Assembly (NCBI GenBank): GCA_013214705.1
Contig: JABSRZ010000004.1
Coordinates: forward strand, 248,001-312,000
Reading direction: 5' to 3'
From: Hyphomicrobiales bacterium
GTDB taxonomy: Bacteria > Pseudomonadota > Alphaproteobacteria > Rhizobiales > OSC116
Length of the DNA: 64,000 nt
Translations under genes and position numbers: made by a program
Shown here: in pieces, positions 1 to 64,000 of the stretch
Position numbering within the stretch: the first letter of the stretch is position 1
Layout: each line of letters starts with the position of its first letter
Notes under the pieces: generated by a model
Database searches by the model: none
Told to the model about the DNA's origin: nothing
The model's input: only the letters and a program-made list of their open reading frames with translations

Positions 1-176
1 TCCGCTGTTCATTAAATTTATAGTTAGAAATGCTGGTAAGGTCTAGTTTTGCGCACTCATCATTCAATAGCTCGCCTTCAATTATGTCATGGCGATATTT
101 CCTACAACATTTGAGTCTAATAACTTACAAAAATTGTATAAGCGGCTTATGTTACAGTTTTGTGACAGTGGATTTG

Positions 177-1235
177 CTAAATTTTATCAAACGTCAGAAA
201 CACCTGTGTGCCTTCATTCACTTGGCTTTCAAAGTTTAAAACCGCATCATGATGTTGGGCGATATGTTTAACAATTGCCAAGCCAAGGCCAGTGCCCCTT
301 ACTTTTTGCGAATGTTTCACCCGGTAAAATCGCTCGGTTAGACGCGGTAAATCTTCCTCCTCTATGCCATCGCCAAAATCGATAATAGATAAAATTATTT
401 TATCGGCCGCATCATTTTCAGTAAGCCGCAATATAATTTCATTTTCGGCTTGGTTTTTCATGCCATATTTGAGTGCGTTGTTTAACAAGTTGGTTAGCAA
501 TTGGATAAGCTGATCTCTATCCCCATAAATATGGGCTTTTTCGAGCTTATTTTCTAATTTCAACACCACTTTTTGTGCCTTTGCCAATGGCTCGAATGTA
601 TGAAAACAATGCTCAATAATGTCGTTCAAATTAACCATGTCTGTCGGCTTCATATGTTGATTAAGTTCAATTTTACTCAGGCTCAACAAATCGTCAATCA
701 ATCGGGTCATTCGGCCGGATTGTTCCTGCATAATATTTAGAAATTTATGATGCGAGGCGATGTCATCCTTGGCCGGGCCTTGCAAAGTTTCTATAAACCC
801 CGCGATAGAGGCCAGAGGGGTGCGCAATTCATGGCTGGCATTGGCAATAAAATCTGCCCGCATCCGCTCAAGCACAATTTCTTGGGTCAAATCTCGAAAT
901 GAAAACCAATAATTATAGCTTTTATCATCGACAGAAATTGGCGATATGCTGAACCTAAAATGCCTAACGCCGTTGTCAAAATATTCAAATTTAGATTGCG
1001 TGGCTTGTTTGGATTGCTTAACCTGTTCAAAAACCTCAGCAATTTCAGGAATGTGGATTAACCTCCAAATATCTGCGCCGATATGGCTGGCATGGTTTTG
1101 TGAGCTGAAATTATTTAGCAAATCGATCATCGGTTGATTGTGATAGCCCACCAGATCATTTTGCCCCAATATCAGCGTGGGAAATATTTGTGCGTCAATA
1201 ATTTTGTCTATGTCTAATTCGGCTTGGTGCGGCAT
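177..1235 (-). CDS. PhoR-like PAS sensor histidine kinase
   Basis: H-box HELRTPLASIAGFIETL; N, G1 (DFGDGI) and G2 (GTGLGLAIVKHI) ATPase boxes; N-terminal PAS-like region and no obvious TM helix in this ORF. Confidence 0.9.
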   Translation of the reverse strand: MPHQAELDIDKIIDAQIFPTLILGQNDLVGYHNQPMIDLLNNFSSQNHASHIGADIWRLIHIPEIAEVFEQVKQSKQATQSKFEYFDNGVRHFRFSISPISVDDKSYNYWFSFRDLTQEIVLERMRADFIANASHELRTPLASIAGFIETLQGPAKDDIASHHKFLNIMQEQSGRMTRLIDDLLSLSKIELNQHMKPTDMVNLNDIIEHCFHTFEPLAKAQKVVLKLENKLEKAHIYGDRDQLIQLLTNLLNNALKYGMKNQAENEIILRLTENDAADKIILSIIDFGDGIEEEDLPRLTERFYRVKHSQKVRGTGLGLAIVKHIAQHHDAVLNFESQVNEGTQVFLTFDKI

Positions 1236-1484
1236 TGATTATAGCTCATTAATTGGTTTAAAATGCTGGTTATTTGCCATTCATTAAATCATATCATTTT
1301 ATATAGGGTAAATATCTACAAATATTGCCATATTATTTAGGCTGTTGGTTTGCGGGCGATGAATTGATAGATTTTCATCAAACCAATTGACAAAGGCCGG
1401 GGCGAAGTTATACGGTTTTAGCCAGACTATAGACTGCGCAAAAACAAATCTAAACCTGTTTGAACCGATATGCAAGGTGCGGAT

Positions 1485-1940
1485 ATGAGTGTATTTAAAA
1501 ACGTTATTTGCCCAATTTCGAACCAACGTGTCGATGGCAACATCAACCGTTTGACGGTGTTTTTGAACGCCGTTTTTTTGGCTTTATATCTGATGACAGG
1601 AATGCCTATTTTTATGACCATTGTGGCCATTGATGCTGGCATTAAAGCTATTTTCCCGCCCATTTACAGCCCGGTTAATTGGGTTTCATCACGCATGGCG
1701 CCATTGGTTAAAATGCCAGTAAAAATGGTGGACGAAGCGCCCAAGATTTTTGCCTATCGGGTTGGTTTTTTATTGGCTCTCATCAGCCTGCTACTATACC
1801 AGCCCTATCTAGCGGCTAGCTATGTATTGGCCACAAACTTGCTGCTGTTGGCGCTGCTAGACAGCGTGTTTAATTTCTGCGTAGGCTGCCTGACCTATCA
1901 TTATATTGTTTTTCCGCTGTTAGGAAAAAACCGCTCCTAG
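1485..1940 (+). CDS. DUF4395-family membrane protein
   Basis: CPISNQRVDGNINRLTVF N-terminus, hydrophobic segments and FCVGCLTYH CxxC motif; internal ATG (MSVFKNVICP) preferred to the listed start. Confidence 0.75.
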   Translation: MSVFKNVICPISNQRVDGNINRLTVFLNAVFLALYLMTGMPIFMTIVAIDAGIKAIFPPIYSPVNWVSSRMAPLVKMPVKMVDEAPKIFAYRVGFLLALISLLLYQPYLAASYVLATNLLLLALLDSVFNFCVGCLTYHYIVFPLLGKNRS

Positions 1941-1949
1941 CTAACCGCC

Positions 1950-2455
1950 CGCCCCCAAGCACCCCGGTGATTCGGCGAGTGCGCCCAGAAGCCGAAAGGC
2001 ATAATTTGAGGCCAACGCGCGGAAGCTAGAAGACGCACACGCCAGTGTGTGGATTCGCACGCAAGTGCCAACAGTGACAAGGCCGACAGGCGGCAGGAAC
2101 GTATAAATGCAAGCACCCCTGTGATGGCAGGAGCGCTAACTGTCTATGTCTTTACAACATCAAATGCAGATTCAGCGTCTGAAACTCCAGCACAAAAAAT
2201 CAACAGCACAGCTTTTCAGCAATCTCTTGGGTGGCGCTCCTGTTGATGCTCTGGAAGTCTGCATTTATACGTTCGGCTTAAGCCTCACTGTTGGCACTTG
2301 CACCCCAAGGGCACTTTGTCGCTACGCTCGGGCGCGTGCGCTCGGCTCGGCCTCTCTAGCCCCCGCGCGTTAGACGGCAGCGGCTTCGAACGGCCGCTGT
2401 CGCGCTCACTGGCTGGCACGTTGTGTGGATGCGGGGGGGCAGACGGAAACTCAGC
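1950..2455. repeat. Large imperfect palindromic element, copy 1
   Basis: Shares GTGATTCGGCGAGTGCGCCCAGAAGCCGAAAGGC, GCAAGTGCCAACAGTGA and AACGTATAAATG with copies 2 and 3; reverse complements of several of these occur in the right arm (CATTTATACGTTCGGCTTAAGCCTCACTGTTGGCACTTGC). Confidence 0.85.
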
Positions 2456-2467
2456 ACAAACTGAATA

Positions 2468-3163
2468 TTACGTGCGGGCGTTTTCGAATTCTGCCCAAGA
2501 TTTTTCGAACTCTTCGAAGCTCATATTGCCTTGTTTGGCGGGGTTTAGCACAATTTTTTCATTGCGCAGCAAGGTTTGTATAGCCTCATATAAATGTTCG
2601 ATAATGTCATCGGGGATGACCACCGCGCCGTGCAAATCTGCATGCACCAATGCGCCCTCTGATACATGCATGCCTCTAATATTCGCGCCTTGGCCAATGG
2701 TTTTCACATGCACATAACCGTGGCTCGGACCAATAGAGGCCGCTAACACTGGGAAGCCATCCGGCAGGTCACCAAGATCACGCATCACGCCATTGGTTAA
2801 CGCGCCCGATAGGCCAAATGCCTTGTGGATATTGGTATTCACTTCGCCCCAATATGCCCCTATGCAATTGGGGTAATCGACATCTTCGACCACCACAATG
2901 GCTGGGCGCATGCCTTCTGACATATGTTTATAATAAGCCATACGCCGGGTTTTGATAACCTCAACAGCCTCGGTTGGGGGCGCTAACGCTGAAATTTGCG
3001 CGGTTCTGGCATAGCCAACCATGACAGAATTTTTTGGGTCGGAGGATAGCATTGTACCTCGGGTGAAATCGTTAAAACCGCGTTTGCCCTGCGCAACTTC
3101 AATGGCGTTGCAAACCGTGGGTGTGTCGACCTTTTTCAATAGATCCAATAGAGATTGATTCAT
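2468..3163 (-). CDS. RraA-family protein (4-hydroxy-4-methyl-2-oxoglutarate aldolase-like)
   Basis: RraA fold: DTPTVCNAIE, GALTNGVMRDL, HADLHGAVVIPDDI. Confidence 0.85.
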   Translation of the reverse strand: MNQSLLDLLKKVDTPTVCNAIEVAQGKRGFNDFTRGTMLSSDPKNSVMVGYARTAQISALAPPTEAVEVIKTRRMAYYKHMSEGMRPAIVVVEDVDYPNCIGAYWGEVNTNIHKAFGLSGALTNGVMRDLGDLPDGFPVLAASIGPSHGYVHVKTIGQGANIRGMHVSEGALVHADLHGAVVIPDDIIEHLYEAIQTLLRNEKIVLNPAKQGNMSFEEFEKSWAEFENART

Positions 3164-3855
3164 AATTCCTCCAGCCAGCGGACAATGGCCGCCGTGGTTT
3201 TGTTGGGTTGTTCAAGAGTGGGTAGATGACCCGCATTGTCGATGACTTCTAGCCGGCTCTGCGGCATAAGCTCATGGATCAGCTGATGTCGTTCTATAGG
3301 GCAGAGGCTGTCCTCACGCCCGCATAAAACCAATGCCGGGTGTTTGAATGCACGCAATGTTGCGGTTTGATCGACGCGGTCGCGCAAGGCTTTGGATTGG
3401 TTTATAAAAACTTCTGCTCCTAAATCCAACGCCATGGCCATGCACAGGTCGAGTATGGCCTTACGGTTGGGGCTGTTGACCAAATAATAAGGCTTCATTT
3501 CGTCGCGTATAATCCGCCGCAGGTCGCCCGCTTTGGCAGCACTTATCTGCAAGGCACGACGGGCTTTAACGTCGTCCAGTTCGGCCAGCGGATTTGTATC
3601 CATCAGCGCTATTCCATCAACCCGTTCTGGCGCTTGCGCCAATATTTCCATTGCCAAAATACCACCCATCGAAACGCCGAGCAGCGCAAAATGCGGCGGC
3701 GCATATGACAAGAAATCGCGCGCCAATGCGCCCATTGTGTCATGCTTGGTCATCGGAACTGTCATTAACGCCATCCGCCCAGATAATGCGCTTATTTGCG
3801 GGCAAAATAGCCGCGCATCGCACATCATACCGGGTAGCAAAATCAAAGCTGTCAT
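3160..3855 (-). CDS. alpha/beta hydrolase
   Basis: LLGVSMGG nucleophile elbow, LCGREDSLCPIERH, DNAGHLPTLEQP; 4-bp overlap with next gene. Confidence 0.88.
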   Translation of the reverse strand: MTALILLPGMMCDARLFCPQISALSGRMALMTVPMTKHDTMGALARDFLSYAPPHFALLGVSMGGILAMEILAQAPERVDGIALMDTNPLAELDDVKARRALQISAAKAGDLRRIIRDEMKPYYLVNSPNRKAILDLCMAMALDLGAEVFINQSKALRDRVDQTATLRAFKHPALVLCGREDSLCPIERHQLIHELMPQSRLEVIDNAGHLPTLEQPNKTTAAIVRWLEEL

Positions 3856-4985
3856 TTAACCAGCGCCGCGCCCTCGGCCATTGTGGCCAGTTTAGCAAAT
3901 GCGATATCGGGGTCGACCGCGCCAAAGCCAGCAAAAGTGCCAAAGCCGCAATCTGAACCGGCAATAACCCTCTCTGCGCCAACAATATTTACAAAATTAT
4001 TAAGCCGTTGCGCAACCAGCTGCGGATGTTCGATAAAATTGGTGGTGGTATCCACAACGCCAGGCACCAGAATTTTATCATCCGGGATTTCGGTCTTACG
4101 ATCTTGAAAAACGCTCCATTCATGCGCGTGGCGCGGGTTTGAGGTTTCAAACAATACATAGCGTGATTTGGTCGCCATCAAGGTCGGGAACATTTTGTCC
4201 ATCCCGATGTCGCAACAATGCGGCCCTTCATAATTGCCCCAGCAAATATGCACCCTAACTTTTTCGGCAGGTATATCCGACAAAGCGTGGTTTAACGCCT
4301 CTACATGCATATCGGCGACTTTGATAAATTCGGCATCACTCAGTTCGCTGAACAACATATGGCGCGACAAAGCGAGGTCGGGGCAATCGAGTTGCAAATC
4401 TAACCCGGCGGCAACAATGGTCTCATATTCGGCCTTCATCGCGTCTGCCAGCGCGGCCAAATAGGCCTCGCGGGTTTTGTAATAATCATTTTGCAAAAAC
4501 AGTGAGATAACCCCGGGTGATGCCGCGTTCATAAAACCGCGTTTAACCCCATGTTCGGCCATCCCAGCCTTGAGGTTGGCTATGTCTTTCTCTAGTTCGC
4601 CATGCCCTAATGAGCGCACTTCGCCGGTGCACTTCGGGCGTGCATATTGCGGCGTGCCACCTTCGTCGGCCAAGCGTTTCAAGAAGCCAGGGAACATTTT
4701 TAAATCTGCCGGCGGGTTGCGGGCGCTATCGCCCGAAAAGCCAGAATAACGGTCTTTGACATAGGTTGCATAGGATATTTTAGAGGTTTCACCATCGCTG
4801 ACAATTGCCACCCCAGCCGCAACCTGTTTGCGCACCGTTTCTGATACCGCGGACTTCATACAGGCATCAAACGCGGCTTGGTCAAAAGACTCTTTGCGTT
4901 CGCGGGCGAAGATAAAATCGACCACGTCTTGGGTGCGCGGCAGGCTGCCGACATGGGTTGTTAATATTTTTGTCATTTTAGCCAA
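3852..4985 (-). CDS. Cobalamin-independent methionine synthase (MetE C-terminal)-like protein
   Basis: THVGSLPRT N-terminus, HICWGNYEGPH, ERVIAGSDCGFGTF zinc-site region. Confidence 0.85.
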   Translation of the reverse strand: MAKMTKILTTHVGSLPRTQDVVDFIFARERKESFDQAAFDACMKSAVSETVRKQVAAGVAIVSDGETSKISYATYVKDRYSGFSGDSARNPPADLKMFPGFLKRLADEGGTPQYARPKCTGEVRSLGHGELEKDIANLKAGMAEHGVKRGFMNAASPGVISLFLQNDYYKTREAYLAALADAMKAEYETIVAAGLDLQLDCPDLALSRHMLFSELSDAEFIKVADMHVEALNHALSDIPAEKVRVHICWGNYEGPHCCDIGMDKMFPTLMATKSRYVLFETSNPRHAHEWSVFQDRKTEIPDDKILVPGVVDTTTNFIEHPQLVAQRLNNFVNIVGAERVIAGSDCGFGTFAGFGAVDPDIAFAKLATMAEGAALVK

Positions 4986-5055
4986 TTCCCTGTTTTATTT
5001 TATTTAACATTATAGAATCTGTCCGGCGCGATTTCAGCCCGATGGCAGGTCTAAT

Positions 5056-6024
5056 CTAGACTAGCGCTCTGGTTAAGCCAGCTTCATCATCGGTGCTTCT
5101 AACTCTAAATAAACTGGCATTTCCGGTCATAGACGGTGCCAATTTGCGGCTTAAGCCCTTGGGCACACTGCAGGTATCACCCGGTGCTAAAATTGCGCTG
5201 CCGCTCTGCCATTCCAAACGCCAATGGCCATGCATAATCATAATGATTTCGCTTTGGCCTGTGCTATATGCCTCACTGGAAATTGAGCCACGTTTTAACA
5301 AATCTATTTCAAATCCCGGGCGGTCAACAATCATCGCATCTGCGCCCAAAACTCTGGCGGGCCGCCGCGTTGCCATCGCCAACATGTCCTGATAACGTGC
5401 CACATAATGGGGCATAACGTCGTCAGCAGTTGGCTCGGGATATTTTTTAAGTTCAGCTTCATCCAACAACGGCATGGGTTTTACATCAGCTGGTAAATCT
5501 TGACCTTTTTTACGGTCGTATAATTTGCCATTATCGCCCAATATCAACCCATGTGCCGCGGCATCTTTAATCACTTCTGGTGCCCAAATGACCCCCCCAC
5601 CAGCGTCATTGCCGCCCAATACGGCCATGATCATGCCATAGTCGATGCCGACATTTTCAAATCCCCTAAAAATACCGGTGGGGATGTTAAATATATCGCC
5701 TTCTTCGGCAATAAATTCGCCAGCATCGCCATTGCGCCCCCAAAAAAACCGCCAGCGGCCTTTGAGCACAAAAAACACTTCGGCGGTGACATGTGAGTGT
5801 AATGAATTTCGGCAATGCGGCGGCTGCCCTGCCGCGCCAATGTTAAAACCCGGCGTTTCATTGATATGCACATGTTGATCTGGACTTTCAGAAACCCCAC
5901 CGCCAATGATGGTGAAATTTTCTTTTTGGTCGCTGCCCGGCGTATGGGCGTCGATAAACGCGGTTTTGCAAGGTTGCAATTCACCATAGCGCACAATTTG
6001 TGGGGTTTGATTTAGGTTCGTCAT
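5056..6024 (-). CDS. Bicupin protein
   Basis: Two cupin segments (PPHCRNSLHSHVTAEVFFVLKGRWRFFWG and SEIIMIMHGHWRLEWQSGSAILAPGDTCSVPKGLSRKL); internal ATG MTNLNQT likely start. Confidence 0.8.
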   Translation of the reverse strand: MTNLNQTPQIVRYGELQPCKTAFIDAHTPGSDQKENFTIIGGGVSESPDQHVHINETPGFNIGAAGQPPHCRNSLHSHVTAEVFFVLKGRWRFFWGRNGDAGEFIAEEGDIFNIPTGIFRGFENVGIDYGMIMAVLGGNDAGGGVIWAPEVIKDAAAHGLILGDNGKLYDRKKGQDLPADVKPMPLLDEAELKKYPEPTADDVMPHYVARYQDMLAMATRRPARVLGADAMIVDRPGFEIDLLKRGSISSEAYSTGQSEIIMIMHGHWRLEWQSGSAILAPGDTCSVPKGLSRKLAPSMTGNASLFRVRSTDDEAGLTRALV

Positions 6025-6062
6025 AATAATCTCCATTGGGTTTACATCGGTCGGCGCGGCGC

Positions 6063-7031
6063 TTAACCTTGTTGCATATATATTTGCTTCCAGATCGAAA
6101 CTTCATCATATAATGTGAATTCGCGGCGCAAACCATAAGGTCCAAAATCGGCGTGGCTAAAGCCCATGATATGGACATTTGCACCCGTTGGCGCACCAAA
6201 CATGCCCATGCCATCATGCTTGCCAGTTAAACTCCAGCGAATGGCGCTGCGCGGCGGTAGTAAAGGGTCGTGCCGGCCAATTACATGATGAATTTTAAAT
6301 TTGGCAGTGGGGAATGAGGCTCTTAAGCCCATCCAATATTGCTCAACATCTGCCCAAGAATGGCCGCTTTTGCCACCCGGATGTTCAGCTTGGACCGCCC
6401 GGTCATATTCTAGCTGAATGACGCTTAAATCTTTGCTCATAATGCGGGTTAAAATGTCGGCAAATTTTTGCCCCCATTCATTGTCATTGCCCTTGCTATG
6501 ATAGCCACCATCTACATCTTGATCGGGCGTGAACGGTTTTGCGCAATGCTCTGCGCCGCCTTCGCGGGCAATCCAATCACGCGCGAATTGCTTAGGTTCC
6601 ATACCCAATTGCATGACCAATGCGCTCACATCGCGGGTTAGCCATTCATCATAAATAACATTTTGTTTGGCGGCACAATTTGCGATGGCTCTAATGACAA
6701 ATTTTTTGCCAGTTGGTGCGCCAAAAAACCCATGGCCGGTATGTGTGCCCATGGTTAAAATTCGATGCGAAGATAAATAACCCTCTTCATCGTCGCCGCA
6801 CCAGATCACATCTTCGGCTATCAATTGCCGGTTCGGAAACTCGGCCAAAGTCGACAATGTGCCGTTTATCGCGGCTTGGTTGCCAATGGTTAAGCCCGAT
6901 GGAAACCGCATTGGAATATTTTCTGCATAATAATGGTTAAGCGTGGCTAAACCTCTATCTTCCCATATTTCTTTGGTGATGCCGATGATATAGTCGGGAA
7001 AATCTCTCCATTTTTTATCAAAATTTTTCAT
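6063..7031 (-). CDS. Tandem NTF2/SnoaL-like domain protein
   Basis: Two repeats each with an (F)FGAPTG motif (GHGFFGAPTGKKF, GMGMFGAPTGANV). Confidence 0.75.
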   Translation of the reverse strand: MKNFDKKWRDFPDYIIGITKEIWEDRGLATLNHYYAENIPMRFPSGLTIGNQAAINGTLSTLAEFPNRQLIAEDVIWCGDDEEGYLSSHRILTMGTHTGHGFFGAPTGKKFVIRAIANCAAKQNVIYDEWLTRDVSALVMQLGMEPKQFARDWIAREGGAEHCAKPFTPDQDVDGGYHSKGNDNEWGQKFADILTRIMSKDLSVIQLEYDRAVQAEHPGGKSGHSWADVEQYWMGLRASFPTAKFKIHHVIGRHDPLLPPRSAIRWSLTGKHDGMGMFGAPTGANVHIMGFSHADFGPYGLRREFTLYDEVSIWKQIYMQQG

Positions 7032-8050
7032 TCATGCCATCCTTCTGGTATACGGGCTGATTTTCGCACAATAAGCGGGCCATCAATGGTCACTTGGCGG
7101 GGTTTATCATCGCCATCTTTAATGTGTGACATCAAAATATTAACCGTCTCCTCGACCATACGGTTAGACGGTTGGCGCAAAGTGGTTAAACTAAAACTCG
7201 CCCATGCCGCCAAGGTAACGTCATCATAACCAATCACCGAGACGTCTTCGGGAATTTTGATGTCGAGTTCAAACCGCAGCACATCCATCACCGCCATGGC
7301 CATATGGTCGTTAGCCACAAACACCGCATCGGGTCGGTCTTTATTTGCAAACATGCGCCTCGTGGCGGCTTGTGCCTTTTCAAAATTATATTCGCCTTTT
7401 TCCCGCGCATAAAGTTCATATCCAGCTTGGTGCAAGCCAGCTATAAAGCCTTTTTCTCGGTCTAGCTGGGTCGAAGTATCTTCCCACCCGGCAATATGGG
7501 CAATTTTTTTATGCCCGCCAGCAATTAAAAATTTGGCAATTTTAATGCCGCCCATCACATTGTCAGATGTCACTGACGATAGCCGCTCATCTTCTTGATT
7601 TCGGTTAAACAATACCACCGGCACCCCGGCAGACTCGCACCTAGTCGCCAAAGTGGATGACATCGAAGCCGAAGCGATCACGATGCCATCGACCTGATAA
7701 TCTAATAACTCTTCAAGCAATTGATCTATATTATCCGCTGCCAAAGTCGACATAAAAATCAGCACATGATAGCCCCGATTTTTTAACGAATTAGACAGTT
7801 TCTCGATGGCTTCTGGGTAAAATTGATTTTCCAGATAAGCCACCACCAAGCCGATAATATTAGAGCGACCGGTGATTAAAGACCGAGCTAAAACATTTGG
7901 ACGATAGCCCAGTTCGGCCGCGGCTTTTTTAACTTTTTCGGCCATTTTTGGCGAAACGCTTGCGCCCTCGGTGAACACCCGGCTAACCGCGGACTGGCTA
8001 ACCCCGGCAAGTTTGGCTACGTGTGACGATGTGATATTTTCTTTATTCAT
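7028..8050 (-). CDS. LacI-family transcriptional regulator
   Basis: N-terminal HTH SSHVAKLAGVSQSAVSRVFTEGASVSPKMAEKVKKAAAELGYRPNVLARSL; periplasmic-binding-like domain; start overlaps SDR stop as TGATG. Confidence 0.95.
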   Translation of the reverse strand: MNKENITSSHVAKLAGVSQSAVSRVFTEGASVSPKMAEKVKKAAAELGYRPNVLARSLITGRSNIIGLVVAYLENQFYPEAIEKLSNSLKNRGYHVLIFMSTLAADNIDQLLEELLDYQVDGIVIASASMSSTLATRCESAGVPVVLFNRNQEDERLSSVTSDNVMGGIKIAKFLIAGGHKKIAHIAGWEDTSTQLDREKGFIAGLHQAGYELYAREKGEYNFEKAQAATRRMFANKDRPDAVFVANDHMAMAVMDVLRFELDIKIPEDVSVIGYDDVTLAAWASFSLTTLRQPSNRMVEETVNILMSHIKDGDDKPRQVTIDGPLIVRKSARIPEGWHE

Positions 8051-8817
8051 CAATCTGCTGTCCAACCTCCATCGACCAGTAATGCAGTACCAGTGACCAG
8101 AGCTGACGCATCCGACGCTAGGTAAATCACTGCGCCCATTATGTCATCCACCTCGCCAATGCGGCCGAGCTTAATTTTATCTGTAACCCATTTTAAAGCC
8201 TTGGGATTTTTAAGCGTTTGTTCGCCCAGTGGCGTGCGAATAAATGTCGGGCAAATGGTGTTTATTCTAATGTTGTCAGGGCCAAACTCCACCGCCATGG
8301 CTTTGGTAAACCCTTCTACAGCATGTTTGCTGGCACAATAAACCGCGCGGTCGACCCCGCCCACATGCCCCATTTGCGATGACATATTAATCAAAGAGCC
8401 GCTCAAACCCTCGGCGATTAATTTTTTGGCAATGGCGCGGGTTAAAAAATAAGCCCCGCGCAAATTAAGCCCCATCACCGCATCAAAATCTTCATAACTA
8501 GTTTGGGTGGCGGGGCTGTGGCGTGCCAGACCGGCACAATTTACCAATATATTATAGGCACCGCGCGCATTCAATTCTGCCTCGACCGCCGCAACGTCTG
8601 AAATATCGAGTGGTAATATTTCACATTCCAAGTTTTTAAGCTTAAATGCCGCTGCGGTTGCGGCCAAATTTGTTTTATTTCTGGCCACTAAAGTCACGAA
8701 AGCGCCTTGCTCGGCCAGTGCCACCGCACAACCAAGCCCGATGCCAGAGGTTGCGCCGGTTACAAATGCGCGTTTGCCATCTAATCTAAACGACGGCGTA
8801 TTTGGTAATTCTATCAT
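8050..8817 (-). CDS. SDR-family oxidoreductase
   Basis: [12 protein letters not shown]-type [22 protein letters not shown]. Confidence 0.95.
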
Positions 8818-10124
8818 TTTGCTGCTTTTCCATAGGCTATGTTTTTGCCGCCATAACGGCGCACCCTTAAGTTAGCCTGTTCTGCATGCCCAATGAAACC
8901 CTCTAATATACAAAGTCGTGAACAATATTCGCCAATTTTGGTGGCAGCTTCATCGGTGGTGATTTTTTGATAGCTGTGGGTTTTAAGATATTTACCAACC
9001 CACAGGCCGCCCGTATAGCGACCCGATTTTTTGGTCGGCAAAGTGTGGTTGGTGCCGATCACCTTATCACCATTGGCGACATTGGTGCGTGCGCCCAGAA
9101 ACAGCGCCCCATAAGAATGCATATGTTCTAAAAAATAGTCGTCTCTGTCGGTCATAACTTGAACATGCTCATAGGCAATGTCATTGGCGACATCTAACAT
9201 TTCTTGATAGTCATCGCATAAAATCACTTCGCCATAATTTTCCCAGCTCACGCCAGCTGTGTTGGCGGTTGGTAAAATCTTTAAAATACGCTCTATCTCT
9301 TGTAGGGTTTGTTCGGCCAATTTGCGGCTATTGGTAATTAATGTGGCGGGCGAATCATAGCCATGTTCGGCCTGACCCAATAAATCTGTTGCGCATAACT
9401 CGGCATCAACGGTTTCATCGGCAATGATTAAGGTTTCGGTCGGGCCGGCAAATAAATCTATCCCCACCCTGCCAAATAATTGGCGTTTGGCTTCGGCAAC
9501 AAAGGCATTGCCCGGGCCTACCAGCATGTGTACAGCCTCGATGCTCTGGGTACCAATTGCCATCGCGCCGACTGCCTGAATGCCGCCCATAACGTAGATT
9601 TCGTGCGCGCCGCCCAAATGTATGGCTGCAATTACCGCTGGGTTTGGCACCCCATTAAACGGCGGTGTGGCCGCAATAATTCTGGGCACACCCGCAACCG
9701 ATGCGGTCGCCACCGACATATGCGCCGATGCCACCATCGGAAATTTACCACCCGGAATGTAACAACCAACCGATTGAACCGGAATGTTTTTATGGCCAAG
9801 AATAACCCCGGGCATGGTTTCTATTTCGATATCCAACATAGAATCGCGTTGAGCTTGAGCAAATTTACGCACTTGAGATTGAGCAAATTTAAGATCCTCC
9901 AAATCGCGCGGAGCCACTTTGGCAATCAGATCATCTATTTCGGTTTGGCTAAGCTTAAACGATTTCGGGCTATAATTATCGAATTTTTGCGAAAATTCTC
10001 GCACCGCAACGTCACCACGTTCCGAAATTTGCTTGAGCGTATTTTCAACAATATTGCGCACTTTTGCATCATCTTCCGCCCGGTCAGCTTCTGGTTTACC
10101 TGATTTTAAATACTCTATTGTCAT
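8814..10124 (-). CDS. Histidinol dehydrogenase family protein (probable catabolic HisD paralog)
   Basis: [51 protein letters not shown]; located in a catabolic, not his, context. Confidence 0.9.
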
Positions 10125-10156
10125 GTTATTTTACTCTTCAAATTTAAGCCGGAAAA

Positions 10157-10651
10157 TTATGCAGGTTTTTGGGGAGTTATTTCACCTCTATCATAAGTTT
10201 CCCAGCCCTTACCCTCAAATACGTCAACCCCAAGTTGCGCCAATATGCTAGGGAAATCCACCGTAACCCAATTGTCTTTAATACGCCCATCTTGAACTTC
10301 CCAAAAGTCAGTATAATGAATTTTCACCCGCTTTCGAGTGGCAGCAATGCCCATAAATTCGCCGCTATGCACCGCGTCAATATAGCCAAAGCAAGACGCA
10401 AATTCACCATCTGCAAGAAATTTTTGTGTTTTATAAACCCGGTCGGTGAATGCCGCTCGCAGTGGCAATTGCCAATTGTTACAAAATTCTTCTAAACTTC
10501 TTTTGGTGCCGCAGCCTTGGTTGCCCCGCCACCAGAAATCTTCATGGAAATGTTTTGCCATATCATTAGAACCAGCCGTCAGGGCGGCCTCCATGTCACG
10601 GATCACCTTCATCGTCGCGCGCGATTGCTTTAGATAGTCTTCATCGGTCAT
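10157..10651 (-). CDS. NTF2/SnoaL-like protein
   Basis: GEFMGIAATRKRVKIHYTDFWEVQDGRIKDNWVTVD. Confidence 0.8.
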   Translation of the reverse strand: MTDEDYLKQSRATMKVIRDMEAALTAGSNDMAKHFHEDFWWRGNQGCGTKRSLEEFCNNWQLPLRAAFTDRVYKTQKFLADGEFASCFGYIDAVHSGEFMGIAATRKRVKIHYTDFWEVQDGRIKDNWVTVDFPSILAQLGVDVFEGKGWETYDRGEITPQKPA

Positions 10652-10655
10652 CTAT

Positions 10656-11537
10656 TTATCCTTTCACTGCGCCTTGGGTTAGACCCGAGACAATCTGGCG
10701 TTGGAAGAACATCACCAAAATAAACAACGGCACTGTGGCAGATACAACGGCTGCCACAGCAAACATCACATTGCCCTCGGTTTGGGTTGTGCCAAGGAAT
10801 GATGCGATTTTTGGCACCATGGTCTGGTTGTCAGTCGACAAAAGCATCGAGGTTACGGCAAAATCGTTATAAGCTAGTAAAAAACTGAACAAGCCTGTGG
10901 TGATGACACCCGGCCACATCACCGGTATAATGACACGGCGAAACGCCTGAAATTGTGAACAGCCATCGACTTTGGCACTTTCATCTAATTCTTTGGGGAT
11001 TTTTTGAAAAAATGAATGCAGCATCCACAAAGTGAATGGCTGATTAATAGCCACCAGAACCACAATTGTGGTGGGTAATTTACCCCAAAGATTCCATTCA
11101 AAAAACGGCAGCAGATAACCTGAGACTAATGTAATAGGTGGCATTGCCCGAAAGATCAGCGCCGCTATCAACAGCCAAAATGTGTAGCGAAACGATGACC
11201 GCGAAAGCGCGTAACCACCCAAAGTCCCCAACGTAAGCGATATCGTCACCACACTTATACAAACAATTGCGGTGTTTAACACCGACCGCCAGAATTCTTC
11301 TTGAACCCAAGCGCCTTCATATCCATTGTCAGTAAACGCTGTGCCATATTCGACAAATGTGCGCGCACCAGTGAGGGCGTTGCGCCAATCGGCTTTGGAA
11401 AAAAAGTCCAACTCCACTTTAAAACTGCCCCATAATGTCCAGAGAAATGGAAACGCGGCAATGACAAGCCAGAACACCACAAAAATAGTTGAAAATGTGC
11501 GTAGGGCGGGCGGTTGCTTTAAGGCTTTGCTAGACAT
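10656..11537 (-). CDS. Carbohydrate ABC transporter permease (MalG/UgpE type)
   Basis: Six TM-like segments; EAA loop KELDESAKVDGCSQFQAFRRVIIPVMWPG. Confidence 0.92.
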   Translation of the reverse strand: MSSKALKQPPALRTFSTIFVVFWLVIAAFPFLWTLWGSFKVELDFFSKADWRNALTGARTFVEYGTAFTDNGYEGAWVQEEFWRSVLNTAIVCISVVTISLTLGTLGGYALSRSSFRYTFWLLIAALIFRAMPPITLVSGYLLPFFEWNLWGKLPTTIVVLVAINQPFTLWMLHSFFQKIPKELDESAKVDGCSQFQAFRRVIIPVMWPGVITTGLFSFLLAYNDFAVTSMLLSTDNQTMVPKIASFLGTTQTEGNVMFAVAAVVSATVPLFILVMFFQRQIVSGLTQGAVKG

Positions 11538-11540
11538 GTT

Positions 11541-12566
11541 TTAAACCTTTCTATTAAAGTCGCGCCATGTGCGAACCAGCACCGGAGACAAGAGGATACA
11601 AACCCCCAAAATAGTTAATACAGAAGTGGTAGAGGCCGAAGACAACAAACGTGTCTCGCCGGCTAAATCGTTAAAAATAAACCAACTGAGCGAAGTTGCA
11701 TGCGCGGATGCATTGAAACCGACAATCGGCTCGAACACCCTGAAATTATCCATCAGCTGAATGAGCGCCACAAATGTAACTAGCGGCATAATGTGGGGGA
11801 TCACTACATATTTAATTTGCTGCCAGCGCGATGCACCATCAATCATCGAACTTTCTAACGTGTCCTGAGGCAATGTTTGCAGGCCAGCATAAAACACCAC
11901 AAATGCAAATGGTGCTGTATGCCATACGCCATAAACCATTAGCATTACCCATGTCAGCCCAGTTGATGCCTTAAGCGAAAGGTCGGGGTCTTGAAACAAC
12001 CACTGCAATGCATTACCAAGTATACCGCGGCTATCAATCATCCAAAACAAAACCAGCGAACCAATGAGTGGGGAAACTATCATCGGCAACAGTGAAAAGA
12101 AAATAACCAGTCCTTTCAAGTGCCGATGTAGGGAATTTACTGAAACTGCAATCACAAAACCGAGTATAATTGCCAGTGGGGTTACGAGGAATGTAAATGT
12201 CAGAGTGAATGCCATGGCGCGATAAAACGGCAGATTGCCTATCGCGTTAAAAAAAGCGCCAATACCGTCACTTTTGAGCCAAGCTGCAGCGACCTCACTC
12301 GAAGCCAGATGCCCTCTATCGAGGTAAATATTAAGTCCTGCGAACCTACCTAATGGTTTTTCTGCCCGCAGGGAATTAGTAGCCTCAAGATCAATCCCAG
12401 TACTTTGTTTGCACCCAAATGGATCGCAAGTTTCAACTATTTTGAACACTTGCTCATGCGGTGTAAATAATGATTGCATGACAACAGAGACCAGAGGCAT
12501 TGCAATAAACAACAGCATGGCAACTGCAGTGGGAAGAAAAAACCAGAAAAATGTTTTATGCTTCAT
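11541..12566 (-). CDS. Carbohydrate ABC transporter permease (MalF/UgpA type)
   Basis: EAA loop QDTLESSMIDGASRWQQIKYVVIPHIMP; internal ATG (MKHKTFFWFFLPTAV) preferred because the longer ORF start overlaps the upstream SBP gene and a hairpin. Confidence 0.88.
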   Translation of the reverse strand: MKHKTFFWFFLPTAVAMLLFIAMPLVSVVMQSLFTPHEQVFKIVETCDPFGCKQSTGIDLEATNSLRAEKPLGRFAGLNIYLDRGHLASSEVAAAWLKSDGIGAFFNAIGNLPFYRAMAFTLTFTFLVTPLAIILGFVIAVSVNSLHRHLKGLVIFFSLLPMIVSPLIGSLVLFWMIDSRGILGNALQWLFQDPDLSLKASTGLTWVMLMVYGVWHTAPFAFVVFYAGLQTLPQDTLESSMIDGASRWQQIKYVVIPHIMPLVTFVALIQLMDNFRVFEPIVGFNASAHATSLSWFIFNDLAGETRLLSSASTTSVLTILGVCILLSPVLVRTWRDFNRKV

Positions 12567-12605
12567 GAGGAAATGTCCAGACCGACTATAAATAATTTTC
12601 GAGTT

Positions 12606-12631
12606 GCCAGAAGGGGCATTCCCCTTCTGGC
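12606..12631 (-). promoter_or_regulatory. Intercistronic hairpin between SBP and permease genes
   Basis: GCCAGAAGGGG-CATT-CCCCTTCTGGC, perfect 11-bp stem with 4-nt loop, no following T-run on the - strand. Confidence 0.8.
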
Positions 12632-12654
12632 GTTGTTGGTATGAGCTACCTATT

Positions 12655-13878
12655 TTATAGGAAGCCTTTTTCTTTTGCGGCTGCATTATAGGCGGCTTCA
12701 ATATCGGCCAATGCAGTTGCAGCGTCTTCTTTACCTTGCATAAAGTCAGTTAATTCTGCACCTAAAGCCGTATGTAACAGACCTTGGAAAGGCAACATTG
12801 GATATGGCACAGAACCCGCGTTTGCGGCGGCAATTACACCCTCAGAAGCATCAGTTGGCTCGTAACCACTTATCAACCAAACCGCTTGCGATGACGTTTC
12901 TTCGTTCAACATTTCAGGGCGAATGGCATGAGTGAGCGCTATAAACGTCGCTGCTGCATCTTCGTCCGAAATATTTTTAGACACGGTCCAACCGTCCCAC
13001 CATAATGTTGTGGCTGGAATATTGCCGCCACCAACAGTCATTGGGCCAGCAATGGCCATACCATCAACAACTTCCTGCGCCACACCTTCGGCTTCGACCA
13101 ATGAAGCTGCACGGCTACCCCACATATTCATGAGGGCAACATTACCAGCGCGGTATTCAGCATTGGTTGCATTGCTATCATGAGTTAAAAAGTCTGGGTT
13201 CATATATTCTGAAAGCGACTTCATCATTTCCAGTGTGGCAACACCTTGGGCATTGTTAATAGAAACTTCGGCTGTACCGGCGCTGAAGAATTCACCACCC
13301 ATACCGATATACATGTTGTTAAACTCTTGGGCCAAATTCCAACCAGAAGCATAAGCGCCACCAACCGGATTTTCCATAATGCCTTGAGAGCGGATCATTT
13401 CAGCAGCTGCCAACATTTCTTCGTAAGTTGTTGGCACATCTACACCAATTTTTGCCAACACATCAGAGCGATAGACTAAATGTTGAGCATTGGCCATAAA
13501 TGCCACCGCCATAACTTTGCCGTCGATGGTAATCAATTGGCTTTTTTGCAAATCTTGGCCATGTTCTGCAATCAAGTCATCTAACGGCCTGATCAGGTCA
13601 TCATTCATCAACGCAACGATAGATGAGTTGGCAACAATCGCCGATGTATATTCGGCAGGGTCACCCTGCATGCCCGGTACATTTAGAGTTTGATGATCTG
13701 CTGTGAGATTGGTCGTAACCTCGCCGCCAGTGCATTCTGAAGCGCCCGCACCAATGGTTTGAATCGCGGGGAATTCATTGCCAATAATGCTCACTCGGCC
13801 TGAAATAGTACAGTCGGCAAATGCGGCGCTTGCCGTAAGTACCAACGCGCTTGTCAGCGCTATTCTTTTCAATAACAT
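12655..13878 (-). CDS. Extracellular sugar-binding protein of ABC transporter
   Basis: Signal peptide MLLKRIALTSALVLTASAAFA; SBP family 1-like sequence upstream of two permeases. Confidence 0.9.
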   Translation of the reverse strand: MLLKRIALTSALVLTASAAFADCTISGRVSIIGNEFPAIQTIGAGASECTGGEVTTNLTADHQTLNVPGMQGDPAEYTSAIVANSSIVALMNDDLIRPLDDLIAEHGQDLQKSQLITIDGKVMAVAFMANAQHLVYRSDVLAKIGVDVPTTYEEMLAAAEMIRSQGIMENPVGGAYASGWNLAQEFNNMYIGMGGEFFSAGTAEVSINNAQGVATLEMMKSLSEYMNPDFLTHDSNATNAEYRAGNVALMNMWGSRAASLVEAEGVAQEVVDGMAIAGPMTVGGGNIPATTLWWDGWTVSKNISDEDAAATFIALTHAIRPEMLNEETSSQAVWLISGYEPTDASEGVIAAANAGSVPYPMLPFQGLLHTALGAELTDFMQGKEDAATALADIEAAYNAAAKEKGFL

Positions 13879-13962
13879 AGTTTCATTCTCCCAATTGTGT
13901 TATGTGCGCCCTTACGAACTCACACTTCATGTTTTCCTGCCAAGCAGGATAAGTTAGGGGCT

Positions 13963-15015
13963 TTACGCCCCGATAAGCCCACCTGATATAGCGTCAAATA
14001 GGTGGCAAATGTCTGCAGGCACGTTAAGCGAAACCATGTCACCAATCTCTGCCCGATGGGTTTTGTCGGCCTTGACGCTGATCAGCGCGCCATCGATCCG
14101 AACTGATACCATGGTCGCGTCTCCCAACAGCTCCACGGCATAGACCGGGGCATTAATTTGGCCTTTTTCAGTTTCGGCCAGCGAAGCGTCTTCTGCCCGA
14201 AAGCCCAGTGTAACTGCCCCATCAGCTAGCTTAAAACCCGGAACTGAAACATGTTTGGCAACAAATACCCCATTCTCTATCTGGCCATCGATTAGGTTCA
14301 TAGCCGGTGAGCCGATAAAACTAGCGACAAATGTATTGGCCGGTGTGTCATATATCTCGACCGGGGTGCCAACTTGTTGCACCAAACCCTTTTTCATCAC
14401 CACCACCCGGTCGGCCAAGGTCATCGCCTCGATCTGGTCGTGGGTCACATATATTGTAGTAACTGCAAGTTCATGCGATAGGTTCTTGATCTGCGCGCGG
14501 GTCGAAACCCGCAATTTGGCATCAAGGTTTGACAAAGGTTCATCCATCAAAAACACTTTGGGCTTGCGCACAATCGCCCGCGCCAATGCCACACGCTGGC
14601 GTTGGCCGCCAGAAAGCTCAGCTGGCCGCCGCTCGAGAAATTCATCTAATTCGACCATTGCCGATGCCCGCATCACTCGCTCGTGATGTTCAGAGGGGTC
14701 TATGCCGCGCACTTTTAACGGAAAGCGGATATTCTCATAAACATTCATATTGGGGTATAAGGCATAGCTTTGAAATACCATCGCCACATCGCGGTCTTTT
14801 GGCTCAAAATCATTGACCAAAACGCCGTCAATAATAATCTCGCCTTCGGTGGGATCTTCAAGCCCCGCGACCATCCGCATCATTGTGGTTTTGCCACAAC
14901 CAGAAGGGCCAAGCAGAACTAAAAACTCTTGGTCGGCGATTGTCAGATCGAATTTATCAACACCAACAACTTGCCCCCATCGCTTGGACAGGCCTTTTAA
15001 TTGAATTTCGGCCAT
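13963..15015 (-). CDS. ABC transporter ATP-binding protein (UgpC/MalK type)
   Basis: Walker A GPSGCGKTT, LSGGQRQRVALARAI, Walker B VFLMDEPLSNLD, C-terminal TOBE-like region; start MAEIQLKG with GGAGGG upstream. Confidence 0.95.
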   Translation of the reverse strand: MAEIQLKGLSKRWGQVVGVDKFDLTIADQEFLVLLGPSGCGKTTMMRMVAGLEDPTEGEIIIDGVLVNDFEPKDRDVAMVFQSYALYPNMNVYENIRFPLKVRGIDPSEHHERVMRASAMVELDEFLERRPAELSGGQRQRVALARAIVRKPKVFLMDEPLSNLDAKLRVSTRAQIKNLSHELAVTTIYVTHDQIEAMTLADRVVVMKKGLVQQVGTPVEIYDTPANTFVASFIGSPAMNLIDGQIENGVFVAKHVSVPGFKLADGAVTLGFRAEDASLAETEKGQINAPVYAVELLGDATMVSVRIDGALISVKADKTHRAEIGDMVSLNVPADICHLFDAISGGLIGA

Positions 15016-15042
15016 CGGACCCTCCGTGATGGAAATTATATT

Positions 15043-15060
15043 TTTGCATACGCTTGCAAA
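15043..15060. promoter_or_regulatory. Predicted LacI-family operator O1
   Basis: TTTGCATACGCTTGCAAA, near-palindrome with central CG. Confidence 0.75.
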
Positions 15061-15063
15061 CAC

Positions 15064-15112
15064 TATAGTTTAGTGATATAATTTGACAAGTTATTTTTTG
15101 CAAACGTATGCA
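15064..15112. promoter_or_regulatory. Overlapping divergent promoters sharing one -35 region
   Basis: + strand TTGACA (15083-15088), 18 nt, TATGCA (15107-15112); - strand TTGTCA (15089-15084), 16 nt, TATAGT. Confidence 0.55.
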
Positions 15113-15115
15113 AAA
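15096..15115. promoter_or_regulatory. Predicted LacI-family operator O2
   Basis: TTTTGCAAACGTATGCAAAA, near-palindrome with central CG overlapping the + strand -10. Confidence 0.75.
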
Positions 15116-15136
15116 ATTTGTTAAGCATCGGAAAAC

Positions 15137-16150
15137 ATGAAACAAAAATATTCTAACCTGCAAACCGAAAAAGTTGTAGTGCGCACCTATCAAGCCGCAT
15201 TGGACACTTGTGGCGTTGATGTCACTGCAGCGCTAAAATCGCACATGTCGGCCACTTATCTGTGGCGCGGATATCATCCATTTGGTGAATTAACTGGCGC
15301 GGAACAAGTGGCAAATGGCTTTTGGGCGCCGTTGCGATCTGCACTTACCTCGATGCAACGCCGGGAAGATATATTCTTCGCTGGCCTCAACCAAATAGAT
15401 AATGAGAAATCGGTCTGGGTGGTATCAATGGGGCATTTAATGGGTTTGTTCGACGCTGAATTTCTAGGCATTCCACCGACCGAAAAAATGGCGTTTCTGC
15501 GCTATTGTGAATTCCATAAGATAGAAGACGGGAAGATAACCGAAACCGCGATGTATTTCGACTTACCGCACCTCATGATGCAGGCCGGGCTGCAACCATT
15601 TGCAGCTCAAACCGCCGCGCATCTCGTGCAACCAGGCCCTCAAACCCATGACGGGCTGTTATATGCTGCCCAGCCTGCCGATGAAGGCAAAGCCACACTC
15701 GCCACCATCAAAGCCATGATTACCAACCTTGGGCAATGGGATAGCCCGCTCAGTCTTGAAGATGAATTGCGCCAATCTTGGTCCGAAGATATGATTTGGT
15801 GGGGCCCCGCTGGCATTGGCTCTACCTACACCATCGATAGATATGCCAAGCAGCATTCCGCGCCGTTCCGCGCAGGCCTAACTGACCGTTCAAAAACCAA
15901 TCATATCGCCAGACTGGCCGAAGGGCATTATGGCGGCTTTTTTGGCTGGCCTAATTTCACCGCCCGACCGACCGGCGGTTTTATGGGCATGCCCGAAACC
16001 AATAAATTGGGCGAATTTCGGGTGATTGACATCTATCGTCGAGCGGGCAACCAGCTGGCCGAAAACTGGGTATTTATCGACCTATTGCATTTTTGGAAAT
16101 GCCAAGGTGTAGACATTCTGCAACGCATGCAAGACAGTAATTTTAAATGA
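15137..16150 (+). CDS. Tandem NTF2/SnoaL-like domain protein
   Basis: Two segments with AEFLGIPPTEK and GGFMGMPETNK motifs matching the other NTF2-like proteins of the locus. Confidence 0.75.
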   Translation: MKQKYSNLQTEKVVVRTYQAALDTCGVDVTAALKSHMSATYLWRGYHPFGELTGAEQVANGFWAPLRSALTSMQRREDIFFAGLNQIDNEKSVWVVSMGHLMGLFDAEFLGIPPTEKMAFLRYCEFHKIEDGKITETAMYFDLPHLMMQAGLQPFAAQTAAHLVQPGPQTHDGLLYAAQPADEGKATLATIKAMITNLGQWDSPLSLEDELRQSWSEDMIWWGPAGIGSTYTIDRYAKQHSAPFRAGLTDRSKTNHIARLAEGHYGGFFGWPNFTARPTGGFMGMPETNKLGEFRVIDIYRRAGNQLAENWVFIDLLHFWKCQGVDILQRMQDSNFK

Positions 16151-16176
16151 AAGCCGCCACCCCCAACAACCGCGTA

Positions 16177-16629
16177 TTAAGCTGATTTTTCAGCCTGTTG
16201 TTTAATATCTGACAAATCTTTATCAAGCATTTTTCGCATCGAACCCATCATCATAAATGAAATAATGCTTGAGATTATTTTTACAAACATATTTGTAGAT
16301 GTCCCCGAAAATGCCATGGTCAAAATGACTTTGTCTTGCAGCTCTTCAATGCTTAATATGGTCTTATAGATAGCGCCATGGTTCTCAGCGCGGGTCTGAT
16401 AATAAACATTTTCTTCACAATCGGTGATCCACATGGTCTCAACCGCTTCTTTGCCAAACATCACCCGGGTTTCTCGCCATTTAAGGCCGATCAAGCCGGT
16501 TTTTGGACGATCAATAATTTCAACTGACTTAATCCCAGAAATATATTGATCGCAACCTTCTATATCGGTAATCACCTGCCAAACCTTTTGAGCAGATTGA
16601 TTAATTTCAACTTTACAAACTAGCTCCAT
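16177..16629 (-). CDS. SRPBCC-family protein
   Basis: MELVCKVEINQSAQKVWQVITDIEGCDQYISGIKSVEI typical START/Bet v1-like N-terminus. Confidence 0.8.
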   Translation of the reverse strand: MELVCKVEINQSAQKVWQVITDIEGCDQYISGIKSVEIIDRPKTGLIGLKWRETRVMFGKEAVETMWITDCEENVYYQTRAENHGAIYKTILSIEELQDKVILTMAFSGTSTNMFVKIISSIISFMMMGSMRKMLDKDLSDIKQQAEKSA

Positions 16630-16745
16630 AACACCCTCCAATATTATATATCTAATGATACCAAAGTTGGTCGTAAAAGCAATTCGACTCTTTTTTGACC
16701 ACGACTATGGTTATAAAAAAACTGGGTGCGAAAAAAGCAGAAGCG

Positions 16746-17345
16746 CTACTCGACAATAAACACTTGCCCGTTTAAGCAACCTTCGACCGCTTTGCTATAA
16801 GCCAAGCCAACTGCCTCACTAGATACATGCTGATGACCACGGAAAAAGCCATCATATTTTACGCGCGAGACCTCCAGCACTTCGGGGCTGACAGCGTTGA
16901 TGCGGATACCCCGCGGCATATCCACCGAAGCGCCAGTTATAAAACCGTCAATAGCACCATTTGCCGCCGCAGCCGCTGCCCCACCGCTTATCGGGTCACG
17001 GTTAAGCACGCCACTGGTCAAAGTGAATGAGCCGCCGTCATTCATATAGTCAAACCCGGCCAAAACTAGATTAATCTGTGGCATCAATTTGCCGTTAATG
17101 CCTAGCATGAATTGTTCGCTTGTCATCTGCTCAACCGCGCCAAAATGGCCGTGCCCCACCGCGCAAACCAAAGCATCTATTTTGCCAACCTTGGCATACA
17201 TAGCGCGGATGCTCGAAACATCTTCAATATCAACTTGAATGTCGCCACTGGTTTTGCCAACTGTGATAATTTCGTGCCGGTCTGATAAGGCTTTTACCGC
17301 GGTTTGGCCAACCGTGCCGTGTGCGCCAATGATGATGATTTTCAT
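16746..17345 (-). CDS. Short-chain dehydrogenase
   Basis: MKIIIIGAHGTVGQTAVKAL, GHGHFGAVEQM, IRINAVSPEVLE. Confidence 0.88.
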   Translation of the reverse strand: MKIIIIGAHGTVGQTAVKALSDRHEIITVGKTSGDIQVDIEDVSSIRAMYAKVGKIDALVCAVGHGHFGAVEQMTSEQFMLGINGKLMPQINLVLAGFDYMNDGGSFTLTSGVLNRDPISGGAAAAAANGAIDGFITGASVDMPRGIRINAVSPEVLEVSRVKYDGFFRGHQHVSSEAVGLAYSKAVEGCLNGQVFIVE

Positions 17346-17461
17346 TTATAAATCCTTTGATGATAATTTTATAAGAGATATGAACATTATAGGTAGAGGT
17401 GCCAAGCTTGTATATCGGTTTGACTTGTGAATTAGGCGAGTTTTAACCAACGGCAAACTAT

Positions 17462-18484
17462 CTACGGCGTTGGTATATGCGCGGCCAATATACCTTCGGA
17501 TTTCAATTCGAGCCAAAAATCGGCAGGTATAGTTTCGGACATGGCGGCTATATTTTGGGTCACATGTTTAGGCTCTAGCCCGCTAGGCAAAACCGACGCG
17601 ACATTGGCATGGCCAAGCGGAAATTGCAACGCCGCCGCCGCCAATGATATATTATGGCTGGCACACACACGCTCTATAGCCCGAACCCGGTTAAGAATTT
17701 CGGCACTCGCGGGCTGGTAATTATAAAGCGCGTCTTGTGTTGCGCCTGTCGCCAACACGCCGGAATTGAAAACCCCACCAACAATAAAACCCATGCCTTT
17801 TTTTGCAGCCGCGGCCATTTCTGTTTCCAACACCGATTGATCCAATAAAGTATAAGCCAGCGCCACCAAGAAAAAGTCTAGCTCAACCCAGTCCATAAAT
17901 TGTTGCATTGTGCCTAACTGGTTAATTCCAGCGCCAATGCCGCCAATCAACTTTTGGTCTTTCAGGCTACGCAGCGCGCGGTGGCCAGAGGTGAAAAGCT
18001 GCGACATATAGGCATTTACTTTGGCGTCAGTGCCAAAATGCCAGTGATCGATGTCATGGATAACCAGCAGATCAATATAGGCCGTGCCAAGCCGTTGAAT
18101 GCTGTCTTCAAACGAGCGCATGATGCCGTCATAAGTATAATCGCGGTGGTGAGCGAACGGCAAACCACCGCGCCACGGCGCTGAATCGAAATTTTTAGCA
18201 TCTTTGGGCAAAGACAATAGCCGCCCAACTTTTGTGGACAATATAAACTCGTCTCGCGGCTTAGAGCGCAAGGCATGACCAAGGCGCAATTCGCTCAGGC
18301 CGCGGCCATACCAAGGCGCTGTGTCATAATATCTAATGCCACCGGCCCACGCGGTTTGCAGCGTTGCTTGCACTTGATCTTCAGGTAATGCCTCCCACAA
18401 TTCACCAATGCCAGAACTACCGAACCCAAGTTGGCTTAGCATCACATTGGTAGTTCCAAGCTGTCGTTTTTCAAATGGGTTCAT
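17462..18484 (-). CDS. Aldo/keto reductase (aldose dehydrogenase-like)
   Basis: GFGSSGIGELW, YYDTAPWYGRGLSELRLGHALR, STKVGR, IDLLVIHDID. Confidence 0.92.
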   Translation of the reverse strand: MNPFEKRQLGTTNVMLSQLGFGSSGIGELWEALPEDQVQATLQTAWAGGIRYYDTAPWYGRGLSELRLGHALRSKPRDEFILSTKVGRLLSLPKDAKNFDSAPWRGGLPFAHHRDYTYDGIMRSFEDSIQRLGTAYIDLLVIHDIDHWHFGTDAKVNAYMSQLFTSGHRALRSLKDQKLIGGIGAGINQLGTMQQFMDWVELDFFLVALAYTLLDQSVLETEMAAAAKKGMGFIVGGVFNSGVLATGATQDALYNYQPASAEILNRVRAIERVCASHNISLAAAALQFPLGHANVASVLPSGLEPKHVTQNIAAMSETIPADFWLELKSEGILAAHIPTP

Positions 18485-18527
18485 AGCTAAAACATCCTTA
18501 TGTCGTTAGGTCTGGTTTATAGTGGCA

Positions 18528-19739
18528 TCATTCGCCCAATTTAGAGGTGCGAACCCGAAGGTCTTGGCGTTTATATACATCCGGATTAAGCGCCATGCCC
18601 AACCCCGAACCTTCAGGCGCGCTAATATAGCCATTGTCAATTGGCGGTAGATTGGTCACCAATTCCTGATACCAATCATAATAAAACGCCCGCACCACTT
18701 CTTGAACAAATATATTTGGCGCGTGCATGGCCATATGAGTGGATGCGGCCAGCGCCACTGGCCCCGTGCAATCATGCCCGCTAAATGGCAAGCTATGAAA
18801 ATCGCAATAAGCCGCAACTTTGCGCGCCTCGGTCAGCCCGCCACCCCAGACAATGTCCATTATAACCAGTCCCAGATCCGATTTTTCAATCAGGTCTCTG
18901 AACTGCCCGCGCCCACCCAAAAGCTCGCCAACAGCTATCGGCGTTTTCGATGACGCGGTGATTTTACCAACATTGCCCAAATGATCCATCCGCACCGGGT
19001 CTTCAATCCATGTGAGGTCAAAATCCTCCAATGCATTGCAAATCAATTTAGCTGTTGGTACATTCCATAGCGAATGTAACTCGCACATGATTTCCATTTT
19101 ATCACCAACCGCAGCGCGGATTTTTTCGAACGGTAAAATAGCGGTTTTAAGCTGTTGTTTTGAAATATATGTGCCGCCAGAGGCCTCGGCCGCAAAGTCA
19201 AATGGCCAGATTTTCATACCATTAATGCCCATGTCTAACAGGCTTTGCGCCAACTCACCGGCTTCATTTAAAAAGCCTTCCAAATCTTCATATGGCCCAG
19301 TCGCAGAGCTGGGGTTAAGACCAAAATTAGCCGTGACTTGGGCTGCCGGCTTGCGCACGTAATTATAGCCAGCGCAGGTATTGTAAACCCGTATTCTGTC
19401 GCGGCTCGCGCCACCAAGAACTTGATATAGCGGTTGGTTTGAATATTGACCCAAAAGATCCCACAAAGCGATATCAACCGCCGACATGGCGCGCATTTCT
19501 GCGCCAGAGCCACCGCGGCCAACATAGCCGGTCATCCGGTGCGAATGACGCTCTATTTCTAGCGCATTCTGGCCCAATAAATAATCGGCAATATATTCGT
19601 GAATATGTGCCTCGACAGCAGCCGCGCCAAAAAAAGTTTCGCCAAGGCCAATTAACCCCTGGTCGGTCTTAACATTAACCCATATCAGGTTTGGCATATT
19701 GTCCAAACGTACGGTTTCTATCTCGGTAATTTTTAACAT
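18528..19739 (-). CDS. Mandelate racemase/muconate lactonizing enzyme family protein (enolase superfamily)
   Basis: LGETFFGAAAVEAHI, MSAVDIALWDLLGQ, WIEDPVRMDHLGN, VGELLGGRGQF, DIVWGGGLTEARKVA. Confidence 0.92.
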   Translation of the reverse strand: MLKITEIETVRLDNMPNLIWVNVKTDQGLIGLGETFFGAAAVEAHIHEYIADYLLGQNALEIERHSHRMTGYVGRGGSGAEMRAMSAVDIALWDLLGQYSNQPLYQVLGGASRDRIRVYNTCAGYNYVRKPAAQVTANFGLNPSSATGPYEDLEGFLNEAGELAQSLLDMGINGMKIWPFDFAAEASGGTYISKQQLKTAILPFEKIRAAVGDKMEIMCELHSLWNVPTAKLICNALEDFDLTWIEDPVRMDHLGNVGKITASSKTPIAVGELLGGRGQFRDLIEKSDLGLVIMDIVWGGGLTEARKVAAYCDFHSLPFSGHDCTGPVALAASTHMAMHAPNIFVQEVVRAFYYDWYQELVTNLPPIDNGYISAPEGSGLGMALNPDVYKRQDLRVRTSKLGE

Positions 19740-19764
19740 CTATCGTAGCAACCTATTTTTGAAC

Positions 19765-19779
19765 ATTAAACTGTTTAAT
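19765..19779. promoter_or_regulatory. Candidate operator palindrome upstream of the enolase-superfamily gene
   Basis: ATTAAAC-T-GTTTAAT perfect 7+1+7 inverted repeat, 26 bp upstream of the - strand start. Confidence 0.4.
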
Positions 19780-20011
19780 ATGTGTCGGTGTGAGCATTGT
19801 CATTGGTTTCAACAATCAAACATACGGCCGCCCGATAGGCCAACACAAGCAACACGCTAACATTGACGGCTATTTCTTGCAACTAATTTCATGCTCTGCA
19901 ATTTTTATCAGCAAAAACTCGCTTGGCTCAAAATGATAATGGCTAGCCCAAATTAGCCAGTATTTTCAACTTGATTGCAGTAAAAATACGCATCAAAATA
20001 TGCACGCCTTG

Positions 20012-21853
20012 TTAGATTTCCTGTTTCAACAAGGTTAAACGTGCATCTGCCTCATCTGTTTCAAGCTGACGATTCCACATTTGGGCATAGAGACCGTCTA
20101 GTTTTAACAGCTCGCTATGTTTGCCGCGTTCGGCTATTTCACCAGCTTTTAGAACAATAATTTCATCGGCATTTACCACGGTCGAGAGCCGATGCGCGAT
20201 CACCAATGTTGTGCGGTTTTTGGCCACTTGGTCTAATGCCGATTGTATATCTCGTTCGGTTTGGCTATCAAGTGCCGATGTCGCTTCATCCAATATAAGT
20301 ATGGCCGGGTTTTTCAATATAGTCCGCGCGATGGCGACCCGTTGCTTCTCGCCGCCAGAGAGTTTTAGGCCGCGTTCGCCAACCGGTGTATCAAAACCTT
20401 TGGGCAATAAATCTATAAAATCTGATATTTGCGCCAAGCGGGCGGCCTCGCGCACCTCATCGTCACTCGCGCCGGGGCGGCCATAGCGAATGTTGTAAGC
20501 GATGGTGTCGTTAAACAACACCGTGTCTTGTGGCACCATGCCGATAGCGGCACGTAGAGATTTTTGAGTTATGTCGCGTATGTCTTGGCCATCAATTTCA
20601 ACGCTGCCGGTTATGGTATCATAAAATCTATAAATAAGCCGTGAAATGGTCGATTTGCCAGCGCCAGACGGGCCAACAATGGCGATGGTTTTACCGGCAA
20701 GCACTTCAAAACTAATACCTTTTAGGATATCTCGGTCGGGGTCGTAATTAAATTTTACGTCCTTAAACGCCAACACAGCGCCGTTAAGTTTCAGCGCTTT
20801 TGCATCGGGTTTATCTTGAATTTCAGCATCTTTATTTAGCAATTCAAACATCATTTCGATGTCGGTCAACCCTTGGCGTATTTCCCGATATACGAAGCCA
20901 ATAAAATTTAACGGCCGGTAAATTTGCATCATGAATACATTGATCAACACAAAGTCGCCCAAGGTCATGCTGCCCGCTAAAACCCCGTTGACCGACATGA
21001 TGCTAATCACAATCATGCCCACCCAAAAAATCACCGATTGGCCAAAATTCAGCATACCCAACGAGGTCCACATTTTAATGGCAGCCCCCTCGTAAGTTTT
21101 CATTGATTGGTCAAACCGGTTTAATTCCATATCTTCGTTGCCAAAATATTTGACGGTTTCAAAATTAAGCAGGCTATCGATGGCTTTGGAATTGGCTTCG
21201 GTATCACTCTCATTCATCACCCGCCTGATGCCAATGCGCCAATTGCTAGCTTTGACGGTGAAATAAATATACGCCCCGATGGTGACTAACATGACGATGA
21301 AAAACGACCAGCCAAACATCCAAATAAACACCACCCCGATGATGACAAATTCAACCAATGCTGGCGCGGTGCTCAGCATGGTAAAACGTACAATGGTTTC
21401 GATGCCTTTGGTGCCACGTTCAATCACCCGCGACAGGCCGCCAATGCGCCGTTGCAAATGATATCTAAGCGATAAATTGTGCAAATGTTTAAACGTTCGC
21501 CGTGCTAATCCGCGCACTGCATGCTGGCCCACCGAGGCAAATAAAATATCGCGCAATTGCATAAAGCCAGCTTCAAAAATTTGGCCGACGCCATAAGCAA
21601 TGGCAAATATAACCGGCAACGACAGGCTTAGATAAAGCATTTGCTGGCTATCTGTAGGGTTGCCTAGCGCGTCAATGAGGCCTTTATAGGCAAACGGCAC
21701 CACGGTCGAAAACACTTTGGCCGCCATTAATGCGGCGATGGCCAAGATAACCCGTAACTTCAGGTCATTTCGATCTGCTGGCCACATATAAGGCCATAAT
21801 TTTTTGACGGTCGACAGCGATGAGCTATCTACATTTTTTTCCGCACTGGGCAT
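20012..21853 (-). CDS. ABC transporter, fused permease/ATPase (ABCB/Atm1-like)
   Basis: N-terminal TM domain; GPSGAGKSTISRLIYRFYD, LSGGEKQRVAIARTILKNPAILILDEATSALD. Confidence 0.93.
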   Translation of the reverse strand: MPSAEKNVDSSSLSTVKKLWPYMWPADRNDLKLRVILAIAALMAAKVFSTVVPFAYKGLIDALGNPTDSQQMLYLSLSLPVIFAIAYGVGQIFEAGFMQLRDILFASVGQHAVRGLARRTFKHLHNLSLRYHLQRRIGGLSRVIERGTKGIETIVRFTMLSTAPALVEFVIIGVVFIWMFGWSFFIVMLVTIGAYIYFTVKASNWRIGIRRVMNESDTEANSKAIDSLLNFETVKYFGNEDMELNRFDQSMKTYEGAAIKMWTSLGMLNFGQSVIFWVGMIVISIMSVNGVLAGSMTLGDFVLINVFMMQIYRPLNFIGFVYREIRQGLTDIEMMFELLNKDAEIQDKPDAKALKLNGAVLAFKDVKFNYDPDRDILKGISFEVLAGKTIAIVGPSGAGKSTISRLIYRFYDTITGSVEIDGQDIRDITQKSLRAAIGMVPQDTVLFNDTIAYNIRYGRPGASDDEVREAARLAQISDFIDLLPKGFDTPVGERGLKLSGGEKQRVAIARTILKNPAILILDEATSALDSQTERDIQSALDQVAKNRTTLVIAHRLSTVVNADEIIVLKAGEIAERGKHSELLKLDGLYAQMWNRQLETDEADARLTLLKQEI

Positions 21854-22052
21854 TCACGTCTCCAAGACTGATGATTTTGTTAGAATCATTCCAAAGAAAA
21901 CCAGTATAGAAGACAAACCACCCATCATGCAAGTTGCCGATTGATCTGACTAACTTCAAAACTCGTTGTAGAGCCGAGCCAAATATGATTAATTGGGCAA
22001 ACCAAACGCGCGGCGCAATAGCCACATCTTATTTATAGTTAAAGGAAATTTC

Positions 22053-22487
22053 ATGAGCTCCAAACCCCCATTCACCCTTGTTGGCTTCGATCACATTACA
22101 TTTCTCATCAATGACATGCGCCAAGCACTCAGTTTTTATCGCGATGTATTGGGTTGTGTTGATGGTTATTCATACCCAACAATAGGTATGGAACAAGTGT
22201 GGTGCGGTGCATCGCTTATCGTTTTGTGGGACATCACCCACGAGGGCGCTAAAAGCGCCATCCCGCCAGTAGCAGGAGGGCGTAATGTCGACCATGTTTG
22301 CCTTGCACTTAGCCCGTTTAAGCCAGAGGATATGCGCGCTCATTTAGCTACCCATAATGTTGCAATAGACAGAGAGGCCACTCATGGTGGTGCCCGCGGC
22401 ATGGGGCATTCTATTTATATTTTTGACCCATTTGGCAATAAATTAGAACTTAAAGGCCCAGCCGAATACCCGGACGGCAAGGATTGA
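22053..22487 (+). CDS. VOC-family (glyoxalase/dioxygenase-like) protein
   Basis: VGFDHITFLINDMRQALSFYRDVLG, IYIFDPFGNKLELKGP; AAAGGA upstream of ATG 22053. Confidence 0.88.
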   Translation: MSSKPPFTLVGFDHITFLINDMRQALSFYRDVLGCVDGYSYPTIGMEQVWCGASLIVLWDITHEGAKSAIPPVAGGRNVDHVCLALSPFKPEDMRAHLATHNVAIDREATHGGARGMGHSIYIFDPFGNKLELKGPAEYPDGKD

Positions 22488-22690
22488 TTAACTAATTTGG
22501 CTAATTTTGGGTTGAAAAAATTTGTCAAAAGCCTATGATTTAATAAGACAAACTTGCATTTGGCTTACTAAAGTTTGTTTTTGATATTCTAATTTGGCTG
22601 GTTTATTTGACATCTATCAATTGACAGTTTTTTTTAGGATGATACCTTGTAAGACTAAAGTATAAGATAAAAATATGGATAAGCGCCATA

Positions 22691-23086
22691 ATGAATTCAG
22701 ATAAACAATTAGCTGAATATTTAGGTACGTGTTTACGTGCAGTTAAATTGCGGGCTTTATCTGAAACAATATCGGCTGATTTCGTGTTTTCAAGCCCGCG
22801 TATTAAGGCTTATAATTTCGATCAATATTGCCAACATGTAGAAAGTTGGTCGGTTAGCATTGAAATAGAAATTATCAATATTGAACAAAAAGGCGATGTA
22901 TTTATAATTGATCAAATTATTCAAGCCGTTGACATTCCCAGAAATTATTTTGCAACCACGAAGAGGCGGGCTTTGATAACCATCACCAATCACATAGTGC
23001 AATCGATCCAAGTGGAATTTAGCGACCCAAATGAAATAGCATATATGAACATGGTCAACCCCATACCTGAAGACTTTAAACCATAA
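22691..23086 (+). CDS. Small conserved protein, tandem paralog 1 (possible NTF2-like fold)
   Basis: Intact 131-aa ORF with close homology to the next ORF. Confidence 0.7.
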   Translation: MNSDKQLAEYLGTCLRAVKLRALSETISADFVFSSPRIKAYNFDQYCQHVESWSVSIEIEIINIEQKGDVFIIDQIIQAVDIPRNYFATTKRRALITITNHIVQSIQVEFSDPNEIAYMNMVNPIPEDFKP

Positions 23087-23134
23087 TTTAATTTGAGTTT
23101 ATCGATACACATTTAACTACGGATATACAGCCTA

Positions 23135-23533
23135 ATGAATTCGGACAAAGAATTAGTTGAACATTTTACTTCGTGTTTAAGATCCAGTAAATTGCGTAAT
23201 TTATCTGAATCGATTTCACCTAATTTTGTGTTTTCAAGCCCGCGGGTTAATGCCTATAGTTTTGATCAGTTTTGTCAACATCTTGAAGACTGGTCAATTA
23301 ACATTGAAATAGAAATCATCAATATCGAGCAAGATGGAAATGTATATATAATTGATCAAGTTATCCAAACCGTCGACATCCCGCGAAATTATTTTGCCAC
23401 AGCAAAAAGAAAAATTTTTGTAACCGTTACTGATCATATAATACAATCGGTTAGAGTAGAATTTGACGCCGGACCAGAAGAAAAAGCCTATATGGACTCA
23501 GTCAACCCCATACTTGAGAAATTCAAGCCCTAA
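23135..23533 (+). CDS. Small conserved protein, tandem paralog 2 (possible NTF2-like fold)
   Basis: Intact 132-aa ORF, roughly two-thirds identical by eye to the preceding ORF (shared VFSSPR, IEIEIINIEQ, VDIPRNYFAT). Confidence 0.7.
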   Translation: MNSDKELVEHFTSCLRSSKLRNLSESISPNFVFSSPRVNAYSFDQFCQHLEDWSINIEIEIINIEQDGNVYIIDQVIQTVDIPRNYFATAKRKIFVTVTDHIIQSVRVEFDAGPEEKAYMDSVNPILEKFKP

Positions 23534-23672
23534 AAATCCAAGCCTTAAAAATCACTGCAACTAGTCATCACCATACCTATATTCAAACACTTGATCTTTT
23601 GCCTTTATATTCATGCAAAATTAACCAATCCAATTCACTATGAAAATTAAGATAAATTTTCGTTAGTGATGA

Positions 23673-24017
23673 GTGTCCTCCAATTTGCTGAACCAAATAA
23701 TCGACAATAATGACAATAAAGCTATGTATCTTTCACTCCTTTTTGGGGTGTCTTTGGTGCTCGCTAGTTTCATGTTGGCTCTTAGCCCTAAACCCAATAG
23801 CAAAGTTGCGGTCATTAATCTCCCTTGGTCACCAAACAACCACGCCATTTTTACAATTGCCCATGCAGATGCACGCATAGCGGCGGTTGGCGACATAAAT
23901 TGGATTGCAATTGCTGCGGATAATAATAAAAATTTAGTGGATAGGCTCTACCAAGCTGGGGCTTTTTTGGTTTTGGATGCAGCCTTTCTAATTTCATGTG
24001 GCATCATCTCTGGTTAA
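23673..24017 (+). CDS. Hypothetical protein with N-terminal hydrophobic segment
   Basis: 114-aa ORF (GTG start), 18 bp upstream of an MCP gene. Confidence 0.5.
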   Translation: MSSNLLNQIIDNNDNKAMYLSLLFGVSLVLASFMLALSPKPNSKVAVINLPWSPNNHAIFTIAHADARIAAVGDINWIAIAADNNKNLVDRLYQAGAFLVLDAAFLISCGIISG

Positions 24018-24034
24018 TATAAAAGGAATACAAA

Positions 24035-25510
24035 ATGGCGACAACACTTAATAGTGAGAATATTGACGGCTTTAGAGCTTCATTTGGTAAGTTTTTCTTC
24101 CCATTCTTATGGCTAAACTTCTTGGTTATATCGGCCATGATGTTTATAAACGGCGTTTATATGGCAGAATGGTTTACCGCCATCGGTTTTGTATCAACAG
24201 CGCTGCCAACCTATCTTTGGTCCAAAGATAAATCTTCGGCTTTGGTGCGCAATATGACATCGGCTTCGATGGCTCTATTGGTGGTTATGCTGATAAATGC
24301 CTATTCTGGCACGCCTTACCAAATTGACATACATATGTATATTTTCGCCAGCCTCGCGCTGATGGCAGGTTGGATTGATTGGCGCTCTAGTATTGTTTAT
24401 GTAGCGGTTATAGCCGTGCATCATTTGGTTTTAAACTTTTTATTCCCGCTGGCTGTGTTTCCTGAAGGCGCTAATTTCTTACGAGTTATATTTCACGCGA
24501 CGGTATTAATTGTTCAAGCCGCATTTCTGGTTTGGTTTATCCAACGTCTAACAAAATCCATCGCTGAAGCGAGTGACGCCGTTATCCACGCTGGTGAGGC
24601 ACAGAAAAGCGCCGAAATTCTATCGCTAGAAAGAGAACAGAGCGGCCTAGCCTCGACAAAACGCCAGGACCAAGTTGATGAGCTGATTAAAGCATTCCAA
24701 TCTAACATAGGATCGTCTTTAGACAGCGCGACAGAAAATAGCGCCAAAATGAAGCAAATTGCAGCTGACCTTACTGACATGTCAACCAATGCCAACGATC
24801 AAGTGACCATCGCTTCTGGCGCCTCAGAAGAAGCCTCTCAAAACGTCAACACTGTGGCGGTTGCTGCCGAAGAATTATCCTCATCTATTAGTGAGATTAC
24901 CCGCCAAGTTGAGCAAACGGCCAACATTGTGCAAACGGCGAGTGAAAAAGCTGCCCAAACTAATGAGCAAGTGATTAGTTTGAGCCAAAAAAGCCAAACC
25001 ATTGGCGCGGTTGTTTCGCTCATCCAAGACATTGCAGAACAAACAAATTTGCTGGCGCTAAACGCCACCATCGAAGCGGCGCGTGCCGGCGAAATGGGCA
25101 AAGGCTTTGCTGTTGTGGCATCTGAGGTTAAAAACCTTGCCAACCAAACCGCCAAAGCCACCGAGGAAATTTCGGCCCAAGTTACCGACATTCAGGCATC
25201 GACCAAAGATGCAGTCGAGGGCATTCAAGAAATTACCCAAATTATGGCCAAAGTGAACGAATATACAACGACCATTGGCTCATCTGTGGCGCAACAAAAC
25301 GATGCGACCATTGAGATATCTGAAAATGTGGCACAAGCCTCCAGTGGCACCCAAAGTGTGGCCAGCAATATGAGCAATATAGCCGAAACAATGGGCCAAA
25401 CCAATTCATCTGCCGCGGATGCTGCCCAAGCCTCAGAACGCATGGGCACTCAAATTGAGAGCCTAAAAACTGAAATTAATGACTTCCTCAAAAGTGTGGC
25501 AGCCGCTTAA
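24035..25510 (+). CDS. Methyl-accepting chemotaxis protein, membrane-anchored
   Basis: Several N-terminal TM segments; signalling hairpin [37 protein letters not shown]. Confidence 0.95.
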
Positions 25511-25513
25511 AAC

Positions 25514-25546
25514 AATGGCGGGAATAGCCACTCTATTCCCGCCATT
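25514..25546. terminator. Bidirectional intrinsic terminator between convergent genes
   Basis: AATGGCGGGAATAG-CCACT-CTATTCCCGCCATT, 14-bp perfect stem, short T/A tracts either side. Confidence 0.85.
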
Positions 25547-25560
25547 TTAACAGCCAGTTA

Positions 25561-27930
25561 TTATTCCGATTTTAGCACCGAAACCAAATCGATTTTATCG
25601 ATATTACGTTTTACCAACCAGCCAGAAACTATGGTGGCCACCACCACCGCAAGGCTAGCCAAAAAGAATGATTCAAAATTCACTTCGGCAGGTATTTTAT
25701 ATAAATCTGTGCTAAAGGCCGTGGCCGTGGCGAACGACAAATAATAGCCCAACACACAGCCAATAGGTAGCGAAACCAGCGTCACAATGGCCAATTCACC
25801 TAACAATACATAAGCCGCCTCGCCCTTAGTATAACCAATGCTGCGCAAACAGGCCAAATCGCGCCCGCCCTCGGCAAAAGCAATTTTGGCGCTGTTAAAC
25901 ACAATGCCAAAAGTGATGACAAAAGCGATAATCGCCATCACATAACGCACCGCGCCAGCTCCAGTATCCATTATCTTTTTAAACGCCGCTTTGGCATCTG
26001 CGGTGATGCTAACCGCCAATATATAGGGGGTGCTTTTTAACTCATCATAAATAGCCGCCTGTTGGCTTTTGTCCATTTTAATATACACGCCAGAGATAAG
26101 CTCACCTTGGTCTAGGATCTTGTTGAGGCTTGCTAAGCGCATATAAACCGGCGAGCCAACCAAAGTTTCGGTTATGGCAGCCACTTTTATATTAAGCGTT
26201 GGCCGCGCGCCACTTCTTATTTTTAAGGTAAGATCATCACCCACGCCAACCTGTAATTTTTCGGCCAAAGCCGATGCTAAAATTATTCCGGTTTCAACGA
26301 TGGGTATGGCTTCAAATTCGACATTTACCGCTCTGTTCAACTCTGGCGCGGCCACCAGCCCAGAAATTAGGCTTTTATGGGTTAATTGGCCATTTTGCAA
26401 TATGGCGGGCACAGCTCTAAACGGTTCAACTAGCTCTATGCCGGCTATTTTGCTTAACTCAGCCACCACATCTATCGGCATTGGCTGCACAAAATTCACC
26501 ATCGCGTCGCTGCGGTCAATAACTTCAAAACTCATTTCAATGCTTTTATCGAAGGACGCCATCAGGCTGATCATCGCCACCGAAAGCGACATGCCACTGG
26601 CGATGGCAATCATTGCCCCCAGCGCCCTAATCGGATGCCGCAAAAGCGTGCGTATAATCATACGTGAAGGTTGGTTAAACAGCCGTTTTGCCCAGGAACC
26701 AAAGCGTATAGACTTGCTAAAATCTGGCGGTGTGGCGGCATGCATTGCCACCGCTGGGTTGAGTTTGAATATATTTTTTAAAATATATGAACCGCCTATG
26801 GTAGCCGCAACAACGCTGACCAAATTGCCAATGAAAATAGCCTGATAATCGACCCGAAACTCTAAAAACGGGAATTTATAATAAATCTGATAAACACCGG
26901 CAAGTTCAAGCCCACCATAGACCCCGGCAACCGAGCCCAATATAGCCCCGCCTAAAGCAATGATAATGATGAATTTAAGATAATGCCGGCCAATTTCAGC
27001 GCTGCTATAACCAAAGGCTTTTAGCAGCCCAATCTGCTGGCGTTCAGCCTGAATGATCCGCGATATAACGATGAAAATTAGAAAGGCAGCAATGCCCAAA
27101 AATAACGGCGGCAAGGCTTGGGCACTCGCCTTGGCACCCTTAATTTCTTCACTGATAAACCGGTTAGAAACCAAATCTTCAACCCCATAAGCGCCATAGC
27201 CACCATGTGGGTCTAAAATGTCATCGATTTTGGTTAATATATTTGTTGTGTCGGCATCATCATCCAGCAAGAAAATTGCCTCGTTAAATTTGCCCGCGAG
27301 GCCAGTTATGTCTTCTAGATATCTTTGCTGCATCCAAATAACCGCAAACCGCGTGTCATCGGGCAATAATTCGCCCGGCATAGCAGCAAATAAAAACTCC
27401 GGCGCTTGCGCCACACCAACAACATTAAACTGTTGTTTTTGGCCTCCAATGATGGCGGTTATCGCCTCGCCCACTTTGATATTATGCGCATCTGCAAATG
27501 AATTTAACAGCAATATTTCATTCGCCACATCTGGCGCAATCATCCGACCAGCAGACAAGAAAACGTCATTTATTTGGGCTTTGCCTTGGTTAGGGAGCGA
27601 TAAAGCTTGCGCCAAAACACCGGTTTTGCTGTTTGGCATATCTATCAATATGCTGCCACGCACCCGGCCTTGCACATTTTCTACGCCGTCTATTTTTGCC
27701 AACTCCACCAGCACTTGGCTCTGCGCGGCTTGGGTTGGGGCAAATATATCGGCCAATTTATAATCTTCATAATAAGATTTTTTGGTCTCCTCTAACGACA
27801 CCACCAAGCCGTCCATCATCACCAAAACCATCACGCCGAGTGCCATCACTAGCCCTATGGCAATGGCTTGCCATTTCATCCGCCTTAAATCTCTGAATAA
27901 TTTTCTATCTAACGAGCTCATCATCGACAT
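25561..27930 (-). CDS. ABC transporter permease, FtsX/MacB-like (two FtsX domains)
   Basis: 789 aa; RIIQAERQQIGLLKAFGYSSAEIGRHYL and GGRDLACLRSIGYTKGEAAYVLLGE motifs. Confidence 0.9.
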   Translation of the reverse strand: MSMMSSLDRKLFRDLRRMKWQAIAIGLVMALGVMVLVMMDGLVVSLEETKKSYYEDYKLADIFAPTQAAQSQVLVELAKIDGVENVQGRVRGSILIDMPNSKTGVLAQALSLPNQGKAQINDVFLSAGRMIAPDVANEILLLNSFADAHNIKVGEAITAIIGGQKQQFNVVGVAQAPEFLFAAMPGELLPDDTRFAVIWMQQRYLEDITGLAGKFNEAIFLLDDDADTTNILTKIDDILDPHGGYGAYGVEDLVSNRFISEEIKGAKASAQALPPLFLGIAAFLIFIVISRIIQAERQQIGLLKAFGYSSAEIGRHYLKFIIIIALGGAILGSVAGVYGGLELAGVYQIYYKFPFLEFRVDYQAIFIGNLVSVVAATIGGSYILKNIFKLNPAVAMHAATPPDFSKSIRFGSWAKRLFNQPSRMIIRTLLRHPIRALGAMIAIASGMSLSVAMISLMASFDKSIEMSFEVIDRSDAMVNFVQPMPIDVVAELSKIAGIELVEPFRAVPAILQNGQLTHKSLISGLVAAPELNRAVNVEFEAIPIVETGIILASALAEKLQVGVGDDLTLKIRSGARPTLNIKVAAITETLVGSPVYMRLASLNKILDQGELISGVYIKMDKSQQAAIYDELKSTPYILAVSITADAKAAFKKIMDTGAGAVRYVMAIIAFVITFGIVFNSAKIAFAEGGRDLACLRSIGYTKGEAAYVLLGELAIVTLVSLPIGCVLGYYLSFATATAFSTDLYKIPAEVNFESFFLASLAVVVATIVSGWLVKRNIDKIDLVSVLKSE

Positions 27931-27936
27931 GTCCCT

Positions 27937-28653
27937 TTACCACTCTATTTCATCAGCTTTGGCTTTATGCGCGTTGGTGCGAATGTCGACAATGTTGCCA
28001 TCGGCAAAATTAATCACCCTATCGGCCATGGCGGCGGTGGCCACGGCATGGGTAACGATGATGATGGAAGTGCCCAGATTTTCATTTATATCCTGCAATA
28101 TATTTAAAATAGTGCGGCCGGTTTGGCTGTCGAGCGCCCCCGTTGGCTCGTCACAAAATAACACCGATGGTTGTTTGGCAATGGCGCGGGCGATAGCCAC
28201 ACGCTGCAATTCACCGCCCGACATTTGGCTGGGGAAATGGTTCATTCTATCAGTCAGGCCGACCATTTCTAGCGCTTGTTTGGCGGGTAATGGCTGTTTG
28301 GCAATTTCGGTCACCAACTCGACATTTTCCAGCGCTGTGAGCGAGGGCAGTAAATTATATTGCTGAAAAATAAACCCCACATTATGCCGGCGATATTTAG
28401 TCATCGCCTTGTCCTTCATCGCCGAAACTTCGATGTCGTTAAAATAAACCTTACCTGATGTTGGTTTATCCAACCCGCCTAATATATTGAGCAAAGTCGA
28501 TTTGCCACTTCCCGATGGCCCGAGCAAAACCACAAATTCCTTAGCCGGAATTTCGACATTTACCCCACGCAACGCATCCACCTGACCATCGCCTTGGCCA
28601 TAGGTTTTGACTAGGTTTTCGGTTCTAAATGCAAATTTAGTTTCGCCAGACAT
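27937..28653 (-). CDS. ABC transporter ATP-binding protein (LolD/MacB type)
   Basis: GPSGSGKSTLLNILGGLD, MSGGELQRVAIARAIAKQPSVLFCDEPTGALD. Confidence 0.95.
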   Translation of the reverse strand: MSGETKFAFRTENLVKTYGQGDGQVDALRGVNVEIPAKEFVVLLGPSGSGKSTLLNILGGLDKPTSGKVYFNDIEVSAMKDKAMTKYRRHNVGFIFQQYNLLPSLTALENVELVTEIAKQPLPAKQALEMVGLTDRMNHFPSQMSGGELQRVAIARAIAKQPSVLFCDEPTGALDSQTGRTILNILQDINENLGTSIIIVTHAVATAAMADRVINFADGNIVDIRTNAHKAKADEIEW

Positions 28654-28851
28654 AATATCTCCACATGCATATTGTTAATAAAATATGAACTAAGTTTATT
28701 TTCGAATTAACATTATCGCAACGAATAATTTTAATAATCTAGACTATTGATATGTAACAATATGTTTTTCAATGACTTATTGAGTATACAAAACCATTAC
28801 ACCGCTTATAATTGGGTTATATTTAGCCACAAAATATATTAGGGATATAAG

Positions 28852-29622
28852 ATGACATCACTCGATTTATTTAAATTAAGCGGTAAAACTTGCCTTATTA
28901 CTGGCTCTAGCCGTGGCATTGGCAGGGCTTTGGCAGGTGGTTTAGCTGAAGCGGGTGCAAAAATAATCTTAAATGGCCGCGATGGCGGCACGCTAAAAAC
29001 CACCGCCGATGAGTTAAGAGCCAAGGGCGCAAATGTGTACGAACTGGTATTTGATGTGAGTGACCATGGCGCCAGTAAAACCGCCGTAGACACCTTTGAG
29101 GCCAACAATGGAGCTATCGACATTTTGATAAACAATGCTGGCATGCAGCACCGCACCGCGTTAGAAGATTTCCCGCCCGAAGCCTTTGACAAGCTCATGC
29201 GAACCAATGTTTATTCGGTATTTAATGTCGGGCAGGCTTGTGCAAAACATATGATAAAACGCGGTAGAGGCAAAATAATTAACCTGGCCTCTATTCAGAC
29301 CGCCCTCGCCCGCCCGTCCATTGCGCCTTACACAGCGTCTAAAGGCGCGGTAAGTAATTTCACCAAAGGCATGGCGACTGATTGGGGGCCAAAAGGCTTG
29401 CAAATAAATGCGCTTGCGCCGGGTTATTTCAAAACCGAACTTAACCAAGCTTTGGTAGATGACCCCGAATTTAGTGCGTGGGTGGCAAAACGCACCCCTG
29501 CAGGCCGTTGGGGCGACATCGATGAACTTATTGGCGCGGCTATATTTCTAGCATCCGATGCATCTAACTTTGTCAATGGCATCACGCTTTATGTCGATGG
29601 TGGCATGTCTAGTTGCATATAG
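28852..29622 (+). CDS. SDR-family oxidoreductase (gluconate 5-dehydrogenase-like)
   Basis: TGSSRGIGRALAGGLAEAG, NNAGMQHR, YTASKGAVSNFTKGMA, LYVDGGMSS. Confidence 0.92.
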   Translation: MTSLDLFKLSGKTCLITGSSRGIGRALAGGLAEAGAKIILNGRDGGTLKTTADELRAKGANVYELVFDVSDHGASKTAVDTFEANNGAIDILINNAGMQHRTALEDFPPEAFDKLMRTNVYSVFNVGQACAKHMIKRGRGKIINLASIQTALARPSIAPYTASKGAVSNFTKGMATDWGPKGLQINALAPGYFKTELNQALVDDPEFSAWVAKRTPAGRWGDIDELIGAAIFLASDASNFVNGITLYVDGGMSSCI

Positions 29623-29625
29623 AGT

Positions 29626-30492
29626 TTATGCGGCGGTTATTTTGGCTCTGAATTCTCTGGGTGTCAGGTGTTTTTGGCGCTTAAATTGACGGTTAAAATT
29701 TACCAGAGATTTAAACCCCACATCATGGCTTATATGCGCAATCGCCCGGTCACTTTTTATCAATAATGAGCAGGCTTTGCCGATCCGCAACCTAATGATA
29801 TAATCTGTTGGTCGGTGATTTGTATAACGCAAAAACATCCGATGAAAACCCGATACGCTCAACGCCGATATATTGGCTAAATCGGCCACTTTTAAGTCAT
29901 CTGTATAATTTTGGTGCATATATTGCAGCACACGGTCTATCCGCACCGACATAATTTGAGGCGTTAGCTGGCTAGCATAAACCTCACTTGCTAGCGAGCA
30001 AGATTGTTTGTCAGTTGTTAACCTTTGCAAAATGGCCAAAAAGCTTAAGGTTTTTTCGGCCGCAGATTGGTTGACCAAAGACAAAATATCTAAACGCAAC
30101 TCATCCGACATTTGGTTAGAGAATTTAACCGCGCGGCTAGAGCGGGTGAGCAACCCAGCCAAGCCTTTAAGTTCGGGCATTATTTTCACCAAGTTCATCA
30201 CCCATTCATGGTCAAACCACATAACAATGGCATGGTGCGGTAGTTGTTGGTTCATTTTTGCGTTCGATTGCCAGGTGTGTGGTAAATTTGGCCCAAGCAA
30301 GACCAAATCTCCATCTTTATAGCCACCAATATGATCGCCAATAAACCGCTGCCCCTGCGAGTTGAGTGTTAACGTCAACTCATATTCCCTATGGTGATGC
30401 CACTCAAACGGTATCGAAACATCTAATTCTCTGTTCATCATCACCCATGATAAATTATCGACCGGGACTATTTTTTCTAACCATAATTTCAT
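29626..30492 (-). CDS. AraC-family transcriptional regulator
   Basis: C-terminal double HTH: VADLANISALSVSGFHRMFLRYTNHRPTDYIIRLRIGKACSLL...ISHDVGFKSLVNFNRQFKRQKHLTPREFR. Confidence 0.93.
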   Translation of the reverse strand: MKLWLEKIVPVDNLSWVMMNRELDVSIPFEWHHHREYELTLTLNSQGQRFIGDHIGGYKDGDLVLLGPNLPHTWQSNAKMNQQLPHHAIVMWFDHEWVMNLVKIMPELKGLAGLLTRSSRAVKFSNQMSDELRLDILSLVNQSAAEKTLSFLAILQRLTTDKQSCSLASEVYASQLTPQIMSVRIDRVLQYMHQNYTDDLKVADLANISALSVSGFHRMFLRYTNHRPTDYIIRLRIGKACSLLIKSDRAIAHISHDVGFKSLVNFNRQFKRQKHLTPREFRAKITAA

Positions 30493-30609
30493 ATTGATTC
30501 TCTTGAGAACAGCTCATTTTATGCCACAATAGTATTAGTATTAGCCAAAAAGCGACGACATACAATGATTTTTGTCCTTAAACTAAGGATGAATAGAAAA
30601 GGGAATATT

Positions 30610-31566
30610 ATGCAAGACATTATCGACGCGACCACAGAAAAACGCGCGGGCCACAAAGTGAGCGACATTGTGCGCGCACCACTTAAAGACATTGTTAAAA
30701 AATTGCCGTTGCGGGTGTTGAGCGAAGCCGATTTTAAGCATTGGCAAACCAAAGGTTATGTAATTATACGCAATGCTGTGCCGCCAGAGAATGTCGAGAA
30801 ATTAAAGGCCTTATTGTGGGAATTTGAAGACAAAGACCCAAATGACGTTGCGACTTGGTATGCAGAGCAACGCCGTGACCACGCCATGAAAGAGTTAAAC
30901 AATGCCGGCATGGTGGAGATTTACCACCATCAATTATTGTGGGATAACCGCATGCAACAAAAGGTTTATGATGCTTTTGTGGACATTTGGGACATGGAAG
31001 ATTTGTGGGTTAGCATTGACCGCGCCAACCTCAACACGCCCAATAAGGGCAATCGAAAATCCGAAGGCTTTATTCATTGGGATGTAGACACCACCGTGAA
31101 GCCGCTGCCGGTGAGCGTGCAAGGTGTATTGTCATTGGTGCATCAAACCGGTGATGGCGACATTGGTGGTTTCCAATGTGTGCCCTATTTGTTTGAACAT
31201 TTTGATGAGTGGGTGAAAACCCAACCAGATGACCGGCATTGCTATTTTCCGGATATGCAAGGTTTAACCCCGACAAAAATAGAGTTACACCCCGGTGACC
31301 TATTGATATTTAACGCCTTATTGGCACATGGTGTAGCACCCAATACATCTGACGACAAAGCCCGCATGGCGCAATATATCAGCATGTTCCCAGCCGAACC
31401 AGAAAATACACAACAACGCAGTGAACGCATACATTCGTTCGAAAATTGCGAAACACCTGCCCGTAGCGCCTTCCCGGGAGATCCACGCGGATGGGAAAAA
31501 ACCAAATATGCCGATGCGATTTTATCTGAATTGGGCGAAAAATTACTGGGGCGTAAAAATTGGTAA
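30610..31566 (+). CDS. Phytanoyl-CoA dioxygenase (PhyH) family protein
   Basis: GFIHWDVDTT (HxD) and LAHGVAPNTSDDKARMAQYISM distal His/Arg; start MQDIID with AAAGGG upstream. Confidence 0.88.
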   Translation: MQDIIDATTEKRAGHKVSDIVRAPLKDIVKKLPLRVLSEADFKHWQTKGYVIIRNAVPPENVEKLKALLWEFEDKDPNDVATWYAEQRRDHAMKELNNAGMVEIYHHQLLWDNRMQQKVYDAFVDIWDMEDLWVSIDRANLNTPNKGNRKSEGFIHWDVDTTVKPLPVSVQGVLSLVHQTGDGDIGGFQCVPYLFEHFDEWVKTQPDDRHCYFPDMQGLTPTKIELHPGDLLIFNALLAHGVAPNTSDDKARMAQYISMFPAEPENTQQRSERIHSFENCETPARSAFPGDPRGWEKTKYADAILSELGEKLLGRKNW

Positions 31567-31633
31567 ACCATATCGCGGCGGCTATAATACAGATGTCGCC
31601 GCTAATTCAGTTTCCGCTTCAATTCAATGATAA

Positions 31634-32707
31634 TTAGGGTGCTTTTTTCAAGGCGGTTTGTAATTTTATAAACCGCATGGTTCGTTGCGAGATTTCGCCG
31701 CTTAATTCTTTGAAATCATTAACTAACATCATAACTGAACTTGAGGGGATTTTTAGTATCCTACAGCGCATTTCGCCAATTTCTTTAACGGTATCGGCGT
31801 TAATCTCGATAGATTTGCACAACACCGCAAGCGCATCGCTATTAAATTGCAACAGCGAATTGGTTACATATTTTTCATCCAAATTCGCAAATTTTGAAAA
31901 TAAAGTTGCAATTTTTAGCGGCTTATCCTTTTTGGCAAAAATCGTAATGACTTGGTCTTTATCGATTTTGCCATCAGCGACAGATTTGGCGGTTTTTTTG
32001 GCGTCTATCTGGTCAGTTTTTTTAACCAATCTATCCTTGGCCATTTGCTTATTTGCGGTTTGCATTAACAAATTTAGCTTTTGTGGGTTGTTTTCGCTCA
32101 ATAAGCTCGAAAGCTGTAATTGAGTGGTTTTAGAAAGTGTAGACAACACTTTTCTCAATTGGTCAAAAAGATCTTCTCGGTTGATAATGTTAGACAATAA
32201 TTCGCTGTCATTTAAGGAATGTTCTACCAATTTTCTCAAGCCGATGTCGGACAAGTCTGCACCATCATTGCTTGAAATACAGCGCAAAACTTCATCTTCG
32301 CCAAATTGAATCAAGCTATCTGTAACCACAGCACTAACATTTTGACGGCTAGATATCGCCAGTCTATGTTGCTCATCTAAATGTTGGCTAATATCAACCA
32401 AATCACCATCCGTAAATACCGGTGATTTCACCAACATTGGCCGGGCAATATCGGCTTTTTGTTTGGCGATGGCCATAGCAAATGTCCTTGGGGTATTGGA
32501 CAAGGTTGAAAATTGCTCAGATAATTTTGATTTAGCGCCGTCATCCATAATATTGAGCAACTTGGTTAAAATCTCGCCAAACAAATTGATTTCGGTCAGG
32601 TTTATATGCTCATTACTATTTACGAATAATTCGACAATGCCATTCATTAATTCGCGGCGTTTTTCGCTTGAATCAACTTCGGCTAATTTTGATAATTCAC
32701 TAAGCAT
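31634..32707 (-). CDS. DUF2336-like protein
   Basis: ELVNSNEHINLTEINLFGEILTKLL and repeated helical pattern resembling DUF2336. Confidence 0.65.
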   Translation of the reverse strand: MLSELSKLAEVDSSEKRRELMNGIVELFVNSNEHINLTEINLFGEILTKLLNIMDDGAKSKLSEQFSTLSNTPRTFAMAIAKQKADIARPMLVKSPVFTDGDLVDISQHLDEQHRLAISSRQNVSAVVTDSLIQFGEDEVLRCISSNDGADLSDIGLRKLVEHSLNDSELLSNIINREDLFDQLRKVLSTLSKTTQLQLSSLLSENNPQKLNLLMQTANKQMAKDRLVKKTDQIDAKKTAKSVADGKIDKDQVITIFAKKDKPLKIATLFSKFANLDEKYVTNSLLQFNSDALAVLCKSIEINADTVKEIGEMRCRILKIPSSSVMMLVNDFKELSGEISQRTMRFIKLQTALKKAP

Positions 32708-32926
32708 GGTGAGGATATATCCTTATTTCAAAATTAACAATAGCGACTAAGCCCTTATTTTTTCTTTAATTTTTTCTGTTCCCACTGCAAATTTAGACTA
32801 AAGTATAAGGCCTCATCAACAAAATGTATTTATTGTGATTTACAATAGCTTAAATAATTACCGCAGATTTTATTGACTTAACCAAACGATTATGGCTCAC
32901 TATATTTTTTTACTTTGGGCAATAAT

Positions 32927-34531
32927 ATGGGCGAAAATTGGGACTTTATAATCATCGGTGCAGGCAGCGCCGGTTGTGTGTTGGCAAACCGTTTAAGCGC
33001 CAATTTCAAACATAAAATATTGCTCATTGAAGCTGGCAAAAAAGACACCCATCCGCTGATAAAAATACCGGTCGGATATTTGTATTTTATGGCCAATAAA
33101 GTGATTGATTGGGGCTATAATACCGCGCCAGATGCTGGCCTAAACGGCCGCTCATTAGCCTATCCGCGCGGCAAAGTGTTGGGTGGTTGCTCGGCAATTA
33201 ATGGCATGATATATAGCCGGGGGCAAAAGCAAGATTATGATGAATGGCACAAATTGGGCAACCAAGGTTGGGCATGGGACGAATTGTTACCGCTGTTTAA
33301 ACGTGGTGAAAACCATCATCGGTTAAGCAATGAATTCCATAGTCAAAAAGGTGAATTGCCAGTGGTTGAACAAAGGTTAAATTGGCAAATTCTCGACCAT
33401 GTTGAGCAAGCCGCCAACGAAATTGACATCCAAACCACGCAAGATTTTAATGACGGCGATAATGAAGGCTGCGGATATTTTGATGTGAACCAATTAAGCG
33501 GCACGCGTTTTAGCTGCGCCCGCGCGTTTTTAAAGCCGATAAAGCACCGCAAAAACCTGACCATCGTCACCGAAGCCATGGTGCACAAAATTAACATTGT
33601 CGATAAAGTGGCAGAATCAGTGGTTTATGAAGCCGTTGGCCAAATGATAACCGCGAAGGCTAACAAAGAAATAATTCTGAGCGCCGGCTCTATAGGCAGT
33701 GTGCAAATTATGCAATTATCGGGCATTGGTGATGCTGAATTTTTGAAGTCTGTGGGTGTTAAGCCTATGCATCAGCTTGCTGGGGTTGGCCAAAATCTGC
33801 AAGATCACTTGCAAATCAGAACCATATTTAAACTAACTGGCGCGACCACTTTAAACGACCTGTCCAAAAGCTGGTGGGGCAAGTTAAAAATCGGCCTCGA
33901 ATATATAGTTAACAAATCTAGGCCGATATCTATGGCACCGAGCCAATTTGGTATTTTTGCAAAATCTGCCAGCCATTTTGACCGGGCAAATATCGAATAT
34001 CATGTGCAGCCACTCAGCTTAGAAAAATTTGGTGAGCCATTGCATAAATTCTCAGCCATTACGGTGTCTGTATGTAATTTACGCCCCAAAAGCCGCGGAT
34101 ATGTGAATATTATCAGCAATGTTGTGCATGATGCGCCCACCATAAAGGCCGATTATCTAAGCCATGAGGATGACAAGCAAGTGGCAATTGACAGCATCAA
34201 ACATGCCCGCAAACTTATGCAAACAAAGGCTATGAGCGGCTTTAGCCCGGTAGAATATAAACCTGGCGCTGCCATTGTTGCCGATGCTGATTTGCTAACC
34301 ACAGTTGGCGACATTAGCACCACCATATTCCACCCGGTTGGCACGTGCAAAATGGGCAAAGCCGATGATGAATTGGCTGTAGTAAACCATAAATTACAAG
34401 TGCATGGCATTAAAAACCTGCGCATCGCCGATGGCTCAATTATGCCCAACATCACCAGCGGCAACACCAATGCCCCGATAATTATGATCGCCGAAAAATG
34501 CGCCGCTATGGTCATAAATGACCATAGCTAG
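32927..34531 (+). CDS. GMC-family oxidoreductase
   Basis: DFIIIGAGSAGCVLANRLS, GKVLGGCSAINGMIYSRG, FHPVGTCKMG, NTNAPIIMIAEKCA. Confidence 0.95.
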   Translation: MGENWDFIIIGAGSAGCVLANRLSANFKHKILLIEAGKKDTHPLIKIPVGYLYFMANKVIDWGYNTAPDAGLNGRSLAYPRGKVLGGCSAINGMIYSRGQKQDYDEWHKLGNQGWAWDELLPLFKRGENHHRLSNEFHSQKGELPVVEQRLNWQILDHVEQAANEIDIQTTQDFNDGDNEGCGYFDVNQLSGTRFSCARAFLKPIKHRKNLTIVTEAMVHKINIVDKVAESVVYEAVGQMITAKANKEIILSAGSIGSVQIMQLSGIGDAEFLKSVGVKPMHQLAGVGQNLQDHLQIRTIFKLTGATTLNDLSKSWWGKLKIGLEYIVNKSRPISMAPSQFGIFAKSASHFDRANIEYHVQPLSLEKFGEPLHKFSAITVSVCNLRPKSRGYVNIISNVVHDAPTIKADYLSHEDDKQVAIDSIKHARKLMQTKAMSGFSPVEYKPGAAIVADADLLTTVGDISTTIFHPVGTCKMGKADDELAVVNHKLQVHGIKNLRIADGSIMPNITSGNTNAPIIMIAEKCAAMVINDHS

Positions 34532-34651
34532 TTTTTGTTTGCACTGCGTGCGTTCGCTCCGCTCTCTAGCTACGCCTAACGGCGGCCTCAGTCGGCAAGT
34601 TCGCCAATAAATTGGCTCGCCTCTTTTTCCCACGATATTCGGCAACTTTGT

Positions 34652-35127
34652 GCAGAGTTTCGTCTGCCACCAAGAATCCCAGTGATTCGACGAGTGCGCC
34701 CAGAAGCCGAAAGGCAAACTATGTGGGCAACGCGCGGAGGCTAGAAGACGCACACGCCAGTGTGTGGCTGCGCACGCAAGTGCTAACAGTGAAAGAGGCG
34801 AAGCCGAGAGAACGTATGAATGCAGACTTCCAGAGCCTCGGCAGGAGCGCTAACTTTCTTTGTCTTAACGGCTTCAACTGCTGGTTCAGCGGCTGAAACT
34901 CCTGCGCAAAATCTCCACATCAGAACTCTCAGCAATCTCAGGGTGGCGCTCCTGCCGATACAGGGGTGCTTGCATTTATACGTTCGGCTTAAGCCTCACT
35001 GTTGGCACTTGCGTGCGCTCGACTGCGTCTCGCTAGCCTCCGCGCGTTGGCCACATAGTCTGCCTTTCGGCTTCTGGGCGCACTCGCCGAATCACCGGGA
35101 TTCTTGGAGGTGGCGGAAGTTCTGAAT
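34652..35127. repeat. Large imperfect palindromic element, copy 2 (best-preserved arms)
   Basis: Left arm (CAAGAATCCCAGTGATTCGACGAGTGCGCCCAGAAGCCGAAAGGCAAACTATGTGGGCAACGCGCGGAGGCTAG) closely matches the reverse complement of the right arm. Confidence 0.9.
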
Positions 35128-35145
35128 CTGCGGCTGCACCAAACA

Positions 35146-35177
35146 AAAAAGCCCCAACCTGACTACCAGACTGAGGC
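35146..35177 (-). terminator. Intrinsic terminator of ilvC
   Basis: On - strand GCCTCAGTCTGG-TAG-TCAGGTTGGGGC (12-bp stem with G-U pairs) followed by TTTTTT. Confidence 0.8.
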
Positions 35178-35205
35178 CTAATTTCCAACTTCAGAAACCT
35201 AATTC

Positions 35206-36240
<1,035 letters not shown>

Positions 36241-36283
36241 CTATACGTTTTAATTTTTAATTTTTAACATTTAATTTTAATTT

Positions 36284-36793
36284 CTATTCGGTATGAACAG
36301 CTTCACTGCCGCGTGATGTCGCTGCAATGCCGGTACGCGAAGCTTCTACCAAGCCCAACGGCTTCATTAAGTTGATAAATTGGGTGACTTTTTCAGTTCT
36401 GCCGGTAATTTCAAATATAAAGCTATCCACCGCCGCATCTACTGTATGAGCGCGAAAAGCCTCGGCCAAGCGCAACGCTTCGACTCTCTTCTGGCCAACG
36501 CCAGCAACTTTCACCAACGCCATTTCACGTTCTACAGAGGCCGTGCCCAATGACAGGTCGACCACGCTATGAACCGGCACTAACCGCACAATTTGTTGTT
36601 GAATCTGCGTGATAACTTTCTCATTACCGGTGGTCACAACGGTGATCCGAGACATGTTCGACACCGGGTCAATCTCACTAACCGTCAGGCTTTCAATGTT
36701 ATAACCGCGGGCAGAAAATAAGCCAATAACCCGCGCCAAAACGCCGGCTTCGTTATCTACCAATATAGAAAGTGTGTGATGATGATCTTGCAT
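36284..36793 (-). CDS. ilvH: Acetolactate synthase small subunit
   Basis: HTLSILVDNEAGVLARVIGLFSARGYNIESLTV ACT domain. Confidence 0.97.
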   Translation of the reverse strand: MQDHHHTLSILVDNEAGVLARVIGLFSARGYNIESLTVSEIDPVSNMSRITVVTTGNEKVITQIQQQIVRLVPVHSVVDLSLGTASVEREMALVKVAGVGQKRVEALRLAEAFRAHTVDAAVDSFIFEITGRTEKVTQFINLMKPLGLVEASRTGIAATSRGSEAVHTE

Positions 36794-36804
36794 AATTTTA
36801 CTTC

Positions 36805-38568
36805 CTATACCAATCTTTTGCCAGCGTCAGACACTTCGGTATCTGCCAAAACGTCTTCTAATATCATTTCGTTATGCACCGCGCCAGATGGAATCATCGG
36901 CAGGCAATTTGCATTCTTTTCGACCAACACATCAACCAATACTGGCCCGTTATAATCGATCATTTCTAATATTGTTTCATCTAATTTTGCCGGGTCAGAA
37001 ACTTGCAAACCCAAACAGCCAAACGCTTCGGCCATTTTAACAAAGTCAGGCAGGCTTTCGCTATATGTAGATGAATATCTTTCGCCGTGCAACAATTGTT
37101 GCCATTGGCGCACCATGCCCAAACGTTCATTGTTTAAAATGAATATTTTAATTGGCAAGCCAAACTGCATCGCTGTCGACATTTCTTGCATACACATTTG
37201 AATGCTGCCCTCGCCGGCTATATCCACAACCAACGCATCTGGGTGTGCCACTTGCACGCCAATGGCGGCTGGTAGGCCATAACCCATAGTGCCCAAACCG
37301 CCAGATGTCATCCATCTATTGGGCTCTTCAAATTTATAATGTTGCGCTGCCCACATTTGATGTTGGCCAACTTCAGTGGTGATATAAGTGTTTTTGTCTT
37401 TGGTCAGCTCGTATAAACGCTCAACCGCATATTGCGGCGCAATGACATCATCGGTTTTATTATAATCAAAACTACGGCGCGCGCGCCACGAGTTAATGTC
37501 TTTAAACCATGCATCAAGCGATGGTTGACCTTGGCTGCAATTGCCGTCTTTCCACAATTTAATCATATCCGCCAAAACAGATTTTACATCACCAATAATT
37601 GGCACATCCACCGGGATAATTTTACCAATGCTGCTAGGGTCAATGTCGATGTGAATTTTTTTGCTAAATGGCGCAAAGGCATCTACCCGGCCGGTGATGC
37701 GGTCATCAAACCGAGCGCCCACGCAAATCATCACATCGCAATCATGCATCGCCATATTGGCTTCATAACTTCCATGCATGCCCAACATGTTGAGCCATTT
37801 ATCGCCGGATGCCGGATAAGCACCTAAACCCATTAAAGTTGAGGTCACGGGAGCGCCAGTAAGCTCGACCAATTCTTGCAACAATTTCGAGGCCTCTGGG
37901 CCAGAATTTATAACCCCACCGCCAGTGTAGAAGATAGGTTTTTTGGCGTTTTTGATCAGGTTTATAGCTTCAGCTATTTGGTCTGCTGCGCCATCTGTTA
38001 TAGGGCGGTAGGTTTTATGCGACTTTACAATTTCGCCGGTATATACATATTCAGCAAATTGTACATCTTTAGGAATGTCCACCACCACTGGGCCGGGGCG
38101 GCCAGATGAGGCGATGTAAAACGCCTCGTGCAGTGTGCGTTCCAAATCTTCGACATTACGCACTAAATAATTATGTTTTGTGCACGAGCGGGTGATGCCA
38201 ACAATGTCAGCCTCCTGAAACGCATCGGTGCCAATAAGCGGCGTGCCAACTTGGCCGGTGATAACCACCATCGGAATGCTGTCGAGCAAAGCATCGGCAA
38301 TGCCGGTAATGGCGTTGGTTGCGCCGGGGCCCGAGGTTACCAAAACACAACCCACTTTGCCAGTCGAACGGGCATAGCCCTCGGCCGCATGGGTTGCGCC
38401 TTGCTCATGGCGCACTAAATAATGGTTGATATGATTTTGTTGGTAAATCGCGTCATAAATCGGCAACACAGCCCCGCCGGGATATCCAAATAATGTATCA
38501 ACACCCTGATCTTTCAGAGCCAGTAAAATAATTTCGGCGCCCGTGGCTTTCATCGACATTTTGTTCAC
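36805..38568 (-). CDS. ilvI: Acetolactate synthase large subunit
   Basis: FGYPGGAVLPIYDAIY, RHEQGATHAAEGYARSTGKVG, ThDP motif GEGSIQMCMQEMSTAMQFGLPIKIFILNN. Confidence 0.98.
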   Translation of the reverse strand: MNKMSMKATGAEIILLALKDQGVDTLFGYPGGAVLPIYDAIYQQNHINHYLVRHEQGATHAAEGYARSTGKVGCVLVTSGPGATNAITGIADALLDSIPMVVITGQVGTPLIGTDAFQEADIVGITRSCTKHNYLVRNVEDLERTLHEAFYIASSGRPGPVVVDIPKDVQFAEYVYTGEIVKSHKTYRPITDGAADQIAEAINLIKNAKKPIFYTGGGVINSGPEASKLLQELVELTGAPVTSTLMGLGAYPASGDKWLNMLGMHGSYEANMAMHDCDVMICVGARFDDRITGRVDAFAPFSKKIHIDIDPSSIGKIIPVDVPIIGDVKSVLADMIKLWKDGNCSQGQPSLDAWFKDINSWRARRSFDYNKTDDVIAPQYAVERLYELTKDKNTYITTEVGQHQMWAAQHYKFEEPNRWMTSGGLGTMGYGLPAAIGVQVAHPDALVVDIAGEGSIQMCMQEMSTAMQFGLPIKIFILNNERLGMVRQWQQLLHGERYSSTYSESLPDFVKMAEAFGCLGLQVSDPAKLDETILEMIDYNGPVLVDVLVEKNANCLPMIPSGAVHNEMILEDVLADTEVSDAGKRLV

Positions 38569-38703
38569 TACCTTTACCCTGCATCAGCTTGATTTCACGA
38601 TTAAAACTCAAACAAATGACGCTATACTGGGTTTTATCTTAAATTTGACAATTATCCAATTAAAAAAACACAATAATTTAACCAAATAACATTCCACAAA
38701 CAA

Positions 38704-38724
38704 ATGCCTGTCGAACACAGGTGT
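38704..38724 (-). terminator. Probable miaA terminator
   Basis: ATGCCTGT-CGAAC-ACAGGTGT hairpin (one or two wobble pairs) about 30 bp past the miaA stop. Confidence 0.45.
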
Positions 38725-38753
38725 TTTAATCGCTAAAAATGCCCGCGTCAAGG

Positions 38754-39725
38754 CTAAATTGTTATTTTAGACAATATTATTGCCATTTTTCTTTCCGATT
38801 GTTGCTCATTAATGGAATTATAGGTAATTAAATTACTTTTCTGCCATGTCATTTGCCGTTTGGCATATCTGCGGCTTTCGGTTTTAGATTTTTCGATCGC
38901 CTCGGCCATATTGACATTGCCGACCAGCGCTTCATTTATTTGCCGCACACCAATGGCTTTTAGCGCCGTCATATCGGCTGGCAAGCCCATAGACATCAGT
39001 TTTTTAACTTCTTCCACGCCACCAAGTTCGAGCATTTGGTCGAACCTTTGGTTAATTCGGTCATATAAATATTGCCGCTCTGGCTGCAAAATAAACTTGT
39101 GCAGCTGCAAACCGGGCAGATTTGGCAAAAATTGTTTTAACGCGGTATTTTGTTGCCAATCGCTCAACATCCGTCCGCTGCTATGAAACACCTCCAACCC
39201 GCGGATGATGCGTTGTTTATCTTGCGGTTTAAGCCGCGCGGCAAGCACCGGGTCAACGGCGGTTAATTCTGCATATAAATCGCCCTCATAGCCACGCCAA
39301 TGGCTTCGTATATCGGCCGTTATATCAGGTATTGGCGAGATACCATCGACCAAGGAAGTGAAATATAGGCCGGTGCCACCAACAATGATCGGCACTTTAC
39401 CCTGTTGCACAATGTCGACAATTTCGGCACTAATTTGGGTTAGCCAATGGCCGACACTATAAGGTTCAGCTGCCGACATATGGCCAAATAACCGGTGTTC
39501 GGCTTGGCTTTCCTCGGCCACAGTTGGGCGCGCAGACATAATCCGCAATTCTTTATAGACTTGCATGCTATCGGCATTTAACAGCACGCCATTAAATTTA
39601 TTTGCCAGCGATATGGCAACAGAAGACTTGCCACTTGCCGTTGCGCCTGCAATAAGAATGATATGGCAGTTATGCGCGGCATCTAGCTGTATATAATCGC
39701 CAATATTTTTAAAAGGAATGCTCAT
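38754..39725 (-). CDS. miaA: tRNA dimethylallyltransferase
   Basis: IILIAGATASGKSSVAISLANKF, NADSMQVYKELRIMSARP, GGTGLYFTSLVDG, ALKAIGVRQ. Confidence 0.96.
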   Translation of the reverse strand: MSIPFKNIGDYIQLDAAHNCHIILIAGATASGKSSVAISLANKFNGVLLNADSMQVYKELRIMSARPTVAEESQAEHRLFGHMSAAEPYSVGHWLTQISAEIVDIVQQGKVPIIVGGTGLYFTSLVDGISPIPDITADIRSHWRGYEGDLYAELTAVDPVLAARLKPQDKQRIIRGLEVFHSSGRMLSDWQQNTALKQFLPNLPGLQLHKFILQPERQYLYDRINQRFDQMLELGGVEEVKKLMSMGLPADMTALKAIGVRQINEALVGNVNMAEAIEKSKTESRRYAKRQMTWQKSNLITYNSINEQQSERKMAIILSKITI

Positions 39726-40614
39726 GGTCTATTTGATTACCCTAATAACGCCAAAAAGTAAAAAGGCAATTACACCTGAGCTGTTGGTTAAAATCAAACA
39801 CATTATTGGCGATGATTTTATCGCCACCAAATGGCTCGCACCAGATGAAGCGCTAGACATTGAACTAAGCGCGCCCCTAAGCGCCGGCATGCAGACAAAA
39901 ATATTGTCTTTAATCACCCCATTGCCGATAGATTATGCCTTTCAGGACGCGGCAAACCGCAAGAAAAAACTGCTCATCGCCGATATGGATAGCACCATGA
40001 TTGGCCAAGAATGCATCGACGAATTGGCCGATTTTATGGGCATAAAAGCCAAAGTATCGGAAATTACCGAGCGCTCTATGCGCGATGAGCTAGATTTTGA
40101 CACCGCCCTAAGACAACGTGTTAGCTTGCTAAAAGGCATGCCACGTAGCGCTTTGCAAAGTGTATTTGATGCCAATATCAGCCTTAATCATGGCGCGCGG
40201 ACTTTGGTGCAAACCATGCAGGCCAACGGCGCTTATACGGCTTTGGTTTCGGGCGGCTTTACATTTTTTACGGAACAAGTGCAAAAACAAACTGGCTTTG
40301 ACACCATCCGCGCCAATATATTAAATTTCGAGCAAGACAAGCTCGATGGCAGCGTGGCCGAACCTATTTTAGGCCGGCAAGCCAAACTAGATGCGATGAA
40401 TGAATTTTGCGCCATGCGGGGCATAAAGCTTAGCGACGCATTGGCAGTGGGCGATGGGGCGAATGATTTAGCCATGTTGACCCATGCTGGCCTCGGTGTG
40501 GCCTACCACGCCAAACCGATAGTCGCCAAGCAAGCCAAAGTGGCCATAAACCATGGCGACTTGACCTCATTGCTATATTTGCAGGGCTATAAGAGTTCAG
40601 AATTTAAACACTAA
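39724..40614 (+). CDS. serB: Phosphoserine phosphatase
   Basis: IADMDSTMIGQECIDELADFMG, ALVSGGFTFFTEQV, AVGDGANDLAML; AAAAGGA favours ATG 39724. Confidence 0.95.
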   Translation: MVYLITLITPKSKKAITPELLVKIKHIIGDDFIATKWLAPDEALDIELSAPLSAGMQTKILSLITPLPIDYAFQDAANRKKKLLIADMDSTMIGQECIDELADFMGIKAKVSEITERSMRDELDFDTALRQRVSLLKGMPRSALQSVFDANISLNHGARTLVQTMQANGAYTALVSGGFTFFTEQVQKQTGFDTIRANILNFEQDKLDGSVAEPILGRQAKLDAMNEFCAMRGIKLSDALAVGDGANDLAMLTHAGLGVAYHAKPIVAKQAKVAINHGDLTSLLYLQGYKSSEFKH

Positions 40615-41078
40615 GCTTTGGCGTCACTCAAAGCTTCGCGCTCGGCATCGCTAAGTGAGAAATAACGGTTACATTCATTCACGCCGCTAATAACCTCTAA
40701 AGTTTTCATCACATTTGCTGATGTAGTTTCAATGCGCAAAATACACTGGTAATTATAAAATTTACTGGCTTCGGTGATCACTTTATTGACAAATTGACCC
40801 GGAAGATACGTGTGAGGCACTTGAACCACATAGGTTTGGCCGACAATTTCGACCACTCGTAATTTAGACTGCCAACTATAGGCTTTGGTGCCTTGGCTAT
40901 TTTTTGCCTGAAACTCACCTTTGCCAAACCTAAAGAAAAAGTCGCCAATTTTTTTGCCTTGCCATTTGGCCAGCGCAACGCTCACTTCTTCTTTAACATC
41001 AATAATGGTGAAACAAGATGCAAGTCCCATCGAAAGTACGGCAACAGCTGCCAATTTTGTAAAATTTTGAATTTTCAT
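40611..41078 (-). CDS. Putative lipoprotein
   Basis: MKIQNFTKLAAVAVLSMGLASC signal with lipobox. Confidence 0.65.
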   Translation of the reverse strand: MKIQNFTKLAAVAVLSMGLASCFTIIDVKEEVSVALAKWQGKKIGDFFFRFGKGEFQAKNSQGTKAYSWQSKLRVVEIVGQTYVVQVPHTYLPGQFVNKVITEASKFYNYQCILRIETTSANVMKTLEVISGVNECNRYFSLSDAEREALSDAKA

Positions 41079-41111
41079 AATATCCCTCAATACTGATATT
41101 CAAACAAAAAA

Positions 41112-41136
41112 ATGGAGGGAAATATATTCCCCCCAT
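41112..41136 (-). terminator. Intrinsic terminator downstream of degP
   Basis: ATGGAGGGAA-ATATA-TTCCCCCCAT with one mismatch, T-run on the - strand. Confidence 0.75.
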
Positions 41137-41151
41137 CATCTTAATTAATGT

Positions 41152-42711
41152 TCATTCGATTGGCAATGCCACATATCGAATGCCACCGCTAATGGTCTCG
41201 ACAAGTAGCAAAATAGTTTTGCGTTCCTTGCCTTTCATTTGGGCGATTTTATCGTTCAGCTCTTTATAAGTATTCACCTCACTTTGAGCGGCTTCTAAAA
41301 TGCGGTCACCCGGGCGCAGGGCTTTTTCTTCGGCCGCGCTGCCTTCATCAACATCAACCACCATCAAACCTTTTGTGCCTTCATCAAGCTTAAATTGTTC
41401 GATAATTTCATCGGTTAATTCTTGCAATTGCAGTCCTAGTATATTCTCGCCTTCAATTTTAAGTTTACTTTTTTCGCCTTCGGCTTCGGCCTTCATTTTA
41501 GCTTCGCCATCTTTTAACAAACCGACTGTCACTTTAAGTTCTACCTCTTCGCCATCACGAATGACCACAACTGTAATTTCCTTGTCTATTTCAGTTTCGG
41601 CCACAATTCTTGGCAGTTCAACCTGAGATTTCACCTCTTTACCATCAAATCTAATGATGACATCTTGGAGCTCAATGCCAGCATCTTCCGCCGGGCTATC
41701 GTTAAAGATCTTGGTCACAAACGCGCCCGTTGCTTCGTCCATACCGAGGCTTTCGGCAATATCTTCAGTCACGTTGCGAATGATAACCCCCAACCAACCA
41801 CGGCGGGTTGTGCCAAATTCTTTTAGCTGCTCAATAACCGGCACAACTGTCGATGCCGGGATGGAAAACCCAATGCCCACACTGCCGCCAGTTGGTGATA
41901 TAATGGCAGCATTCACGCCCACAACTTCACCATCTAGGTTAAACAATGGCCCGCCGCTATTGCCTTTGTTAATGGCCGCGTCGGTTTGGATGAAATCATC
42001 ATAAGGGCCAGAATTAATGTTGCGGTTTTGCGCCGATACAATGCCGGCACTTACCGACACGCCTAAGCCAAATGGGTTGCCAATCGTCACCACCCATGAG
42101 CCGGTGCGCAATTTACGGTCATCGCCAAATTTAACAAATTTAAGCTCTCTGCCGGCGTCTATTTTAAGCAAGGCAATGTCAGATTTTTTGTCAGAACCAA
42201 TCACTTTTGCAATCAATTCTTCGCCATCATGCATCACTATGGTAATTTCTTCGGCATCGGCAATCACATGTTCATTGGTCACCACAAAACCGTCGGCAGA
42301 TATTATAAACCCAGAGCCTAAAGAGCCAATGGTTTCACGTTTGCCTTTTTTCTCATCGGGTTTTTCGCCATCTTTATTTTGCTGGTCTTTATTTTGGTTA
42401 TCTTTGAATAGTTTTTCGTTAAAAAATTCCTTTAACAAATCTTCAAACGGTGAGCCTTCGGGTATATTCCTCAAATTTGGCGATTGAGATCGGCGGTCAT
42501 TAGTATCAACCAGCCGCGTGGTAGAAATATTCACCACCGCTTCTAAATTTTCTTCGACCATGTCGGCAATGGTATCTGGCCCCAAACCAATGGCCGCGCT
42601 GCTGGTTACATTAAATAAAGATATAAAAACAATGGAAGCAACCGCCATGGTTTTTGTAGATTTTGTGATAAATTGTTGCCCAATTGTCGCGATTTCAGTG
42701 GCGATGCTCAT
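41152..42711 (-). CDS. degP: Do-family periplasmic serine protease
   Basis: HVIADAEEITI, SDIALLKID, QTDAAINKGNSGGPLFN catalytic triad; two PDZ-like domains. Confidence 0.96.
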   Translation of the reverse strand: MSIATEIATIGQQFITKSTKTMAVASIVFISLFNVTSSAAIGLGPDTIADMVEENLEAVVNISTTRLVDTNDRRSQSPNLRNIPEGSPFEDLLKEFFNEKLFKDNQNKDQQNKDGEKPDEKKGKRETIGSLGSGFIISADGFVVTNEHVIADAEEITIVMHDGEELIAKVIGSDKKSDIALLKIDAGRELKFVKFGDDRKLRTGSWVVTIGNPFGLGVSVSAGIVSAQNRNINSGPYDDFIQTDAAINKGNSGGPLFNLDGEVVGVNAAIISPTGGSVGIGFSIPASTVVPVIEQLKEFGTTRRGWLGVIIRNVTEDIAESLGMDEATGAFVTKIFNDSPAEDAGIELQDVIIRFDGKEVKSQVELPRIVAETEIDKEITVVVIRDGEEVELKVTVGLLKDGEAKMKAEAEGEKSKLKIEGENILGLQLQELTDEIIEQFKLDEGTKGLMVVDVDEGSAAEEKALRPGDRILEAAQSEVNTYKELNDKIAQMKGKERKTILLLVETISGGIRYVALPIE

Positions 42712-42850
42712 TGAGTTATTCTCCTTATAGATTTAATTATACAGGCCATCAACCTAAGCTTAAATATGGCGTTAAATGGGGCATAAATGCGGCTAGCGCA
42801 TCACAAATGTGTGATTTGCAACAATTATGTATATTTTTAGGCGAAAAAAA

Positions 42851-42872
42851 AGAGCAAGGAAAACCTTGCTCT
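42851..42872 (-). terminator. Intrinsic terminator of hflKC
   Basis: On - strand AGAGCAAGG-TTTT-CCTTGCTCT followed by TTTTTTT. Confidence 0.88.
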
Positions 42873-42921
42873 CTTGAAATTATATAACCATTGATAAATT
42901 TACAATGACTATTAGCGGCGA

Positions 42922-43782
42922 CTATTGACGACTTTTGTTAAAATAGCTGAAAAAGTCTGAATCGGGTGACAATACCAAAGATGTATTGCTGCCACTCAGG
43001 CTGTTTTCATAAGCTATCATCGAACGATAGAATTTGAAAAATTCAGGGTCTTTGCCATAAGCTTCGGCAAAAATTTTGTTTTTCTCAGCATCGCCTTGAC
43101 CACGTAGGATATCACCTTCTTGGCGGGCTAGCGCCACAATAACTGTGGCTTCTTTATCTGACTCAGCACGTATACGTTTGGCAATTTGCGCGCCTGTGGC
43201 TCTATGCTCAGCAGCCTCTTGTTGGCGTTCAGTTTGCATACGGCTAAATACGCTGGCGCTGTTGGCTTCTGGCAAGTCAGCACGGCGAATTTTCACATCC
43301 ACAATCTCGACACCAAAATCGACAGATTCGGCATTGGCTTGCGATGCAATGCGCAACATAAGCTCAGCACGTTTATCACGCACCACAGATACCAAGCTTT
43401 CACCACCCATAACCCGGCGCACGGCAGAGTTAAGAATTGTTGACAATCGCGAGTTAGCAGCAGCAATGTTACCACCGGCAGCTTGTACAAATTTAAGCGG
43501 ATCTACAATGCGGTAACGGGCAAATGCATCGACAACCAGACGTTTTTGGTTGGCTGTGATCACTTCTTGCTCGGGGCTATCTAGCGACAATAGACGTTTG
43601 TCGATATAACGGGCATCTTCATAGAATGGGATTTTAAAATAAAGCCCAGGCTCAGTAAGCGCCCGATCAAATTTACCCACTTGGAAAATAAGTACTTGCT
43701 GGGTTTGATGCACTGTAAAGGCAGACATATAAGCGCCAATGGCCACAATGGCAGCAATAATAAGGGATAGACCTTTTAACAT
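42922..43782 (-). CDS. hflC: Protease modulator HflC
   Basis: VHQTQQVLIFQVGKFDRALTEPGLYFKIPF, SPEQEVITANQKRLVVDAFARYRI. Confidence 0.96.
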   Translation of the reverse strand: MLKGLSLIIAAIVAIGAYMSAFTVHQTQQVLIFQVGKFDRALTEPGLYFKIPFYEDARYIDKRLLSLDSPEQEVITANQKRLVVDAFARYRIVDPLKFVQAAGGNIAAANSRLSTILNSAVRRVMGGESLVSVVRDKRAELMLRIASQANAESVDFGVEIVDVKIRRADLPEANSASVFSRMQTERQQEAAEHRATGAQIAKRIRAESDKEATVIVALARQEGDILRGQGDAEKNKIFAEAYGKDPEFFKFYRSMIAYENSLSGSNTSLVLSPDSDFFSYFNKSRQ

Positions 43783-44894
43783 TAGTTTGTTCCTTTATTA
43801 GTTTTGATCAGCTCGTTAAGCGGTAAATAGGGCACAATTCCATTGCTGCCTTCGCTGTCCAAAATAATCTTATTGGTGTTCATATATATACGCTCTAATG
43901 TTTCAAGATATATACGGTCACGCGTCACTTGCGGGGCTTTGGCATATTCTTCATATACGCTTATAAACCGAGCAGCTTGGCCAGTAGCTTCAGCCACTAC
44001 AGATTGTTTGTAAGCCTCGGCACGTTGCACAATTTGTTGCGCATTACCTGTGGCTTGCGGAATAACCTGATTGCTATAAGCATGCGCTTCGTTGACCATT
44101 CTTTCTTGGTCAATACGCGCGGCTTGCACATCGTTAAACGAGTCGATAACCTCAGCTGGTGCTTCTACTTTTTGTAGTTGAACCTGGGTAATTTCAATAC
44201 CTGAAACATAAAAATCGAGCGACGATTGCATCAACACAAACACGGCTTCTTCAGTTTTTTGACGGGCTTGAGTTAGAATCGGTTGCAAGTTAGAGCGGCC
44301 AACAACCTCACGAATAGCACTTTCGGCAATCATTTTAACGGTACTGGCAGGTTGCTGTACGTTAAACAAATAATCCGTCGCGCCATCGCTTTTAATGCGC
44401 CAAAACACTGTAAAGTTAACGTCTACAATATTTTCGTCGCCAGTCAGCATGTGGCTTTCATTTTGGCCAGTACGTGAATTTGAGCCAACACTAGTTTGGC
44501 GAACTGTCAACACGTTAGGTGTCAGCACTGTTTCAATCGGGTATGGCAAATGATAGTTAATGCCCGGCAGCGAAGTAGAAACGGCTTTACCAAAACGCAA
44601 CACAACGCCTTGCTCGGCAGGTTGCACAATATATATGCCAGTGGCTAACCAACCGACAAATAACAATGCCACCACAATGATAAAGCCTAGCGGGCCAAAA
44701 CCACCCGGCATAACTTCTTTTAATTTTTGTTGGCCTTTGCGAATTATTTCTTCCAATTCAGGCGGGGTGTTGTTATTGCCGCCCGAAGGAGGCTTGCCCC
44801 AAGGCCCCTGATTTTTAGGGCCATTATTACCACTGCCATTAGAGCCAGATGAATTACCACCAGTTCCCCAAGGGTCTTTACCGTCATTAGACAT
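43782..44894 (-). CDS. hflK: FtsH protease activity modulator HflK
   Basis: Gly/Asn-rich N-terminus, YIVQPAEQGVVLRFGKAVSTSLPGINYHLPYPIE. Confidence 0.96.
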   Translation of the reverse strand: MSNDGKDPWGTGGNSSGSNGSGNNGPKNQGPWGKPPSGGNNNTPPELEEIIRKGQQKLKEVMPGGFGPLGFIIVVALLFVGWLATGIYIVQPAEQGVVLRFGKAVSTSLPGINYHLPYPIETVLTPNVLTVRQTSVGSNSRTGQNESHMLTGDENIVDVNFTVFWRIKSDGATDYLFNVQQPASTVKMIAESAIREVVGRSNLQPILTQARQKTEEAVFVLMQSSLDFYVSGIEITQVQLQKVEAPAEVIDSFNDVQAARIDQERMVNEAHAYSNQVIPQATGNAQQIVQRAEAYKQSVVAEATGQAARFISVYEEYAKAPQVTRDRIYLETLERIYMNTNKIILDSEGSNGIVPYLPLNELIKTNKGTN

Positions 44895-45107
44895 TTAAGT
44901 TCCTTTCGCTTAAGCTTTTTAGGGCTTCACATCTTTAATCTGATACCAACTTTATAAGCAAGGCTGTATTGAAGAGCAAGCCTAATGCTTAAAATTAACC
45001 AAATAAACCAAAGTTGGACAATTTGTCACCTTTTAAATAATCATTACATGCTTTATATCAAGGTCTAACGATTTATAATTTGTATTTTTATTGGATAAAT
45101 AATCACT

Positions 45108-46247
45108 ATGGCCACATCCGACAACCAGCCAAATTTGCCAAGCCGCGCTCAAATATTAGAAATTTTGCAAACTGTGGCAAACCCGTTTGCAACCACCAAA
45201 CCAGAATCTATTATTGAGGCGGGTTTTATCTCTGCACCTTTGTCTCGCAATATAGACAATAAAGTGCAGATCGGTTTGATATTGGACATAAAAGGCAATG
45301 ATGGGGGGCGCGGAAAAATTCTAGAAGCCAGCATCATTAAAATCTTGACCGATAAAACCGGCGTTACTAATATTCAGATTATGAGCGACTCGGCGCCTAA
45401 AAGCGGCAAGCATAATTTAATTCGCAATAACTCATCAAAACCCGCCGCACCCGCAGGCCACAGACCATTGGGCAGTGGTGCAAAAGTTAACAATGCCTTG
45501 GATAATGTAAAAAATATTATTTTGGTGGCCTCGGGCAAAGGCGGGGTTGGCAAATCGACCGTGGCGGCCAACTTGGCTATAGCTTTGTCGGCAAGTGGTG
45601 CAAGAGTTGGCCTGTTAGACGCCGATATATATGGCCCAAGCCTGCCAACTATGTTTGGCATAAATGATAAACCGCTATTAAATGAAGACAAGCAAATGGT
45701 GCCGCTTGAAAAATATGGCCTTAAATTAATGTCCATCGGGTTTATTGCCGATACCAACAAAGCCATGATTTGGCGCGGCCCGATGATTCAAGGCGCGTTG
45801 ATACAAATGTTGAACGAATGCGCATGGGGCGAACTTGACCATTTGGTAATCGACTTGCCGCCCGGCACCGGAGACATCCAGCTGACATTAGTGCAAAAGT
45901 TTAAAATTGCCGGCGCGGTTATTGTGTCCACCCCGCAAATATTAGCCTTAGACGATGTTAGGCGCGGAATCCAAATGTTCACACAAACCAAAATACCTAT
46001 ATTGGGCATTGTCGAAAATATGGCTTATTTTGAAAGTGCGGACGGGGTTAAAAATTACGTCTTTGGCAAAGGTGGGGCAAAAATGATTGCCGAAAAAATT
46101 AATATAGACCTATTGGCCGAAATACCCTTATTGCCGACCATCGGCCAGCATGCCGATATGGGCGAGCCAATTACCCATGCCGAGCCAAATGGAGTTGCAG
46201 CAAAATATTATAACCAACTGGCACAAAAAGTGGCTGCAAAACTTTAA
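45108..46247 (+). CDS. apbC: Mrp/ApbC-type Fe-S cluster carrier P-loop ATPase
   Basis: VASGKGGVGKSTVAANLAIALS, DADIYGPSLPTMFG, DHLVIDLPPGTGDIQLTL. Confidence 0.96.
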   Translation: MATSDNQPNLPSRAQILEILQTVANPFATTKPESIIEAGFISAPLSRNIDNKVQIGLILDIKGNDGGRGKILEASIIKILTDKTGVTNIQIMSDSAPKSGKHNLIRNNSSKPAAPAGHRPLGSGAKVNNALDNVKNIILVASGKGGVGKSTVAANLAIALSASGARVGLLDADIYGPSLPTMFGINDKPLLNEDKQMVPLEKYGLKLMSIGFIADTNKAMIWRGPMIQGALIQMLNECAWGELDHLVIDLPPGTGDIQLTLVQKFKIAGAVIVSTPQILALDDVRRGIQMFTQTKIPILGIVENMAYFESADGVKNYVFGKGGAKMIAEKINIDLLAEIPLLPTIGQHADMGEPITHAEPNGVAAKYYNQLAQKVAAKL

Positions 46248-46264
46248 CCAATGGGGAACAAGCC

Positions 46265-46756
46265 ATGCTGAATAGACTTCTAATGATATTTACCGCGATA
46301 TTAATGGCAACAGGCACTGCCACTGCCGCCACTATTGAGGAGTTTTTTGCCCAACCTATCTGTTATTTAGAGGCCACAGACAGCGACATACCCGATGGAA
46401 ATGGCGGCTTACAACAAAATGAAACTTTTATTCAGTTAAATTATGTAAAATTCACACCCCAACTTATTGGGATATTTAATTATTTGCCAGCCGGCGTGGA
46501 TTCCACCCGTGGGGTGCTTGCCTCTTATGACCTGCAAAAACTGCCAAATGCAACCGATGTATTTCTATTAAAAACCTTCCACCATGTTTCGGTCGAAGGT
46601 TATAACGCCATCAATGAGCAATATTTTATGGTCAGCGGCGATAAAATTGCCATAGGTTTTGGCCCTCGCAGCGATGGTGAATTGCCAGACATATACTTTT
46701 ATAAAAATCCTGATAATATGGACTATAGCTACAGTTTGCCGCGAGTCGATTGCTAG
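46265..46756 (+). CDS. Hypothetical exported protein
   Basis: N-terminal signal peptide MLNRLLMIFTAILMATGTATAA. Confidence 0.6.
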   Translation: MLNRLLMIFTAILMATGTATAATIEEFFAQPICYLEATDSDIPDGNGGLQQNETFIQLNYVKFTPQLIGIFNYLPAGVDSTRGVLASYDLQKLPNATDVFLLKTFHHVSVEGYNAINEQYFMVSGDKIAIGFGPRSDGELPDIYFYKNPDNMDYSYSLPRVDC

Positions 46757-46895
46757 AAATTACTCCATATCAAACGCTTACTTTAATACATTACTAATTA
46801 CAACTTTAAGTTATATATAAATAAATACTCTCTAAGGTTGATTTTTCTGCCATTTTCAACTTTAATATACTAACGAAAATTTTTAGGCAAACATT

Positions 46896-47243
46896 GTGAT
46901 CGAAACCGTTAATTGGATATATTACTGGCTTGTTGGCCTAACTTTATGTTTTGCCGCCTATGTGCCAGTGGTAATTTACCGCTCAAAAATCTACCAAGGC
47001 AACATTGTAATTATCGCCGCCGCCACGGAGTTAACACGCTTGGCGCAAACCGCCAGCGACAGAAATTTAAGCCCAAGGCCAGAAGATGTTATGCGGTTGC
47101 TGGCAAATTATAACTTTAGCAAATTTAAAATGGTCACCACCATCGAGTTAAGCGCCAAACAAATGCACCAAAACGGCATGGATGAACAATTGGTCAGAGC
47201 GAATGCAGAAGCCTTCGCCAACATCGTGAATGCATATTATTGA
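46896..47243 (+). CDS. Hypothetical protein with N-terminal TM segment
   Basis: 115-aa ORF, N-terminal hydrophobic stretch; no family recognised. Confidence 0.5.
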   Translation: MIETVNWIYYWLVGLTLCFAAYVPVVIYRSKIYQGNIVIIAAATELTRLAQTASDRNLSPRPEDVMRLLANYNFSKFKMVTTIELSAKQMHQNGMDEQLVRANAEAFANIVNAYY

Positions 47244-47271
47244 ACGCTAAAGCAAACTCATGCATTTCAAT

Positions 47272-47735
47272 ACACCTCCAAGAACCGCGGTGATTCGGCG
47301 AGTGCGCCCGGAAGCCGCAAGGCAATCTATGAGGCCAACGCGCGGAGGCTAGTGCGAATATTGAAAATATGAGCACGCACGCAAGTGCCAACAGTGAAAG
47401 AGGCGAAGCCGAAAGAACGTATAAATGGGAGTACCCGTAAAGTCGGCAGGACTGCTAAGTGTCTATGTCTTTACAGCTTCAACTGCAGGTTCATTAGCCG
47501 AAACCCCTGCGCAAATTTTCAACATCACAGCTTTTCTGTATATTCCGGGGCGGCGCTCCTGCAAGTGCTCTGGAAGTCTGCATTTATACGCTCGGCTTAA
47601 GCCTCTCTGTTGGCACTTGCGTGCGCTCGACTGTGTCTCTCTAGCCTCCGCGCGTTAGACGGCAGCGGCTTCGAACGCCTGCATTCGCACTCACCGAATC
47701 ACTGGGGTGCTTGGCGGCAGACGGAAATTCTGAGC
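47272..47735. repeat. Large imperfect palindromic element, copy 3
   Basis: Same arms and core as copies 1 and 2; right terminus GCAGACGGAAATTCTGAG abuts the folA stop codon. Confidence 0.88.
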
Positions 47736-48239
47736 TTATCGCCTATCCAACACCACAAAAGCATAATCACTCTCATCACCTGCTCCAGCCAATACGGTTT
47801 TGCGCGACATTTCAACCCACTCACTCGCATCAAATGTTGGAAAATAGGCATCGCCTTTGGGCTCTATATCAACCTCGGTCAGATAAATCCGGTCGGCATG
47901 TGGCAAGCCGAGGGCGTATATTTGCCCGCCGCCGACAATCATAATTTCGTCTTGTTCATCACGCATGGCAATTTCGGTGGCAAAGGCAATGGCTTCAGCT
48001 ATGGATGTAACCACAATGACGCCCTCATCGGCTTTATACTGCGGGTTTCGGCTTATAATTATGCTGGTGCGGCCGGGTAGTTTGCCCATGCTTTCGAACG
48101 TATTGCGGCCCATTATCATCGGTTTGCCCATGGTTTTGGCTTTGAAATATTTTAAATCGCCGCTTATGTGCCACGGCATTTTGTTATCGAGGCCGATCAC
48201 GCCATTTTTTGCCACCGCCGAAATTATTGAAATATGCAT
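47736..48239 (-). CDS. folA: Dihydrofolate reductase
   Basis: ISIISAVAKNGVIGLDNKMPWHISGDLKYFKAKTMGKPMIMGRNTFESMG. Confidence 0.97.
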   Translation of the reverse strand: MHISIISAVAKNGVIGLDNKMPWHISGDLKYFKAKTMGKPMIMGRNTFESMGKLPGRTSIIISRNPQYKADEGVIVVTSIAEAIAFATEIAMRDEQDEIMIVGGGQIYALGLPHADRIYLTEVDIEPKGDAYFPTFDASEWVEMSRKTVLAGAGDESDYAFVVLDRR

Positions 48240-48263
48240 GTCAACACCTCACACCATTATTGT

Positions 48264-49058
48264 CTAAACTGCTATTGGGGCTTTAATACTGGGCGCAGCT
48301 TCATAGCCGACCAGTTCAAAATCATCATATTTAAACTCAAAAATATTTTTGACATCTGGGTTTATGTTCATTGTTGGCAACGCTGTCGGTGTGCGGGTTA
48401 ACTGCAGCGCGGCTTGCACAAAATGGTTGCTATAAATATGCGCATCACCCAAAGTGTGGACAAAATCACCAACTTCTAAATCACAAACTTGCGCCAACAT
48501 CATAGTAAACAACGCATATGAGGCAATGTTAAACGGCACGCCCAAAAATATATCGGCACTGCGTTGATAGAGCTGACACGACAATTTGCCATCGGCCACA
48601 TAAAACTGAAACAATGTATGGCAAGGCGGCAACGCCATGTCATCCACATCCGCTGGGTTCCACGCGGTTACCAAATGCCGGCGGCTGTCGGGGTTGTTTT
48701 TAAGGCTATCAACCAATTTTACAATCTGGTCGATGCTGCCGCCATTGCCATCTGGCCAATTGCGCCATTGATAGCCATATACTGGGCCTAGATCGCCATT
48801 GCCATCGGCCCAATCATCCCATATCTTCACCCCATTATCGTTAAGATATTTAACATTCGTATCGCCGGCCATAAACCATAACAGCTCATGGATGATGGAT
48901 TTTAAGTGCAGTTTTTTGGTGGTTAATACGGGGAAGCCTTTAGATAAATCATAACGCGATTGGTGGCCAAAAACACTTTTTGTGCCCGTGCCTGTGCGAT
49001 CATTTTTAACCGTTCCGGTTTCGCTCACAAGTTTTAAAAGCTCTAAATATGGCTGCAT
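48264..49058 (-). CDS. thyA: Thymidylate synthase
   Basis: [58 protein letters not shown]. Confidence 0.98.
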
Positions 49059-49184
49059 TTTTGCCCCTAATGACATAAAGAATCGACGGTAAAACTAATT
49101 TTTTGTAGATTAATAACATCGCCTCTTTAAATTGTCACAATTATTTGCTATATTGGCTTTGTTAGACTTGTTCTGACTATGATG

Positions 49185-49462
49185 ATAAACTGCCTGTATA
49201 ATAAACCATTCGGACCCGGGGGCGGTACCCGGCGCCTCCACCAAAAACTCATTTTTGGGGGCGAAATAGGATCGACGAGGGCGTAAAAACTTGTTTTTCA
49301 TTCGGTATTGTACCACCGTTATCGGACTATTATTATAATTGCAAATGACAATTATGCAGAAGAAGTACGTTTAGCTGCTTAATGCACGCTCGACCTTTTT
49401 CGACCTAACTCCGACCCTTCAACCGGTCGGCGGGGCTTTGGGCACCTGGCAACAGAACGCCC
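49185..49462 (+). ncRNA. ssrA: Circularly permuted two-piece tmRNA; acceptor piece ends in CCA at 49243, coding piece begins at 49257 (outer boundaries approximate)
   Basis: GGGGGCGAAATAGGATCGACG (49257 on) pairs with CGCCTCC (49233-49239)-ACCA; T-arm CCGGG-GGCGGTA-CCCGG; tag ORF GCA AAT GAC AAT TAT GCA GAA GAA GTA CGT TTA GCT GCT TAA at 49341-49382. Confidence 0.93.
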
Positions 49463-49700
49463 TACCTTATTTTCAAAATATTATGCGGCATGAGCCAAAC
49501 AATATGCCGTTGCCAGAGGTTGTGCGAAAGCACAACGGCGTCGCGTAGCAGCCAAAACCAAGTGACAGAACGCCCTACCTTATTTTTGAAAAAACACACA
49601 CGGCATGAGCCAAGCAATATGCCGTTGCCAGAGGTTGTGCGAAAGCACAACGGCGTCGCGTAGCAGCCAAAACCAAGCAACAAAACGCCCTAACTAATTT
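49452..49700 (+). repeat. Tandem structured repeat downstream of tmRNA (two ~113-115 bp units plus partial third)
   Basis: ACAGAACGCCCTACCTTATTTT...CGGCATGAGCCAARCAATATGCCGTTGCCAGAGGTTGTGCGAAAGCACAACGGCGTCGCGTAGCAGCCAAAACCAAG repeated at 49452 and 49565; partial at 49680. Confidence 0.9.
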
Positions 49701-49825
49701 TCATATAATTTTTATACCGCATGTTTGCAGCATTGTCTGCCGCTCTCCCACGTGGTTAATTTTATTCATTCCATATTAATTACTCTTGGGATAAGCTGGG
49801 CACAATACAACCTAGGATTCTTGTT

Positions 49826-50476
49826 TTGGAAATTGACCATATATTTATTTGCATCGAAGATCCCGAAAAACTTGCCAAAATTCTAACTGAATTTGGCCTA
49901 ACAGAGGGCGAACCAAATTCTCATATTGGCCAAGGCACAGCGAATAGAAGGTTCTTTTTTCAAAATTTTTGCCTTGAATTACTTTTCTTACAACAGGTCG
50001 GACGCGCGCTCTCGCCCTTGACCGCCCGCACAACATTACATGCGAGGCTGACCGATAAATCGCTAGATGTTTCGCCATTTGGCATATGTTTTCGGCCCAG
50101 CCCCAACAATATAAAAGTCGAAAATTATTCAACTTGGCAATATTTTCCGCTAAACATTCCAAAGACATTTATAATTGATATTTTTGATGCGCCTATTAGC
50201 GAACCTTTATACGAATATATGGACTTTTTAACCCCGTCTAGCAGACAAATACATGTGCAGCGAAGGCATAGTTTGGGTGTCAAAAATCTAACCTCTGCCA
50301 CCATTCACACCCCGTTTGCTAAATTGGACAGCGAGTTAAAACAAGACCTCGAAAAACTTGAAATCATCAAATTTAAAACCAATGAAACCCACATTCTCGA
50401 GCTAGAATTCGATCATCAGCGCCAAGGCCAGCGCCAAGATTTCAGACCCGAATTACCGCTGATTATCAAATGGTAA
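49826..50476 (+). CDS. VOC/glyoxalase-like domain protein
   Basis: MEIDHIFICIEDPEKLAKILTEFGLTEGEPNSHIGQGTANRRFFFQNFCLELLFL. Confidence 0.75.
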   Translation: MEIDHIFICIEDPEKLAKILTEFGLTEGEPNSHIGQGTANRRFFFQNFCLELLFLQQVGRALSPLTARTTLHARLTDKSLDVSPFGICFRPSPNNIKVENYSTWQYFPLNIPKTFIIDIFDAPISEPLYEYMDFLTPSSRQIHVQRRHSLGVKNLTSATIHTPFAKLDSELKQDLEKLEIIKFKTNETHILELEFDHQRQGQRQDFRPELPLIIKW

Positions 50477-51631
50477 GGTTTTTAGTTTGGCGGTGATATA
50501 ATGCACCGATACGCCAATAATCACCCCCCAAAACGCCGCCCCAATGCCGCCAATGCTTAGCCCGGAAACTGTCACCAAAAATGTGACAAGCGCGGCCTCA
50601 CGACCATTTACGTCATGCATGGCATTGTGCAAGCTATTGCCTATGGTGCCAAACAAGGCCATGCCCGCAACCGCCACAACCAAGGCTTTTGGCGCAATTA
50701 AAAATAAGCTCACCACCGCAGCGCCCATCAAACCAATAATGCCATAAAACACCGCCGCCACCAACGCCGCTTTGTAGCGGGTGTTTTTATTGGCATCGAC
50801 ATCCTCACCCAAACAGATAGCCGCGGTGATGGCGGCAAAATTGAATGTGAACCCACCAAATGGGGCCAATAATATGGTGGTTATGCCGGTAACCGTCACC
50901 CCTGCCGATATTGGCGGCTCATAATTTGCCGCCCGCAATGTCGCCACACCCGGCATATTTTGCGATGTCATGGTGACAATGTAAAGCGGCACACCCACGC
51001 TTATCATCACTGCTAGGTTAAATTCTGGCATGATGAATACTGGCATTGCCAACCCAAAATTAACCGGCTGTTGCCCATATAAACCCAACCACCCACTGGC
51101 CAAAATACCAACCAATAAAACCAGCGGCACCGCATAGCGAGTTAAATATATTTTGCCCAACAAATAAGTGATGCCCATAATAGACACCAATAAAATTTCT
51201 TGCTCCAACTGCACAAATACACCGATGCCAAATTGAAACAATATGCCCGCCAGCATAGCGCTAGCCACTGCTTTGGGCACTAAAATATTTAACTTTTCAA
51301 ACCAGCCAGAAATGCCGGTAAGCGTTAGCAACAAGCCGCAAAATAAAAATGCCCCTATGGCTTGTGGCAATGGCACCCCAACCAGACTCACCACCAGTAA
51401 GGCCGCACCGGGTGTTGACCAAGCAGTTAAAATAGGGATTTTATATTTATAAGACAATATAAACCCACTAATGCCCATGCCTAAGCCGAGCGCCAACATC
51501 CAACTATTTATTTGTTGTTGGGTGGCGCCAACGGCTTCTGCCGCCTGAAAAATAACCGCCACGCTGCTGGAATAGCCAACCAAAACCGCAATAAACCCGG
51601 CGGTGATATGTGATAATTTTAACCCAAACAT
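50453..51631 (-). CDS. Benzoate/H+ symporter BenE family transporter
   Basis: PILTAWSTPGAALL, MTSQNMPGVATLRAANYEPP, TTILLAPFGGFTFNFAAITAAICLGED. Confidence 0.95.
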   Translation of the reverse strand: MFGLKLSHITAGFIAVLVGYSSSVAVIFQAAEAVGATQQQINSWMLALGLGMGISGFILSYKYKIPILTAWSTPGAALLVVSLVGVPLPQAIGAFLFCGLLLTLTGISGWFEKLNILVPKAVASAMLAGILFQFGIGVFVQLEQEILLVSIMGITYLLGKIYLTRYAVPLVLLVGILASGWLGLYGQQPVNFGLAMPVFIMPEFNLAVMISVGVPLYIVTMTSQNMPGVATLRAANYEPPISAGVTVTGITTILLAPFGGFTFNFAAITAAICLGEDVDANKNTRYKAALVAAVFYGIIGLMGAAVVSLFLIAPKALVVAVAGMALFGTIGNSLHNAMHDVNGREAALVTFLVTVSGLSIGGIGAAFWGVIIGVSVHYITAKLKTLPFDNQR

Positions 51632-51667
51632 ATGGCCTCAAAAAACAATTGAAATTTGTAAATAATG

Positions 51668-51720
51668 TCGTATGCTATAACGCACAAAGCAACCTTAACA
51701 TCGTATGTTATAACGCACAA
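51668..51720. promoter_or_regulatory. Direct repeat TCGTATGYTATAACGCACAA x2 in the benE/XRE intergenic region
   Basis: Copies at 51668-51687 and 51701-51720, 33 bp start-to-start, one mismatch. Confidence 0.75.
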
Positions 51721-51738
51721 GGCCTAAATCAAATTATT

Positions 51739-52266
51739 ATGCAACCGCCAGAAATTGCTCAAAACTTAAAAACCCACCGCACAAAATTAGGCTGGAGTCT
51801 AAGCCAGGCCGCAGCAGAAACCAACGTAAGCAAGGCCATGCTAGGCCAGATAGAACGCGGCGAGTCTAGCCCTACCATTGCCACGTTGTGGAAAATAGCC
51901 AAAGGCTTCAAATTGCCGCTAACCGCTTTTTTACACGACCAACCTAATGCCAATGATTTGATGCAATTTCGCGATGGCATTCGGTTTAAAACCATTTTTT
52001 CATTTGATGCAAAACTAGGTTCTGAAATGTTTCTGCAATTTTTGCAGCCACAGCAAATTCACCAATCTGACGCGCATGAACAAGGTGTGATAGAAGACAT
52101 CGTCATTTTGCACGGCCAGATTGAGATTTTACACGGCGGCCAATGGCAAATGTTAAAAACCGGTGACAGCTTAAGATTTGCGGCAGATCAACCACATGGC
52201 TACCGCAATTTGACCAATCTCGAGGCAACTTTTCATAATATTATGCATTATCCGTCAAAATGTTGA
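51739..52266 (+). CDS. XRE-family transcriptional regulator with C-terminal cupin
   Basis: IAQNLKTHRTKLGWSLSQAAAETNVSKAMLGQIERGESSPTIATLWKIA; cupin-like IVILHGQIEILHGGQWQMLKTGDSLRFAADQPHGYRN. Confidence 0.92.
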   Translation: MQPPEIAQNLKTHRTKLGWSLSQAAAETNVSKAMLGQIERGESSPTIATLWKIAKGFKLPLTAFLHDQPNANDLMQFRDGIRFKTIFSFDAKLGSEMFLQFLQPQQIHQSDAHEQGVIEDIVILHGQIEILHGGQWQMLKTGDSLRFAADQPHGYRNLTNLEATFHNIMHYPSKC

Positions 52267-52373
52267 TGTTTCAGGTGATTTATTGATAAAAAACTGCCGA
52301 AACTATTTACCTGCCCCCCCTTTGTGTGGTTTATTACGGGTACGATGATCGAATTTTAATTTCGGAGTTTTTT

Positions 52374-52907
52374 ATGACCATAGATTTAATGAATTATGAC
52401 CAGCTAACTCAAGATGCCATGCGCAAAGTGGTTAAAAGTGCATTAGAGCATGTGGCCGAACATGGCCTACCTGGCGAACATCATTTCTATGTTTCGTTCG
52501 ACACTAATTTTCCGGGTGTCAAAATATCCGAATCTGTTTATGAGCAATATCCTGAAGAAATGACCATTGTTATCCAACATCAATTTTGGGGCATGGAAGT
52601 CAAAGATGGCATGTTGCGCATTGAATTGAGTTTTAACAATATACCCGAAAAACTCGAAGTTCCGCTGATGTCAATCATTGGGTTTTTTGACCCGCATGTG
52701 CAGTTTGGCATCCAGTTCGAAATTCCCGAAGAAATATTAGAGGCCATCGAAACCGCCGAGGCCAAAGAAGCCGAAGAAGCCGAAGAGGCTGAACAAGCCA
52801 GCAAAGATGAAGCACCTACCGAGGCCAGCTCATCTGACGACAAAGACGACAGCAAAGCCGGCGGACAAGTGGTAAGCCTCGATGCGTTTAGAAAAAAAAC
52901 TGACTAG
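52374..52907 (+). CDS. sspB: SspB-family ClpXP adaptor protein
   Basis: HFYVSFDTNFPGVKISESVYEQYPEEMTIVIQHQFW, VPLMSIIGFFDPHVQFGIQFE; acidic C-terminal linker. Confidence 0.9.
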   Translation: MTIDLMNYDQLTQDAMRKVVKSALEHVAEHGLPGEHHFYVSFDTNFPGVKISESVYEQYPEEMTIVIQHQFWGMEVKDGMLRIELSFNNIPEKLEVPLMSIIGFFDPHVQFGIQFEIPEEILEAIETAEAKEAEEAEEAEQASKDEAPTEASSSDDKDDSKAGGQVVSLDAFRKKTD

Positions 52908-52952
52908 CTTAAAACAACTCACTCACCAGCGACCCAATTAAGAGAACAAAAT

Positions 52953-54344
52953 ATGACCGACATGCGGACTGAAACCGATAGCTTTGGCCCTTTAGACGTG
53001 CCTAATGACAAATATTATGGCGCGCAAACCGCACGCTCGCTGATAAATTTTAAAATCGGCATTGAAACCATGCCGATACCGCTGATCAGAGGTCTAGGCA
53101 TCATTAAAAAATCTGCCGCCATCACCAACCTCGCGCTCGATAATTTAGAAGCCGATATAGCCGCAGCCATTGTCGAAGCCGCCGAAGAAGTGATTGATGG
53201 CAAATTAAACGACCATTTCCCGCTAGTTGTGTGGCAAACCGGTTCGGGCACCCAGAGTAATATGAATAGCAATGAGGTAATCTCTAACCGCGCCATCGAA
53301 ATTATGGGCGGCGTGATGGGCTCTAAAAGCCCGGTTCACCCCAACGATCATTGCAACCGTAGCCAAAGTTCTAACGACACCTTCCCCACCGCCATGCACA
53401 TTGCAGCTGTGGAAGAAGTGCATCATCAATTATTGCCAGCTTTAGCCTATATGCACCAAGCCTTGGACGCCAAAGCCAAACAATGGGCCAGCATCATTAA
53501 AATTGGCCGCACCCATTTGCAAGACGCAACACCGCTAACCTTAGGCCAAGAATTCTCGGGCTATGCCAAACAAATGGAATTTGCCATCGAACGGGTTAAA
53601 GCCGCTATGCCGCGCATGTACCCCCTCGCTCAAGGCGGCACAGCCGTTGGCACGGGGCTAAATGCCAAACCGGGTTTTGCCGAAAAATTTGCCGAAACCG
53701 TTGCCGAGGTAACGGGCTTGCCATTTATAACCGCTGCCAATAAATTCGAAGCTTTGGCGGCGCATGATGCCTTTGTCGAGATGTCGGGTGTGTTAAACAC
53801 CATTGCCGTGAGCCTGACCAAAATTGCCAATGACATTAGGTTATTAGGCTCTGGCCCGCGCTCTGGCTTAGGCGAACTGTCATTGCCCGAAAACGAACCA
53901 GGCTCATCGATTATGCCCGGCAAAGTAAACCCCACCCAATGCGAAGCCATGACTATGGTCTGCGCGCAGGTGATGGGCAACCACACCACCATAACCATTG
54001 GCGGCTTACAAGGCCATTTGCAGCTGAATGTTTTTAAACCGGTTATGGCTTATAACCTATTGCAATCGATTAAATTAATCGCCGATGCGTCCGTTAGTTT
54101 TACCGACAATTGCATAGTTGGCATTAAAGCCAATGAACAACAAATCGCCGACTTAATGTCTCGCTCTTTAATGTTGGTAACCGCACTGGCGCCGACAATA
54201 GGCTATGACAATGCTACAAAAATTGCCAAAACCGCACATAAAAATGGCACCACATTAAAACATGAAGCGGTTGGTGGCGGTTATGTAACGGCCGAACAAT
54301 ATGACGCTGTGGTGCGGCCAGAAGATATGATCGCACCTAAATAA
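52953..54344 (+). CDS. fumC: Class II fumarate hydratase
   Basis: [56 protein letters not shown]. Confidence 0.98.
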
Positions 54345-54387
54345 TAAATCAGGTTAGGTGGAGCTCGCTCCGCCTATTATCGCCATG

Positions 54388-54597
54388 CCAAAACCGCAAA
54401 AACATAGCTTTAACATTTCTGGTCACCAAACCAGCATCACCCTAGAGATTGAATTTTGGCAGGCGCTTAAGGCCATTGCACTGGCCAAAAGCCAAAGCCT
54501 ATCTCAGCTCATCATGCAAATAGATGCCCAACGCTTGGATGAGAATCTTTCGAGCGCGGTGCGGGTGTATATTTTAAAATATTATCAACCGTCATAA
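54388..54597 (+). CDS. Ribbon-helix-helix domain protein
   Basis: KHSFNISGHQTSITLEIEFWQALKAIALAKSQSLSQLIMQID; downstream of fumC. Confidence 0.8.
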   Translation, partial: PKPQKHSFNISGHQTSITLEIEFWQALKAIALAKSQSLSQLIMQIDAQRLDENLSSAVRVYILKYYQPS

Positions 54598-54609
54598 GAC
54601 TGCATAATG

Positions 54610-57600
54610 CTAATTGGCTGGCAATGGCTCGATGCTTATGACATTGACCTCGTCATTTGGCTGCAAATCACCATTAGATAGACCCAAGCTATTTTGTGAA
54701 TTGGCATCAAATTCCAAACTATCTTGCTCGGTCAAACTGCCAATATCCAAGCCCGTGCCAAAGTCTGCGCTTGCGCCAAAGTCATTGTCTAAAAATAGGT
54801 CATCCGCATTAATAATTTCGTCGTCAGTCAATGCATCTGGCGTGTCTAGCAAGTCAGCTATATCACTCACTTCGGCAGCGGCGGCGGCTTCTTGTTCAAG
54901 CTTCGCAGCCCGCTCGGCTTCGCGTATAATATCAGCGGCCTTTTGAGCTTCTTCTGCAATTAATTGTTCGGCCGCCAACTGCTCAGCAATCAGTTTTTCG
55001 GCAGCCAATTTGGCAACTAACAATTTGGTTTCTTCGGCCAACACGAGCTGTTTAATGTCAGCCACACCAAGGCTATTTTGGGTTAATTCGGTGGCAAAGG
55101 TCATCGTATTGGGAGCAATAAAATCCTGCCTAAGCACCGTGCCGGTCACAAATTTAAACGGCATAGATTTGGGCGCAGGCGGTGTGGTGGCGGCAATTTC
55201 TCGTAACTTTCTATCGGCAATTGCGGTTTCAACTTTGTCTTTAATTTCGGCTTTAAAAGCTTCTGCCTCTATTTTTTCTTGGGTATAGCGCGCAATTTCG
55301 GCGTCATTTTTGCGTTTAATTTCTATCTGCAATTCCTCTAGCCGTTCGACATTTTTTTCCAACAATTTCACCCGGTAATATTCTGCAATGTCCTCATAAC
55401 TTACCAATTCAGAATTTTTGCCTTCAACATTCTGCCAGTCCAGCCTGACTTTGGGTACATGATCTTCATCAGATAAAGGGATTTGCAGGGTGAATTGACT
55501 GCTATTATTACTCAGGTCGAACTGCCCGCTAAACATAGCCAGCTGCGCGCCAACGGTGCTTTTTTGAAATTCCACCTCGTGCGCAATCGAGGCCAAACCA
55601 TGCATTAATTTTAGGCTGATTTTTTCTGGCAATATTTTTATCATACCGCGGTTGGCATTTGCGCTGGTTTGGCCAACAACTCCGGCCAATATTTGTTGTA
55701 TTTCATCTTCACTTGCGGCTGCGGCAATCCGTTGGTTAAAACTTTGGCTATCAATATATTGAGTTTGCAAATTTTTCAAATCCACATCGACAATGCCCGC
55801 AAGGTTAGACAATAATCCATCGACACTATAGCCTTGGCCGGTTAAGTCTATATCGATGTCGATTAAGCCGGTGATATATTGGTTGTTTAAGCCCAAGCCA
55901 GTGGCCACCTGCGCCACATCTAGGGCAAAACTACGCAACAATACATCCATATAAAGTTGGCCGTCTGTCGGCCTCAATACAAATTCGCCAGCCAATGTGG
56001 TGTTGTAAAATTCACCATTATAGGCGATGTATAACGCCGCTTCGCCAGCTTTGGTATAAAATAAAATCTCGGCATTTTTTATGCTGAATGAATCCGATAT
56101 ATGCAATTTATCAGCAATAATTTTGCCGTTTAATTTCATGCCTTCCAGCAGCTTTAGGTTAAACCCACGCGCTCTGTCGGTGCCAGTTCCGCCAACCTCA
56201 GCAAACAAATCTTGTGCAGATTCAATCACTTGCTTGGCTGAATCATCTAAAAAACTGATGGTCTCTGGCTCAATACGGTTATTTTCACCGGTTAAAAATG
56301 ACAATAATTTAAATATATCAGTTTCGCTGGTTTTGGCATTAAAACTAACCTCTTGTTGGTTCTTAACCTCTATTTCAAACTGGTCAAAATGGGTATTCAA
56401 CATATCAACATTAGCCGACTGAATTTTAACATAATCTTTGGCTATTTCTACATTGCCATCAAATTCAATGCCGCCCATCAGCTGGTTTAAGTTGCCGCCA
56501 AATAGGTTCAACTTTCGGGCCACAAGGCCTAAATCGGCAATTTTAAAATTCGTATCGCCCAAAAGCTTCCAATTGTCTGAGTTGCCATCATCGGTAATGC
56601 TGGCGATGAGTTCTATTTTCTGGTCGCCTAATAAAGCTAAAAACTTGGCGTCCTGTTGGTTTTCATCGGCTTCACTTTGGGCAATAAACAGGTTCACCAC
56701 GCCGTCATCACTGGCCGCATCCACATCGGTCAATAGAGCGCTTAAATCAAAATGCCCGGCAAGGTTTAAAGAGTTAGAATTGTTAAGCTGATACTGAATA
56801 TTCTGCTGCTTAAACCCATCTTTACCGGCTTGAATGTCCACCCCAATCCCAAGCTCGGATGTGCCCATTTCGCCTTCTACTTCCAAATAAAACCCACCTT
56901 CTTCAGTGGTGGGGGTTAGCATCCCTTTTAGCGACAATGGACCATTTAACGGGATAATTTTATCCAAAAATAAATTGCCTTCGAGCAAAGTATTATAAAC
57001 CAATTGCGGGGTAAATATCATGTCTGCATCGACAATCGAAAACTCTAATATTGGTTTCGTTTCGCTCTCATCCAATATGTTTTTGGCCACAAAATTATGC
57101 GGCAATGATGCGCTGGCTTTAACAATTATTTTATCACCATTTATCGCCAATTGGTTCAAATGGGTGGTGTCTTTTTCAAACAATAATTCAATGTCTAAAA
57201 TTCCCAGATCTCGGATGCCATAATAACTTTGATCACTGTGCAATTTAAGCTTGATAGGGCCCAATTCATTGACTAAATCTGCCGGCACCAAGTGGTAACC
57301 AATGCTGGCATCGGCTTGGCTAGATTGGGTAAACGCTTGGCGCATATACGGTGCAATATAGTTTTGAAAGCCCAACAAATCATCATTGTCAAATGACACT
57401 CTGTCGAAATTCACTTCTAAATTATGCACATTGTTGGCCAAATTATAGCTGGCACTATATTCATATTTACGGGTTCTAACGGCGTTTGAACTAATTTCCA
57501 CCCCTGCCCGGGAAAGCTGAATATTGCCTTTGGCGGTCAGCTGGTCATTTAGCCCCCAAAAATCAACAATGCCTTCTGGTCGGTTATTTTGAAACAACAG

Positions 57601-59025
57601 CCAATTGGTTAGTTTCTGAAAATCCAGTGCCGCAAAATCAAACTCACCAACCAAAACAGGGCTCTGGGTTTCGCCTAATGATTGTTTTCTCAACTGATAA
57701 CTTAATTTGCTATTGCCCGGAAAACTGGCCGAAAATTGTTGCACCGTAATTTGGCTGTCATTAATATTTAACAATGCGTTTATGCGCCTAACCCGATCGA
57801 CAATTTGATTTTGCAAAAAGCTCAATTGCTCTATATTCAAGCTAACATTGCCCGAAAATGGCATGCCAATTTGCACCAAATCATCGCCATCTGTGGCGAT
57901 AGAAATATGGTCAGCAAACCAGTTCCTGCCAATTTGGGTCAGCCTTTGCATGCTCTTATATATCGGTTCGGCTTGGCTTAATTGTTCATCTGTCAGCAGT
58001 TGCTTTTTTAAATAATCAAAATCAGCTATGCCAATATTTACCGCCCCATTTAGGCTGGGCGAGCGACCCCATTTATAGGTAAAATCACCATTCATTTTTA
58101 GCCCATCGGTCAACTCTCTGCCACTTTGCGAGCTGAGCGCTTGTGAACCCATGGCAAATTTGAAATTCTCCAATTTCAATACCGAATAATCCAATGACAG
58201 GTTGCCAGTCAAATAAAGCGCATCGCTTAATTTTGAGCTTGTGGTTTGGCCATAACCAATAAGGTCCTCGCCGGCTTGCCCCCGCACCACCAATTCGCCA
58301 ACCAATAGAGGGTGGGTTTCTAACCCCACCAATGTGCCTAAAAATTGTAGTTTAGAACGCTTTTGCTCGCCCATAATTTGGGCTTTGACGGTAAGTGGCT
58401 TGTCAGCCACATAACGCCCGGTAGAAATAAAAAATTCTCGTTGCACAACGGCGTCATTCACTTCGACATTCAGCATGCCTTTCATTTTAAATGGCCCTTT
58501 AAGCGAACGCGCGGTCACTTCGGCTTGGGCAATCGAAATGTTCTTTTTGGCTTGACTTACCTCATTAGTAAACTCGACATCCATATTATTGAGCAGTAAT
58601 TTTTTGATAGAAATATCTTCTAAACCAATGGGTTGGCCAATAGCACTGCCGAAATCAAACAAGTTAAGCGCTTTGCCGTCTGTTTTCGCGACAAATATTT
58701 TGCCATCGTTCAAATGCATGCTAGTGATTTCGATTTTTGCCCGTAACAGGCTAGGGAAATCTAATTCCAAAACAAAATCTGCGGTTTCCAATAGCTTGTC
58801 GCCATTGGCATTGGTGATTTCTAACCCACCGGTATAAAAAACCGGTTGTGGCAATATTCGCAGTTCAACATCGCCAATAATGCGCACATTTTGACCGGTA
58901 ATTTTTTGGCCGACAGCTTCGATTTCGGCTTTAAAACTATTCCAATTAATTAGAAATGGTACAAATAAAACCGCCAGCAGAACAGCGACGATGAAACCCG
59001 CAATAGCGACCAAAAAATTATTCAT
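54610..59025 (-). CDS. AsmA-family protein with long Ala/Glu-rich C-terminal extension
   Basis: N-terminal TM and FLINWNSFKAEIEAVGQKITGQNVRIIGDVELRILPQPVFYTGGLEI; AsmA C-terminal-like GLNNQYITGLIDIDIDLTGQGYSVDGLLSNLAG. Confidence 0.9.
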   Translation of the reverse strand: MNNFLVAIAGFIVAVLLAVLFVPFLINWNSFKAEIEAVGQKITGQNVRIIGDVELRILPQPVFYTGGLEITNANGDKLLETADFVLELDFPSLLRAKIEITSMHLNDGKIFVAKTDGKALNLFDFGSAIGQPIGLEDISIKKLLLNNMDVEFTNEVSQAKKNISIAQAEVTARSLKGPFKMKGMLNVEVNDAVVQREFFISTGRYVADKPLTVKAQIMGEQKRSKLQFLGTLVGLETHPLLVGELVVRGQAGEDLIGYGQTTSSKLSDALYLTGNLSLDYSVLKLENFKFAMGSQALSSQSGRELTDGLKMNGDFTYKWGRSPSLNGAVNIGIADFDYLKKQLLTDEQLSQAEPIYKSMQRLTQIGRNWFADHISIATDGDDLVQIGMPFSGNVSLNIEQLSFLQNQIVDRVRRINALLNINDSQITVQQFSASFPGNSKLSYQLRKQSLGETQSPVLVGEFDFAALDFQKLTNWLLFQNNRPEGIVDFWGLNDQLTAKGNIQLSRAGVEISSNAVRTRKYEYSASYNLANNVHNLEVNFDRVSFDNDDLLGFQNYIAPYMRQAFTQSSQADASIGYHLVPADLVNELGPIKLKLHSDQSYYGIRDLGILDIELLFEKDTTHLNQLAINGDKIIVKASASLPHNFVAKNILDESETKPILEFSIVDADMIFTPQLVYNTLLEGNLFLDKIIPLNGPLSLKGMLTPTTEEGGFYLEVEGEMGTSELGIGVDIQAGKDGFKQQNIQYQLNNSNSLNLAGHFDLSALLTDVDAASDDGVVNLFIAQSEADENQQDAKFLALLGDQKIELIASITDDGNSDNWKLLGDTNFKIADLGLVARKLNLFGGNLNQLMGGIEFDGNVEIAKDYVKIQSANVDMLNTHFDQFEIEVKNQQEVSFNAKTSETDIFKLLSFLTGENNRIEPETISFLDDSAKQVIESAQDLFAEVGGTGTDRARGFNLKLLEGMKLNGKIIADKLHISDSFSIKNAEILFYTKAGEAALYIAYNGEFYNTTLAGEFVLRPTDGQLYMDVLLRSFALDVAQVATGLGLNNQYITGLIDIDIDLTGQGYSVDGLLSNLAGIVDVDLKNLQTQYIDSQSFNQRIAAAASEDEIQQILAGVVGQTSANANRGMIKILPEKISLKLMHGLASIAHEVEFQKSTVGAQLAMFSGQFDLSNNSSQFTLQIPLSDEDHVPKVRLDWQNVEGKNSELVSYEDIAEYYRVKLLEKNVERLEELQIEIKRKNDAEIARYTQEKIEAEAFKAEIKDKVETAIADRKLREIAATTPPAPKSMPFKFVTGTVLRQDFIAPNTMTFATELTQNSLGVADIKQLVLAEETKLLVAKLAAEKLIAEQLAAEQLIAEEAQKAADIIREAERAAKLEQEAAAAAEVSDIADLLDTPDALTDDEIINADDLFLDNDFGASADFGTGLDIGSLTEQDSLEFDANSQNSLGLSNGDLQPNDEVNVISIEPLPAN

Positions 59026-59363
59026 TAAAATTCACTCATAGCACCAAATGATTCGACACTTTTAATATAACAATTACAGCAATATAATCCATTAAATCTC
59101 GAAAATGCGCCAGTTTTATGACCAAATATCGGCGATAATTTACAATATTGATTTAGCCTAATTAGTTAATTTTCTGATGTATACTTTTTCAATTTAAGAT
59201 AATTTGATTTAGATCAAGTATAAAGTCTATTTACTCTTATTAATGTTATTATTTTGTTAACCTAGCACAAGTAACAATTAGTTTGTAAAAACCATTATAA
59301 TCTAGCTACTCATTTGGAGGGGACACCAAATCATATAGCCTTTAAAAAGAAAGCTACTATGTT

Positions 59364-59915
59364 ATGGCAAAAAATTTGTCTCTCACTGGTGTTGAAAGAT
59401 TTTTTGATGATGACGACATCATCGTCAGCAAAACCGACCTAAAAGGTCACCTCACCTATACAAATAATATCTTCCTCGACATATCGGGATATACCGAACA
59501 CGAAACTATCGGTCAACCCCACAGTTTAATTAGACATCCAGAAATGCCACGCAGTATTTTCAATCTGCTCTGGCAAACCATTGCTGGTGGCAACGAAATA
59601 TTCGCCTATGTAAATAACCGTTCAAAATGTGGCGACAATTATTGGGTTTACGCGCATGTAACCCCAAGCTGGAATGACAATAATGAAATAATCGGTTACC
59701 ATTCCAACCGCCGTGTGCCCGACCGCAAAATTCTCGATCAACATATCATCCCACTCTACGACCAACTAAAAGCCGAAGAAGACAAACAGGCAAACCGCAA
59801 ACAAGGCATGATGGACGGCAGCTCCTTACTGCGCAACGTGTTAAAAGATGCCGGCATAGCCTATGACGAATTTATCGCCACATTAGGTCAAGACCAGCGA
59901 AAAATTGCGAGTTAA
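59364..59915 (+). CDS. PAS-domain protein (Aer-like PAS, no MCP domain)
   Basis: DDDIIVSKTDLKGHLTYTNNIFLDISGYTEHETIGQPHSLIRHPEMPRSIFNLLWQTI. Confidence 0.9.
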   Translation: MAKNLSLTGVERFFDDDDIIVSKTDLKGHLTYTNNIFLDISGYTEHETIGQPHSLIRHPEMPRSIFNLLWQTIAGGNEIFAYVNNRSKCGDNYWVYAHVTPSWNDNNEIIGYHSNRRVPDRKILDQHIIPLYDQLKAEEDKQANRKQGMMDGSSLLRNVLKDAGIAYDEFIATLGQDQRKIAS

Positions 59916-59982
59916 ATTAGTTTAAAATATTCAATCCCTCAGCCGCGTATATACCGGCTATAGCAAAATTAGGAGTTATATT

Positions 59983-61143
59983 ATGGTTTTTGGCAGCAAA
60001 AAAAACGCAATATCTCAGGCCAATGCAGTTTGTACTGCCGTGGCAAACGGAGATTTCGAGCAACGTATATTAGGAATTAAAGGCACAGGTGAGTTAAGCC
60101 AATTATTTCATTCGATAAACCTACTTATCGACCGTACCGATGCTTATTTACGCGAATCAAAAGCCTGTTTGGACTATGTCGCGCGCAATCAGCATTTTCG
60201 CCTGATTTCCGAAAAAGGCATGATCGGTGATTTTAAACGCGCTGCACAAAGCATCAACAAAGCTACGGATAAATCAAAAATTCGGCACGAAAATTTCTGT
60301 GATATGGGCGAAGTTTTCAACCTAAAACTAGAAGATATTGTGAGCAATATTTCTGGCACCATTAGCTCACTAAAAACCGCATCAAATCAAGTCTCTTCAG
60401 CCTCTAACGATGCGCAAGAACAAGCCATGATTGCGGCATCTGGCGCCGAAGAAGCGTCAACAAACATTCAAAGTGTGGCGGTTGCCACCGAAGAATTGAC
60501 CTCATCAATCTCTGAAATTAACCGCCAAGTGCTTACCTCAGCGGACATCGCGCGTGATTCGGTGGCTAAATCTGCCGAAATTTCACAAGACATCCAAGAA
60601 CTATCAGTTGCTTCCCAACAAATTGGCGATGTTGTCTCACTGATTTCAGACATCACCGCCCAAACCAATCTACTGGCGCTCAACGCCACCATCGAGGCAG
60701 CAAGAGCTGGCAGTGCTGGCAAAGGCTTTGCGGTTGTGGCCGAAGAAGTCAAAAACCTTGCAGCACAAACCGCCGATGCAACGGTGAAAATTACCCAACA
60801 GATTAATTCACTGCAGTCATCCACTGGCCGCGCGGTAAAAGCCAATAAGGAAATTAGCGCCACCATTGATAAAATTAGCCAAACTTCGACCTCCATCGCA
60901 TCCGCGGTAGAAGAGCAAAGCACAGCCACCCAAGAAATTGCCCGCAATGTCGAAGAAGCTGCCGCTGGCACCACCGATGTGAGCCAAAGCATTGCCTCGG
61001 TAAACAAGGCCACACAAGCCACAGAAAAAACCGCCGCCGAAGTGTTACAAGTTTCAGACCTACTCGCCAAGCAAGAAACCAATTTAGATGGATTGCGCGA
61101 TGAGTTAAATGAATTCATAACCGAAGTGAAGCGCGTGGGCTAA
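59983..61143 (+). CDS. Methyl-accepting chemotaxis protein, no TM, HAMP-like N-terminus
   Basis: [78 protein letters not shown]. Confidence 0.92.
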
Positions 61144-61213
61144 AACCAAACCCGTTATAGAGCCCAATTTATGTTACAAACAGACAATTCACACCAACTC
61201 GTGGATTGTCTGT

Positions 61214-62623
61214 TTAACCATAAAATATCTTCCCGGGATTCATAATATTATCGGGGTCTAGAGCCTGTTTAATGGCAAACATAACATCCAACCCAGCACC
61301 ATGTTCGGCGCGCATATATTTGGCTTTTCCACTGCCAATGCCATGCTCGCCAGTGCAAGTGCCTTCATAATCAAGCGCGCGCTGTGCCAGCCTGTCCAAA
61401 AATTTCTTAACCTGCGCCATATGGTCTGCAGAATTTTCATCAAAATTCAGCAAAACATGAAAATTGCCATCACCCGCATGGCCAACAATCGGCCCAATCA
61501 AGCCAGAATCAACTATATCTTGCTGGGTTTCGACCACGCATTTGGCAAAATTACTAATCGGCACGCATACGTCGGTGGATAAGTGCGACATGCCCGGGGC
61601 CAGGTCACAAGCCGCCCAATAAACATCGTGCCGGGCTTTCCACAATTGGCTTCGTGCTTCCGCGTTTGTGGCGGCTTTAAAATCGTCCGAGCCAAATTCA
61701 GCCGCAATGTCTTTAAACAGGTCGACCTGTTCCGGACAAGAAATATCAGTGCCATGAAACTCCAAAAACAAAGTCGGTTTTTGCGCCAATTCTAATTTGG
61801 AATAAACGTTGCAGGCTTTCACCTGCACCTCGTCGAGCAACTCAATCCGCGCCATCGGCACCCCGGCTTGAATGGTCATAATAACCGCTTCGCAAGCTTG
61901 CTCTATGCTATCAAAACTACAAACCGCCGATATCATTTTTTCGGGTGTGCCATATAATTTCAAAGTTAATTCGGTAATGATGCCAAGCGTACCTTCGCTG
62001 CCAATCATCAGCCGCGCTAGGTCATAACCAGCCGAGGTTTTTTTGGCGCGCGCACTGGTTTTGACAATTTCACCATCGGGCATAACCACGGTTAAATTAA
62101 TGACATTGTCTCGCATTGTGCCATAGCGCACGGCATTTGTGCCCGAGGCGCGGGTGGCGGCCATGCCAGCCAAAGTGGCCTCTGCACCCGGGTCGACCGG
62201 AAAAAACAACCCGGTATCGCGTAAATAAATGTTCAATTCTTGGCGCGTCACCCCGGCCTGCACAATCACATCCAAATCTTCCGCATGCAATTTCACAATT
62301 TCAGTCATTAGCGATAAATCCACACAAATACCGCCATATAGTGCCGCAATATGTCCTTCGAGCGAACTACCTGCGCCAAACGGCACAATGGGCACTTTAT
62401 GCGATGCGCATATTTTCACAATGGCCGCCACTTGCTCTGTCGATTGCGCAAAAGCCACTGCTTCTGGCGCTTTCATCGCATGATAGGTAAGTTCGCCACC
62501 GCCATGCTGCTTTCTCACCGCTGGGCTGGTGACTAATTTGTCTCCCAATAAGTCGGTAAGTTCGCCGATTGCCAAATTCACATCGCCATATGAAGATTGA
62601 TAAGGTGCCAATTTTTGTGTCAT
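61214..62623 (-). CDS. FAD-binding oxidase/dehydrogenase (GlcD/D-lactate dehydrogenase type)
   Basis: VPIVPFGAGSSLEGHIAALYGGICVDLSLM, LMIGSEGTLGIITELTLKLYG, GEHGIGSGKAKYM. Confidence 0.95.
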   Translation of the reverse strand: MTQKLAPYQSSYGDVNLAIGELTDLLGDKLVTSPAVRKQHGGGELTYHAMKAPEAVAFAQSTEQVAAIVKICASHKVPIVPFGAGSSLEGHIAALYGGICVDLSLMTEIVKLHAEDLDVIVQAGVTRQELNIYLRDTGLFFPVDPGAEATLAGMAATRASGTNAVRYGTMRDNVINLTVVMPDGEIVKTSARAKKTSAGYDLARLMIGSEGTLGIITELTLKLYGTPEKMISAVCSFDSIEQACEAVIMTIQAGVPMARIELLDEVQVKACNVYSKLELAQKPTLFLEFHGTDISCPEQVDLFKDIAAEFGSDDFKAATNAEARSQLWKARHDVYWAACDLAPGMSHLSTDVCVPISNFAKCVVETQQDIVDSGLIGPIVGHAGDGNFHVLLNFDENSADHMAQVKKFLDRLAQRALDYEGTCTGEHGIGSGKAKYMRAEHGAGLDVMFAIKQALDPDNIMNPGKIFYG

Positions 62624-62740
62624 AATAATTTCCATGCCGCTAGATATATTAATCTATGTACAATTCAACAAATGTTTAGGTTATTTTAAACATAAACATT
62701 TATTTTAACCACTAATATTAACTAAGTTTACCCAAATATT

Positions 62741-64000
62741 ATGAACAGTCCCATCAAGGCTATTAATAAATTTATATTCAAATATATAGCGCCAAATGCG
62801 AGTTACTTTTGGTCGACCAGACAACCATTAGTGTGGTTATTCGCGCTCATCATTGGCATTGTGGTGGCTTATTCGGCCATTTTATTTAGACAATTCATCA
62901 GCGCCATCCAATTTTTATGGATTGGTGAAACCTCCGAAATATTTTTTGATCAATTAGCCGATGTGCCGCTATATTTGCGCATTCTAGTGCCAACATTTGG
63001 TGGTTTAGTGGTTGGCGTTTTGGTTTATTATTTTTCGCCAGACAAACGCCCAGAAGGCGTTGCCGATGTCATCGGCGCGCGGGCCAAAGGCACGGCATAT
63101 ATTTCCATCAAACGCGGCATAGCCAACATAGTTGCCGCGGGCATTTCACTTGGGGTTGGCGGCAGCGCTGGCCGCGAAGGCCCAATTGTGCATTTTGGCG
63201 CTTCAATTGCTTCTAGTTTTGCCAAATTTATTAACATTCCGCCTTCATCACGGCGCTCACTATTTGGTGCGGGCGTGGCGGCTGCGGTTACCGCCAGTTT
63301 TAATGCACCTATTGCGGGGGTATTATTTGCACTCGAAGTTATATTAGGCCATTTTGCAGTCGCCGCCTTTGTGCCCATCGTCATTGCATCGGTGGTCGCC
63401 ACCTTAATTGTACGTTTTCATTTGGGCGATTTTCCGGGTTTTATCATACCCGAATATACCATTTCTTCGGTTTGGGAATTCCCTGCCTTTGCCTTATTAG
63501 GCATTGTGGCTGCCGTTGCGGCCATTGGCTTTCAATCGACCATTCGGCTGTGCGAAAAACTGGCAAATATGGTCAAAATCCACCTAATCATTCGCCCGGC
63601 CATTGGCGGTTTTATCATCGCCATTATGGCACTTTCTGTGCCCGAAATCATCGGCATCGGCTATGAAGCCACCAACAAAGCGTTGCAAGGCAATTATACA
63701 TTGGCCACATTGTTTTTATTGATAGCCGCCAAAACAGTGGCCGTTGGCATCACCTTGGCATCACGTTTAGTCGGCGGGGTATTTTCGCCAGCCTTATACA
63801 TCGGCGCGATGACTGGTGGGGCCTTTGGCTTACTGGCCTCAATGGTGTTTCCCGAATTGTCGTCCGAAACCGGGCTTTATGCCATTATCGGCATGGGTTC
63901 GGTGGCCGCCGCTGTGCTGGGTGCGCCCATATCCACCGTGCTCATTGTGTTCGAGCTAACGGCCGATTACCATATAACATTGGCTTTGTTATTTTCGGTA
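62741..64000 (+). CDS. ClC-type chloride channel/antiporter, truncated by window end
   Basis: Own translation from ATG 62741: GVGGSAGREGPIVHFGA, FNAPIAGVLFALEV, GGVFSPALYIGAMTGGAFG; open to 64000 and absent from the ORF track. Confidence 0.93.
   Translation, partial: MNSPIKAINKFIFKYIAPNASYFWSTRQPLVWLFALIIGIVVAYSAILFRQFISAIQFLWIGETSEIFFDQLADVPLYLRILVPTFGGLVVGVLVYYFSPDKRPEGVADVIGARAKGTAYISIKRGIANIVAAGISLGVGGSAGREGPIVHFGASIASSFAKFINIPPSSRRSLFGAGVAAAVTASFNAPIAGVLFALEVILGHFAVAAFVPIVIASVVATLIVRFHLGDFPGFIIPEYTISSVWEFPAFALLGIVAAVAAIGFQSTIRLCEKLANMVKIHLIIRPAIGGFIIAIMALSVPEIIGIGYEATNKALQGNYTLATLFLLIAAKTVAVGITLASRLVGGVFSPALYIGAMTGGAFGLLASMVFPELSSETGLYAIIGMGSVAAAVLGAPISTVLIVFELTADYHITLALLFSV

What the first reader, a model, noticed from the sequence alone, without database searches (positions are those of the whole stretch)
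34652..35127. Family of ~450-510 bp palindromic elements confined to convergent 3'-3' intergenic gaps, all in one orientation
Each arm is about 190 bp and the core is about 90-100 bp. The left arm of copy 2 nearly reads as the reverse complement of its right arm, so a transcript could fold into a very long hairpin. All three copies (about 1.95, 34.65 and 47.27 kb) lie between a + gene on the left and a - gene on the right. No transposase is present. This could be a MITE-like non-autonomous element, a bidirectional terminator or insulator, or a selectively retained BIME/RPE-like repeat. No known family was recognised.
Basis: partly seen in the sequence, partly recalled or inferred. Interest (0 to 1): 0.85.

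Follow-up and report, generated by a model that had tools for sequence, protein, structure and literature searches.

The report
Giant mosaic palindromes bracketing accessory genes
A family of roughly 500-base palindromic DNA repeats, found only in one little-studied genus of marine alphaproteobacteria, sits mostly where two genes end facing each other, is built from interchangeable hairpin modules, and often has an accessory gene (toxin-antitoxin, anti-phage defence, transporter) between its two arms where other copies have only a short spacer.

Summary
The repeat is real and far from chance (fold z = -18.8; 85 arm units in the 3.5-Mb genome, control pattern 0). It is two ~195-nt 'units' facing each other around a ~90-bp conserved core. 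"Confined to convergent gaps" is too strong: elements sit in 28/78 convergent, 20/335 co-directional and 3/78 divergent gaps (p = 6e-11 and 4e-7), a bias repeated in related species. "All in one orientation" fails (10+/13- genome-wide). Compensatory change between the arms of one element is absent: arms match each other no better than arms of other elements (0.722 v 0.728). Each unit is a mosaic of fixed motifs and swappable small-hairpin cassettes; 0 of 34 elements carry the same central cassette class in both arms (expected 7.8), although elements share descent. 'Single' units are mostly inward-facing pairs around one accessory gene or toxin-antitoxin pair (18 v 3). At one orthologous gap a species has nothing, another a hydrolase, two others an EamA transporter between arms. 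No TSD, RAYT, integron integrase, plasmid, phage or Rfam match. Best reading: a genus-restricted, recombination-shaped giant relative in kind of REP/BIME mosaics whose arms act as exchange points for accessory genes. Mobility is inferred, not shown.

The parts
34652..35128 (+). Copy 2, complete paired element (core orientation +), between a + GMC oxidoreductase gene and a - ilvC gene
34652..34853 (+). Copy 2, 5' arm (unit): outer cassette type A, slot-2 cassette AAGACGCACACGCCAGTGTGTGGCTG (long), slot-3 AAGAGGCGAAGCCGAGA, slot-4 CAGACTTCCAGAG
34854..34937 (+). Copy 2, conserved non-palindromic core (loop); not coding: core lengths vary out of frame between copies and no Pfam match
34938..35128 (-). 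Copy 2, 3' arm (inverted unit): slot-2 CGAGACGCAGTCGAG (short), slot-3 GGCTTAAGCC, slot-4 CAAGCACCCC
34540..34640 (-). Related 'type C' arm next to copy 2 (contains GGCGAACTTGCCGACTGAGGCC on the - strand, 25 copies in the genome)
1943..2458 (+). Copy 1, paired element between a + DUF4395 gene and a - RraA-like gene; right outer arm of type B with an extra inserted module
47256..47733 (+). Copy 3, paired element ending at the stop codon of the - DHFR gene; the orthologous gap is occupied in G001 and G005 and empty in G003

Best explanation
This is a genus-restricted family of giant, modular, palindromic interspersed repeats. The basic piece is a ~195-nt unit, with an outer terminus near GCAAACTCAGAATTTCCGTCTGCC and an inner terminus GGCAGGAGCGCTAAC, made of fixed motifs separated by slots that hold interchangeable small-hairpin cassettes. 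Two units face inward around either a ~90-bp conserved core ('empty' element) or one accessory gene or gene pair ('loaded' element). Shown: anatomy, copy number, genus restriction, bias to gene 3' ends, free combination of cassettes, differing cassettes in the two arms, inward-facing units around genes, and different cargo at one orthologous site. Inferred: the units are copied, inverted and exchanged mainly by homologous recombination or gene conversion between dispersed copies, so the arms work as portable homology at which accessory genes are gained, lost or swapped. Gaps between convergent genes are where this does least harm, so copies survive there. Different hairpins in the two arms keep the palindrome imperfect, plausibly so that it survives SbcCD-type cleavage and replication. 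Any effect on RNA 3' ends would be secondary.
For: 85 exact or near-exact units in G000 (39+, 46-) with 0 for the reversed control pattern; 23 pairs and 33 singles in 571 kb. Cassettes recombine across slots: 17-22 combinations seen, Cramer's V 0.27-0.34, not significant. Distinct slot-2 cassettes are hairpins (median 1.5% of shuffles as stable), slot-3 weakly so (9.5%), slot-4 not. 62 of 63 G000 units share one variant (CGCGCGG-A-..CTAG) where other species carry TC, CA, CC and so on, although copy 3 occupies an orthologous gap in G001 and G005. Arms of an element are no more alike than arms of different elements; 0 of 34 elements have the same slot-2 class in both arms, expected 7.8, p < 5e-5, and G000 contig ends hold no full elements, so assembly breaks do not explain this there. 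Convergent bias in two sets. Consecutive single units are inward-facing 18 times v 3 outward (p = 0.0015), 12 v 0 in other species, around one gene or TA pair each: Thoeris ThsB/ThsA, YefM-YoeB twice, FitAB-like, Tle1-like, DUF6119, glyoxalase, MAPEG, EamA, LysE. One convergent gap: bare in G003, arm-hydrolase-arm in G000, arm-EamA-arm in G005 and G001. AAA_33 gene between arms in G005, spacer in G001, with arm cassettes swapped left to right, as an inversion would leave.
Against: No movement event with a clean junction was seen; between species at ~75-92% identity the junctions are blurred. Concerted evolution is clear only for G000; in the other species within-genome similarity barely exceeds between-genome similarity. 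The elements are related by descent, so the permutation p-values overstate independence, and in the other species contigs do break at elements, so homodimeric arms could be missed there. The long stretch C23:1-732 kb is almost free of this subfamily, which recombination alone does not explain. A core conserved across species suggests some function beyond homology.
Confidence: 0.5

Rival explanations
1. A non-autonomous transposon (MITE, with gene-carrying forms like mobile insertion cassettes or TIMEs) whose ~195-bp arms are terminal inverted repeats cut and joined in trans by an unidentified transposase.
For: Defined outer termini (CTCAGAATTTCCGTCTGCC) conserved across copies and species, paired inward-facing arms with a filler or a passenger gene, empty v occupied sites between species, high copy number in one genus.
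Against: No target duplication longer than 2 bp beside the termini of 9 two-ended elements; no candidate transposase inside any element inspected; arms are 195 nt and modular rather than a short binding site; no Y1 transposase in five of six genomes. DDE transposases were not searched genome-wide.
Confidence: 0.25
2. An RNA-level 3'-end device: transcripts from both convergent genes fold into the hairpin, which blocks exonucleases or ends antisense read-through, and selection keeps copies there for that.
For: Extreme fold, strong bias to convergent gaps, intrinsic terminators found at 2 of 56 gene ends facing elements v 17 of 100 without (the searched stretch was shorter for the former).
Against: Arms do not co-vary within elements; no T-run at the element ends; ilvC has its own terminator-like hairpin between its stop and copy 2, also seen in G001 (sequence); single units lie in sense and antisense about equally; many copies are in co-directional gaps.
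Confidence: 0.15
3. A sedentary integron-like array in which the units serve as attC-like sites for single-gene cassettes.
For: Single-gene and TA cargo, arrays such as L107 with four inserts in a row, hairpin-rich boundary repeats.
Against: No integron integrase above the TIGR02249 cut-off in six genomes (best 78.6 v 265 bits, Xer-like); units face inward rather than all one way; cargo is dispersed.
Confidence: 0.05

Closest known systems
REP/BIME repeats and REP dimers, including CGTC-tagged REPs of alphaproteobacteria (PMC3733652)
   Same: Palindromic, intergenic, at gene 3' ends with convergent and co-directional sites preferred; singles and inverted dimers; heterodimers often preferred; CGTC families lack a dedicated transposase; mosaic.
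   Different: Known REPs are 20-40 bp with 8-9 bp stems in the CGTC class; here a unit is ~195 nt with several cassette slots, and loaded forms carry genes.
REPINs with RAYTs (PMC3116915)
   Same: Two inverted repeats plus a spacer form a long hairpin and appear to be the replicating entity.
   Different: No Y1/RAYT gene in G000; spacing and unit length far larger; REPIN spacers show compensatory changes, these arms do not.
TIMEs and mobile insertion cassettes (PMC4133298, PMC3913671)
   Same: Transposase-less inverted-repeat elements that come empty or with passenger genes.
   Different: TIMEs have 38-bp Tn3-type repeats, 5-bp duplications, low copy number; here arms are 195 nt, no duplication seen, tens of copies.
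Chromosomal integron gene cassettes
   Same: Single-gene and toxin-antitoxin cargo bounded by hairpin-forming repeats.
   Different: No integron integrase; inward-facing bounding units; dispersed sites.
Minimal mobile elements (Neisseria concept, from memory)
   Same: Different genes exchanged at the same chromosomal gap by homologous recombination.
   Different: There the homology is the flanking genes; here a dispersed repeat arm provides it.

Membership tests
REP / BIME | short (20-40 bp) palindromic unit | tested here: not met
   units ~195 nt
REP / BIME | intergenic, preferring gene 3' ends and convergent gaps | tested here: met
REP / BIME | units as inverted pairs and singles, mosaic combinations | tested here: met
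CGTC-tagged REP | CGTC tag next to an 8-9 bp stem with 4-5 nt loop | tested here: inconclusive
   the outer terminus TTTCCGTCTGCC holds CGTC but no such stem directly follows; not tested systematically
REPIN-RAYT | Y1 (RAYT) transposase in the genome, flanked by the repeats | tested here: not met
   PF01797 absent from G000 and four of five relatives
MITE | terminal inverted repeats | tested here: met
MITE | target-site duplication | tested here: not met
   9 elements with both termini, adjacent repeat at most 2 bp; old insertions could have lost it
MITE | cognate autonomous transposon sharing the ends | not tested
   no transposase found in cargo inspected; one resolvase in L116; whole-genome transposase survey not done
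Integron cassette array | integron integrase IntI | tested here: not met
Intrinsic terminator | hairpin followed by a U-run at its 3' side | tested here: not met
   element ends read ...GCAGACGGAAATTCTGAG
Structured RNA of Rfam | match to a curated family | tested here: not met
   only tmRNA in the window; weak sub-threshold hits elsewhere

The most novel reading that the evidence does not exclude
The arms are the working ends of a transposase-less cassette-exchange system: a dispersed, self-homogenising repeat that gives a whole genus portable homology for swapping single accessory genes (defence, toxin-antitoxin, transporters) at fixed 'safe' gaps between convergent genes, with an enforced mismatch of arm hairpins that keeps such long palindromes viable.
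Probability: 0.25. Interest if true: 0.8.

Novelty: new variant of a known kind. Interest (0 to 1): 0.6.

Why it matters
Giant palindromes should be unstable in bacteria, yet these persist by the dozen per genome. The rule that the two arms never carry the same central hairpin class offers a concrete explanation, and echoes an unexplained preference for heterodimers noted for ordinary REPs (PMC3733652). If the loaded forms are exchange cassettes, this is a route for turnover of defence and toxin-antitoxin genes that needs no dedicated recombinase, and one that annotation pipelines do not see.

Tried and rejected
(1) RNA covariation between arms: rejected by within- v between-element comparison. 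(2) REPIN/RAYT: no Y1 transposase. (3) Integron: no IntI above cut-off. (4) Rfam family: none. (5) Plasmid, phage or viral origin: no match. (6) Coding core (ORF 34820-35125 with a signal-peptide-like start): no Pfam match and core lengths vary out of frame. (7) TSDs and empty sites: termini align but no duplication; species too diverged for base-exact junctions; near-identical pair G001/G005 gave cargo gain/loss and an apparent inversion but no clean whole-element insertion. (8) Fixed arm polarity (5' arm long cassettes, 3' arm short) holds in G000 but is reversed in two other species, so it is not a family rule. (9) Terminator counts were biased by stretch length and are not relied on. (11) A first genome contigs pattern was too specific to G000 and found nothing.

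Full report
What is there. The element at 34652-35127 is real. Its outer arms (92 nt) are 88% complementary, and the single strand folds at -310.8 kcal/mol against -180.8 +/- 6.9 for shuffles. Two other copies lie at about 1943-2458 and 47256-47733. The genome (3.52 Mb, 45 contigs) holds many more: a 16-base unit motif occurs 85 times (39 +, 46 -), with none for the reversed control pattern. In 571 kb taken around matches there are 23 inverted pairs and 33 single units.

Who has it. All five other genomes of the genus have it; none of 55 genomes from other genera of the order does. A pattern covering all species of the genus, run over 85,488 species genomes, found 71 stretches, all in MAGs called Hyphomicrobiales, OCS116 cluster or Alphaproteobacteria (one labelled Rhizobiaceae), several of them NORP isolates. 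Viral, phage and plasmid collections have no match.

Anatomy. A unit runs from an outer terminus (about GCAAACTCAGAATTTCCGTCTGCC) to an inner one (GGCAGGAGCGCTAAC). Between fixed motifs (CGCGCGG..CTAG, CGCACGCAAGTGYYAACAG, GAACGTATAAATG) lie slots with exchangeable cassettes; slot-2 cassettes are clear hairpins, slot-3 weaker, slot-4 not. Cassettes in different slots combine freely. The outer part has at least types A, B and C; a type C arm lies beside copy 2, and an apparent fourth type was seen in the otherwise empty C23 region. Paired units enclose a core of about 90 bp, conserved across species and not coding.

Gaps holding elements: 28 of 78 convergent, 20 of 335 co-directional, 3 of 78 divergent in G000; 30 of 66, 28 of 263 and 3 of 61 in other species (Fisher p 6e-11 and 4e-7, 1e-9 and 1e-7). 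So the preference is strong and the confinement false. Core orientation is mixed (10+, 13-). Arms of one element are no more alike (0.722) than arms from different elements (0.728, p = 0.67; 34 elements in all: 0.730 v 0.733). The hairpin is therefore not maintained pair by pair; it follows from two inverted copies of one unit.

A rule of unlike arms. In 34 paired elements no two arms share the slot-2 cassette class (expected 7.8; p < 5e-5; G000 alone p = 0.04, other species p = 0.0005). The caveats are shared descent, classes that I drew after seeing the cassettes, and assembly. For G000 no full element was found at 58 contig ends, so the rule there is not made by broken contigs; in other species contigs do end at elements. 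Ordinary REP families also favour heterodimers, without an agreed reason; SbcCD cleavage has been discussed (PMC3733652).

Cargo. Consecutive single units within 4.5 kb face inward 18 times and outward 3 times (p = 0.0015), 12 to 0 in the other species; one orthologous pair (L089, L107) is counted twice. The inserts are 0.3-2.1 kb, usually one gene or one TA pair: Thoeris ThsB + ThsA, YefM-YoeB in two loci, PIN + FitA-like, Gp49-like + antidote, DUF6119, Tle1-like, glyoxalase, MAPEG, DUF1203, DUF805, EamA, LysE + methyltransferase, AAA_33, a resolvase; several have no Pfam match. Both bounding arms keep their outer ends in most cases.

Turnover at fixed sites. In the convergent gap whose right-hand gene reads as parB (named from sequence, not tested), G003 has about 95 bp, G000 a type C arm plus arm-hydrolase-arm, G005 and G001 arm-EamA-arm (the hydrolase is named from its sequence, not from a family search). 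At another site G005 has an AAA_33 gene between arms, G001 a spacer; the slot-2 cassettes of the two arms are exchanged between left and right, as an inversion through the arms would give. Array L107 (G005) and its counterpart L089 (G001) differ in the central insert, and YefM-YoeB is present only in L107. Copy 3's gap holds an element in G001 and G005 and none in G003. Copy 2's gap holds only type C material in G001 and G005.

Mechanism. Shown: modularity, exchange of cassettes, different content at orthologous gaps, inward-facing arms around accessory genes, a species-wide sequence variant in G000 (62 of 63 units). Inferred: recombination and gene conversion between copies as the main process, retention where insertions are harmless, and avoidance of perfect palindromes. 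Not shown: any act of movement. A transposase acting in trans remains possible, although there is no target duplication and no Y1 transposase. An RNA 3'-end role is not excluded but has little support. The integron reading fails on the integrase.

Verdict. A real, genus-restricted, unusually large and modular relative in kind of REP/BIME repeats. It is not filed as a member of REP, REPIN, MITE or integron families, because a defining feature of each was tested and not met.

Noticed in passing
G000:C23:1-732000 (outside the window); L188 5910-6330: About 730 kb without this subfamily's unit motif, although 85 units occur elsewhere; a convergent gap there holds a tandem of another arm type with the same scaffold.
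   Followed up: partly
L098 1961-3577: Thoeris-type ThsB (TIR-like) and ThsA (macro domain) pair enclosed by inward-facing units.
   Followed up: partly
L107 1140-4638 and L089: Array of four inserts bounded by units (+ + - - -), with two toxin-antitoxin pairs; the orthologous array in G001 differs in the central insert and lacks YefM-YoeB.
   Followed up: partly
L130 4840-5800 v L086 2690-3150: Arm cassettes swapped left to right between two species, as an inversion across the arms would leave.
   Followed up: partly
window 49122-49466: Permuted alphaproteobacterial tmRNA; just downstream a 101-nt direct repeat in two copies (49486-49586, 49601-49701, 94%).
   Followed up: no
window 22671-23533: Two tandem paralogous genes (131 and 132 aa, 75% identical DNA over 300 nt).
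   Followed up: no
window 24994-25171 and 60615-60792: A 178-nt direct repeat pair, 72% identical, inside predicted genes.
   Followed up: no
window 35139-35180: Terminator-like hairpin with T-run behind ilvC, between its stop and copy 2; a diverged but still pairing version is in G001.
   Followed up: partly
L149 about 1169-1675: G001 carries a MerR-like regulator gene absent from the matching G005 gap (L090); it is not bounded by units.
   Followed up: no
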